DNA of 39,404 nt from a virus. This document shows, piece by piece, positions 1 through 39,404 of the stretch. The stretch lies in the IMG/VR virus record IMGVR_UViG_3300044533_000239, positions 1 to 39,404 of that record. One strand, written 5' to 3'. The position numbers and the translations under genes were made by a program. Position 1 is the stretch's first letter. Every line of letters starts with the position of its first letter. A model generated the notes under the pieces. That model saw only the letters and a list, made by a program, of their open reading frames with translations, was not told the origin of the DNA and did no database searches.

Positions 1-141
1 TGTGCAGGTATTTTTAATCTAGGGGTGTGACACGGTTACTGTCAAGTCAATCGCTTTCATGTCGCGCACCATCGCTACAGGGATATGTATAGCGTGGATG
101 CCTTCTTCTTTGCAAATGGTTTGCCAGACGGTCACATGGTT
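1..141. repeat. Terminal direct repeat, left copy
   Basis: Bases 1-141 match 39264-39404 at 140 of 141 positions; the only difference is G127 against T39390. The repeat holds the 3' part of a small gene and the promoter of the YqaJ exonuclease gene. Such an end overlap is what assembly of a circular or circularly permuted genome gives. True fixed terminal repeats are possible but cannot be told apart here. Confidence 0.95.
16..45 (-). promoter_or_regulatory. Promoter of the recombination operon, left copy
   Basis: On the minus strand TTGACA (40-45) is followed after 18 bases by TAGATT (16-21). The -35 element is part of ACTTGACA, shared with three other promoters in this genome. Transcription would cross the contig end into the YqaJ exonuclease gene at 39247. 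The same site is present in the right repeat at 39279-39308. Confidence 0.6.
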
Positions 142-300
142 ATCTTTGGAACCTGGTTCACCTACTGGTACTAGGAACCCTACGGTGTCTACGAGACATT
201 CACCATCATCTTCGTATTCGTCCATGTTCAACCAGCCACCTTCGGACAGATGGGTGTCAGCCCACTGGATGTAAACGACGGTTCTATTCATCAAAGTCAT
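19..300 (-). CDS. Conserved hypothetical phage protein, 93 aa
   Basis: I do not recognise a family with certainty. The product is a small acidic soluble protein with a central D-E-Y-E-D-D stretch and a C-terminal half rich in V, I and H (HAIHIP). A longer reading from a GTG at 315 is possible, but the ATG at 300 has GGAGA eight bases upstream and is preferred. It lies between the metallophosphoesterase gene (58 bases before the GTG) and the promoter of the YqaJ operon. The right-hand terminal repeat carries its last 41 codons again, with one synonymous Val codon change. Role unknown. Confidence 0.7.
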   Translation of the reverse strand: MTLMNRTVVYIQWADTHLSEGGWLNMDEYEDDGECLVDTVGFLVPVGEPGSKDNHVTVWQTICKEEGIHAIHIPVAMVRDMKAIDLTVTVSHP

Positions 301-372
301 CGGGTTTTTCTCCACAGTCAGGGGGTCGGGGGATCACCCCACGATATACGCATAGGCATAAACGTGCGTCCG

Positions 373-1560
373 TCATAGGACTTCCAGATCAGACCAGTTG
401 CGTTTGTCATGGCGACCTACCAGCAGCGTGAGCGTACCTGGGGTAGACCAAATACCTTTAGAGTCAGCGAACCATTTTGATCCACCGTCCATTGACGGGC
501 ATTGGATACGGGTGTATGCACCATGATCGGTGACTTGCAGGTGATGTTTGTGTGCTGTGATCCACAGGTCAGGTTCGCGTCCTTGTTCACGCAGAATCAT
601 TATTGACTGTGAGTTCAACCATTCGACTTCTTTGCCGGTGATCTTGTGGCCGTGAGCGAACGCAAGTTTGACATCGGATAACACTTTGGTTGTGACCATC
701 TCATCGTGTGGGATAGTCCATTCAAGGTTCGGTATCTGTGTGTCAAGAATTCGATAGAGGACATCCATCAGGAATCCGCCAGCGTTATCTGAGTCTGATG
801 TTACGGCTTTCCCATTTCGGCGTGTCCACTCCCCGTGGTTACACAGCACACCAACAACATCTAACACATCAACAAGTGATGCGATAGTGCTGATGCCTTT
901 AGCGAACAGGTCTGCACCAAGTAGTAACTGTTCACGTTGGGTGAGTTCCACGGTAAAGAGCTGGCTTGCATAGTTCCCATCGCAACCCTCAAACGGATCA
1001 CCCATGTTCACTAATGCAGCACCCTCAATGTTTCTACCTTTACGGCGTAGGTCATGGAGTTGTTGAACTGTTTTCTCTAATGATTCCAGTACCCGTTCGA
1101 CGGTTGCTTCGACACCACCACCAGCAGACTTGCCGAGTTGTAGGTCAGCCCAGTTGATTACGAACGTGGATGGTGGTTCATCAGATGGTTTGTTTGCGGG
1201 GCGTTTAGGTTGCTTCCATTTGGAAACCTTCTGTCGTAACGCCTCAATATCTTCATCAGGTAAAACCCTGTTTGCTTTGCGACGGAACCTGGCACGATAC
1301 GAGTACAGCCATGCAACATCTCTGTCACCGTTCTCTAAACGCTTAGATGTCTGCCACTTAGACATTCGTACCGTGTCATCAACAACTTCAAATACGGTTG
1401 GGTCTAAACCGAACCCGACAAGTATTGCTGTCCAGTCTGATGTGATTGGTGTAGGTAGAACACCGGTAGAAATCTCACCACCATCGGGTGTTACTTCTGC
1501 CCATGCGCGTTGGTTCTCAGGCGGTTGGGATTGCTCCTCTAATTCATCCTTTAGTGACAT
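373..1560 (-). CDS. Metallophosphoesterase (calcineurin-like fold), 395 aa
   Basis: The protein has the spaced metal-binding motifs of the calcineurin-like/Mre11 superfamily: D139 in WADLQLGK, GDP at 187-189, NHGE at 241-244, AHGH at 302-305 and AHKHH at 336-340. These residues bind two divalent metals in phosphodiesterases and nucleases of the family. Residues 1-125 are a separate N-terminal part rich in K and R, perhaps DNA-binding. It begins 17 bases inside the preceding helix-turn-helix gene, with GAGGGG upstream. Related proteins are common in actinophages; the substrate is unknown, and DNA is a fair guess because the next operon is for recombination. Confidence 0.85.
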   Translation of the reverse strand: MSLKDELEEQSQPPENQRAWAEVTPDGGEISTGVLPTPITSDWTAILVGFGLDPTVFEVVDDTVRMSKWQTSKRLENGDRDVAWLYSYRARFRRKANRVLPDEDIEALRQKVSKWKQPKRPANKPSDEPPSTFVINWADLQLGKSAGGGVEATVERVLESLEKTVQQLHDLRRKGRNIEGAALVNMGDPFEGCDGNYASQLFTVELTQREQLLLGADLFAKGISTIASLVDVLDVVGVLCNHGEWTRRNGKAVTSDSDNAGGFLMDVLYRILDTQIPNLEWTIPHDEMVTTKVLSDVKLAFAHGHKITGKEVEWLNSQSIMILREQGREPDLWITAHKHHLQVTDHGAYTRIQCPSMDGGSKWFADSKGIWSTPGTLTLLVGRHDKRNWSDLEVL

Positions 1561-1804
1561 GAGCGAATTCCCCTCGACGGTACTTGTTGATTGAAGATGC
1601 GTCTAAGTCTATTCCTCGTCGCTCTAACACCCTGCTAATTGCGGGCGCGGGAATGAGATGATCGTCTAACGCTTCGACAAGTTCTTTGCGATCTGTTTGA
1701 TCCATTCCTTCAAGTACACGTTGGATTCTTGGGATGCGGCCTGACGGCACAACCTTTTCAGATCGTATTTCACTTAACAGACTTTGCTTTACGGGCTTGT
1801 TCAA
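1544..1804 (-). CDS. Helix-turn-helix DNA-binding protein, 86 aa
   Basis: Residues about 50-80 (LIPAPAISRVLERRGIDLD then INKYRRGEF) look like a helix-turn-helix with a recognition helix ending in the H/K-x-R-R-G motif seen in small actinophage DNA-binding proteins. The N-terminal part holds many charged residues. The start is probably TTG at 1804, because GAGGGAG lies seven bases upstream and no ATG fits. It overlaps the gene before it by 35 bases and the phosphoesterase after it by 17. It could regulate transcription or act in packaging like a small terminase; the sequence does not decide. Confidence 0.7.
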   Translation of the reverse strand: MNKPVKQSLLSEIRSEKVVPSGRIPRIQRVLEGMDQTDRKELVEALDDHLIPAPAISRVLERRGIDLDASSINKYRRGEFAHVTKG

Positions 1805-1940
1805 CTCTTGCTCCCTCTATGAGTTTGTTTATCTTCTCGATAACTTCCCATAGTGCGTCAGCTTGATCCCTCCCAGGATTAGATTTCAAGAGACAGTCAC
1901 GCACCAAAGTTAACTCAACGGTAGTTAATCCTTTTGCCAT
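1770..1940 (-). CDS. Small hypothetical protein, 56 aa
   Basis: An open frame starts with ATG at 1940 (MAKGLTTVEL) and ends with TGA at 1770. AAAGGTG lies upstream. The product is mostly helical and charged (LWEVIEKINKLIEG), with no cysteines and no membrane segment. It overlaps the downstream helix-turn-helix gene by 35 bases and follows the last gene of the lysis region by 30 bases. It fills the only gap in an otherwise packed region, which supports coding. Function unknown. Confidence 0.6.
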   Translation of the reverse strand: MAKGLTTVELTLVRDCLLKSNPGRDQADALWEVIEKINKLIEGARVEQARKAKSVK

Positions 1941-1970
1941 TTGCAAGCACCTTTCTTTGGGTGCTTCACC

Positions 1971-2183
1971 CTAGTGCTTGGTGATGTGTTCCGTCAACCG
2001 ATCAGAAACCTTATCCACCTTGTCTTCGGTGCGGTCTTGCGCCCTACGCATCAGACGCAACATAGCCATAACGGTGTCATGGTCTTTACGGTTCTCTGCT
2101 TTGAAACGTTGGATCGCTACGGTCAGCAGACCGAAAGCACCAGTAACAGCAGCAGCAAGAACGAGAGCGATCCCAGCATCCAC
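1971..2183 (-). CDS. Small membrane protein of the lysis cassette, 70 aa
   Basis: The start is GTG at 2183. Residues about 4-24 (AGIALVLAAAVTGAFGLLTV) form one membrane helix, followed by a charged helix to the end (NRKDHDTVMAMLRLMRRAQ), likely coiled coil. One N-terminal helix plus coiled coil resembles the small membrane proteins, such as the DUF2746-like group, next to endolysin genes in actinophages. It begins one base after the endolysin stop, so it probably belongs to the lysis cassette as holin, antiholin or spanin-like factor. The assignment is by shape and place only. Confidence 0.65.
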   Translation of the reverse strand: MDAGIALVLAAAVTGAFGLLTVAIQRFKAENRKDHDTVMAMLRLMRRAQDRTEDKVDKVSDRLTEHITKH

Positions 2184-2184
2184 A

Positions 2185-2730
2185 TCAAGCAGGCTTCCCT
2201 ACGAAACGGATATGCCACGGCTCTGCACCTTTACCAGTTGAGTCACCTAGAACTTCATGCGAGAACCCAAACTTAACTTCATTCTCCAATAGCCAAGCAA
2301 GAATCTTGCCGTTAGCGTTCGCCACATCGACCGCAATACCGTAAAGGTGGCGTGAGCCACGCGCTTTGTCGTTCGCTGGATCGTCATACGGTGTAGCCAA
2401 CATAGCCATACCTTTTTTGAGATACCAGATTTCGTTGTTCCACTTCTTTGTGGATGCACCAGCAATAGGTTCCTTCTGATAACGCGATATAAAGCCTGCG
2501 GTTTGTTGGGCGATTGAACGGAGCGTGTCACCGGCTGAAGTTGGTTTAAGAACTATGCCTTCGGCTTGTGCTGCGATAACCATTTCTTCCCACGCAGCAG
2601 CAGCACATTTCTCCAGCTTCCCTCCACCCGTAATGGGGGCGACCATAGCTGGTGTAATCTCAGAAGGTTTCTTGCCTTTAAGATGTTCACACCAACGGAT
2701 CGGCTTAACAGGCCAGTTGGGTTTCGGCAT
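2185..2730 (-). CDS. Endolysin, VanY/M15-type peptidase, 181 aa
   Basis: This is a zinc peptidase that should cut the peptide cross-links of host peptidoglycan at lysis. The M15/VanY signature is clear: the SAGDTLRS turn at 65-72, H128 and D135 in SRHLYGIAVD, and EPWH at 170-173 near the C-terminus, giving the His-Asp-His zinc site and catalytic Glu. It is a single catalytic domain with no obvious wall-binding domain and no signal peptide, so it needs a holin for release. Two holin candidates precede it and a small membrane protein follows. D-Ala-D-Ala carboxypeptidase or L-Ala-D-Glu endopeptidase specificity cannot be separated by reading. Confidence 0.85.
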   Translation of the reverse strand: MPKPNWPVKPIRWCEHLKGKKPSEITPAMVAPITGGGKLEKCAAAAWEEMVIAAQAEGIVLKPTSAGDTLRSIAQQTAGFISRYQKEPIAGASTKKWNNEIWYLKKGMAMLATPYDDPANDKARGSRHLYGIAVDVANANGKILAWLLENEVKFGFSHEVLGDSTGKGAEPWHIRFVGKPA

Positions 2731-2978
2731 TACTCTGCGACTTCAGGCTTAGGCTTGACTGCACCTGTGAAAGCAATTTCAATTTCTTCTTTGGTGAGTG
2801 AACCGTCAACGCTGAAACGCAAGAGCTTTTCGACTACTTGGGCGCAAGCCATGATGCCAGCAAGTGCTGCTGATTTCCATAGGTCTACACCGATCAATGC
2901 GCCACCGGCTACAGCAGCGAGTGCGGATGATCCGAACAATGCGAAGATACGGAAGATGATGTTTTGAAGCTTTGCCAT
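2730..2978 (-). CDS. Putative holin, r1t-like, two membrane segments, 82 aa
   Basis: The ATG at 2978 (MAKLQNIIFRIFALFG) is chosen over an in-frame start at 3107, because the longer reading would cover another small gene. Two hydrophobic helices are visible (about 5-25 and 31-48), followed by a charged tail (SLTKEEIEIAF). This is the pattern of phage r1t-type holins, which are encoded just before the endolysin. It directly precedes the VanY-like endolysin, sharing one base (TAATG-type junction). The shape fits a holin; an antiholin is the alternative, since another two-helix protein is encoded immediately upstream. Confidence 0.7.
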   Translation of the reverse strand: MAKLQNIIFRIFALFGSSALAAVAGGALIGVDLWKSAALAGIMACAQVVEKLLRFSVDGSLTKEEIEIAFTGAVKPKPEVAE

Positions 2979-2980
2979 GT

Positions 2981-3142
2981 CTAGTCTTTCTTGGAGAGGG
3001 TTAGTGACGAGTGTACCAAAACGACTATTCCGGTTATGAGGGTTGCCTGTCGGAGTGTTGGGCCTGAGAGGGTGATGAGAACCATGCCTGTGCCAGCCCA
3101 TGTCCATGCGTTATCTGCTAGGTAATCCAAAAGTTTTCTCAT
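2981..3142 (-). CDS. Small two-helix membrane protein, holin or antiholin candidate, 53 aa
   Basis: The frame runs from ATG at 3142 (MRKLLDYLAD) to TAG at 2981. Two hydrophobic segments, about residues 13-27 and 33-48, are joined by a short S-G-P turn, and the tail ends in KKD. Its ATG overlaps the stop of the Thr-rich protein gene (TAATG), and it ends two bases before the ATG of the next holin candidate, so translation is probably coupled. Two consecutive small two-helix proteins before an endolysin is a common holin/antiholin arrangement. Which one makes the lesion is not visible. Confidence 0.65.
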   Translation of the reverse strand: MRKLLDYLADNAWTWAGTGMVLITLSGPTLRQATLITGIVVLVHSSLTLSKKD

Positions 3143-4668
3143 TAGCGTCTAATTCTAGTACCTGCTGCTGCGAGGGTTATCCCCGCTGTGACTGCGATGA
3201 GGGTGCGTCGTTCCCCGACAGGGATGGTGGAGCCGGTGGGGGTGTAGTCGTCCAAGCCTTCACCAAAGATGTCAATGGTGTCTTCAAATTCTTCACGGAT
3301 TTCAGTGGGTGCGGATTCGATTGCTGCGATCAGTTCTTCGGTTTGTGTGTCGGAGAGTGCGCCCACGTCTAGGACTTCAAAGATTTGTTGTGCTTGCTCT
3401 GCGGTGACTACGGCTAGGACTTCGGGACTGGATGCGAGGGCTGTTGCCTGTTCCTCGGATGGTTCCTCAGCAAGTAGGGATTCCACGACCTGTTCTACTT
3501 GTTCTGGGCTGAGTTCGGCTAGGGCTTCTACGAGGGCTTCTGTGGTTTCTGCCTCTGCTATTAGCGAATCCACTTCCTCGTCGCTTAGAGGGGCTTCTAG
3601 GGGTGTCTCAGGCTCTTCTGGCAGGGTTGTGTCTACGACTGGTTCTTCTGTAGTGTCAGGGGATGGCTCAGGACTTGGTTCATCTGTTGTGGTTGTTTCT
3701 TCGGGAAGCATCTCCTCTGGCGTGGCTTCCTCTACTAGCGTCGTTGTGGTTCCTGTCTCGGTTATCTCAGGCTCTTCAGGAACGTAAGGCTCAACGGGTT
3801 CTGGCTCAACTATTTGAGGCTGTGTAACAGGTGTCGGAACTGGCGGTGGTTGTGTTGTGGTCGTCGTTGATACTGTTGATGTTGTTTGCGGTACGGAGGA
3901 AGAAGTAGATGTTGAAGTTGTTGTTGATGACGTTGTGGTTGTTGTCGGTGGCAGGGTGCTTGACGTTGTTGTTGTGCTTGTCGTTGTTGTCGCTTGCGGT
4001 AAGGAGAAAGTAGTAGATGTGGTGGATGTTGATTGTTCCGTTGTTGTCGTTTCAGGGATGGAAGTTGTCGTTGTTGTTGAAGAAGTTGTAGTTGTTTCTT
4101 GAACTGTCGTAGTAGTCGGGTTGGTGACAGGGACAGTCGTTGACGGGACAGTAGAAGTAGTAGTCGTCGTTGTCGTTGATGTCGTGGATGTTGTTATAGA
4201 TTCCCATAACGACAGGTTACTGATTGTTAGATGACCTGGCGCACAACAGGTGTCAATCGAATACTGACGGAATGTGAACACATCACCCTCATTGACGGGT
4301 ACAGACAGCTCGCCTGTCGCATTGTTCTGTTGTGTAATCAAGGTGTATACGCCGTTAATGCCGTACTGCGGCGGGTCATACACCCAACCATCAGTCGTCT
4401 GATATGCCCAAGTAAAATCTATTGTGTCCACATCTGCGGGGATTGTGGTCTCAATCTTCACCCAATGAGCAGCACCAGAACATCCCTCTTGGTCAGGGCC
4501 ATGCAAGATAATCGTGTTGTCTATTACTTCGACTGAACCTGATGTTGGGCAGGATTGGCTGTATGTCCATTCACCGAGGGTGTCGGCTTTGGCGGGTTTG
4601 GCGAATAGTGCAAACCACAAAACGGGGATGAAAATTAGCCACTTGCTACGCAAGTTACCACTTACCAA
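3142..4668 (-). CDS. Exported Thr/Ser-rich surface protein with C-terminal membrane anchor, 508 aa
   Basis: Residues 1-28 form a signal peptide ending AKA. A compact domain with several cysteines follows (about 30-155, likely beta-sandwich). Then comes a mucin-like region of about 120 residues dominated by Thr runs with S, V and P. An acidic Pro/Glu/Thr linker follows, then a helical repeat-like segment (about 360-470, e.g. SPEQVEQVVESLLAEE) and a final hydrophobic helix ending RIRR. Lipid or sugar anchoring is not evident. No ATG is available: TTG at 4668 or at 4653 must start it. It opens the lysis cassette, sharing one base with the two-helix protein gene. It may be displayed on the infected cell or be a tail component; function unknown. 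Confidence 0.75.
   Translation of the reverse strand: MVSGNLRSKWLIFIPVLWFALFAKPAKADTLGEWTYSQSCPTSGSVEVIDNTIILHGPDQEGCSGAAHWVKIETTIPADVDTIDFTWAYQTTDGWVYDPPQYGINGVYTLITQQNNATGELSVPVNEGDVFTFRQYSIDTCCAPGHLTISNLSLWESITTSTTSTTTTTTTSTVPSTTVPVTNPTTTTVQETTTTSSTTTTTSIPETTTTEQSTSTTSTTFSLPQATTTTSTTTTSSTLPPTTTTTSSTTTSTSTSSSVPQTTSTVSTTTTTQPPPVPTPVTQPQIVEPEPVEPYVPEEPEITETGTTTTLVEEATPEEMLPEETTTTDEPSPEPSPDTTEEPVVDTTLPEEPETPLEAPLSDEEVDSLIAEAETTEALVEALAELSPEQVEQVVESLLAEEPSEEQATALASSPEVLAVVTAEQAQQIFEVLDVGALSDTQTEELIAAIESAPTEIREEFEDTIDIFGEGLDDYTPTGSTIPVGERRTLIAVTAGITLAAAGTRIRR
3850..4190. repeat. Low-complexity Thr-codon repeat
   Basis: The plus strand is an almost continuous run of GTTGTT/GTAGT-type triplets, that is, ACN Thr codons on the minus strand. 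It encodes the mucin-like part of the 508-residue exported protein. Such DNA is prone to length change by slippage. Confidence 0.8.
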
Positions 4669-4882
4669 TGGGACAAACAGCGTCCCTCAACTTAACCTTC
4701 CCCACCATAAGGCAACCACATTGTTTGCATTGTTTAGTTAGACCAATAAGTTCAGGGCAATCTAAACAAACATCCATACGTTCTTTGGCGACCTGCTCAT
4801 CAGCAAAAGAAGCATTTGGGTTTAGCAAATCCCACGGTCTAGTCGTACCTAACCGTTTCTTGTATTCAGACCACGCGCTCAT
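4655..4882 (-). CDS. Small zinc-ribbon-like phage protein, 75 aa
   Basis: The second half carries five cysteines in a ribbon-like pattern: C-L-D-C-P at 39-43, C-K-Q-C-G-C around 52-57, and C-P at 70-71. It ends in the P-x-G-K-W motif found in a widespread family of small phage proteins encoded near tail genes. It likely folds around one or two zinc ions. The start overlaps the preceding gene by four bases (ATGA). Its 3' end overlaps the next gene by about 14 bases if the TTG at 4668 is used. Role unknown. Confidence 0.75.
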   Translation of the reverse strand: MSAWSEYKKRLGTTRPWDLLNPNASFADEQVAKERMDVCLDCPELIGLTKQCKQCGCLMVGKVKLRDAVCPIGKW

Positions 4883-5106
4883 TCTGCTGGACTGAACGTG
4901 TCCCCATCAAATTTCCAACCCATACGGACAATCCCACCCAGTTCTTTAGGGACAATAACAATCTTCGGGTCAGACGAATACACGGCAGTCATATGCTCGA
5001 CTTCTTCAGGGAGCATGTGCATCCAAGCAACTTCACCGTCAATAACAAACGCAAAAAAGTTGTGCGGCTTTGACAGGTCGGGACCTTGATTATTTGCTTC
5101 AGACAT
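4879..5106 (-). CDS. Conserved small phage protein, 75 aa
   Basis: The product is a small soluble protein with an F-F-A-F-V-I-D-G-E-V core followed by PEEVEHMTAVYSSDPKIVIV and a W-K-F-D-G C-terminal part. This resembles a small conserved protein in many aquatic phages next to tail genes. There are no membrane segments or cysteines. GGAGT lies upstream of the ATG at 5106, and the 3' end overlaps the next gene by ATGA. A structural or assembly role is inferred from position only. Confidence 0.7.
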   Translation of the reverse strand: MSEANNQGPDLSKPHNFFAFVIDGEVAWMHMLPEEVEHMTAVYSSDPKIVIVPKELGGIVRMGWKFDGDTFSPAE

Positions 5107-5118
5107 TTCTACTCCTTA

Positions 5119-5394
5119 TCAGCATGGTGGAACACCACAGGTTAAACCAGCACCAGTGCCAGTAGTCAAACAATACCAAGCACCGTCCGATATGGCGACA
5201 TCGCCCGTAACAGTAGTGCCACCGCTCACGCAAGGGTATGTGGTGTACGCATACCAAAGGGTGTCATACGCTGGGACACCAGTTTCACAATAAATGATTC
5301 CGCACGTTCCGCAGTTACCGCCGTTAATCGTTGAATACGAGTAACTAAACACACAAGCAGGTAGTGACGAGCCAACACCAGCAAGCATTTGCAT
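5119..5394 (-). CDS. Cysteine-rich protein after the tail fibre, 91 aa
   Basis: Eight cysteines occur in 91 residues (14, 28, 31, 36, 55, 75, 86 and the last residue), with many G, T, Y and S, and almost no Lys or Arg. No signal peptide is convincing. It follows the 356-residue fibre by two bases, so it is probably a small tail-tip or fibre-associated protein, perhaps stabilised by disulfides outside the cell or by metal. No family recognised. Confidence 0.65.
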   Translation of the reverse strand: MQMLAGVGSSLPACVFSYSYSTINGGNCGTCGIIYCETGVPAYDTLWYAYTTYPCVSGGTTVTGDVAISDGAWYCLTTGTGAGLTCGVPPC

Positions 5395-5396
5395 AA

Positions 5397-6467
5397 CTAT
5401 GCCGCCGTATTACCGAGCAGAACCCAAGTATCAGTCGCAATCTTTACAAGTGTTGCCGTAGCCCACTTGCCGTTAAGTTTTTTCTTTGAACCCTGTGCTT
5501 CGAGCGTAACCCCAGCACCACCAGCAACCGTGATTTGACCGTCACCAATTTGCATAAGGTTCACCTGGTCGCCTTCAGTAAACGCAACAGACGAGTTAGG
5601 TGGCACAGTCACAGTAAAACCAGTTGCTTTATTAAGCGTCACCAACTTATGAGCGTCACCCAATACAAGGGTGTAGGTGTCAGTAACGGGGTTGAGTGTG
5701 AGGTTGTCCAACTCTGCTGAACCAACAGCGCGGTCAGCCATCTTCGCCTGGGTCACAGCACTATCAGCAATCTTTGCTGTCTCAACAGAATCAGTAGCCA
5801 ACTTTGCTGCTGTAACATTTGCATCAGTAATCTTGGCGGTAGTCACAGCACCATCAGCAATTTTTGCTGTCGTAACATTCAAGTTAAGTATCTTGGCTGT
5901 CTCAACAGAGTCGGTAGCCAACTTCGCAGCGGTTACGTTTGCGTCAGCAATCTTTGCGGTAGTGACGTTAGCGTTCAAAATCTTTGCGGTAGTAACCGAA
6001 TCCGAAGCCAAACCAGCAGCAGGAATCTGTTTCCAAGCAACACCATTCGTCGCAGCCGAATCAGCCAACAACGCATAATCGTTCGTGCCAACAGCCAAAC
6101 GGTTCAAAGCCGAACCAGTAGTAACCAACAAGTCACCCTTAGTTGTCAGCTTCGCTACAAGTTCGTTCGCCTCATCCGCATCATTAGCAGTAAAGACTGG
6201 ATAAACCGTCGCACCCGCAGAATGACTACTTGCGCTCGTATCATCCTGACCCCTAGTAAGAGTAAGAGTCGAACCCGAAATAGTTGCACTGCACTTCTCC
6301 TCAGTTGAAGTACCTGGATCAAGAACAATATAGAACGGGACAGCACTAGTAGACGGCCAACCCGTTGTGGCAGCCAAAGAACAAGTGGTGTCGGTGGAGT
6401 TGATAGCAGCAGTAATGGTGGTCGCTGCGGCTGCACCTGCATATTGTCTACGAGTAAAGGCTGGCAT
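5397..6467 (-). CDS. Tail fibre / receptor-binding protein with decapeptide repeats, 356 aa
   Basis: Residues 1-100 form a virion-attachment-like beta domain (RRQYAGAAAATTITAAINST, and an R-G-Q-D-D-T-S-A-S-S-H motif also seen in the head-tail adaptor here). Residues about 155-245 hold some nine imperfect repeats of the type VTTAKIADAN / VTAAKLATDS. This pattern is typical of slender trimeric fibre shafts. The C-terminal domain (about 255-356) is beta-rich and ends in WVLLGN. It is encoded between the nozzle-like protein and the Cys-rich protein. It probably helps bind the host surface; a chaperone was not identified. Confidence 0.75.
   Translation of the reverse strand: MPAFTRRQYAGAAAATTITAAINSTDTTCSLAATTGWPSTSAVPFYIVLDPGTSTEEKCSATISGSTLTLTRGQDDTSASSHSAGATVYPVFTANDADEANELVAKLTTKGDLLVTTGSALNRLAVGTNDYALLADSAATNGVAWKQIPAAGLASDSVTTAKILNANVTTAKIADANVTAAKLATDSVETAKILNLNVTTAKIADGAVTTAKITDANVTAAKLATDSVETAKIADSAVTQAKMADRAVGSAELDNLTLNPVTDTYTLVLGDAHKLVTLNKATGFTVTVPPNSSVAFTEGDQVNLMQIGDGQITVAGGAGVTLEAQGSKKKLNGKWATATLVKIATDTWVLLGNTAA
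5735..6000. repeat. Tandem 30-bp-type repeats in the fibre gene
   Basis: About nine diverged units of roughly 30 bases each contain atcttTGCtGT-type cores (for example near 5770, 5830, 5860, 5890, 5920, 5950 and 5980). They encode the decapeptide repeats of the 356-residue fibre. The near-identical stretches could recombine and change shaft length. Confidence 0.75.
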
Positions 6468-6473
6468 ACTGTC

Positions 6474-8333
6474 CTATCTTACACTTCTCATAATGACCAC
6501 ACAGGTTCCGTTCCAGTCCCAAGCGTTATGGTTATTCGCAGAGTCCACAGGTTGCCAACGGACATCCTCCACAATTACCGAATAGGTGCTGGCGTTTTCC
6601 TGATAGGTGATAACACGCGGGTTTTCCACCAGGTCACGGAGGTATTCCAGTTCGGTGTCAACATCAATGAAGTATTCAAATCCTCGGATGTTTAGTTTGT
6701 GGTGCAGTAGCAGGGGAACAGAAAAGATTTGTGAACGTAACGGTGCAGCATAGGCTCGACCTAACCAGCGGGTAACTACAGGGCCAGTTGTAGCGTCTGT
6801 GGCTGAACGGGTCATGGTGAGGCGGGCTTCAGCTTCAAACACTTTTGTTTCAAATCCGTCAAACGTGGACTCTAAAGAGTTGACTACGGTTTGTGTGCCG
6901 ACTGTTTGGAAATTACCAGAGTCAGCAGCAACAGCAATAGCAACAGTTCCGTTTAACGGTTCGGTACGCAAATCCCATTTAGGAATAAACTTTGTGTCCG
7001 GTACACCCCAACGGTAGATACCTGAGTCGATGGTTCCTGAAGCAACTTTGTTTGTTGAATGTTGACGGTATGCGCCCAAACCTGAAACAGTGAACACTGG
7101 TTTGTTTTCAAACTCATGGATATCAACAATCGTACCTTGACCTGTGACCATCAAATCTGATGCGTATGCAGGTTGGTTGACGCTGACCTGTGTGGAAATA
7201 TCCAGCCTGCCGATACCTGTTGAGGTGTCGTCGTAGTTTGTCCACCCAAAATATAGGTATTGTCCGATAGCAGAAAAGGCATTAACCGAGGTTCCTGTCT
7301 CGATCAGTGGACCAACGACAAGGTTGCCGTCGCTGTCCGACGAGCAGAACCGCAACCCTGTCGTTAACCCAATAACCACGAAACCGAGGTACGCATCGAT
7401 TGTAGTCACAATTTCACCCATCGGCAACTCGGCTGCAACCGTAGGAATATCCAATGATGACGCATCGGCTTTAATTGCGGTCTTATAGATCAGGGACTTG
7501 TTACCTGCATGGCCTGCACAATAAATTTGGTTTTGTCCACCAGCGAAACCAACCCATTCAAAGTCTGTGTTTGCATGGCTAAACAACGCTGATGGGTTAT
7601 TTGCTGATGAACCTGGGGCTGTAAGAATATTCCAAATCCTGTGTTTATCTACGCCTTGACCAGCAACCATCAAACGTCCACGGACATAAGCCAACACGCC
7701 AGCCTCAATGCCGGTGATGTAGTTAGACGCAGCAGAAGTACCAGCGTTCGTTTGGTCTATGTCACCGTCAGCGTAAGAGAAGAACACGTTGTAACCATCT
7801 GAGGTAATGCTGTAAAGGTTAGACGCGTTGGTGCTAGTGACCGTCGTAAAGGTAGACCAGTCAGTTGTGTATTTAACTGTTTGTCCATCAGTTCCATAAA
7901 TCCTGTCGCTAGCCGTAGCCATATACAGGTTGGTGTTAGCAGAAGAATAAGCCTGTGCTGTGTCAGGGAGCAACGACAGTTCGCCACGGGTCCACACGTC
8001 AACACCTTTACTGGAACGGAAACGGTACGCCTCAGCGTCAGCAGTATCCGAATACTTTTGCCCAGCCCCATAATGCCAAGATGATTGCGACCTACGCCAC
8101 AAACCTTGCGGGTTGATAGCTGATTCACCAGGTTCAGCAGATTGGTCAACCGAGTCACGAACACGCGCATCAAACTGTCTGCCGAAAGCATTTGACTTCG
8201 TATCAATCATGTACGGTCTGCCGTTAACAGCAACAGGATAAAGATACGGAACAACCTGTGTTGAACCTGTACCTGAATAAAAGGCTGGTGTTCCCCTGAA
8301 CGGGAAACTGTTTTTCGTGATCGTTACAGCCAC
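6474..8333 (-). CDS. Tail nozzle-like protein (tail tubular protein B type), 619 aa
   Basis: The protein is long, soluble and beta-rich with repeating blade-like segments (LYMATASDRIYGTDG, LYSITSDGYNVFFSYADG, LGFVVIGLTTGLRFC, LYFGWTNYD), as expected of a beta-propeller. In T7-like phages the nozzle at the end of the short tail has this build and is encoded right after the adaptor, as here (the adaptor stop is two bases upstream). The C-terminal third is a mixed domain ending in VVIMRSVR. No motif is diagnostic, so the call rests on fold impression, length and order. Confidence 0.6.
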   Translation of the reverse strand: MAVTITKNSFPFRGTPAFYSGTGSTQVVPYLYPVAVNGRPYMIDTKSNAFGRQFDARVRDSVDQSAEPGESAINPQGLWRRSQSSWHYGAGQKYSDTADAEAYRFRSSKGVDVWTRGELSLLPDTAQAYSSANTNLYMATASDRIYGTDGQTVKYTTDWSTFTTVTSTNASNLYSITSDGYNVFFSYADGDIDQTNAGTSAASNYITGIEAGVLAYVRGRLMVAGQGVDKHRIWNILTAPGSSANNPSALFSHANTDFEWVGFAGGQNQIYCAGHAGNKSLIYKTAIKADASSLDIPTVAAELPMGEIVTTIDAYLGFVVIGLTTGLRFCSSDSDGNLVVGPLIETGTSVNAFSAIGQYLYFGWTNYDDTSTGIGRLDISTQVSVNQPAYASDLMVTGQGTIVDIHEFENKPVFTVSGLGAYRQHSTNKVASGTIDSGIYRWGVPDTKFIPKWDLRTEPLNGTVAIAVAADSGNFQTVGTQTVVNSLESTFDGFETKVFEAEARLTMTRSATDATTGPVVTRWLGRAYAAPLRSQIFSVPLLLHHKLNIRGFEYFIDVDTELEYLRDLVENPRVITYQENASTYSVIVEDVRWQPVDSANNHNAWDWNGTCVVIMRSVR

Positions 8334-8335
8334 GA

Positions 8336-9220
8336 CTACACCCTAATAGTCAACGGGTATTGTCTCGCAAGTTTCGCTGCTTCAGCGATGATACGGTCAC
8401 GACGCAAACGCAAAATGTTACTGAACGAATCACGCATAGCCCCAGGTGGAACCTCATCCGAACGACGGGTATCACCTTGGGATTCAATGAAGTTGCGTTT
8501 GATTTCACGGGTGGACAACATACGGGACATCACACCCATCTCCAAAATGTCTTCCATAGTTACAGGAATATTCGCAACCGACTGCAAGCTGTCGCTGATA
8601 GTGGACACACGGGTGAACGGGGCTTTGTAACGGACACGCAAAGTTCCGGACATCACCATTTCGTCAAACACGATGGCATACCCTGACGGGAAATCTGAGG
8701 TAGGTAGGTCGCGTTGTAGTCGGGAGCGACGGATAACAGGATAATCTGTGTTCAAATATCGCAAACGGACATCCAGCAGGTCGATGACTGATGTTGCACC
8801 AGTTAAGTTAACTTGGCGGTCAGCACCGTTATAGCTGACATCTGTTGAGATAACACGGAACAGGCCGTTCAACGGACTGGACATATCATCAATGTCTTGG
8901 TTTAATGCTTCCAACATTTGTGCTTTAGGGAACCGAGGGTTTAACACCACTATTGCCCCTGTTGCGTGTGATGCTGCGGTAGTGCCACCGTAGCCACGCT
9001 CAACCGTCAATGTTTTGTTACCGCTGGTTGCTTCCCAAACATAAATCAGTTCTGAGTCAACCTCAAAAACTGTGCCAGCGCGAAGCCCTGCCAACTCATA
9101 GGACATGACAAAAGATGTGTCATCAGAGTCAACAGATGACGCTAACTTGTTTCGTTCCTCGATGGTTCCCGAAAGAAGTTGGCGTGACACCCGATCAAGG
9201 AGCGCACCAGCGGTAGACAT
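8336..9220 (-). CDS. Head-tail adaptor / tail tubular A-like protein, 294 aa
   Basis: The N-terminal segment (LLDRVSRQLLSG) leads into a small beta domain at about 25-95 (FVMSYELAGLRAGTVFEVDSE and RGYGGTTAASHATGA), common in virion proteins of aquatic phages. The rest is helical with basic C-terminal helices (LRLRRDRIIAEAAKLARQY). Length and position before the nozzle fit a connector that docks under the portal. It starts directly after the stop of a 37-residue basic protein gene. Confidence 0.6.
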   Translation of the reverse strand: MSTAGALLDRVSRQLLSGTIEERNKLASSVDSDDTSFVMSYELAGLRAGTVFEVDSELIYVWEATSGNKTLTVERGYGGTTAASHATGAIVVLNPRFPKAQMLEALNQDIDDMSSPLNGLFRVISTDVSYNGADRQVNLTGATSVIDLLDVRLRYLNTDYPVIRRSRLQRDLPTSDFPSGYAIVFDEMVMSGTLRVRYKAPFTRVSTISDSLQSVANIPVTMEDILEMGVMSRMLSTREIKRNFIESQGDTRRSDEVPPGAMRDSFSNILRLRRDRIIAEAAKLARQYPLTIRV

Positions 9221-9334
9221 TTACTTCTTTTTCTTAGCCTTCTTCATAGGCTTGCCCATTTTCTTAGCCATTTTCTTGGCATCAGCTTTGCCCTTAGCGG
9301 TGTAAGGGAACTCCATCTTTCCGACCTTTGGCAT
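9221..9334 (-). CDS. Very basic small phage protein, 37 aa
   Basis: The frame MPKVGKMEFPYTAKG... ends in a lysine-rich tail (KPMKKAKKKK), about 40 percent Lys. The MPKVGK-x-x-FPYT start is a pattern I associate with tiny conserved proteins of aquatic phages. GAAAGG lies upstream of the ATG, and its TAA directly abuts the ATG of the adaptor. It probably binds DNA or RNA, or is a minor virion protein; this is inference from charge and position. Confidence 0.7.
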   Translation of the reverse strand: MPKVGKMEFPYTAKGKADAKKMAKKMGKPMKKAKKKK

Positions 9335-9375
9335 AATATAACCTTTCGCTAGTTAGGCAATCAGATTACCACGCC

Positions 9376-9636
9376 TCAACAGTCCCACTTCCGCAAAGCC
9401 AAAGCCTTACGAGTAGGACGACCCTTGCTGTCTTTCAACGGACCTGGCATACCGCCCATCCGCGCACAAAATGATTTACGTCGAGCCGCTGCTTTCGGAG
9501 ACTTCTTAGCCTGTGATGCAGATACAGGTGGCTTTAGATTCATGCCTTGCTTCTTGGCTGATGCACGACCTTTAGCGTTCAAACCACCAGCAGGGTTCTT
9601 GCCTTCTTTGCGTTGCCATGCAGGGGTCTTAGCCAT
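9376..9636 (-). CDS. DUF6321-like basic protein, 86 aa
   Basis: The motif set W-Q-R-K-E-G-K-N-P-A-G-G-L-N, K-S-F-C-A-R-M, M-P-G-P-L-K-D and R-K-A-L-A-L-R-K-W-x-C matches a small basic domain (DUF6321) that recurs in aquatic and other phages. It is rich in K, R and A with two cysteines, one at the C-terminus. Its ATG overlaps the TAA of the gene before it. Function unknown; nucleic-acid binding is plausible. Confidence 0.8.
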   Translation of the reverse strand: MAKTPAWQRKEGKNPAGGLNAKGRASAKKQGMNLKPPVSASQAKKSPKAAARRKSFCARMGGMPGPLKDSKGRPTRKALALRKWDC

Positions 9637-9794
9637 TACTTCTTCTTTGCGGCCTTCATGTTGTCAATCAGGTTTGGGTAAGGACGACCAGCCTTCTTCG
9701 CTGATGCCTTAGCCATCGCCTTCTTCTTCGGGCTGAGCTTCTTTGACTTCTTCTTAGGGTTTGGTGTTTCCCAAACTGGCTTATCTTTTTTCAT
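9636..9794 (-). CDS. Lysine-rich small phage protein, 52 aa
   Basis: The frame begins MKKDKPVWETPNPKKK and continues with K/S/A-rich sequence and the motif AGRPYPNLIDN before a KKK tail. It overlaps the glycosyltransferase stop by ATGA and the next gene's ATG by TAATG, so all three are translationally coupled. With the two genes after it, it forms a cluster of three highly basic miniproteins before the adaptor. Likely nucleic-acid or virion associated. Confidence 0.7.
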   Translation of the reverse strand: MKKDKPVWETPNPKKKSKKLSPKKKAMAKASAKKAGRPYPNLIDNMKAAKKK

Positions 9795-10915
9795 ATCAGG
9801 AGTCCTGCTGCTTTCAAAACATCACGCACATTCAAGACTACACGGTGCTTTACGCCAGGCATTAGTTCCACCCGATGCCCGCCAATGTCGGCTTGTACCC
9901 GTTTCTTTACCTCAATTTCGCACTCAGGTTCCAACGCCTTCCACTTACCAGTAACCCTGTTGCCTGTCGGCTTAACTATCTGTAGCAACTGGTCGGCTGC
10001 GGTGTTCCAGTTGAACGCTGCTGTCTCTCCAGCATAAGTTTCTGCTTGTTGCCGGTAACGGTCACGGTTGTCATACAGGTCTTTGATCGCACTAAATATC
10101 GCATCAAATTCAGGTTCATCCCAATCACCCATGTTCTGCCACACACCCTCATTTGTTGGTACAGAACGGGTAGGGATGCGGTGTGTTGCCAGATCAGAGA
10201 ACTCTCGATGACCATGCGCGTCAGACAAGATGGTAGGGACACCAGCAGAGATTGCTTGTAAAGGCATCAACCCAAAACCTTCGCCACGGGACACCGAGAT
10301 GAAGCAGTCAGCAGAGCGAACCAGATCAGCTTCGGCTTCTACAGTCATCCACTTGTTATGCACCACCACATTCGGATAGTCCAGGTTCGGTGGGGCAGAC
10401 AGATACGGGGGAACGATCTTGATGTGCAGTTCAGCGTCAGGCAGGTTCATCTCTAGGAATACTTTGAGTACAACGTCCAAGCCTTTGCGATACCACTCTG
10501 ACCCACCACAAAGAATCTTAAACTTCTTGTTCTCAGGCCGAGCCTTCGGATACCAAACATCACGGTCAACCCCTAAAGGTATTACACGCACGTTGTCATG
10601 GAACTGTGAGAACAACTCCCAATTATGTAGAGATGGCACAATCACCGTGTCAAACAGGTGCAGATATTCGGAGAACTGTGGTGGCAACCAGTTCGTTTCC
10701 CACATGGTCAGCAACGCAGGGTTCTGCCCTGTAGTCCAACCTTTAATCAGGTTTGGTCTGAGAGCAAACACAACCCGTTCAGCGTCATCACATAGTTCAA
10801 CTTTGGTTGATAGCGCGTCCCGTAAACCGGACACCATTTTTCCATACCCCACATGAGGTAGGTTCACCCCGACAAGGCTCAGGTATTGGGGAGTATTCCC
10901 GTTTCGACTTGCCAT
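9791..10915 (-). CDS. GT4-type glycosyltransferase with C-terminal phage domain, 374 aa
   Basis: This is a GT-B-fold glycosyltransferase of the GT4 type. The N-terminal half includes the acceptor-side core (VGVNLPHVGYGKM). The donor side shows P-L-G-V-D at 113-117, R-K-G at 143-145 and the S-R-G-E-G-F-G-L motif at 209-216. The usual E-x7-E pair is incomplete: E212 is present but residue 220 is Gln. Residues about 329-374 (CEIEVKKRVQADIGGHR, then H-R-V-V-L-N-V-R-D-V-L-K-A-A-G-L-L) look like an extra domain found in small phage virion proteins. It starts 37 bases inside the preceding gene. It may glycosylate virion or host-surface material. Confidence 0.85.
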   Translation of the reverse strand: MASRNGNTPQYLSLVGVNLPHVGYGKMVSGLRDALSTKVELCDDAERVVFALRPNLIKGWTTGQNPALLTMWETNWLPPQFSEYLHLFDTVIVPSLHNWELFSQFHDNVRVIPLGVDRDVWYPKARPENKKFKILCGGSEWYRKGLDVVLKVFLEMNLPDAELHIKIVPPYLSAPPNLDYPNVVVHNKWMTVEAEADLVRSADCFISVSRGEGFGLMPLQAISAGVPTILSDAHGHREFSDLATHRIPTRSVPTNEGVWQNMGDWDEPEFDAIFSAIKDLYDNRDRYRQQAETYAGETAAFNWNTAADQLLQIVKPTGNRVTGKWKALEPECEIEVKKRVQADIGGHRVELMPGVKHRVVLNVRDVLKAAGLLI

Positions 10916-11163
10916 TTTTCTTCTGCTCGTTTCTCAACCTTTGCCGAACCGTCAATCTTGCGAGGCTGCACCCCGTTACGGCGTAAACGCTGATATGCGT
11001 CTAGGTCCTTGTCTAGCACACGGTCTTTGTCGTTGATCGTTGCGACGCGAGCTTTACCGCCACGCGACGGCATGGCATCTGCGCCGATACCGACGTAAGC
11101 GATTTTGCAACCGAAACATCCCTCGACATCTAAACCCGGATGGGTTTCTTGATGTTTAATCAT
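10879..11163 (-). CDS. Conserved hypothetical phage protein with CxxC, 94 aa
   Basis: The start D-V-E-G-C-F-G-C-K-I-A, then G-A-D-A-M-P-S-R and a charged A-Y-x-R-L-R-R-N-G-x-Q-P-R-K-I-D-G segment form a pattern seen in conserved proteins of aquatic actinophages and others. The C-x-x-C could hold metal. ATG at 11163 is preferred to TTG at 11169, though neither has a strong ribosome site. It overlaps the glycosyltransferase gene. Function unknown. Confidence 0.7.
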   Translation of the reverse strand: MIKHQETHPGLDVEGCFGCKIAYVGIGADAMPSRGGKARVATINDKDRVLDKDLDAYQRLRRNGVQPRKIDGSAKVEKRAEEKWQVETGILPNT

Positions 11164-11210
11164 TTTCAAACAGGTAGTTGATTAGCCAGTCGCAAGCACC
11201 TTTGCGTGGT

Positions 11211-11435
11211 TTACGCCTCCAGCGAAGCAAGTTCATTTTGGTGAACGTTGATTGCTGCTTCAAGTGTGGTGAGTGCGTTGTTTGCTGAGGTTACGCCTGC
11301 TTCGTCGTTCAACTGTTCACAGGTTTGCTTGTTCAGTTCATGTTGCCATGCTTCTGACGCAAATTGCGAGATGCGTTGGTTGAGGATGTTTTGTTTTTGC
11401 TCTACGGTGAGTAGTGCGGTGTAGTCGATTGCCAT
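11211..11435 (-). CDS. Small helical protein after the tail fibre, 74 aa
   Basis: The product MAIDYTALLTVEQKQNILNQ continues as amphipathic helices (RISQFASEAWQHELNKQTCE, NALTTLEAAINVHQNELASL). Proteins of this type are encoded next to fibre genes in many phages. A fibre-assembly or attachment role is likely but unproven. It follows the 1014-residue fibre by 16 bases, with AAAGGAA before the ATG. Confidence 0.7.
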   Translation of the reverse strand: MAIDYTALLTVEQKQNILNQRISQFASEAWQHELNKQTCEQLNDEAGVTSANNALTTLEAAINVHQNELASLEA

Positions 11436-11451
11436 GTTTGGTTCCTTTGTT

Positions 11452-14400
11452 TTAGGCTGCTCCGAGGGTAGTTATCGTACCCGAAGAACCGCGATATTTG
11501 AGTGCCCCTGATTCTACATACAGGATGCCGCCTGAGGCGATGTTGGCTGAGGGTGCTGTGCCGTTGCCCATGTGGATGGCTTTGTCTGCTGAGGTGGCGA
11601 TTGCTGTGGTTCCTACGCAGAGGTTGCCTGCTAGGTGGTTGGCTGCCGTACCGTTCATATACAGGTTCCAACGACCAGTTGCAGCAGCAACATCACCGTA
11701 GAAACCATAGTTGTTGGTTGCACCAGTCAAAGAAGAAACCGCAAAACCAATTTGGTCAGTGACGGCTGAACCAGAACCAAGCGTCATGTTCCCAGCCCTA
11801 AATGAACGCAAAGTTGTCACCGTTGCAGATGCGGCTGTTGACAATGCTGTTCGATAGCCCTCTGCCGCAACAGTAACGTCTGTAGCAAAAGTTGGTTGCA
11901 TCAACATACCCCATGCCGTTGTCGCACCAGTTACGGAACCGTTCATAGTCACTATTGCGGAACTGGATGCAGCCGCTTCAAAAATAAGACTGCCAGTGCT
12001 AGTAAACCTACTAAGGCTTGTTGATGCCGAGTTCTGTAGAAGGAACAAACTTCCTGTTTGGCTGGCTGCACCTCTGACCACCAAACCAACGTCGGCTGCT
12101 GAAGTGTTCGTAACCTGTGCCATAGCACCTGAAGTGAGTGTTGCACCAACACCCAGGCGACCAGCCATGTAGTTCGCTGCAGTCCCGTTCATGTAAACGT
12201 TCCAACGACCCGTTGCTGCTGCTATGTCACCAAAAAAACCGTAGTTATTGGTAGCACTCGTCATGGTTGATGCAACGTTGAAACCAATTTGTGTCGTTAT
12301 GGTTGAACCAGCACCAGCAGTAGCCGAAGGAACCGCCTGATAATGGGACAATGTGGCAAGAGTAAACGAAGCAGCAGCGGTGGTCACATTTGACCTAAAC
12401 GAAGCAACTTCGCTAGTCACATCAGACTGGACTGCCCCGCTGGAAAGAACTGCTATTGATGTTGTTGAGCCAGTTATTGTTTTTGAGATAGTGAGGTTTC
12501 TACCTGCGGCAGGTGTGACACCGATACCGACCTGACCCGTAGAGTCAATACGCATACGCTCAACATTGTTTGTACCAAACAACAAAGGATGGTTAGTAAA
12601 AGTATTTAGATATGCAAAACCGTTGTTGGCATCCAGATAAACAGAAGTTGTATCGTTTCTGGCACGAATAACAGTGGTTGTGGTGCTGGAGTTGTAGGCA
12701 TCTATTTTTACTCCAGGAGTAATACCTACACCAAGGTTGCCTGACGAGTCAACAACTACGAGTGATGTGCCAGCAGAGTTTTCGATATCCAACAACAAAC
12801 CAGTTTGTGACGCTGCACCCTTAACAACCAACACGTTGTCGGCTGCGGTGGTGTTTGTGATTTGCGCCATCGCACCGCTAGTTAAAGCCGCACCAACACC
12901 AAGACGACCAGCCATGTAATTCGCTGCTGTACCGTTTGCTATAAAGTTCCAGCGACCAGTACCTGAAGCAATATCGGAGTAAAAACCATAGTTGTTTGTT
13001 GCACCAGTTAATGCGCTATCAACATAATAACCATATTGGTTTGTTACAGCCGAACCAGCACCAGGAGTAGAAATACCAGCAGTATAAAAATGGGTAAGAC
13101 TTGTCAGTGTGAACGATGCGGCTGCTGTACTTACACCAGAACGGTAAACCTGAACCGCACCAGTAACATCCGACTGAATAGCACCGTTGATAACAACACC
13201 AAATGCGGATGTTCCACCAGTAAGTGCTTTGCCAACAATTAGATTTCTTCCCGCTGTGGTGGTTACACCAATACCAACCTGCCCAGCGGAGTCAATACGC
13301 ATACGTTCAACACCGTTAGTGGTAAACGTCAAAGGGTTCGTACTTTCAGAACCAATAAACGGTGTATTCCCAGTAACAGAACCAACCAACAAACGACCAG
13401 TGGACAAAGAACCAAAAGCGGCTGTAACGTTCCCTTGTGTTCCAACTGTTGAAGAACCCAAAACCTCCAACCTCACAGTTGGTGTCACACCAACACCAAC
13501 GTTTCCGCTGGAATCAACACGCATGCGCTCCGTAGCAACACCAGCACTAGAGTTAGTGTTGAAAGTCAAATATCCAGGAACAATCCCTGAAGATACAGTT
13601 CCTTCGGATATTCCAGCGATTGACGCAGCATTTGTATATGCAGAACCGTCGTAACCTCTAAACTGGACTCTACCAAGAATATCACCAGATGTGATAACGG
13701 TTGGTGATGTTGTAGTTCCGCGTGATTTTCTAAAAGTAATGTTAGACGGGTTTGCGGTGGCATCACTTCGTTCGGAAAAAAGTGCGTCAGCACCAACTGC
13801 GATATGTACGCCCGCTAACGGAGTGGCAAGACCGACACCAACCAAACCAGCAGCATTGATAACAAACGGTGTTGAGTCAGGGTTTGCCGAATCCTCAACC
13901 ACCAGCGCATTACCCGAACCAGTTTGTGTAATACGCAACAAATCCGTTGCAGACGCAGCAGCAATAACCTGCTCAGTAGTAAACACATTATTCGTATACG
14001 TCGAAACATTCCCCGTACCAGCAGGACCAGTAAGACCAGTATCACCCTTATCACCAGCAGCACCCTGTGGACCTTGCAACCCGCGAGGAATAGCAAAATT
14101 GAAAACAGCCGCAGACGAAGAACCAGTATTTGTTACCGAAGCACTAGAACCAGGCTCACCAGTCGTAACCGCACCCAACGTAATCGAAGCAGCCGCACCA
14201 GCAGAACCCGTCGCACCCGTAGCCCCAGTCGCACCAGTTGCGCCTGTAGCCCCCGTAGCACCCGTAGAACCAGTAGCACCAATCGTGGTCCACCCTGTTG
14301 ACTTATACACCTGGAACTCGCCCGTATCCTTCAAATACGTGACCATGCCCTCAGTCAAAGTAAACGCACCACCCGAACCAAAATAAGTATTACGAGCTGA

Positions 14401-14496
14401 CTCAGAATCAAACGTACCAACAACCTGCGACGCAAGATAATCGTTCATTTCCGAAACTTCAACAGTTTCCGCCGTGAACTTCTTAAACTGTGGCAT
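11452..14496 (-). CDS. Large collagen-like tail fibre, 1014 aa
   Basis: Residues 1-70 are a probable virion-binding domain. Two collagen-like Gly-X-Y stretches follow (73-100, mostly G-A-T, and 139-162). The rest is built of repeating beta modules. One contains VERMRID-S-x-G-Q-V-G-I-G-V; another contains ATNNYGF-x-x-D-I-A followed by TGRW and NGTAAN-Y-M-A-G-R-L-G-V-G. The C-terminus ends YRGSSGTITTLGAA. Such proteins form long trimeric fibres. It sits between a minor virion protein gene and a small helical protein gene. No enzymatic depolymerase motif or autoproteolytic chaperone domain was recognised. Confidence 0.8.
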   Translation of the reverse strand: MPQFKKFTAETVEVSEMNDYLASQVVGTFDSESARNTYFGSGGAFTLTEGMVTYLKDTGEFQVYKSTGWTTIGATGSTGATGATGATGATGATGATGSAGAAASITLGAVTTGEPGSSASVTNTGSSSAAVFNFAIPRGLQGPQGAAGDKGDTGLTGPAGTGNVSTYTNNVFTTEQVIAAASATDLLRITQTGSGNALVVEDSANPDSTPFVINAAGLVGVGLATPLAGVHIAVGADALFSERSDATANPSNITFRKSRGTTTSPTVITSGDILGRVQFRGYDGSAYTNAASIAGISEGTVSSGIVPGYLTFNTNSSAGVATERMRVDSSGNVGVGVTPTVRLEVLGSSTVGTQGNVTAAFGSLSTGRLLVGSVTGNTPFIGSESTNPLTFTTNGVERMRIDSAGQVGIGVTTTAGRNLIVGKALTGGTSAFGVVINGAIQSDVTGAVQVYRSGVSTAAASFTLTSLTHFYTAGISTPGAGSAVTNQYGYYVDSALTGATNNYGFYSDIASGTGRWNFIANGTAANYMAGRLGVGAALTSGAMAQITNTTAADNVLVVKGAASQTGLLLDIENSAGTSLVVVDSSGNLGVGITPGVKIDAYNSSTTTTVIRARNDTTSVYLDANNGFAYLNTFTNHPLLFGTNNVERMRIDSTGQVGIGVTPAAGRNLTISKTITGSTTSIAVLSSGAVQSDVTSEVASFRSNVTTAAASFTLATLSHYQAVPSATAGAGSTITTQIGFNVASTMTSATNNYGFFGDIAAATGRWNVYMNGTAANYMAGRLGVGATLTSGAMAQVTNTSAADVGLVVRGAASQTGSLFLLQNSASTSLSRFTSTGSLIFEAAASSSAIVTMNGSVTGATTAWGMLMQPTFATDVTVAAEGYRTALSTAASATVTTLRSFRAGNMTLGSGSAVTDQIGFAVSSLTGATNNYGFYGDVAAATGRWNLYMNGTAANHLAGNLCVGTTAIATSADKAIHMGNGTAPSANIASGGILYVESGALKYRGSSGTITTLGAA
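11600..13010. repeat. Repeated modules within the large fibre gene
   Basis: Three diverged copies of a module encoding TNNYGF...TGRWN...NGTAAN...MAGRLGVG start near 13005, 12265 and 11725 on the minus strand and run downward. A second module, VERMRIDS-x-GQVGIGV, occurs near 13290 and 12550, with a further relative at about 13520. Copies differ at many bases, so the duplication is not recent. Confidence 0.75.
14197..14280. repeat. Collagen-like Gly-Ala-Thr codon repeat
   Basis: The plus strand repeats nine-base units such as cccgtagca and ccagtcgca, which encode Gly-Ala-Thr on the minus strand. This is the first collagen-like stretch of the large fibre and a likely site of length variation. 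Confidence 0.8.
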
Positions 14497-14822
14497 TACA
14501 CTCCCAAAACAGCATCAGACCCTAAGGTACTTGAATAAGACGAACCAACTTCAAACACACCAGCCGAAACACTATAACCAGCAGCAACAAGCGCATCAGC
14601 CTCAACATCAGTCACATAATTACTGTGACCACCAAAAAACACTCGACTCACCGTAGACATATCACTCGGCTGAACCTCAACAAAAGAACCATCAAGCAAC
14701 CGGTACACATTCTTCCCACGCAACGTCGGAGCATAAAAACGCCACAAACGCCACTCAATCCCACGCTTCAACGCATCACCATAAACAACAGCATTTTCTG
14801 TTGGAGGAACAAACGTTGGCAT
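14496..14822 (-). CDS. Minor virion / tail protein, 108 aa
   Basis: The ATG at 14822 (MPTFVPPTENAVVYGDALKR) is chosen because the in-frame start at 14885 would put the N-terminus inside the capsid-gene terminator. The protein is short and beta-rich with aromatic residues (WRLWRFYAPTLRGKNVYRLL, RVFFGGH). A V-T-D-V-E-A-D-A-L-V-A-A-G-Y segment is shared by many small phage structural proteins. It shares one base with the large fibre gene (TAATG) and probably acts with the fibre. The ribosome site is weak. Confidence 0.65.
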   Translation of the reverse strand: MPTFVPPTENAVVYGDALKRGIEWRLWRFYAPTLRGKNVYRLLDGSFVEVQPSDMSTVSRVFFGGHSNYVTDVEADALVAAGYSVSAGVFEVGSSYSSTLGSDAVLGV

Positions 14823-14843
14823 GAAACAGATACTACCAAATAC

Positions 14844-14883
14844 AAAAGTGGGGTAGCCGAGCGAGGGGACTCGACTACCCCAC
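14844..14883 (-). terminator. Rho-independent terminator after the capsid gene
   Basis: On the minus strand the arms GTGGGGTAG and CTACCCCAC pair over nine bases with a further inner four-pair stem (CGAG/CTCG) after one mismatch. The hairpin is followed by TTTTGTATTT. It lies 23 bases after the stop of the major capsid gene and 22 bases before the next ATG, so it should limit read-through from the capsid transcript into the tail genes. Confidence 0.85.
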
Positions 14884-14906
14884 ATCTTGTGGGAGGACTA
14901 ACTCAA

Positions 14907-15872
14907 TTAAGCGTTAGTACCAATGCTGGATGACGACTCAATGCGACGCAACGAAGCTTCGCGGAAACGGCCATAGCCGCCGAGCCAATACCAACCGATT
15001 GGATTGAAACGCATAAGCGAGTCAACCACAGGGCCGCGAACGACCTTTGCGAAAGCACCGTTGCCATCAATCTGGCTGTATGCCTTTGCAAGAGCCTGAC
15101 GACCCATGATGTGTGTGCAATACACGTCAATCGTTCCAGTTGTGCTGGTTCCGTTTGATGCGTCAGTAAACACCTTGGCGCGAGGGGTTTCAATGAATCG
15201 TACTGATTCAAAGGTTCCGATTTCGCCGTTGTAGATGTTCTGTGTGTCAACCTGAACGTGAGGTGCGTTCCATGATGCGTTGCCGGTTTCACGACGAAGG
15301 TCGTACGACACGTCAGGATGGATGTAACCCATGTAGTAACCATTGAAAGTTGCAACGTTTGCAGCACGCAAAGCAGCAGTCTGCTTACGGATGTCGTTGG
15401 CTTCAATGATGTCTTCAGCTGCAACCGTTACACGGCTTGAAGGATCAGATGATCCACCGCCACCGTATGCAACGTTGGTTCCACCAGCAAGCACTTCGCG
15501 AACAACCTGGTCCAATGAGTCACCAGCGTTGTAACCGATAAGGTTCGCTGCTGCTGCATCAACGTCCAAGAACGCTGTTCCACGGAGTTTTGCGGTTGTG
15601 GTAATCGTGTTGCCGTATTCAGCCAAAGTGACCGTTACCTGACTGTCACCCATTGTTGCAGGGGTGAGGTCAGTGGTTTCGCTGAGGGTTGAAGTTGCTG
15701 CTGCAAGTTCGCTGAAAATCGTGAAGATTACAGCTGATCCTGGCATAGCTTGGTTTGTTGCTTGAACGTCGGCTGCCTGATCGAACAGCATCTCTGAACG
15801 TAGGGCGAAATACGCCAAACGATCGTAAGCAGACTGATCTACAGAAACCGAACTGGCCTGTGTAATTGCCAT
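14907..15872 (-). CDS. Major capsid protein, HK97-fold / N4-gp56-like, 321 aa
   Basis: The sequence around residues 37-70 (VQATNQAMPGSAVIFTIFSE, then S-E-T-T-D-L-T-P) and the later stretches (YGNTITTTAKLRG, MGYIHPDVSYDLR, GFES-type VRFIETPRAKV) match the general layout of N4-gp56-family capsid proteins with the HK97 fold. Length fits. It lies directly after the scaffold-like gene, has AAAGGAA before the ATG and is followed by a strong terminator, as expected for the most abundant protein. I see no cleavage protease nearby. Confidence 0.8.
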   Translation of the reverse strand: MAITQASSVSVDQSAYDRLAYFALRSEMLFDQAADVQATNQAMPGSAVIFTIFSELAAATSTLSETTDLTPATMGDSQVTVTLAEYGNTITTTAKLRGTAFLDVDAAAANLIGYNAGDSLDQVVREVLAGGTNVAYGGGGSSDPSSRVTVAAEDIIEANDIRKQTAALRAANVATFNGYYMGYIHPDVSYDLRRETGNASWNAPHVQVDTQNIYNGEIGTFESVRFIETPRAKVFTDASNGTSTTGTIDVYCTHIMGRQALAKAYSQIDGNGAFAKVVRGPVVDSLMRFNPIGWYWLGGYGRFREASLRRIESSSSIGTNA

Positions 15873-15925
15873 TTCTTTATTCCTTTAGGGGTAGCCCCAA
15901 AGAATGTGAATCCTAAGGGGAGTGA
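15873..15925 (-). other. Short leader with hairpin before the capsid gene
   Basis: Between the scaffold stop and capsid ATG the minus strand has GGGG-CTA-CCCC, extendable to CTTTGGGG against CCCC-T-AAAG with one bulge, just before the AAAGGAA ribosome site. It could protect the capsid message 5' end after processing or tune initiation. The stem is short, so this is tentative. Confidence 0.4.
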
Positions 15926-16381
15926 TTAGTACTTTTCTGCTTCGGCTCGCGCCTGGGCCATAAGTTGCATCACTTCATCTGGGGATTTTGCGTTAGCAAT
16001 ACGTTGAGCGTAATCAACAGGAGGTTCGCTTGTCTCGCCAGCTCGCGCTGCCTGTGCCACACGATTCCATGATTGCTGTTCAGCAACCACTTCCTTGTTC
16101 TGACTTGGTATGAGACTTGCTTCTTCTGCCGCTTGTCGAATGGCCTCCGGTGTTAATTCACCGTCGTAGCCTTTAACGAAATACTTGTACTTCGGATCGT
16201 TCGGGTCCATGCCCGCTTTCACGAAGTTAAGTTCTCGTCGGGCTGCCTCTGCTGATGCTGCCTGCTCACGTAAAGCCTTATTCTCGGCTTCAAGCTTCCG
16301 CAAGTGCGCCCGCACAGGGTCCTTCGATTGCTGCTGGTCTTGTACTGCATCATCCTCAAACTCGTAGTTTGCATCTGACAT
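15926..16381 (-). CDS. Putative scaffold protein, 151 aa
   Basis: The protein is strongly charged and helical, with a coiled-coil stretch at about 25-50 (HLRKLEAENKALREQAASAE) and a helical C-terminus (MQLMAQARAEAEKY). These are usual traits of scaffold proteins encoded just before the capsid gene. A longer frame is open to 16513, but the ATG at 16381 has AAGGAG nine bases upstream, and the promoter -10 at 16496-16501 lies inside the longer version, so the short start is right. Confidence 0.75.
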   Translation of the reverse strand: MSDANYEFEDDAVQDQQQSKDPVRAHLRKLEAENKALREQAASAEAARRELNFVKAGMDPNDPKYKYFVKGYDGELTPEAIRQAAEEASLIPSQNKEVVAEQQSWNRVAQAARAGETSEPPVDYAQRIANAKSPDEVMQLMAQARAEAEKY

Positions 16382-16387
16382 GACCCA

Positions 16388-16424
16388 CTCCTTCTGCCCA
16401 CATTCGGCTGGAGGTTCCCGAATG
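16388..16424 (-). promoter_or_regulatory. Leader hairpin and ribosome site of the scaffold gene
   Basis: Arms at 16401-16407 and 16418-16424 (CATTCGG with CCGAATG) form a perfect seven-pair stem. Its 10-base loop contains CCTCC on the transcript. The AAGGAG ribosome site lies eight bases after the stem. The loop CCTCC is complementary to a ribosome site, so loop-site pairing could tune translation; this is inference. Confidence 0.45.
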
Positions 16425-16495
16425 GCTGCAAGTCTCACCCCTTTTGCACATTGAAATCGGGGGCTTTCCAATGGTGTCCGTAACCGAACATTAAC

Positions 16496-16526
16496 AGTAT
16501 ACACACACTTCACTTGACAGTGTCAA
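16496..16526 (-). promoter_or_regulatory. Strong promoter of the scaffold-capsid genes with overlapping palindrome
   Basis: On the minus strand TTGACA (16519-16524) and TATACT (16496-16501) are separated by exactly 17 bases, matching 11 of 12 consensus positions. The -35 lies in a perfect palindrome, ACTTGACA-G-TGTCAAGT, at 16510-16526, which could be an operator. It sits between the 395-residue virion protein gene (stop at 16532) and the scaffold gene, giving extra transcription of scaffold and capsid. Confidence 0.8.
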
Positions 16527-16531
16527 GTATG

Positions 16532-17719
16532 CTATTGCGCTTTACCTACCGAAGTAGAAATGGAGCCTGATGTTTCACCAGTTGTCCGAGCAAATGATCC
16601 ACCACCAGCGAACTCACCGGTACGCTGGCGACGTTTACGCTCCAACTCTTGTTGCGCGGCGACATCAATCCCGAACGCCGCACCAGCCAACTGTTCACCC
16701 GATAGTGCTGTTTCACCCGCGAAAGTCTGCTTTAGTTCGCCTAAAGCACCGACTTCAGCGAACCCTGCGCGAGCCTGCTGTTCAGTAATACCTCGTCGAG
16801 CCAAGTCCTCAGCAAACGCACCAGTCAACTGAATACCACCCTGCTCTAAGCCACGGGCTGCGATGTTGGCTGCCTGTGCCTGGCGGGTGAGTAGTGGGGC
16901 TGTGCGTTGCGGGTCAAGGAAGTATGCGGCTAACTGCCCTTCGGACACGCCGTACAGGTTTCGCATCTGGTCTTTCACGGCTGGGTCAGCGTCGGCGACA
17001 GCACGATAGCCCTGCTGGACACGCTCGTTCAGTTCCGAGTTTGAAACATCGCCTTCAATCAAAGCTTGGAAGTCTTCCGACTGGTCATAGAAGTTGGCTG
17101 GCAAACCGTTGGATCGCAAAGTTTCACGGTACTGGTTTTCTAACCCGATGTATGAGGCAGGGTCTAGTTCTGACAAGCCAGCCTTCAATCGCGCAGCATT
17201 ACCAGCAAAACGCTTTTTATATGTTGGCTGTTCACGGATAGCGAAAATGATTGCATCAGGGTTATTGATGTTGACGGTTTCTTTTGCGATGATTTCGGTG
17301 TAAACAAAGTCAGCCAAATCGCCTAAACCGTAGGTGGCAAGAACTGAAGCCATTGTGGTGCGGGCATCCTGTTTGCGACGCTTGGTTTCTGCTTCCATTT
17401 CTTCATCAGGCGCAGCAACACGTTTGGTGTAGCCGTTACTAAATACGGTAATCCGCATACGGCTACTTCCACTTCCCTCAAAATAGGTGTCTACAACTGT
17501 TGCGCCTTCTCCACCAGTCGCACCACCGCCAGCAGTACCACCATCAGCACCACCGCCAGTTCCTAAACCACCAAAGTAGTTTGCGTACTTAGGGGCGTAC
17601 GCATCGTTAACTATCTGCGTGAAATCGGGTGCTGGTTGTGTTTGCAGGCGTTGCGAAGCAGCAGATACAGCTTCAGGGAAATTTGCCATCCGCTCCTGAA
17701 TACCGAAAATGTCACTCAT
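16532..17719 (-). CDS. Putative internal virion protein, 395 aa
   Basis: The N-terminal 45 residues are followed by a Gly/Ala/Thr-rich linker (50-75), a short beta segment (RMRITVFSNGYTKRV) and a long helical domain. The latter includes YGLGDLADFVYTEII and RNLYGVSEGQLAAYFLDPQ, and ends in an R/K-rich region (AQQELERKRRQRTGEF). Similar helical proteins follow the large internal protein in short-tailed phages of uncultured actinobacteria. It is coupled by a TGATG overlap to the 560-residue protein gene. Internal or ejected virion protein is inferred. Confidence 0.55.
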   Translation of the reverse strand: MSDIFGIQERMANFPEAVSAASQRLQTQPAPDFTQIVNDAYAPKYANYFGGLGTGGGADGGTAGGGATGGEGATVVDTYFEGSGSSRMRITVFSNGYTKRVAAPDEEMEAETKRRKQDARTTMASVLATYGLGDLADFVYTEIIAKETVNINNPDAIIFAIREQPTYKKRFAGNAARLKAGLSELDPASYIGLENQYRETLRSNGLPANFYDQSEDFQALIEGDVSNSELNERVQQGYRAVADADPAVKDQMRNLYGVSEGQLAAYFLDPQRTAPLLTRQAQAANIAARGLEQGGIQLTGAFAEDLARRGITEQQARAGFAEVGALGELKQTFAGETALSGEQLAGAAFGIDVAAQQELERKRRQRTGEFAGGGSFARTTGETSGSISTSVGKAQ

Positions 17720-19401
17720 CAGCCCACCTTTCCAAATGCTCTAGCCAAAGTCAAACCAATATCCGTAGCCTGCTGATTGGCTTGTTTCGTGAACTGCCAA
17801 CCAAAAGAAGGATCACTTTTAATCGTTGTGACCCAATCAGTCAACGACATTTGGCCTGTCTCTTTAGTGCCAAAAGCCCTAGCCCACTTGCTGTCCTTAG
17901 TGAAGTCAATCTGGTTCGGATCGATCTCCAAAGCATCAGCAGCATAATTGCGGTAGCCACTAAAGATATCTTCCAACGATAAACCAGCATCAATCTGATC
18001 TGCCAAATGGAAATACTTGCCTTTCGCTGATTTCTGTGCTTTCTGCAAAATCGAATCCTGAGTTACAGCAACACCGTTATACATACCGCCAGTCAAAGCA
18101 GCCTGCATCTCAGCATCAGAAACGTTGTACCCATACGCACGTGCAGCAATACGGATAGCGTCAGCGTCGCCACCTTCTAAAGCGTTTCTTGACATACCGG
18201 GAGCAGTCGGGGTTGTTGCTGCGGCTGGCCTACGGAACGCATACTGGTATACAGCCTGCTTGACACCGGTAGCGGTCAGACCGTTTCGGGCAACCTTCTT
18301 GGCTATCTCATCAATGTCCGTTTGTGACAACCCAACATCGGAATAGTCTTTGACAATCGCATTACGGGCAGACTCAATCAACCCGTTCTGTGTCATCGGT
18401 GAAGCACCATCAAACTTGTACTGGGAATCAGTTACCGTCTTGGCATACTTCGTCCCCTTGATAAGAGCCTGTATTTCTTCAGTTTCAAATTCTGTGTTTA
18501 CGGCTTGTTTAAGGATGTCAACAAAATCCTGACCAAAAAAATCAACAACATCGTTGCCGACCCAATCTGAATACGCAGGATATGTTTTCTTGAACTCATC
18601 CATCCAAGCCATATCATCGACAGGCTTGTTTTTGGTTTGGAACTCTTGACGCAATTTGGTTCTGTTAGCGGGTGTGTCTTTGAGTTTGCGTTTTGTCAAC
18701 TCTGAATCAACAAACGTTTTTTGGTCTGTGGCAGATATTGCCGATTGTGTTGACACCGCAGCGGTTTGAGGGGGGCGAGTTACAACAGGTTGAGCCGGAA
18801 CAGGCGGGGTCACTACGGGTTGAGTCACCACAGGTGGAGTTGGTGCGGTTGGCCCTACACCCTCACCACGCATCTGAGCAGTTGCCCGACCTTGTGACGT
18901 GGCAGGTGTTGCAGATGTGGGAGTAGCAGAGACAGGCTGATCCAACACAATCTGGACACGGCTTGTTCCACCAACTTTGACAAGTTTTCCTGTAGCACCA
19001 TTTTCAACGGCGTTAAGAACTGCTTGTGCAGAATTGGCTTCAGATGTTAGTTGCGAAATTTTCTGCGGGGAAGCAGCACCTTTTTGCTCTTGCACCAACC
19101 GTCGATTAGCAGAATTCAAATCGATCTGGGCTTGCCTAACTAGGCTTTCCTGATTTGCTTTCTTTTCTTCAGCCTGCTTTTCCGCAGACTTAGTAGTTGC
19201 GGTGGCAGCCTGTTCCTCACGTTTTAATGCAGCGTCATACCGTGTTTTTATAGCCTGAAACGCTTTGTTGGCAGCATCAAAAGTTTTTTGTGCAGAACCC
19301 AAATTCAACAAACCAGCATTTTTCAACGCTGTGTCAGCAGCAGTAAAAGATGCTAAAGCAGCATCATATTGTTTTTGTAAAGACTTTGTTGTTTCAGCCA
19401 T
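17719..19401 (-). CDS. Putative internal virion protein with coiled-coil N-terminus, 560 aa
   Basis: Residues 1-130 are heptad-like coiled coil rich in A, K and Q (FDAANKAFQAIKTRYDAALK). A Pro/Thr/Val linker follows at about 160-215, with repeated TQPVVTPPVPAQPVV-like units. The helical C-terminal domain (220-560) includes the conserved-looking SLTDWVTTIKSDPSFGWQFT near the end. It lies between two other putative internal proteins. It may form part of an ejection channel; no enzyme motif was found. Confidence 0.55.
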   Translation of the reverse strand: MAETTKSLQKQYDAALASFTAADTALKNAGLLNLGSAQKTFDAANKAFQAIKTRYDAALKREEQAATATTKSAEKQAEEKKANQESLVRQAQIDLNSANRRLVQEQKGAASPQKISQLTSEANSAQAVLNAVENGATGKLVKVGGTSRVQIVLDQPVSATPTSATPATSQGRATAQMRGEGVGPTAPTPPVVTQPVVTPPVPAQPVVTRPPQTAAVSTQSAISATDQKTFVDSELTKRKLKDTPANRTKLRQEFQTKNKPVDDMAWMDEFKKTYPAYSDWVGNDVVDFFGQDFVDILKQAVNTEFETEEIQALIKGTKYAKTVTDSQYKFDGASPMTQNGLIESARNAIVKDYSDVGLSQTDIDEIAKKVARNGLTATGVKQAVYQYAFRRPAAATTPTAPGMSRNALEGGDADAIRIAARAYGYNVSDAEMQAALTGGMYNGVAVTQDSILQKAQKSAKGKYFHLADQIDAGLSLEDIFSGYRNYAADALEIDPNQIDFTKDSKWARAFGTKETGQMSLTDWVTTIKSDPSFGWQFTKQANQQATDIGLTLARAFGKVG

Positions 19402-19403
19402 CG

Positions 19404-20195
19404 TTAACCTACGATACTCATAGCAGCGTCAATGGCTTTACGGAACCGCACAGCCTTCTCAGCACCGCCCTGCAACTGCGAAACCTGCTGACCTGCCATA
19501 ACCGACAGAGTAGGAGCCTGCGAGCCTCTAGTGGCCTCCTGTTGCTGTATGGCGGCAACCGCCTTATCAATATCAGCCTTAGTCATCGTTCGACCCAACT
19601 TCTCCAACGAAGCGGTACGCAAATACTCGGTAATGTTTTCAGCCGGTGAAGTCCGATATTTTGAACCACCACCAGACCCCGAATACACGGGTCCAGCAGT
19701 AATCAACTCTTGCAACAGCGGCTTCCACGTATAGCCTTTAGCGTTCGCATAACTCAAAAACTCTTTGAACGCTGTCCTATCCCTACTCAAAGTCCCTGTA
19801 CCTGAAGGTTTACCAGTCCCATAAAACCCTCTTGACTGCAACAAACGCAACGTGTTAAGCCGTTCACCGTCTTTCATGCTATACAACTCGTTATAAACAT
19901 CTTCTTCGCCGTATGGTGCGCGAGCAATCTGACGGTTCTCGTTGACCAGAAACTCGCCGTCATACGTAACACCGACACGTCGGCCACCAGGACCAACCAT
20001 CTGTATTTGTGAAGAAACAGCTTGCTGTGTTTGCTGGTCAATAGTCGGGTCAAACCCAACAATAGGCCGTTTCGGATATGCGGTAAGTGAACCGAACCCG
20101 CCAGTCGAATAAAACCCGCCCTCTGATGCAGCAAACTGTTCAAAATCGGTTGCGCCGGTATCAGCCTGCGTGGTTTCTTCTGTTCCGTCTGCCAT
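19404..20195 (-). CDS. Putative virion protein, 263 aa
   Basis: The product has an acidic N-terminus, then a G/Y-rich region (GGFYSTGGFGSL), and a helical second half (AENITEYLRTASLEKLGRTM, ADIDKAVAAIQQQEATRG). GGTGG lies before the ATG at 20195. It starts two bases after the stop of the 1678-residue gene and ends two bases before the next gene, so it belongs to the internal-protein block. Family not recognised. Confidence 0.55.
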   Translation of the reverse strand: MADGTEETTQADTGATDFEQFAASEGGFYSTGGFGSLTAYPKRPIVGFDPTIDQQTQQAVSSQIQMVGPGGRRVGVTYDGEFLVNENRQIARAPYGEEDVYNELYSMKDGERLNTLRLLQSRGFYGTGKPSGTGTLSRDRTAFKEFLSYANAKGYTWKPLLQELITAGPVYSGSGGGSKYRTSPAENITEYLRTASLEKLGRTMTKADIDKAVAAIQQQEATRGSQAPTLSVMAGQQVSQLQGGAEKAVRFRKAIDAAMSIVG

Positions 20196-20197
20196 GG

Positions 20198-23100
20198 TTA
20201 TTCCACCTCTGATGCTAGTAAGCGATCAAAAATACGTGCAAAATTTGGTTCTTGCTTAGACAATGCTAGTCCAAGGGCAGCCAAGCCGTCACGCAAACGG
20301 GCAGCACTCTTAGCCTGACGGAAACCTTGCTCAGTAGAACCAGACCTAGCAATAGCCTGCTCACGTGCCAACAAGTATTCTCGAACAGCTTTGCCCACAC
20401 CAGTCTCAGCAACACGATCATCAAACACGATCTTCTTTAGATCGGCCACATCGTTGTAATACTTGCCAACCTCAAACTCTGCGAACTCTGGGAAACCAGG
20501 ATATTTCTTTGACAAGAAAGAACGATACCGTTTCAACACATCTTTAGCAGAATCAGAAGGGTACGGCCCAACTTGTTCACGGGCCTGACGGAACTTCGCT
20601 GAACCAATACGCTGCTGCGCCAAAGTAATCAACTGGTCATCTGTTAGTTTGACACGCTCACCGGCTTTAAGTTGACGGTCATAAACAGCGAAACTGAAAT
20701 CTGATCCAGCAGGCGCGAAATAGCGGGCAACCTCTGGGTAGTCCTCGATCAACTGTTTGTTGTCGCCTTCCCATTTGCCGAATTCTTCGGTGGCTTCCAA
20801 ACCTTCAGCGTTAGAACGGCTCTTGGAACTCACATACAAGGCCATCTCGTCACCATAGGTTTCAAGGAATAACGGCAACGCTTTGTCATAACCGATCTGA
20901 GGATCAGCCTGCATATCGTAAAACTCTTTAACCAAAGAAGAAACAAACACATCACCCTGATCCGTCTTGACCTTGAATTCGGTGGTTGCTGCGGTAGGTC
21001 CGGCGAACTGTGAGAAGGCCCTGAACGCAGTCAAGATACGGGCTTTGAACTTTGCGTCAGATTCCAACTGTTTGACTTCTTCACGGCTGTCAAGGTCGTA
21101 ATCCCCTGATGCCGACAATGCTCGGAGTGTTTCGATGTAGGTGTTAGCGAAGATACCGTTTAAGTCATCTTCGTTGGCGACAACCGCTGAAGCGAACTTT
21201 TCCAAATATCGTGGCAAAGGATTCAACGCACTAATCCCTTTAGAACCGTATGGCAAGAACACTTCGCTAAGGAAGTCGGTGTCTGGGGTGTTTTGCAGAA
21301 TCTTTGATGCAGCGATTTGGGCTACTGGACCCAAAGCAGGGAACGCCTGGATACCTTGCGAGAGTCGTGACACAGGGGCTTCAAGGGTTGCATCCAAACC
21401 TGTAAGTACCTTGGACAAAGTTCCCGAACCAGGGAACGTGAACATCAGTTCGTTGGTGGTTGGGTCATGGTAGAAGAATCCTCGACCATCGTTGTCAGGG
21501 TCGGCGTTGGCAACACCGGTGTAGATACGTTGGAATGATCGCGCTGTGCCAACAGGGTTTTTCTTTAGGAAACCTGCGTATGTGCCGATAACTTCACGCC
21601 AAGCAGGGGCGAACGGCATGATGATCCGCAAAGCGTCCTGAAGGTTTGAACGGCTTGAAGCGTCATACAAAAGTTCTTTCATGTTATTCACAGCAACATA
21701 TTTGGCGTAGTCGTCAAGTTCTTCAATGGTCACATCGCCAGCGGTTTTGGTTGATGCTTTCATTTTTCGTAAGATTTCTTTGTCACCCAAGTATTCCTCT
21801 GGCTTAATCTTTAGCGCAGCAGCCTTTTTCTCTACCTGTAACAAAAACTTTTCTGCTTGTGCGGGGTTAAGCCGGTCAATGAGCTTGCCAACTTCTTCGT
21901 AGTAGTACTGACGGAACACAGGGTTGCGTTCCAGTTTCGTTGTAATGGTGTTAACAATGCTGTTAAAAAACCAGTCAACAGACTTGTCGTAAGAGTCTTG
22001 GAATGATGCAAGTTTTCCTTGATCTGAAGCAGAGGTTTGCATCAATTCACGCTTCAATGTCGGCGGCAAACCAACCTTTGTGGTTTCGTCATACAACTCT
22101 TGTTTCTTGATGATCCGTCGAGCAGCTGCGCTACCTTCACCACGACCGAACGCATCAACAGCTTCGACAGGTTGAATGGTTGCTTTAGAAAAATCCACAA
22201 CAGAACCATCTAGCGGGTCAATCACTACACCACCAAGATCGTCGTCAATCCTGGTAATAACACCAATCTGGTCATCGTCCAACTGGACTATTGATCCGAC
22301 CCGATATTCGTCGCCTTCAGCAAGCACAAGTTCGCTTAGGGTTCGTTCTATACGTGGAGCAATCTCGCCGTCAACATACTTAGGCACACGGTTGAACGCA
22401 TACATGAACTGGATTTCAGGCAAACCACCAGTCAACAACTGGCCGTTTTCTACACTGATACGCATGGCGTACTGGTAGTACGCAGCGATTTGATCTTCTT
22501 CGGTCAGCCCACGAAGGTCAATCGGTGGTGTCTTGGCCTTAGCACCAGTACGAGAGTTGATGATAGTGAAGCCGTATTGGTGCAAGTCGTCAACTTCGTT
22601 TTGAAGTTTCTTGTTCTTGCGGATGATGTTAACGATTCGTCGAGCAGCCTGCTCGCGGGCGGTTTGTGTGTCACCACCGTATTCAACAAATGTTTGGACA
22701 GCAACTTTTCTGAATGGGTCGTTAAACGTCCTGTAACCGTTTTGGGCTACAGCGTCAGTATGACGTTCCAAGCCGTTTACTTCTCCACGGTTTGCGTTCT
22801 CAAAGGAACCTGAACGTTCCATGTGGTCATCAATTTCTGCGCCACCAAGACCCTGTTTGCGCTTACCGAAACTAAGTTCGTTAGCCAAATCCTCCAACGC
22901 TTCATCAATGGTTTGGTCGCCCAAAGACATCAGTTCCTCAAACTCTCGTTCAAGTTTTTGCAAACGGGCAGTTTGACGTGGGGTTGGCGACGTGATTGCT
23001 TTTAGTTCATCAATCTTTGATCCAAGTTTTGACAAAGTTTTTTCGTCAACAGTTGTACCCAGTTTTGCCAGGTTCTCCAGTTTCAAGCTCATCCGCTTTG

Positions 23101-25234
23101 ATGTACCCAAAACAAGGTTCATGTATTCAAATGGGTGTGTGAACACGGATGGAAGTTCCGAGAACGCCATACGGACCTGAGCATCAAGAGAGTTACGGAC
23201 AACATAACCACCGGTAGCCAAAGCCAAAGGCTTCCACAACTGGTTTTGCACATAGTCCAAAGCGTTCACAGCAGCACGTTGCTCAGGGGTGATGATCCGT
23301 CGATACTCCTTGACCTTTAACCGGGCCTGCTGTTGCAGCAAGTCCTCAATTTCGTTTTTCATGTCAGGGGTTTTAGATGGTATTTTGCGGAGTTTCGCTA
23401 CCTCTTGGCCAAGACGATCAAACTCTTTTTGATCTGTAATTACGGTGATAAGACGCTTTTCCCGTTTAGCGGTCAAAGGGACTTTTTTCAACAATTCTTT
23501 GTCGCCAAGAACATCACGGAACAGTTTGCTTCGGGTGATGCGGCGGACTTCACGCAAATTGGGCAGAACTTGTACACGGTCCAACATTTCAACAAGTTCC
23601 GTTGGGGAAACAATCGCTAGTTGATCTCCAGCCTCAAAGCCAAGTTCGGCCAAAAGGGTTTCTATTTCTTCTTCTGGGATGAAATCACGGTTTTTGTTTG
23701 TTAGATAGGAACTGTATTTACCGTCAAATGATTCACCAACGCGGTTCTGCATATAACGACGGATACTTTCAACACCATTATTTGTTCGCGCATACAACTG
23801 GTCGATTGCCTCATCCGTGATGCCGTCCTGTTTCATCACAGCCCGCATTGTTGAATGAAACATATCCATTGTTTCCTTACGAGCAACATCTGAAGCATTA
23901 GCGGTAAATGACCTGATAGCCGAATTGGTAATCGTGTCGGCGGTTTCTCGGTCTACACCCGCTGTACGAAGATACGAGATAATGGTTTTTATGGCGTTGC
24001 GATTGTCGTTGATGTCCCCGTTAACGATGATTTTCGCGTCAGCCATCTTTGTGAAATAGCGCGACTTGCGGACACCATCAACAAGTGGCATACGTTGGAC
24101 AACAATTTCCCCAAGTTTTGACGTAACACGGTTGCCTTGGATCAAACGAATGTCGTCTGGCAAAGCACCCTTACCGATACCCCAACCCGCTGCAAGAATT
24201 TTTCGAACATCCTCTGGGTCCCTGGCATCAGCCAAAGCACCAACAATTTCATTTGGGAGTTTGTGGTCAAAAATATCTTCAGCGATAACACGTGCAGATG
24301 GTTCTGAGGCGACTCGATCAATCAGTTTTTTCATTCGGTTGTTGGTTCGGGTGAACGCATCCCATTTCGTTCCGTCAAGTGAAACATCGCCAAGACCTTT
24401 TACTAAACCTGAATCCGCTTCAAGAGCAGCACGTAAAGGTGCTAGTTCTATTTGCGACAACAACGGAACTTTGCTTGACTGAATGACATCAATACCCTTG
24501 ATCGCTACTCCGCCCTTAGTTGCCGCTTTGACACCCTTGGTAACTGGCCCCGTTGGGTCTAATGCGATCAATGCAGCAGCATCAAGAACACCAGACAACA
24601 CGTTGTAAGGAATTGATTTAGGTTTGAACACCAAGTTCGCTGCGGCACGTCCAACAGTCCACGCAGAACCGTTAATCGTTCCACGATACTCACGGGCCTT
24701 CTTACCCTGATAATCAAGAACACCCTCAGCAGTAAACCAGCCTTCGCCATTGTCCACACGCTGACCGGTACGAGGATCAATAATCTGTCCTTGGCTGGCT
24801 TTCAGCATCGAACCAATACTGGTTTGAGCAAACCAACCATCTTGGAACATCGTGTCACCAGGTTTACCCCATTGAGCCAACCCACCCTGAACGAACTCTG
24901 GAATAAAGTTCAATCCAGCGAAACCCCAACGAGCAGTTGCCTTTACAGGGTTAAAAACATTTTCTGCAAACCAGTTCCCATCTTCTTCTTGGGAACCCTG
25001 CATATCAATCATTTGTTTAGCGGTCATCGTCGCCACAGCATCAATGGCCTGTGTAGTGGCGTTACCTTTCGCTAAAGCAACCTGATGTTGTGGGGCAATC
25101 CACCCTGCACGTGTTTTGATTTCCTGCAACTTTGCGACCTGCTCCAACGTGAGCGAAGGCGTGACAGGCGGCTTAGATGGTTTTTCTAAATTGAACTTAA
25201 CCGTGTCTGCCGGTAGCTGTTGTGACAGTTTCAT
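20198..25234 (-). CDS. Giant internal virion protein, 1678 aa
   Basis: This is the largest gene. It is mostly helical with long charged stretches (K/E/R-rich around 520-650, and 690-760). At about 965-1010 is a small beta module that reads like an SH3 barrel (YRVGSIVQLDDDQIGVITRI). It is followed by the strongly conserved-looking segment ALRIIMPFAPAWREVIGTYA and a region with G/P-rich turns before the C-terminal helices. The size and its place between portal and capsid match the large ejected proteins of short-tailed phages. No lytic transglycosylase motif was seen. RNA-polymerase motifs were looked for and not found. Confidence 0.6.
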   Translation of the reverse strand: MKLSQQLPADTVKFNLEKPSKPPVTPSLTLEQVAKLQEIKTRAGWIAPQHQVALAKGNATTQAIDAVATMTAKQMIDMQGSQEEDGNWFAENVFNPVKATARWGFAGLNFIPEFVQGGLAQWGKPGDTMFQDGWFAQTSIGSMLKASQGQIIDPRTGQRVDNGEGWFTAEGVLDYQGKKAREYRGTINGSAWTVGRAAANLVFKPKSIPYNVLSGVLDAAALIALDPTGPVTKGVKAATKGGVAIKGIDVIQSSKVPLLSQIELAPLRAALEADSGLVKGLGDVSLDGTKWDAFTRTNNRMKKLIDRVASEPSARVIAEDIFDHKLPNEIVGALADARDPEDVRKILAAGWGIGKGALPDDIRLIQGNRVTSKLGEIVVQRMPLVDGVRKSRYFTKMADAKIIVNGDINDNRNAIKTIISYLRTAGVDRETADTITNSAIRSFTANASDVARKETMDMFHSTMRAVMKQDGITDEAIDQLYARTNNGVESIRRYMQNRVGESFDGKYSSYLTNKNRDFIPEEEIETLLAELGFEAGDQLAIVSPTELVEMLDRVQVLPNLREVRRITRSKLFRDVLGDKELLKKVPLTAKREKRLITVITDQKEFDRLGQEVAKLRKIPSKTPDMKNEIEDLLQQQARLKVKEYRRIITPEQRAAVNALDYVQNQLWKPLALATGGYVVRNSLDAQVRMAFSELPSVFTHPFEYMNLVLGTSKRMSLKLENLAKLGTTVDEKTLSKLGSKIDELKAITSPTPRQTARLQKLEREFEELMSLGDQTIDEALEDLANELSFGKRKQGLGGAEIDDHMERSGSFENANRGEVNGLERHTDAVAQNGYRTFNDPFRKVAVQTFVEYGGDTQTAREQAARRIVNIIRKNKKLQNEVDDLHQYGFTIINSRTGAKAKTPPIDLRGLTEEDQIAAYYQYAMRISVENGQLLTGGLPEIQFMYAFNRVPKYVDGEIAPRIERTLSELVLAEGDEYRVGSIVQLDDDQIGVITRIDDDLGGVVIDPLDGSVVDFSKATIQPVEAVDAFGRGEGSAAARRIIKKQELYDETTKVGLPPTLKRELMQTSASDQGKLASFQDSYDKSVDWFFNSIVNTITTKLERNPVFRQYYYEEVGKLIDRLNPAQAEKFLLQVEKKAAALKIKPEEYLGDKEILRKMKASTKTAGDVTIEELDDYAKYVAVNNMKELLYDASSRSNLQDALRIIMPFAPAWREVIGTYAGFLKKNPVGTARSFQRIYTGVANADPDNDGRGFFYHDPTTNELMFTFPGSGTLSKVLTGLDATLEAPVSRLSQGIQAFPALGPVAQIAASKILQNTPDTDFLSEVFLPYGSKGISALNPLPRYLEKFASAVVANEDDLNGIFANTYIETLRALSASGDYDLDSREEVKQLESDAKFKARILTAFRAFSQFAGPTAATTEFKVKTDQGDVFVSSLVKEFYDMQADPQIGYDKALPLFLETYGDEMALYVSSKSRSNAEGLEATEEFGKWEGDNKQLIEDYPEVARYFAPAGSDFSFAVYDRQLKAGERVKLTDDQLITLAQQRIGSAKFRQAREQVGPYPSDSAKDVLKRYRSFLSKKYPGFPEFAEFEVGKYYNDVADLKKIVFDDRVAETGVGKAVREYLLAREQAIARSGSTEQGFRQAKSAARLRDGLAALGLALSKQEPNFARIFDRLLASEVE

Positions 25235-25602
25235 CAGACCTGATTTCCATACGCATCCAACAAGTCAAGAAGATCATCCGAACCGTACAGTTGTGCGATA
25301 GCACGAATTTCGTCAACAGCGCGAGCAGTTGGTGACTGCGGGATAGGAATACCAGCAGCAATAGCGTTAGGTCCTGCACCAAAGTTCGCTCCAGCAGTAA
25401 TCGGTTCCATCGGTCGTTCTGTTGGTCGAGTCAACGCACCCAAAGTTCCAGGAACAGGACGTTGCATTTGTGGTGCTTCTGTTGGCGGTGTCCCCATAGG
25501 CACAGCACGTTGAGCGTTCATTTGCTCTGTTGCCTTACCATAGGTTTGACCTGTTGCAGCTTGAATCGCTACACGGTTTGTTCCTGCTTGAATATCGCTC
25601 AT
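25234..25602 (-). CDS. Proline-rich virion-associated protein, 122 aa
   Basis: The sequence is low in complexity, rich in P, T, A, G and Q, likely disordered to residue 90 (MGTPPTEAPQMQRPVPGTLG). A short C-terminal helix (VDEIRAIAQLYGSDDLLDLL) could be the binding part. Overlaps with both neighbours are of the ATGA or one-base kind, so it is coupled to the giant virion protein gene. Probably a linker or chaperone for it. Confidence 0.6.
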   Translation of the reverse strand: MSDIQAGTNRVAIQAATGQTYGKATEQMNAQRAVPMGTPPTEAPQMQRPVPGTLGALTRPTERPMEPITAGANFGAGPNAIAAGIPIPQSPTARAVDEIRAIAQLYGSDDLLDLLDAYGNQV

Positions 25603-25850
25603 CAGTAATACCCCTCAAATGTCACTCCGTATGGAACATTGTTAATTCGGTTTCTGTTAGGAGCGTTCATGTATAACTTCGATTTTTTATCGTCGTAAGG
25701 ATTTCCCTGATAAAACTTTGTGCTGTTGCGAGTTTTTCTATCAGGCAAAGGTGCTGGTCCTTTTGGTGGCACAATATCTTTTTTAGGTTTAGATGCAGCG
25801 GCCTTCTTTGCAGGTGCTTTCTTTGATGGTGCTTTCTTCTTTGCAGCCAT
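25602..25850 (-). CDS. Histone-like basic protein, 82 aa
   Basis: The first 25 residues are a K/A/P tail (MAAKKKAPSKKAPAKKAAAS) like histone H1 or bacterial nucleoid-protein tails. Residues 26-82 form a separate small part (NSTKFYQGNPYDDKKSKL, then N-N-V-P-Y-G-V-T-F-E-G-Y-Y). Its tail resembles that of the 105-residue protein encoded before the portal. It begins one base after the portal stop. Likely DNA-binding, perhaps packaged with the genome. Confidence 0.65.
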   Translation of the reverse strand: MAAKKKAPSKKAPAKKAAASKPKKDIVPPKGPAPLPDRKTRNSTKFYQGNPYDDKKSKLYMNAPNRNRINNVPYGVTFEGYY

Positions 25851-27614
25851 TTACCCTCCTAGTTGTGCGAGTAGTTGGTCAATTGGTGGTGGACCTGCTT
25901 GTGGTGGTGGGCCACCCATCATTTCTCCGCCCATACCTGGCATCGCAAGCCCTGGCATAGTTTCAGGTGAACCTTGTGGTGCTTGTGCTGCTTGACGATC
26001 CTTAGCGCGTTGATCGGTACGACGCACAGCATCAAACAACGGCACGTCCTGCTCGACAACGAGTTTGGTCAGATACGCCAAATCTTCTGGCTGATACGGA
26101 CCATTAGGATCCGAAGCCTGTTGTTGAATACTCGAAAGTAAAGCACTTTCAACTCCTTCAGCGATAATGCGGTCATGTTCTAAATCAGGGTCGCTGATAA
26201 GCGGGTCGGCTTCACGAGCGGATTCTTTAGACATAAGTCCTGTTCCGAGTCGTTGACCGAGGCCGACAATCAGCGAGTTCACATCCGAGCCTGCCGCAGA
26301 GTACGCGACATAGTGAAAATCTGTTTGCCAAAGTTTGTTTGGCGTATAGGTTTCTTCACCAGCAGATGATTTGCGTCCGAAGAAGAAAGACTTTTCTTGG
26401 TTGCCCCAATACGCTTTCTCAATAGCGATAGCAACCTTATCTTCTTCCAAGATGGATTGTTCAAACGTGGTTTGTGCTTCTTGCACACGGAAGTCAACGG
26501 TTGCTGACAACACGGATTCTCCACGGCGACCAGTACGAATGTTGGATGCTGACTCTCCACCGAACTCGGCAGGGATCGCACCCTCTAAACGCTCTTGTCG
26601 TTCCAAACGATCAAGTGCTGTATCAGTCTTATAACCTGGGTTGAGTTGCAACTGTTGAATGTCGCCACCCTTCACAACACCAAGTTGTCCGGCTTTACCA
26701 TCAGCAACCTGCAAAATTTCAGGGTTCTCACCAGGTCGAGCGATCAGATATTCTTCAGGGAAGATACCGCGCTCAATAGCAATCTCAGTTAAGGCTTGTA
26801 GTCGTGCGCGGGTGTAATACATTCCCATCACACCATCAAACTGTCCACGTGGCTTGTCTAGGGTGATGCGGTTAGCAACGATTGCTAGTGGCATACCTGT
26901 ACGGTTCGGGATGTATTCAAGCATCATCGCTTCAATACCTGCACGTTCGCCAACTGTCAGGTTCGGGGAATCCTCCGCACCAAGAACGATCAGTTGAATG
27001 GAATCTGAGCAAACATATTCGAGCATCGTGTATTTGGTGTCGGCAGCAATTTTGCCTAAACGCAGTTTGCCCAATACAAGTTCGCCATAGTTTTGTAGCA
27101 GGTAGCTTGCGCTGGCACGATACGTGAAAATGCAGTCTTGTGGTAGCGGATCGTCAGGATCATCTACTGGTGCAGCGAAAGTGTCTAGCGGGTTACGTAC
27201 AGACCACACAGGCATCAAGGTTTTGAAGTCAGGTTTGATAACAACAGCTGATTGGGAGTAGCCGAGGAGGTGTCGTGCGCGACGGCGCATCTTCATCTGC
27301 ATACGGTTGTGATCCCAAATAGACAACATGGCACGCTTACGCATACGAGCAGACGACTTAGAGCGTTCCGAACCTTCTTTGATTGGCGGGAAATATGGGG
27401 ATGGCATTGTTGATGTCACACGCATAGACATCTGATCCAACCCTTGCACCAACAGGTTTGCTACCGAAGATTTAGCGTTCTTATCAAGTTCGTTCAACGG
27501 AACGATTACGTCACCGTTGGCAAGATCGCGTACACGACGCATCTGTTCTTGAACAGGACCTTGGTTTCTACGGCGTTGTTCGTAGAGTTGGACGATTTCT
27601 TCAGTGGTTAACAC
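25851..27614 (-). CDS. Portal protein, 587 aa
   Basis: Length, position after the terminase and the general layout identify the portal. Features are an N-terminal helical region (EEIVQLYEQRRRNQGPVQEQ), a basic R/K-rich segment (MQMKMRRRARHLLGYSQS), the W-S-V-R-N-P-L-D-T-F strand and a helical wing (TDTALDRLERQERLEGAIPA). The C-terminal tail is M/G/P-rich (MPGLAMPGMGGEMMGGPPPQ) and probably disordered. The ring of twelve copies would form the DNA channel at the head vertex. Confidence 0.8.
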   Translation of the reverse strand: MLTTEEIVQLYEQRRRNQGPVQEQMRRVRDLANGDVIVPLNELDKNAKSSVANLLVQGLDQMSMRVTSTMPSPYFPPIKEGSERSKSSARMRKRAMLSIWDHNRMQMKMRRRARHLLGYSQSAVVIKPDFKTLMPVWSVRNPLDTFAAPVDDPDDPLPQDCIFTYRASASYLLQNYGELVLGKLRLGKIAADTKYTMLEYVCSDSIQLIVLGAEDSPNLTVGERAGIEAMMLEYIPNRTGMPLAIVANRITLDKPRGQFDGVMGMYYTRARLQALTEIAIERGIFPEEYLIARPGENPEILQVADGKAGQLGVVKGGDIQQLQLNPGYKTDTALDRLERQERLEGAIPAEFGGESASNIRTGRRGESVLSATVDFRVQEAQTTFEQSILEEDKVAIAIEKAYWGNQEKSFFFGRKSSAGEETYTPNKLWQTDFHYVAYSAAGSDVNSLIVGLGQRLGTGLMSKESAREADPLISDPDLEHDRIIAEGVESALLSSIQQQASDPNGPYQPEDLAYLTKLVVEQDVPLFDAVRRTDQRAKDRQAAQAPQGSPETMPGLAMPGMGGEMMGGPPPQAGPPPIDQLLAQLGG

Positions 27615-27619
27615 CGAAC

Positions 27620-27937
27620 CTACTTCTTCTTGCGTTTTGCTTGATCTATTGCGCGTTGTTCGGTACGACTGCGTTGGAACACAGGGCTTCCGTAGTCAAA
27701 TCCTTTTAACTGCTTCCAGTTTGGTCCACTTAAATCTCCAGCCATAGAATTCGGACCAGACTTTAGATACCCCGCACCACTTTTTTTGTATGCGGCAGCC
27801 TTTGCACGAGTAACAGCACTTGTCTCTTTTGACATTCTTGCACCAGCAGCCTTACCCGCAGCTTTTGCTGGTGAAGGTGGCGATGGTTGTCGCGATGCTG
27901 CCTTTTTTGCAGGTGCTTTTTTCTTTGCTGTTGCCAT
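27620..27937 (-). CDS. Histone-like basic protein, 105 aa
   Basis: The N-terminal half is K/A/P/S-rich (MATAKKKAPAKKAASRQP, PAKAAGKAAGARMSK). The C-terminal half has A-A-A-Y-K-K-S-G-A-G-Y and a basic end (RTEQRAIDQAKRKKK). It lies between terminase and portal and shares its tail type with the 82-residue protein after the portal, suggesting an old tail duplication or convergence. Probably binds DNA; a packaging helper role is inferred from the place. Confidence 0.65.
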   Translation of the reverse strand: MATAKKKAPAKKAASRQPSPPSPAKAAGKAAGARMSKETSAVTRAKAAAYKKSGAGYLKSGPNSMAGDLSGPNWKQLKGFDYGSPVFQRSRTEQRAIDQAKRKKK

Positions 27938-27970
27938 AAAACCTCAATCCGTGTAAGTCCTATAAAGGTA

Positions 27971-29950
27971 TCACACCAACCAAGAAGGTCGCCATTTCTT
28001 TTGTGGCCGTGACACCGGCGACAAGTTCGGTAAATGCAACATTGCCATCCAACACGCCATCACAAGGTCAGTACCGTTTTTCTTATCCCTAGTCCATGAC
28101 GAGTGTTCCTCGATGAAGGCAAGTGTTTTCCAGTTTTCCCGCATAGATGGGGTGCGGATCGCACCGGAACGAAACAACTGTGGAAGCAACGCTTCCACAC
28201 CAAGGTTTTCGTCAATCTTGTTACGGCTAGTGGTGTGCGCGATCACGTTTACGTTATGTCGGGACTGCCATTTGCGAACAAAGTCGTGTGCCAATAGGAA
28301 TCGTTGGGCCGCGTTGACCTCAACCACCCAATGTGAGATCGGGTAGCCCATGTCCATAGCCCTGTTTTGCCAATCTTCCATGATTCCCGAATAGTCACGG
28401 GTCGTGGTGTCAAAGCCGAGGAGTTGTTCGGCTGTGAGTTTGACTCGTTCCACGTCAATCAGGAACCGCAGGTTTGTTTCAGGTTGGTATATCCACCATT
28501 GGATAGCCCAAAACATTGTTGGTGACGGGTCAACCGAAGCAATCGAGATCAATGGGGGTTGGAGGTTGTGGGGTACATGACCTGGGCGACGCTCATTGTC
28601 CACACAGCCTGGGTACAGCACCCCGTCAGGTCCGATCCCGCCTGTAGCCCACACCCGTTCAATCAGATAGTTACCTTCAGCTTGATCTTCCTGCTGATAT
28701 ACCACCGCAAACTTGGATGGGTTGGAATGTTTGATGTACGAAAGGTCTTTCCATGACAAACGGTGGGGGTCTAGGAGTGGTCCGTTAGGCCATGCGGGGG
28801 ACGAGTTCCGTTTAGATGCAAGCCCTGTGTCCAAATCCTCGTAATACGCTTTGTAGATTAGGTGATGATATTTTTGTTTCTTTAACGGTTCGGTGTCTTG
28901 TGAAATGTCCGTTGTATCTGATCCGTCATAGTCATCCTCGAAATCTTCGTAGGTGACTTTGCTGAGACAATGAGCGTAGAGGTCCAAAGGTCCAAGTCGT
29001 TGTCCGACGACGGCGAGCAAACCGCCTGGATCGACTCGCGCTTCAGCCATTGAATCCCATCTCTCAATGAGTTTGTCTCTAGCTGCAGATTCTTTAGCGT
29101 TCTCCGGTGACGCAACGTCATCAAACAAACACAGATCGGCACGATGACCAATGAATTCAGACTCAATACCGTAAGCAGAAACAGTTGGTTCCTTGTTATC
29201 CAACCCACCCATGTCCTCCTGTTCAACAATGAATTCTTCAGCCCGCCACAACGACCCTGAAGTTGAAGGCTTAAACCTACCGTAGTCAATAGCCAAACAC
29301 GCTTCAGCCTTTATAGCCAAACCCTTGTCAATCAGCACAGGGTCAGGGTCCAACGGGAACTGGCGTTCAAGGGTTTCGCGGATACGACGCGAATACATCT
29401 TGGCTAGTGACTGTGAAACGGAGCCGATCATCACACGAATCTTGCGGTTCTTCACAATCTGCCACACAGCAATATCGTGAAACAAGGTGGACTTACCTGC
29501 ACCTGGGGGGCAGTTCAACACCACAAACTGTTTATCGTTAGACAACAAATAGTCTTCGATCTTGTACGCGGCATCCACCTGCCACGGGGACGGGATACGA
29601 CCCAAATATCTGCGCCTAAAATAGTCAAAGTCCACAAGCCCACGCTGCGCTTCCTCACTCAAACGGTCATACGGGATAACAGGAGGAAGATCAGAAACAT
29701 CCATCACCTTCGCCCAAGCATCAGCCTGAACACCACCCACCTTCTTACGAGCAGTCCCCTGCTCCAACTTCCCAACCTCTATCTCAGCTTTAGCGATCTT
29801 CTTCTTCGCATCCCACTTCTGTGCAGTGTTGTAATGAACACCAGCAATCTTCGCAGCATCCTTAATCGACATACCAGACGCACGCGCCTGCCAAAAACGT
29901 GCCACATCCTGTGGTGGAACTTGTCGTCGCCCGCTACGCCCCGCTGTCAT
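27971..29950 (-). CDS. terL: Large terminase subunit with N-terminal helix-turn-helix, 659 aa
   Basis: This is the ATP-driven packaging motor and nuclease. The Walker A motif is CPPGAGKS at 147-154, Walker B is LCLFDDVA at 273-280, and the nuclease domain starts at S-V-D-P-S (D474). Later acidic residues lie in the C-terminal half (VVEVNAAQRFLL, GTDLVMACW). Residues 26-48 (MSIKDAAKIAGVHYNTAQKW) form a helix-turn-helix, as in small terminase subunits, and no separate small subunit gene was found upstream. The ribosome site is poor. It is preceded by a 770-bp noncoding region. Confidence 0.9.
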   Translation of the reverse strand: MTAGRSGRRQVPPQDVARFWQARASGMSIKDAAKIAGVHYNTAQKWDAKKKIAKAEIEVGKLEQGTARKKVGGVQADAWAKVMDVSDLPPVIPYDRLSEEAQRGLVDFDYFRRRYLGRIPSPWQVDAAYKIEDYLLSNDKQFVVLNCPPGAGKSTLFHDIAVWQIVKNRKIRVMIGSVSQSLAKMYSRRIRETLERQFPLDPDPVLIDKGLAIKAEACLAIDYGRFKPSTSGSLWRAEEFIVEQEDMGGLDNKEPTVSAYGIESEFIGHRADLCLFDDVASPENAKESAARDKLIERWDSMAEARVDPGGLLAVVGQRLGPLDLYAHCLSKVTYEDFEDDYDGSDTTDISQDTEPLKKQKYHHLIYKAYYEDLDTGLASKRNSSPAWPNGPLLDPHRLSWKDLSYIKHSNPSKFAVVYQQEDQAEGNYLIERVWATGGIGPDGVLYPGCVDNERRPGHVPHNLQPPLISIASVDPSPTMFWAIQWWIYQPETNLRFLIDVERVKLTAEQLLGFDTTTRDYSGIMEDWQNRAMDMGYPISHWVVEVNAAQRFLLAHDFVRKWQSRHNVNVIAHTTSRNKIDENLGVEALLPQLFRSGAIRTPSMRENWKTLAFIEEHSSWTRDKKNGTDLVMACWMAMLHLPNLSPVSRPQKKWRPSWLV

Positions 29951-30331
29951 TGTTCTGATAATCTACCACCGTTGGTGGGTGTGCCGTAGAGCAACAGCAC
30001 TTTAATGAACTGGATGGCTCCGGTCCTCCTCACATCCACCAACATTTACAAAATCATCTGCTACACTCTCACCTCACACCCGTCGGGATGACGGCACACG
30101 AAGCAATCTTCAAGGCTGTACCACGTTTGCAGGTGGCGGGGCATAAACAGGGGAACCTGGGTCGATGAACTATTTACTGGTTCAAGCAGCGCGGTGAACG
30201 TCATCTCACCAATCAAGGTGTCGGCTAAAAGAAACTAGCTACGGCGACCTACCCTCTAAGGGTGAACCGTGGGGGGAGCAACAAACATCCCTTAGTCACT
30301 GGTAGAGAGATACACACACGTATGTGAATAT

Positions 30332-30364
30332 CCCCAACCACCCCAAAGGTCAAACCCACCTCCC
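30332..30364 (-). other. G-rich strand with four G tracts
   Basis: On the minus strand, tracts of 3, 3, 4 and 4 G lie at 30362-30364, 30355-30357, 30341-30344 and 30332-30335, with loops of 4, 10 and 5 bases. This fits a G-quadruplex motif. It lies in the terminase leader downstream of the candidate promoter. A hairpin CCACCT/AGGTGG (30356-30371) competes for the same bases. Confidence 0.4.
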
Positions 30365-30433
30365 AAGGTGGAGCAGCACAACCACACACCCCACCACCCA
30401 GAGTGGTCACAAAACCACACACCGAGAGAAACG

Positions 30434-30463
30434 ATAATACATATCTAGAGGGGTGGCTGGCAA
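30434..30463 (-). promoter_or_regulatory. Candidate promoter for the terminase and virion genes
   Basis: TTGCCA (30458-30463) and TATTAT (30434-30439) are separated by 18 bases on the minus strand, each matching 5 of 6 consensus bases. It lacks the ACTTGACA element of the other promoters, so it may be used at a different time. It would give a leader of roughly 475 bases before the terminase ATG. Confidence 0.5.
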
Positions 30464-30660
30464 GGCATACCACCGGTGCGTGGTTCTGGCCTGCCATGCT
30501 CACGCTGAGCGTTTGCTGGTGGTTGTCCGGCCTTCGAGACTGATTTAGCCCTGCCATACCCCGTACCCATGCGGGATACGTTCCGGCAAGTACTCATCGT
30601 GGGCAGTCGCCTATCGTTTGGCCTTGTGTGTTGGTGTCCGGTGGTTGTGTGGGTGCAGCA

Positions 30661-30688
30661 AATAGCCCGCCGGTTAGGGCGGGCTATT
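30661..30688 (-). terminator. Terminator of the accessory/replication operon
   Basis: A perfect 11-pair stem (arms 30661-30671 and 30678-30688, AATAGCCCGCC on either strand) encloses a six-base loop. On the minus strand it lies 35 bases past the stop of the sliding-clamp-like gene and ends ATTTG, a short U tract. The stem is symmetrical enough to work in both directions. Confidence 0.8.
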
Positions 30689-30722
30689 GTGTGCCGGTGT
30701 TCCGGCGTTGGGGTTTGGTTGG

Positions 30723-31334
30723 TTAGCTGCGTGGTTTGCAGGTCATCGTTAGCACGTGGATTGTTCCGGCGTGTGTCTCGATGGTGAATATCACGGGTTT
30801 TGTTGGGTTGGTGTAGTGGGTGAGTGTTGCGATGCTGTCCCGTTTCGCTTTACCCTGCTTGGTTGTTTTGGCGATGCGTTCTAGTTGCCATTGGCTAAGG
30901 CTGATAGGTGCAAACGGTTCTGGCGTGGCGGTTTGGGTTGCTGTCCATATTGTGCCGGTGTTCGGTGTTTCGTGTTGTGGGTTGTTGCCGGTGATTGTTC
31001 CGGCTGGTGTTGTTACTGTCCACGTGTCCAATGTTGCTGTGATGGTGGCCTGTGCTGATTTGCTGCTGATTTTGTTGGCGCTGTTTAGTGCTTTGGCTAC
31101 GTCTGCGGCGGGCAGTGTGAACTTGTCTGTAGTCGCTGTGTAGCCTTCGGTGTCTAACTCGTACCTAATCGCTGCATAACTATCGCAGGCTTCCACGATG
31201 GCATTGTTGCACGTGGCGAGCTGTAGCGGCTGCTTGTTTGGGTCTGTGCTGGCATATAGTGCGACTGTGGCAAATATGTCTGCAAGGGTGGATAGTTGTC
31301 CGGATATTTGACCGGTTTGGGTTTTGGTGTTCAT
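30723..31334 (-). CDS. DNA sliding-clamp-like protein (beta-clamp superfamily), 203 aa
   Basis: The pattern of a short clamp domain pair is visible: VEACDSYAAIRYELDTEGY, LPAADVAKALNSANK, a W-T-V-T-T-P-A-G-T-I-T-G strand, P-N-T-G-T-I-W, SLSQWQLERIAK and a terminal HVLTMTCKP corresponding to the MPxR end of beta clamps. Shortened clamps of this type occur in many actinophages. The ATG at 31334 is chosen, with AAAGGAA upstream and ATGA overlap with the gene before it; an open frame reaches 31418. No phage DNA polymerase is present, so it might modify host polymerase access. Confidence in the superfamily is moderate. Confidence 0.6.
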   Translation of the reverse strand: MNTKTQTGQISGQLSTLADIFATVALYASTDPNKQPLQLATCNNAIVEACDSYAAIRYELDTEGYTATTDKFTLPAADVAKALNSANKISSKSAQATITATLDTWTVTTPAGTITGNNPQHETPNTGTIWTATQTATPEPFAPISLSQWQLERIAKTTKQGKAKRDSIATLTHYTNPTKPVIFTIETHAGTIHVLTMTCKPRS

Positions 31335-31471
31335 TGTGCTGTTCCTTTTGTTTGGTTTGTTGGGTGGTTGCGGCGGCTGCGGTGTTCGCTGATTTTTCCG
31401 GCGATTACGGCGAGCCATAGCGGACTAGATAGGGCTAATGCGCTGTAGAACGTTGCTTCTGCTGTTGTCAT
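31331..31471 (-). CDS. Small one-helix membrane protein, 46 aa
   Basis: The frame from ATG at 31471 (MTTAEATFYSALALSSPLWL) has one hydrophobic segment at about 8-25 and a basic C-terminal tail (HRSRRNHPTNQTK). Both ends overlap neighbours by ATGA, which is strong evidence for a real gene in this tightly coupled chain. It probably sits in the membrane with the basic tail inside. Function unknown. Confidence 0.65.
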   Translation of the reverse strand: MTTAEATFYSALALSSPLWLAVIAGKISEHRSRRNHPTNQTKGTAQ

Positions 31472-31692
31472 TGGGTCACGCTTTCGCTAATGATTTGCTC
31501 TAGTCGGTTGATTTCGCTGGTCAGTGTGTTGATGAGGTCTAGCACGTTGATTGCCCCGCTAACTGATAGGCGTAGGGTTTCCGGTGTTCGATACCCAAGC
31601 CAGTCATCTAGACCCCATTCCGCAAGGGCGTTCTGAATTATCTCTAAAGCGTGGTCTAGTTGCTGTTGTTGTGTGGCTTCTGCGGTGCTCAT
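31468..31692 (-). CDS. Hypothetical helical protein, 74 aa
   Basis: The product is small, acidic and helical (LDHALEIIQNALAEWGLDDW, LINTLTSEINRLEQIISESV), possibly a coiled-coil dimer. ATGA overlaps link it to the 185-residue protein gene before it and the membrane protein gene after it. No recognised family. Confidence 0.65.
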   Translation of the reverse strand: MSTAEATQQQQLDHALEIIQNALAEWGLDDWLGYRTPETLRLSVSGAINVLDLINTLTSEINRLEQIISESVTQ

Positions 31693-32246
31693 CGGTCTAT
31701 TCCTCTCACAACGTCATCTAGCGCCATCTTTGCCCTGTGTAGGGCGTTGCTGGTGCGGTTTCGGCGTTCGTGGGCGTGTCCGGCTGTAATGATTGCGGTG
31801 TAATCTGCTTCGATTAGTGCGCTGATTTGTTGTAGATAGTGCTGCTCGATTAGTTCCATCGCTGCTGGCGGGAACCCTGCGAACTTGTTACCGTTCCACA
31901 CTGACGGGTTGTAGCGTTCGCTGATGTAGTGGCGGGGTTCACTTATTGGGAATACGAGCACGCGAACGGTGAAGCTGCCGCTGCTGGTTTCCCCGTTGCG
32001 GCCTGCGACATAATGCAGCACGATTTCAGCCTTGTTTGGGTCTTGGATTTTATCGGCTTTCACGTATGCGCTGCGGCCTTGTACCGTCAAGCTGTCGCTG
32101 CTGCGTAATGTGTGAACGGTGTCGCTGTCCATAATTGCGGCAAGGGCTTCGGCTGTTGGTTGTTCTTCGGCTGTTGGTTGGTTGGTTTCATCGTGTAAAC
32201 GCTCGATGATTTGCAGCGCTTCGGCTGCGGTTGTTGCTGTTTTCAT
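31689..32246 (-). CDS. Hypothetical protein led by the hairpin ribosome site, 185 aa
   Basis: The ATG at 32246 (MKTATTAAEALQIIERL) is chosen over a TTG at 32264, because GGGAG precedes it inside a conserved leader hairpin. The middle part is beta-rich (LTVQGRSAYVKADKI, GSFTVRVLVFPIS). The end is helical and basic (HAHERRNRTSNALHRAKMAL). No family recognised. It is the first gene of the final accessory block, driven by a promoter within the end of the 68-residue gene. No membrane segment or cysteine cluster. Confidence 0.7.
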   Translation of the reverse strand: MKTATTAAEALQIIERLHDETNQPTAEEQPTAEALAAIMDSDTVHTLRSSDSLTVQGRSAYVKADKIQDPNKAEIVLHYVAGRNGETSSGSFTVRVLVFPISEPRHYISERYNPSVWNGNKFAGFPPAAMELIEQHYLQQISALIEADYTAIITAGHAHERRNRTSNALHRAKMALDDVVRGIDR

Positions 32247-32252
32247 TGGTTT

Positions 32253-32268
32253 GCACTCTCCCAAGTGC
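32253..32268 (-). promoter_or_regulatory. Leader hairpin presenting the ribosome site, copy 2
   Basis: The transcript reads GCACT-TGGGAG-AGTGC: a five-pair stem with the GGGAG ribosome site in the six-base loop, seven bases before the ATG at 32246. Copy 1 at 34613-34628 has ACACT-TGGGAG-AGTGT, so the outer pair is G-C here and A-U there. A compensatory change of this kind supports real RNA pairing. Confidence 0.6.
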
Positions 32269-32296
32269 GGCGGCCTTGTTGGTTTGGCCTGATGTA

Positions 32297-32325
32297 TTTC
32301 TAACCTATTGCGGCGGTGTTGTCAA
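32297..32325 (-). promoter_or_regulatory. Promoter of the clamp-containing accessory block
   Basis: TTGACA (32320-32325) and TAGAAA (32297-32302) are spaced by 17 bases on the minus strand, and the -10 overlaps the stop codon of the 68-residue gene. The 12 bases CATTACTTGACA are identical to those of the promoter at 34654-34682. A second ACTTGACA lies 21 bases upstream (32341-32348), on the same face of the helix. Confidence 0.6.
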
Positions 32326-32506
32326 GTAATGTTTCTAGATTGTCAAGTGTTGCGGCTGCGATGATGTCGGCAAGTGGTGTGTCGAAGATTGGCCTGATGT
32401 GGCAGCGATGACCGGCGGCAGCTGTTCGGGCTTCGGTAAGTGTGTCATATATTCCGGCGAGCACACTTCCGGCGGCGGTGTTGTTGGTTTCGATTGTGTA
32501 GCGCAT
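32300..32506 (-). CDS. Hypothetical protein, 68 aa
   Basis: The product MRYTIETNNTAAGSVLAGIY continues with a helical Ala-rich part and LADIIAAATLDNLETLLDN. It is compact, without membrane segments. The start ATG at 32506 is preceded by TTATATAAAGT with no ribosome site, so the message may be leaderless, which is common in actinobacteria. Its 3' end contains the promoter of the next block. No family recognised. Confidence 0.55.
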   Translation of the reverse strand: MRYTIETNNTAAGSVLAGIYDTLTEARTAAAGHRCHIRPIFDTPLADIIAAATLDNLETLLDNTAAIG

Positions 32507-32692
32507 ACTTTATATAAGCAACGTTCGACCAAATTGTGTAAACGTATGTTTAGGTTTTTTGTGCGCTGTTAGTGGTTGCCGGTGGAATATTATCGGCGCA
32601 GGGTTTACGTGGTGTCGGCGGTTGGCGGTGGCGGAGTGGTGGCGGTAGCGGTAGCCCTATCAGGGGGTGACGGGGCTACCGGTACGGCGGGA
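32507..32692 (-). other. GC-rich spacer with hairpin and candidate promoter
   Basis: No open frame fits here. A perfect nine-pair stem (CGGTAGCCC/GGGCTACCG, 32649-32657 with 32673-32681) follows the stop of the membrane protein gene by 11 bases. It may end or slow transcription, though no U tract follows on the minus strand. Then come GGCGGT-type repeats (about 32606-32656). A TATATA box just before 32506 may start the next message. Confidence 0.5.
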
Positions 32693-32857
32693 TTATTTTT
32701 GTAGTTGGCGGTATGCCAAGTGGATGAATGGGTACACGCACAGCATTGTTGTTGCCCACCAGATTATTCCGGCATCTTTGCCGATGGTGGCGGCACACAC
32801 AAGCAAGGTGGTGGCGGTAGTGGTGGCCAATGATTTAGTGACGATGTGGTTAGTCAT
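32693..32857 (-). CDS. Small two-helix membrane protein, 54 aa
   Basis: The ATG at 32857 (MTNHIVTKSLATTTATTLLV) is chosen because it overlaps the stop before it by ATGA; the open frame reaches 32884. Two hydrophobic segments (about 10-26 and 30-46, including IIWWATTMLCVYPFIHLAY) and a polar basic end (RQLQK) are visible. It could act on the host membrane or in lysis timing; function unknown. Confidence 0.65.
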   Translation of the reverse strand: MTNHIVTKSLATTTATTLLVCAATIGKDAGIIWWATTMLCVYPFIHLAYRQLQK

Positions 32858-32988
32858 TGTGTGACCTGCATATCCATCAAGCAACCGCTATTTCCGCATT
32901 GTGGGCAGTGTTCGGTGTCTAGTCTGATTTCTAATTGTTCTTCGGTGTTTACTGTTTCGCACCAAGTACATACAACCGTGTTAGTCAT
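32854..32988 (-). CDS. Zinc-ribbon miniprotein, 44 aa
   Basis: The frame from ATG at 32988 has C7-T-W-C10 and C28-P-Q-C31-G, the classic two knuckles of a zinc ribbon, plus C36. It is too short for any other domain. TAATG and ATGA overlaps couple it to its neighbours. Such ribbons bind nucleic acid or protein partners such as RNA polymerase; the target is unknown. Confidence 0.7.
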   Translation of the reverse strand: MTNTVVCTWCETVNTEEQLEIRLDTEHCPQCGNSGCLMDMQVTQ

Positions 32989-33173
32989 TACCATTCACCT
33001 ACTTCGATGTCGTGGCTTGCATCGGCAACGTTCCAACCGTATTCGTCACGTAGTAGTTCTGCGGCTAATGCTTCTGCACCATCCTCATCGGTGGCGTAAA
33101 CGTTTACAACTGTTGAGAAATAATCGCCGGTGAACCTGACGGTGTAAAGGGTGTCTGAAATTGTGTTAGTCAT
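32988..33173 (-). CDS. Hypothetical small protein, 61 aa
   Basis: The start at 33173 (MTNTISDTLYTVRFTGDYFS) has AGGAGA upstream and an ATGA overlap; the open frame extends to 33230. The middle reads VVNVYATDEDGAEALAAELL, like a small beta-alpha fold, and the C-terminus is acidic (HDIEVGEW). The first four residues MTNT recur in the next gene, and MTN in the one after. No recognised family. Confidence 0.65.
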   Translation of the reverse strand: MTNTISDTLYTVRFTGDYFSTVVNVYATDEDGAEALAAELLRDEYGWNVADASHDIEVGEW

Positions 33174-33322
33174 TGGTTGTTCTCCTGTTCTAGTTTGTCG
33201 GTAATCCAAGCGATGCAACGTTTGTGCCATTCGAGGGCATCCTCATACAAGGCCATGCTGTCGAAGTCGCTTTCGTTTAGGTAGTCAATTAGGCCGAGAA
33301 TGTCATTTCGTGTTGCTTTCAT
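33170..33322 (-). CDS. Hypothetical small helical protein, 50 aa
   Basis: An open frame, MKATRNDILGLIDYLNESDF, has ATGA overlaps at both ends. It is helical and acidic with one cysteine and a WHKRCIAWITDKLEQ stretch. The overlaps make it very likely real. No family recognised. Confidence 0.65.
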   Translation of the reverse strand: MKATRNDILGLIDYLNESDFDSMALYEDALEWHKRCIAWITDKLEQENNQ

Positions 33323-33627
33323 TCGTTGTCCCCGTAGATATCTGTTTGTATTTCTACGATGTCAAGTTCGCAAGGGTTTTCTGTAATGAAGTAACCAATA
33401 CGGTTTACGAAAAATAGTCCGTTCACTATCCAGCTGCCGGTGTCGCCATCCATCCAAGTCCATACATTTTGTGGTGGTTGTGCAGCGACATAAGCGTATT
33501 CTTCGCCGTATGTCTCGAACATTGTTCCGTTCCACGGTGCTTCGGTGACAAGGTGGTTTTGGATGGGCAGATATTTTTCTGTCCAAGCATCTAAAGCTTG
33601 TTCCATTTCCAGTGTGATTTCGCTCAT
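33319..33627 (-). CDS. Hypothetical protein, 102 aa
   Basis: The product is rich in aromatic and acidic residues (WTEKYLPIQNHLVTEAPWNG, VWTWMDGDTGSWIVNGLFFV) and ends in an acidic tail. There is no membrane helix despite the hydrophobic patch. It could mimic DNA or bind a host protein, given its strong negative charge, but this is conjecture. Coupled by ATGA to both neighbours. Confidence 0.65.
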   Translation of the reverse strand: MSEITLEMEQALDAWTEKYLPIQNHLVTEAPWNGTMFETYGEEYAYVAAQPPQNVWTWMDGDTGSWIVNGLFFVNRIGYFITENPCELDIVEIQTDIYGDNE

Positions 33628-33848
33628 TCGTCACCATCCAATACTTGTGTAGCGGCGTTTTCCATGTAATCGCCGATAGGCATATTGTCAATAACGTCAT
33701 CGCAAACTCCGCTGATATCGAGCCATTCGTCATCGGTAATTTTGCGGCCAAGTACGTCTATGAACCAGTCTTTAGTCCAGTAGGCGATAACGATTTCGTC
33801 ATCTTTGTCAAGTTGTTTTAGTTGTTCTATTGCATATTTGACTTTCAT
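33624..33848 (-). CDS. Hypothetical acidic protein, 74 aa
   Basis: The product MKVKYAIEQLKQLDKDDEIV includes YWTKDWF and ends DYMENAATQVLDGDE. The first 25 residues resemble the beginning of a small family of phage proteins (K-x-A-I-E-x-L-x-x-L-D-x-D-D-E-I), likely alpha-beta. ATGA overlaps on both sides. Function unknown. Confidence 0.7.
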   Translation of the reverse strand: MKVKYAIEQLKQLDKDDEIVIAYWTKDWFIDVLGRKITDDEWLDISGVCDDVIDNMPIGDYMENAATQVLDGDE

Positions 33849-34000
33849 TTTGCTGTCTCCATTTCGTGTTGTTCGATGTGTGCTTCTAGGTCATCTATTT
33901 CCCAATAGACGTAGGTGTGTCCGCAAGTTAGACATTCTGCGCAAGGATTACCAGCAAATTGTGACCGGTAAAATAGCCACGATGGGCTGTCAAGTTTCAT
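33845..34000 (-). CDS. Zinc-finger-like miniprotein, 51 aa
   Basis: The frame from ATG at 34000 encodes C20-A-E-C23-L-T-C26-G-H28 followed by H41 and H45 (AHIEQHEME). The spacing suggests a small Cys-Cys-His-His finger. It ends by ATGA overlap with the next gene and begins by ATGA overlap with the 205-residue gene. It probably binds nucleic acid or a host protein. Confidence 0.65.
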   Translation of the reverse strand: MKLDSPSWLFYRSQFAGNPCAECLTCGHTYVYWEIDDLEAHIEQHEMETAK

Positions 34001-34611
34001 TGGTCACTCCAGAATGGCATTAGGGCAAGGTCGCCATTTTCGGTGAACCGGCGGGCATCGCCACCATCCAAGTATCCACGTATTGCTTCTTCGTTGGTTA
34101 GGTTTTCGATTTGTTCGTAGCCTAAACGCTTTAGACGGCGGCAGATATCACGGAATTGTTCCGCTATTTCTTCGCCGGTGTCGCCATCCAATGTGGTGTA
34201 GTTCCCGTTTTCATCTTCTCCGCATACCTCGACAGTGAATGTGTTTTCGTGGCTGTAAAAATTTGCGTAATCGTTTGGTGATAGACGTGCGTTGTCTGCG
34301 TTGTGCCATTCCAATTTAGGTGCATCTGCAGCGTAAACTTCCCCGTAGATAGCTACACCATCGCCCTGTCTGTGTGACAATGACCAGTTCAGTTTTAGTC
34401 CGGTACGTTTCGCCAATTCGTTAGTGCTGATTTGACCAATGAATTCGCCGGTCAATTCCGTGACTAATTCACCATTGAGATATTCGGTTATTTCGTCACT
34501 CTCGATGTATTCATACATCCAAGTATTCATTTTTTCTAATGCGTTTTGGCGAGCTGCATCTGACAGTTCGTCTAACGTAAACACGGTTTTTGTTACCGTT
34601 ATTTGTTTCAT
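33997..34611 (-). CDS. Conserved phage protein with QGDG motif, 204 aa
   Basis: The order of features is a beta strand (QITVTKTVFTLDELSDAARQ), a helix (ALEKMNTWMYEY), the loop SHRQGDGVAIYGEV, an acidic Y-S-H-E-N-T-F-T-V-E-V strand, and a helical C-terminal part (IAEQFRDICRRLKRLGYEQI). It resembles a family of unknown function found in diverse phages with the same Q-G-D-G-A/V loop. ATG at 34611 is chosen, preceded by the ribosome-site hairpin of copy 1; a GTG at 34614 also fits. It is first in the block transcribed from the promoter at 34654-34682. Confidence 0.7.
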   Translation of the reverse strand: MKQITVTKTVFTLDELSDAARQNALEKMNTWMYEYIESDEITEYLNGELVTELTGEFIGQISTNELAKRTGLKLNWSLSHRQGDGVAIYGEVYAADAPKLEWHNADNARLSPNDYANFYSHENTFTVEVCGEDENGNYTTLDGDTGEEIAEQFRDICRRLKRLGYEQIENLTNEEAIRGYLDGGDARRFTENGDLALMPFWSDQ

Positions 34612-34612
34612 C

Positions 34613-34628
34613 ACACTCTCCCAAGTGT
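34613..34628 (-). promoter_or_regulatory. Leader hairpin presenting the ribosome site, copy 1
   Basis: The transcript reads ACACT-TGGGAG-AGTGT, a five-pair stem with the ribosome site in its loop, immediately before ATG at 34611. The predicted message starts with another stem-loop, CCCCG-CTTGA-CGGGG (34631-34645), close to its 5' end. Copy 2 at 32253-32268 has the same layout. Confidence 0.6.
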
Positions 34629-34653
34629 TCCCCCGTCAAGCGGGGCTAAAGAG

Positions 34654-34682
34654 AGTATGACTAACTATTTTTGGAATGTCAA
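34654..34682 (-). promoter_or_regulatory. Promoter of the miniprotein block
   Basis: TTGACA (34677-34682) and CATACT (34654-34659) are separated by 17 bases on the minus strand. The element is extended upstream as CATTACTTGACA, identical over 12 bases to the promoter at 32297-32325. It lies right after the stop of the 41-residue gene (34690) and drives the block starting at 34611. Confidence 0.75.
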
Positions 34683-34689
34683 GTAATGA

Positions 34690-34815
34690 TTAGAAATAGT
34701 TTTTGTGCCAGTAGTCAAGCAACTGCGCTAAGCGTTCATCGTTCCATTCCGGCAACGGGTTGTCTTCGGCACGATACGGTTCGGTAATCTCGAAAAGTTC
34801 AGGTTGTTCGTTCAT
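34690..34815 (-). CDS. Hypothetical miniprotein, 41 aa
   Basis: The frame MNEQPELFEITEPYRAEDNP begins with ATG overlapping the previous stop by ATGA and ends in a W-H-K-N-Y-F helix. It is acidic with several Trp and Tyr residues. Being last before a promoter and having the coupled start, it is likely genuine. No family recognised. Confidence 0.6.
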   Translation of the reverse strand: MNEQPELFEITEPYRAEDNPLPEWNDERLAQLLDYWHKNYF

Positions 34816-35135
34816 TGTTTTGTCCACACTCTGATTGGCCTTGCGTGGCAAGCAACCCGATGCGATGGCCTGTATTGGTTTGTTGGTCGAATGAGTTTGT
34901 TTGCAGCTGCGTGACGTAGTACTGCGCCGATGGCACGTGGTTCGTGTGGTGTTGGTAGTTGTGCGTCAGCGAGTGCTTGCCAGATGTCGTCTGTTGTGAA
35001 CTCGTTGGTGTTGGTAGCGGTAGCGACAACGATGCGATAGCACTCTGCGAACCATTCAGGGTTGGTAGAGGTAGCGACTTGTGCGATTGCTTTTTCTTTG
35101 GCTTCGGTAGCTGCGATGATGTCGAGAAGGTTCAT
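34812..35135 (-). CDS. Winged-helix-like protein, 107 aa
   Basis: The middle (EFTTDDIWQALADAQLPTPH, then RAIGAVLRHAAANKLIRPTN) has the spacing of a winged-helix DNA-binding fold, with a basic wing (YRPSHRVACHARPIRVW). Proteins of this shape are frequent near replication genes in actinophages. The ATG at 35135 is favoured over a GTG at 35144 because it forms an ATGA overlap and has AGGGTGGG upstream. It may bind phage DNA, but a regulatory or replication role is not settled. Confidence 0.65.
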   Translation of the reverse strand: MNLLDIIAATEAKEKAIAQVATSTNPEWFAECYRIVVATATNTNEFTTDDIWQALADAQLPTPHEPRAIGAVLRHAAANKLIRPTNQYRPSHRVACHARPIRVWTKQ

Positions 35136-35368
35136 TGTTCCCACCCTAAGTTTGCTGCACGCCAGTTCACCGGACTGAAGTTTGCTTCAACACTTTTCTT
35201 TTCTTCGATGCCGTTGTACAGGCGAACGATGTGGAGACAGGGGTCGTCGCCTTCTTGCCATTGTTCGTCTTCTGTGGCGGTAGTTGGTGTGCCGTCATGT
35301 GTTGAGCAGACTGGTGGGCTGCAATATCCCATGTCGTAACCTATTTTGATCCATTCGTCGAAATTCAT
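35132..35368 (-). CDS. Conserved small phage protein with C/H motif, 78 aa
   Basis: The motif Y-C-S-P-P-V-C-S-T-H-D-G-T-P, then E-G-D-D-P-C-L-H-I-V-R-L-Y, is a recurring pattern in small actinophage proteins of unknown role. Cys and His residues suggest a metal site. ATGA overlaps on both sides. It ends in NWRAANLGWEQ. Confidence 0.7.
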   Translation of the reverse strand: MNFDEWIKIGYDMGYCSPPVCSTHDGTPTTATEDEQWQEGDDPCLHIVRLYNGIEEKKSVEANFSPVNWRAANLGWEQ

Positions 35369-35487
35369 TTGACCCTCACCATTTCTATTTGTTTATGTTT
35401 GTTGCTGCACGTTGGTGGTTCTTTGACCGTGACGTGTGTAATCATGCGCTGTTGGCAGCGTGGGCATGACCAATGTTCGCCCTTCAT
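35365..35487 (-). CDS. Zinc-ribbon-like miniprotein, 40 aa
   Basis: The frame MKGEHWSCPRCQQRMITHVT has C8-P-R-C11 and a later C27 plus H31, and is basic overall. It starts by TAATG overlap and ends by ATGA overlap, so translation is coupled to both neighbours. It could bind nucleic acid. The single CxxC with a distant Cys/His pair is a minimal metal site. Confidence 0.65.
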   Translation of the reverse strand: MKGEHWSCPRCQQRMITHVTVKEPPTCSNKHKQIEMVRVK

Positions 35488-35831
35488 TAGAAACTCCGGC
35501 ACTCACATGACTTGACGTATCGTGTCTTTACTGAATCGGTATTAAAATTAGGATCGGTGTAAACAAAGCCGGTGCTGTCACATTTGTCGCAACCCACCTC
35601 TGCTTGACGTACGCCCATTACCTTTTGGAATAACGATTTCACTTCATACTGGTTCGGGTAATGGCCCAATGATTCAGCCATCTTCAGTACGGTTTTAGCG
35701 TCGTCCTCGGAAGCATCAAGCAGCATCTCGTCTTTTACCCAAGCGTTCTTTACCGTGTTGCGTGCGATATTCGTTGTCGGATACATTCCGCATAAACGAT
35801 CAACGAACAACTCAATTAACGCTGGTGTCAC
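35487..35831 (-). CDS. Putative helicase-loader-like protein with C-terminal zinc site, 114 aa
   Basis: The N-terminal 75 residues are helical (LIELFVDRLCGMYPTTNIAR, WVKDEMLLDASEDDAKTVL). They are followed by G-H-Y-P-N-Q-Y-E-V-K-S-L-F, which resembles the helical domain of phage helicase loaders such as G40P partners. The last 36 residues hold C-D-K-C-D-S-T-G-F and C-E-C-R, a small zinc site. GTG at 35831 overlaps the stop before it by GTGA. The loader assignment is tentative, as no phage helicase is present; it might act on the host helicase. Confidence 0.45.
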   Translation of the reverse strand: MTPALIELFVDRLCGMYPTTNIARNTVKNAWVKDEMLLDASEDDAKTVLKMAESLGHYPNQYEVKSLFQKVMGVRQAEVGCDKCDSTGFVYTDPNFNTDSVKTRYVKSCECRSF

Positions 35832-36049
35832 AACTCCACACCCTGCGCGATGTGGGTACGCAACCTAGAGATGACAGACTCGGCTTGCTTCAGCGTCGCT
35901 CGACAGGCATCTAGTTCTGCGTGAAGTGAATCAGCAGCATCTTTTAGACGGTCACGTTCCTCGCGCAACAGTTCGTTCGCCATCTGCATCGCATCAACAC
36001 GATCCTTGTATTGCTCTAGCTCAAACTCTATTGGTGTTTCTATGCTCAC
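35828..36049 (-). CDS. Coiled-coil protein, 73 aa
   Basis: Almost the whole sequence is heptad-like helix (YKDRVDAMQMANELLREERD, LKDAADSLHAELDACRATLK), so a dimeric coiled coil is likely. The start is GTG at 36049 with AGGAAGG upstream. It overlaps the end of the WhiB gene by 29 bases. Function unknown; a partner of WhiB or of the next protein is possible. Confidence 0.65.
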   Translation of the reverse strand: MSIETPIEFELEQYKDRVDAMQMANELLREERDRLKDAADSLHAELDACRATLKQAESVISRLRTHIAQGVEL

Positions 36050-36311
36050 GTCGTAACGCCTTCCTCTGTAATGGTGTTGTACCTGCCCAGATACCTGACT
36101 TTATATTGTTCTCTACAGCAAAGTCAAGACATTCTTTTTGCACCTTGCAAGTAAGGCAAACAGTTCGTGCCTCAGCAAGCTTCATAATGTTGATTGCTTT
36201 TTCTTCCTCGTTCAGAAAGAACAGGTCTGGGCCTGCTCCTCGACACGCTGCATCCTCCACGAAAGCAAACTGTTTGTTGACCAGGCTGTAATAATCTTCG
36301 GCTGCCGACAT
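36021..36311 (-). CDS. WhiB-family iron-sulfur transcription factor, 96 aa
   Basis: All four cluster-binding cysteines of WhiB proteins are present (C23, C52, C55, C61) in the usual C-x(n)-C-x-x-C-x5-C pattern. The G-I-W-A-G turn is at 73-77 and the basic C-terminal tail is L-Q-R-K-A-L-R-R-E-H-R. ATG at 36311 is chosen because GGGAG lies eight bases upstream; the open frame to 36407 would overlap the lysozyme-like gene. WhiB proteins bind an iron-sulfur cluster and the domain 4 of the main sigma factor and act at promoters. The family is limited to Actinobacteria and their phages, which fixes the host phylum. Confidence 0.93.
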   Translation of the reverse strand: MSAAEDYYSLVNKQFAFVEDAACRGAGPDLFFLNEEEKAINIMKLAEARTVCLTCKVQKECLDFAVENNIKSGIWAGTTPLQRKALRREHRNTNRV

Positions 36312-36343
36312 TTCTTCTCCCTCGTTGTCGTCTTGATATTCGT

Positions 36344-36838
36344 CTATAAATTCCAATGCCTTAGCCCGCCGTTCCTGTATAAGTATCGGGCTACCGCAAG
36401 GTTGCACCGTACGTTAAACAGTACCGACAGATCGCCTCGTTGTGAAGCACATTCTTTGGCCGTGACCGTGACCCAACTGGAGTTCACTTGGACCAAGCCC
36501 CTATCTTGTGAGCCGTTACGGTTCAGGGTTTTGTTGTGAGCCAGCGGGTTGCATCGGCTTTCCCTGTACGCGATGTATGAGAACGCTTGAACGGGTAGCC
36601 CGAACTCTGCGAACTCATCTTCCCATTGGGGGCAACGCTTCGTTTTATCTGCCGGAACACCCTCAGGAACCACCTCAACAGGCAATACCAGAACCTTGTC
36701 AGACGCTCTGTAAGCCTCCGAGAGAGGCGATACTGACGGGTTCACAGGGTTGGCAGGGGCTTCAGCAGCATGAACCATACTGCCGAAGGTAATAATCCCT
36801 ACTAGAGAAACGGCAAATAGCCGTATAAGTAATCTCAT
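36344..36838 (-). CDS. Exported lysozyme / lytic-transglycosylase-like protein, 164 aa
   Basis: Residues 1-24 form a signal peptide (MRLLIRLFAVSLVGIITFGS, cleavage near VHA-A). The C-terminal half is a lysozyme-like fold with the putative catalytic E93 in Y-R-E-S-R-C-N-P-L-A and the G-L-V-Q-V-N-S-S-W motif at 114-122, ending R-H-W-N. Four cysteines (69, 96, 130, 145) may form disulfides outside the cell. GGAGGA precedes the ATG. Its gene lies between resolvase and WhiB, not with the lysis cassette, so it might act on the cell wall earlier or on superinfecting phage; that is inference. Confidence 0.8.
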   Translation of the reverse strand: MRLLIRLFAVSLVGIITFGSMVHAAEAPANPVNPSVSPLSEAYRASDKVLVLPVEVVPEGVPADKTKRCPQWEDEFAEFGLPVQAFSYIAYRESRCNPLAHNKTLNRNGSQDRGLVQVNSSWVTVTAKECASQRGDLSVLFNVRCNLAVARYLYRNGGLRHWNL

Positions 36839-36873
36839 CGGTCCTCCAAGTTTAGCAAAAGTTAACCTAATGC

Positions 36874-37335
36874 TTATGAGATAAGGGAAACTAGCTCCGC
36901 AAACTCATCCAATGTCATTAACACGATACCGTCACTACTGCCATCAGGCATAGCAATCATCGCGAAAGGTCGTATGTCACCCAACGACTTTGATGCTTCA
37001 GATTGTAAACGAGCCTGGTTGAAACGAGTAGCGATCGGACCCACCTGTGCACCGGCTTTGACTTCGACACGAAAGAAGCCGCCCCAATGTTCTTCATGGC
37101 GAGTGCCTGCATTACCTGTCGCACTAAGACCCAACTTCTTCCTAGCACGTCGAGCTTTGCTATCACCTTTAGTTCGTGATCGTTTTCCGCGAGCAACAGG
37201 ATCGTTACATCCCTTGACCCGTCGCTTACCGTCACGAGCTTCACGTCCCAAAGTTCCGAACTTGGGGCATCCATCAACCGTACATTTGTCTCTGTTGCCT
37301 TCACAGTAATCCTTCCTGTTTTGTTCTACTGGCAT
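36874..37335 (-). CDS. PD-(D/E)XK nuclease, Holliday-junction-resolvase-like, 153 aa
   Basis: The core is R-H-E-E-H-W-G-G at 79-86 and V-E-V-K at 90-93 (the ExK pair), then A-T-R-F-N-Q-A-R-L-Q, I-R-P-F-A-M-I-A-M and V-L-M-T-L. This follows the order expected of the archaeal/phage Hjc-like fold. A basic N-terminal extension has four cysteines (11, 18, 23, 43), probably one zinc ion. It follows the annealing gene (one-base overlap TAATG). Resolution of branched DNA before packaging is the likely role. Confidence 0.7.
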   Translation of the reverse strand: MPVEQNRKDYCEGNRDKCTVDGCPKFGTLGREARDGKRRVKGCNDPVARGKRSRTKGDSKARRARKKLGLSATGNAGTRHEEHWGGFFRVEVKAGAQVGPIATRFNQARLQSEASKSLGDIRPFAMIAMPDGSSDGIVLMTLDEFAELVSLIS

Positions 37336-38297
37336 TACGCCTTCAGGATGGTGATGAGTTCAGATATCTCTGACTTGGTTAGGGCTTCCAACGATTCGAT
37401 GACACGGCCTGTTGAGTCTGATGCCATAGATAGTTGCTCTGCTTTGGTTGCGATGCCTTTTCCTGATGCCAATGCCCTGAACATACCGATCTGTTTCGTT
37501 GTTGCCGGTGCGCCAGGTTCCTTGATTTGTGGTGAGCCGTTGGCAGGATGGTTGGCTTTGGATTCTGCGATTACTTCTTCGGCGGAGAACATATTGATTA
37601 CCGCTGCGACTGCTTCTTGGGTGGTGTTGAACTGTGGGTTGAAGTCGTCCATCACTTCAGGCTCGGTGTCGTTGAACTGTGCTGCCAACTCTTTTGCTTT
37701 GGCGAACGCTTCACGCAACGCTGGCATCTGTGATTCTTTCAGGTCTGCTAGGTCAATCTTTGCTGACTTGGCGATCTGTTCGTGGTCTAGTCCTGCTGTT
37801 TTGCAAGCGTCCACGAAACGTTTGATGTTGTCCATCGATACCAACGGATCAGCAGGCTTGACTGGTTCAACCTTTGCTACTGGTGCAGGCTTTACGAGAG
37901 GTGTAGACGAGGTGTATGAAACATCGTCCCATTCGCTCTTTGTCCAAAGTGACAAATACACGTTATGCCTCATCGCGCAATTCCTGAGTGCATCGGAGAG
38001 TAATTCCTTGTAGAGATCGGGCTTGTTGTGCATAACAGAACCAACACCCAAACGACGGACACCGAGAAGTGTCATCCATGCGGCCATGTGTGCCATCCCG
38101 TTCTCGACACGGAACGCTGGTAAACCGAACTCGTCAAACGCAACTGGTTCCATTGACCATGTTGGATCAATTTCCGATAGGGCTTTCTGTGTGTCTGCGT
38201 GACCTACGAAGTCAAGTTGCATCCCACCTTTAGGTAGTTTGCCTACGATCTTCGGATCAGGTACGCCATATTTGCTGATGATTTCTTCTAGTTTCAT
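37335..38297 (-). CDS. Single-strand annealing protein, Rad52/Sak-like, 320 aa
   Basis: The N-terminal half reads L-P-K-G-G-M-Q-L-D-F-V-G-H-A-D-T-Q-K-A-L, W-S-M-E-P-V-A-F-D-E-F-G-L-P, GVRRLGVG and K-E-L-L-S-D-A-L-R-N-C-A-M-R-H-N-V-Y-L-S-L-W. These are features of the Rad52/ERF-like annealing proteins of many actinophages. The C-terminal half is a linker and helical tail, likely for partner binding. It overlaps the YqaJ exonuclease gene by one base (TAATG). Exonuclease plus annealing protein form a recombination pair that can make concatemers or recombine with other phages. Confidence 0.8.
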   Translation of the reverse strand: MKLEEIISKYGVPDPKIVGKLPKGGMQLDFVGHADTQKALSEIDPTWSMEPVAFDEFGLPAFRVENGMAHMAAWMTLLGVRRLGVGSVMHNKPDLYKELLSDALRNCAMRHNVYLSLWTKSEWDDVSYTSSTPLVKPAPVAKVEPVKPADPLVSMDNIKRFVDACKTAGLDHEQIAKSAKIDLADLKESQMPALREAFAKAKELAAQFNDTEPEVMDDFNPQFNTTQEAVAAVINMFSAEEVIAESKANHPANGSPQIKEPGAPATTKQIGMFRALASGKGIATKAEQLSMASDSTGRVIESLEALTKSEISELITILKA

Positions 38298-39247
38298 TAC
38301 TTCGCCTCCTTAGCGATGATCCGCATAGTGCGGAAGGTTGATGTTTTCTTAAACTTTTCTGCCAACGCAGGATGCTCGGCCTCAAACTTCTTGGTGTCAA
38401 ACGATGTGCGTTTGCTGTTCTTCCACGATACGACCTGAGTGCCGTCAATCGCGCCATACTCAGCGTCCTGTAACAGCATCGCCAGTTCACCCTTGATGAG
38501 TTCCTCAACTGCTTCAGCCTGCTTCTTCTGCTCACGGGCTTGTGCTAATCGTTCTAAACTCGCGTAAACCTCATGTCCCAATACGACCGTGTTTCCATAA
38601 CCTTCGGGGTAGAGCGTACTGGCGTTGTCGTAGGTGGGATCAGCCACGTCAGGCATCATGCCCATGTCGATGAAGCCCAAGAATTTGCGGGCTGCTTCTA
38701 TGTGAACCTGTTTTTCGTCGCTAGTTACGGTTTGTGTATGGAACTGGAGTTGGAGGTCGCTATCAAAAATGATCCAATAGATTTCGTTACTACCAGTACA
38801 TATCGCTTGCTGAACTCCTTGCCAGTACCAGGTTCGGGAAAGTTGTCCCGTCCAGCGCTTGTTATATGTTTTGAGTTCGTAAAACTTTCCAGTGATAGTT
38901 GAACGACCGTCCATTGTGGACATGAGGCGTACACCGTTTTCTTCGTAGCAGTACATCTCTGCCGGTTCCACGATGAAGTCGTTGAGGATTTCTCCTGCCC
39001 AACCCATGAGTGGGCCTTCAAGGATTGTGCCTCGACGCATCGCATCGTTTTGTTCTGTTGGCACAGGGGGTGTTGCTGCCAATAGTTCTACCGCTAGATC
39101 AGCTGGTGTGGTGTATTTGTGTTCACCATGAATTGCTGCGGCTACTGATGCGGTGATTCGTTTCTCACCTTTTTCGTTTGCCCAACGTAGGTTAAGCCAG
39201 TCTTGGCTGCCGTGTGTTGGCTTGGGGATGGTTGATAGATTCTGCAT
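38297..39247 (-). CDS. YqaJ-type viral recombinase exonuclease, 316 aa
   Basis: The YqaJ/lambda-exonuclease fold is recognised by G-S-Q-D-W-L-N-L-R-W near the start, I-T-A-S-V-A-A-A-I-H-G at 31-41, R-R-G-T-I-L-E-G at 71-78 with E77, S-T-M-D-G with D113, Y-E-L-K-T-Y with E124 and K126, and Y-W-Q-G-V-Q-Q-A-I. These residues form the PD-(D/E)XK site that degrades one DNA strand. AGGAGGA precedes the ATG, and an ACTTGACA-type promoter sits upstream in the terminal repeat. Confidence 0.9.
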   Translation of the reverse strand: MQNLSTIPKPTHGSQDWLNLRWANEKGEKRITASVAAAIHGEHKYTTPADLAVELLAATPPVPTEQNDAMRRGTILEGPLMGWAGEILNDFIVEPAEMYCYEENGVRLMSTMDGRSTITGKFYELKTYNKRWTGQLSRTWYWQGVQQAICTGSNEIYWIIFDSDLQLQFHTQTVTSDEKQVHIEAARKFLGFIDMGMMPDVADPTYDNASTLYPEGYGNTVVLGHEVYASLERLAQAREQKKQAEAVEELIKGELAMLLQDAEYGAIDGTQVVSWKNSKRTSFDTKKFEAEHPALAEKFKKTSTFRTMRIIAKEAK

Positions 39248-39278
39248 TTTTCCTCCTATGGTTTGTGCAGGTATTTTT

Positions 39279-39308
39279 AATCTAGGGGTGTGACACGGTT
39301 ACTGTCAA
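39279..39308 (-). promoter_or_regulatory. Promoter of the recombination operon, right copy
   Basis: TTGACA (39303-39308) and TAGATT (39279-39284), 18 bases apart, lead directly into the YqaJ gene starting at 39247. AGGAGGA lies five bases before that start. The -35 is extended as ACTTGACA, as in the scaffold promoter and the two accessory promoters. Confidence 0.6.
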
Positions 39309-39404
39309 GTCAATCGCTTTCATGTCGCGCACCATCGCTACAGGGATATGTATAGCGTGGATGCCTTCTTCTTTGCAAATGGTTTGCCATACGGTCACAT
39401 GGTT
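39282..39404 (-). CDS. Partial second copy of the 93-aa gene
   Basis: This is the C-terminal part (41 codons with stop) of the gene at 19-300, cut by the contig end. It belongs to the same gene on the circle and is not a second gene. One Val codon is GTA here and GTC in the left copy. Confidence 0.9.
   Translation of the reverse strand, partial: NHVTVWQTICKEEGIHAIHIPVAMVRDMKAIDLTVTVSHP

Follow-up and report, generated by a model that had tools for sequence, protein, structure and literature searches.

We found that a large group of uncultivated actinophages, with genomes of 38-40 kb and a terminase and capsid distantly related to those of Streptomyces Beephvirinae phages, carries a small structured RNA element at the start of two or three messages, in which the Shine-Dalgarno (SD) sequence lies in the loop of a short hairpin with strongly covarying pairs. 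The element was noticed in the window, by which we mean the whole 39,404-nucleotide stretch analysed, where a first-pass annotation described two modules that share one architecture: a promoter, a 5' hairpin and then an SD hairpin. Inspection of the sequence located both modules on the minus strand, with the 5' hairpin beginning 7-8 nt after the -10 in each:

34677..34682 (-), module 1, predicted -35 box TTGACA, from sequence only; inside a repeated 12-mer, CATTACTTGACA, at 34677-34688
34654..34659 (-), module 1, predicted -10 box CATACT; 17-bp spacer
34631..34645 (-), module 1, 5' hairpin CCCCG-CTTGA-CGGGG; 8 nt past the -10, at the predicted 5' end
34613..34628 (-), module 1, SD hairpin ACACT-[TGGGAG]-AGTGT; loop 34618-34623; SD to ATG 6 nt
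33997..34611 (-), module 1, first gene, 204 aa; ATG at 34611; phrog_5162
32320..32325 (-), module 2, predicted -35 box TTGACA; inside the repeated 12-mer CATTACTTGACA, at 32320-32331
32297..32302 (-), module 2, predicted -10 box TAGAAA, a weak match; 17-bp spacer
32272..32289 (-), module 2, 5' hairpin GGCC-AAACCAACAA-GGCC; 10-nt loop (N10); 7 nt past the -10
32253..32268 (-), module 2, SD hairpin GCACT-[TGGGAG]-AGTGC; loop 32258-32263; SD to ATG 11 nt
31689..32246 (-), module 2, first gene, 185 aa; no family match
30447..35391 (-), hypervariable cassette containing both modules, from comparison with near-identical relatives

The outermost pair of the SD stem is A-U in module 1 and G-C in module 2, and this compensatory change, also reported in the first-pass annotation, proved real when both hairpins were checked. 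Two copies alone are weak evidence, as chance or recent duplication could account for a 14-mer repeat with a single compensatory pair in 39 kb; the folding z-scores are only -1.5 and -1.1. At the cassette position, near-identical relatives carry a different ~3.7-5 kb without these modules, and unrelated genes occur in relatives in place of the first gene of module 2.

An exact 14-mer search of IMG/VR for relatives was dropped for its many chance matches, and an unbiased set of 80 loci from a terminase-profile search was used in its place. About a quarter of these relatives have two to three copies of the element each, always directly before start codons and within the accessory cassette. When copies were selected blind to the stem, by promoter, TGGGAG and start codon, 31 of 32 had a stem of 4-6 Watson-Crick pairs that closes a loop of exactly six bases, with zero G-U pairs at the inner four stem positions. 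Among 34 distinct copies, all five stem pairs change on both sides (covariation 0.930 vs 0.255 shuffled), and the loop UGGGAG is constant in 33. Such a stem flanks TGGGAG in 39 of 95 occurrences before an ORF but in only 3 of 269 elsewhere, and permuted hexamers, as a background comparison, have it in 10 of 2461. Even for one and the same gene, the leaders show matched replacements of C-G by G-C (L177/L178 vs L174). Because the stem letters change repeatedly and always in matched pairs, it is the folded shape that is under selection, and compensatory base-pair changes beyond controls are the generic mark of a structured cis-acting RNA. The relatives thus supply the strong evidence that two copies alone cannot, confirming the module observation and supporting the proposal of a small folded RNA that carries the ribosome site in its loop and is common to operons with unlike first genes. 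Relatives that keep GGGAG and lose the pairing, which the first-pass annotation had named as the finding to look for against it, are not the pattern within this group, as the stem-blind set, the covariation and the counts before ORFs all show.

Nearly all copies have U at loop position 1 and a few have C; among the loop variants, CGGGAG (which comes with an A.A mismatch), TTGGAG and TGGAGG all retain an SD in the loop. A search of this clade for further SD loops returned only chance matches or a few variant loops. The SD hairpins have moderate folding energies, averaging -5.5 kcal/mol and ranging from -3.7 to -7.9 kcal/mol. Folded from the predicted +1, 43 copies gave a median probability of 0.92 for the SD stem and 0.98 for an unpaired GGA, with about ten of the 43 leaders predicted to fold another way. 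Across relatives, the upstream hairpins of class 1 covary as well, with 100% of cells paired and a score of 0.424 against 0.180 after shuffling, and relatives extend or swap the 5' hairpin of module 2 (GGCCATT-AAACC-AATGGCC; AGATCG-N9-CGATCT).

We favor, at about an even chance of its being right, the reading that the two hairpins form a portable 5' leader, which would leave the SD accessible and protect the 5' end. Transcription from the predicted sigma-70/SigA-type promoter would begin just before the 5'-terminal hairpin, which probably guards the message against 5'-end-dependent decay. The second hairpin, with 4-6 bp and exactly six loop bases (UGGGAG) carrying the SD, has pairing shown by covariation and in silico holds the SD unpaired whichever gene follows, so that a 30S subunit could dock on the loop and then melt the marginally stable stem. 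The loop is probably constant because UGGGAG may close as a U-G pair around a GGGA (GNRA-type) tetraloop that also holds the GGAG core. Standing in front of the first gene in each of two or three operons of an exchangeable accessory cassette, such a leader would give similar, context-independent expression; the first genes differ between phages and the leader stays. Within this phage group a plain AGGAGG leader serves the RecE-like exonuclease operon; the hairpin is therefore not a general host need. Against the leader reading, an AGGAGG without a stem would be simpler for high expression alone, and the small number of loop changes tolerated also fits a binding protein. L171 speaks against it too, since it shares the cassette but has a plain AAGGAG leader and no SD hairpin, which at least one relative can thus do without, and so do the leaders predicted to fold another way.

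Alternatively, the copies could be ordinary SDs with chance flanking pairs, spread by duplication. Unrelated phages (L022 and L114) do reuse TTGGGAGAG SDs without conserved pairing, and two copies in one window are little proof of anything else; the stem-blind test nevertheless refutes this explanation, and the stem counts before ORFs, elsewhere and around permuted hexamers, the excess covariation and the matched swaps in same-gene leaders leave it with negligible probability. Nor is the inverted repeat at all likely to be a DNA operator, that is, the site of a dimeric regulator overlapping the SD by chance. Its arms lie about one helical turn apart and its inner stem positions lack G-U pairs, both of which would suit such a site, but the arms differ within one genome (ACGCT and CTAGA in L185, CTGAA and ATAGT in L187, CACT and AGCT in L177) and a single regulator could not read them all; moreover, the invariant part is the non-palindromic center TGGGAG, and the spacing is exactly 6 in every case. 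We regard this possibility as largely refuted.

A translational operator, in which a protein of phage or host recognizes the UGGGAG hexaloop whatever the stem sequence and, in the fashion of CsrA, blocks or times the access of ribosomes to both operons together, is possible but doubtful. The near-invariant loop and complete turnover of the stem are the signature of a protein site recognized by its loop, the GGA at loop positions 3-5 resembles the ANGGAN hexaloop of CsrA/RsmE (PMC7652899), the element sits on only 2-3 operons per phage, and L171 has zero copies left, as expected after loss of a trans factor. L171 nonetheless has all three proteins found in all or nearly all element-bearing cassettes, namely a winged-helix protein, a sliding-clamp-like protein and an acidic peptide of 41-55 aa. 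No known RNA binder is among these proteins, CsrA (PF02599) was absent from the 20 phage records searched, CsrA prefers A at the first loop position, where U is found here, and loop variants occur. We consider it unlikely that a CsrA-like logic evolved separately in actinobacterial viruses, with an RNA-binding factor from outside the known families, of phage or host, that reads UGGGAG regardless of stem and controls a small translational regulon. Of the first-pass reading as a regulatory element, the structured RNA stands; binding by a phage protein and joint switching of the two genes are conjectural, given the cassette-wide proteins, the lack of CsrA in the phage records and a loop that can also be explained as a tetraloop. 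Cleavage of the exposed GGAG for timed inactivation of the mRNA, as by T4 RegB, is improbable, since at RegB sites secondary structure is otherwise inhibitory and an A-rich sequence on the 3' side is preferred (PMC3014915), and the host is presumably an actinobacterium.

The initial statement that no element of this form has been described was too strong, as a close architectural analogue, though not the same element, exists in cluster K mycobacteriophages (PMC3203893, PMC11373665). There, a 13-bp SAS, GGGATAGGAGCCC, lies a few nt from the start codons of several non-structural genes, about half of the copies have just upstream an ESAS with a SigA-like promoter and a 17-bp imperfect inverted repeat, and the published analysis gave ESAS hairpins in mRNA little support (PMC3203893, PMC11373665, PMC12699233). 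Both systems place a short conserved SD element directly before several accessory-gene starts of an actinophage, and GGG/CCC in SAS can pair around AGGAG. However, RCACT-TGGGAG-AGTGY and the many other stems here are not SAS-like, copies number 2-3 rather than 11-19 per genome, and the 3-bp arms in cluster K are constant, with variants that mostly break a pair and no covariation. Upstream of the SD hairpin here lie a predicted SigA-like promoter and an inverted repeat, but this repeat falls downstream of the -10, covaries as RNA and has no 17-bp conserved half sites; the SD hairpin too covaries and lies downstream of the -10.

Like the element here, CsrA/RsmA hairpins carry GGA at positions 3-5 of a hexaloop, have a short stem whose sequence is free, and often overlap the SD; they differ in that the loop here has U instead of A at position 1, a departure from ANGGAN, and G at the last position. 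The MS2 replicase hairpin is a phage translational operator, a small hairpin at a translation start. The T4 gene 43 hairpin and T4 RegB sites also place a hairpin or exposed GGAG at phage translation starts (PMC3014915). These share constant loop letters with the present element, but they are gene-specific autoregulatory or nuclease sites, whereas here one leader precedes several unlike, exchangeable genes. Rfam gave no match at gathering score in the window (the best sub-threshold hits were eukaryotic chance matches), and no comparable hairpin set was found in the genomes of Streptomyces Beephvirinae, ct2KA10 or cluster K. Literature on an SD in a GNRA tetraloop or on a phage SD-loop hairpin family, in a search covering few subscription journals, held nothing on point. 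Megablast of the region against named phages gave zero matches, and TerL and capsid scans of bacterial genomes found neither a prophage nor a host.

Together, these results place an RNA element, firmly backed by covariation, at translation starts across a large group of uncultivated actinophages, and what was a suspected motif is now a leader structure that can be tested. It is a cleaner counterpart to the long-unexplained SAS/ESAS puzzle of cluster K, in that it answers the question of pairing, which is open there. Should a binding factor exist, the element directly defines its regulon; if none does, it would be a natural, compact leader that insulates a ribosome site from the sequence downstream.

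The window is a 39,404-base viral record. It encodes a terminase (phrog_38), a portal protein, a capsid protein with up to 45% identity to those of Streptomyces Beephvirinae phages, a RecE-like protein, an annealing protein and WhiB, a gene content that leads us to read it as an actinophage. The first-pass annotation had claimed two promoter-leader modules, and both are present on the minus strand with all features in place, each ending in a stem whose loop holds the Shine-Dalgarno sequence (SD):

Module 1 (~34613-34688), minus strand, promoter: CATTACTTGACA, 17 bp, then CATACT
Module 1, minus strand, 5′ hairpin: CCCCG-CTTGA-CGGGG, 8 nt past CATACT
Module 1, minus strand, SD hairpin: ACACT-TGGGAG-AGTGT, SD to ATG 6 nt
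Module 2 (~32253-32331), minus strand, promoter: CATTACTTGACA, 17 bp, then TAGAAA
Module 2, minus strand, 5′ hairpin: GGCC-N10-GGCC, 7 nt past TAGAAA
Module 2, minus strand, SD hairpin: GCACT-TGGGAG-AGTGC, SD to ATG 11 nt

When folded in silico, both leaders form these hairpins, and one more U-G pair inside each SD loop leaves a GGGA tetraloop; the z-scores were just -1.5 and -1.1, so the two window copies are suggestive, short of proof.

An exact 14-mer search returned related contigs with the same module, usually two per contig and with new stems among them, and exact searches with two other versions of the stem gave copies at start codons, accompanied by the promoter, in this phage group alone. 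To choose relatives without selecting on the hairpin, we collected 80 loci with a terminase profile from five relatives and, in these, the window and the earlier relatives, picked sites blind to the stem by promoter, TGGGAG and start codon. The first-pass annotation had considered that relatives might keep GGGAG and lose the pairing; instead, 4-6 Watson-Crick pairs flank exactly six loop bases at 31 of 32 such sites, and shifting the register by 1-2 leaves 0-2 pairs. Stems of at least 4 bp occur at 39 of 95 TGGGAG sequences preceding an ORF, with a clear gap at 2-3 bp, at 3 of 269 elsewhere, and at 10 of 2461 permuted hexamers.

Thirty-four distinct copies include the stems ACACT, GCACT, ACAGT, CAGT, ACGCT, AACGCT, AGCT, CCGT, CTAGA, CTGAA, GCCTA, ATAGA and ATAGT, each with its complement, around a loop that is TGGGAG in 33 of 34. 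In this set, which was picked for at least four pairs (making the stem-blind count the unbiased test), 96.5% of cells are paired and both sides vary at all five pairs. The covariation score is 0.930, versus 0.255 ± 0.036 when shuffled and at most 0.104 in slid registers; shuffling ignores the relatedness of copies, which makes register sliding and stem-blind counting the better controls. Where close relatives share a gene, its leader can carry C-G in one and G-C in the other, a change made on both sides of the stem (L177/L178 versus L174). A related form, CTAG-A[CGGGAG]A-CTAG, is present in five loci (L184, L187, L191, L220 and L226). The upstream hairpin of the module 1 type, CCCNN-CNNRA-NNGGG in most copies, also covaries (100% of cells paired; 0.424 versus 0.180 shuffled). 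A different cassette type (L160:7004, L224:1776 and L227:4272, minus strand) has an analogous leader opening with a CTAGTC-type hairpin and, before the ATG, AACAT[CGGGAG]GTGTT, ACCC[TGGGAG]GGGT or ACCC[TGGAGG]GGGT.

The lack of G-U pairs, seen at the inner four stem positions of the stem-blind set, is the single feature noted here that would also be compatible with a DNA operator. We regard that reading as very unlikely, since arms often differ among copies inside one genome (CTAGA and ACGCT in L185, CTGAA and ATAGT in L187, CACT and AGCT in L177): a single dimeric regulator could not read them all, whereas an RNA stem is indifferent to such changes. The RNA pairing of the element is conserved. 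The closest described element is the start-associated sequence (SAS) of cluster K mycobacteriophages with its extended form (ESAS), which contains a SigA-like promoter and an inverted repeat (PMC3203893, PMC11373665, PMC12699233), and the window element plausibly works in a similar way. In four cluster K genomes, however, the SAS arms GGG/CCC are constant and variants mostly disrupt a pair, the single exception being CGG/CCG in Pixie; SAS therefore behaves as a sequence motif and the present element as a structure, which is not a member of SAS/ESAS. As a contrast case, the unrelated phages L022 and L114 repeat TTGGGAGAG SDs at many starts without conserved pairing. No Rfam family matched the window. 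The covarying leader element is real, was not found described in the literature searched, and is so far limited to one clade of uncultivated actinophages.

Both modules lie in a hypervariable cassette (30447-35391), and relatives whose terminase DNA is 94% identical carry a different, element-free one; against L154 and L157-L160 (~94%), the whole ~4-5 kb accessory cassette is exchanged. In L186, L187, L190 and L191 the terminase is on one strand, the elements and the clamp gene on the other. The cassette has three marker protein families, which occur in 20-21 of the 21 loci bearing the element and in 2 of the other 30:

30723-31418, minus strand: sliding-clamp-like protein (Foldseek), ~205 aa; also L185:5053-5751 and L186:5939-6577
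34690-34815, minus strand: acidic protein, 41 aa, in 21/21 element-bearing cassettes
34812-35138, minus strand: winged-helix protein, ~108 aa, in 20/21

One of the two exceptions, L226, bears the CGGGAG form, and the other, L171, combines the promoter and 5′ hairpin with a plain AAGGAG, so the tie between element and cassette is strong, not absolute. The predicted structure of the clamp-like protein has two domains of the sliding-clamp fold (best Foldseek match to DnaN/PCNA at E 1.6e-6), and relatives of the protein match the phrog_947 processivity factor and end in LLMPVRL, all of which points to a short phage clamp rather than a three-domain DnaN. Relatives of the acidic peptide carry QPSLFDD (MNEQPELFEI in the window), similar to a canonical clamp-binding motif, and the peptide may bind host or phage clamp. 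The winged-helix protein is PadR/MarR-like by a match of weak E, with an almost invariant C-terminus, CHARPIRVW.

Folded from the predicted +1, the SD stem has a median probability of 0.92, with GGA unpaired at a median of 0.98. Stem energies have a mean of -5.5 kcal/mol. By the hairpin-stability rule for initiation, ribosomes can overcome hairpins in this energy range. On a rival reading, a protein may recognise the loop. The position of GGA matches CsrA hexaloops (PMC7652899), but loop position 1 is U, no CsrA was found in 20 phage records, and the proteins shared across the cassettes comprise a winged helix, a two-domain clamp fold and a short acidic peptide. Nor does a constant loop by itself call for a protein: UGGGAG contains GGAG and forms a GNRA-type tetraloop closed by U-G. 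The genes first behind the element vary from phage to phage, and the SD sits in the loop of a conserved stem. We infer a mechanism in which the first hairpin, at the predicted 5′ end, would shield the message and the second would present the SD regardless of the gene behind it.
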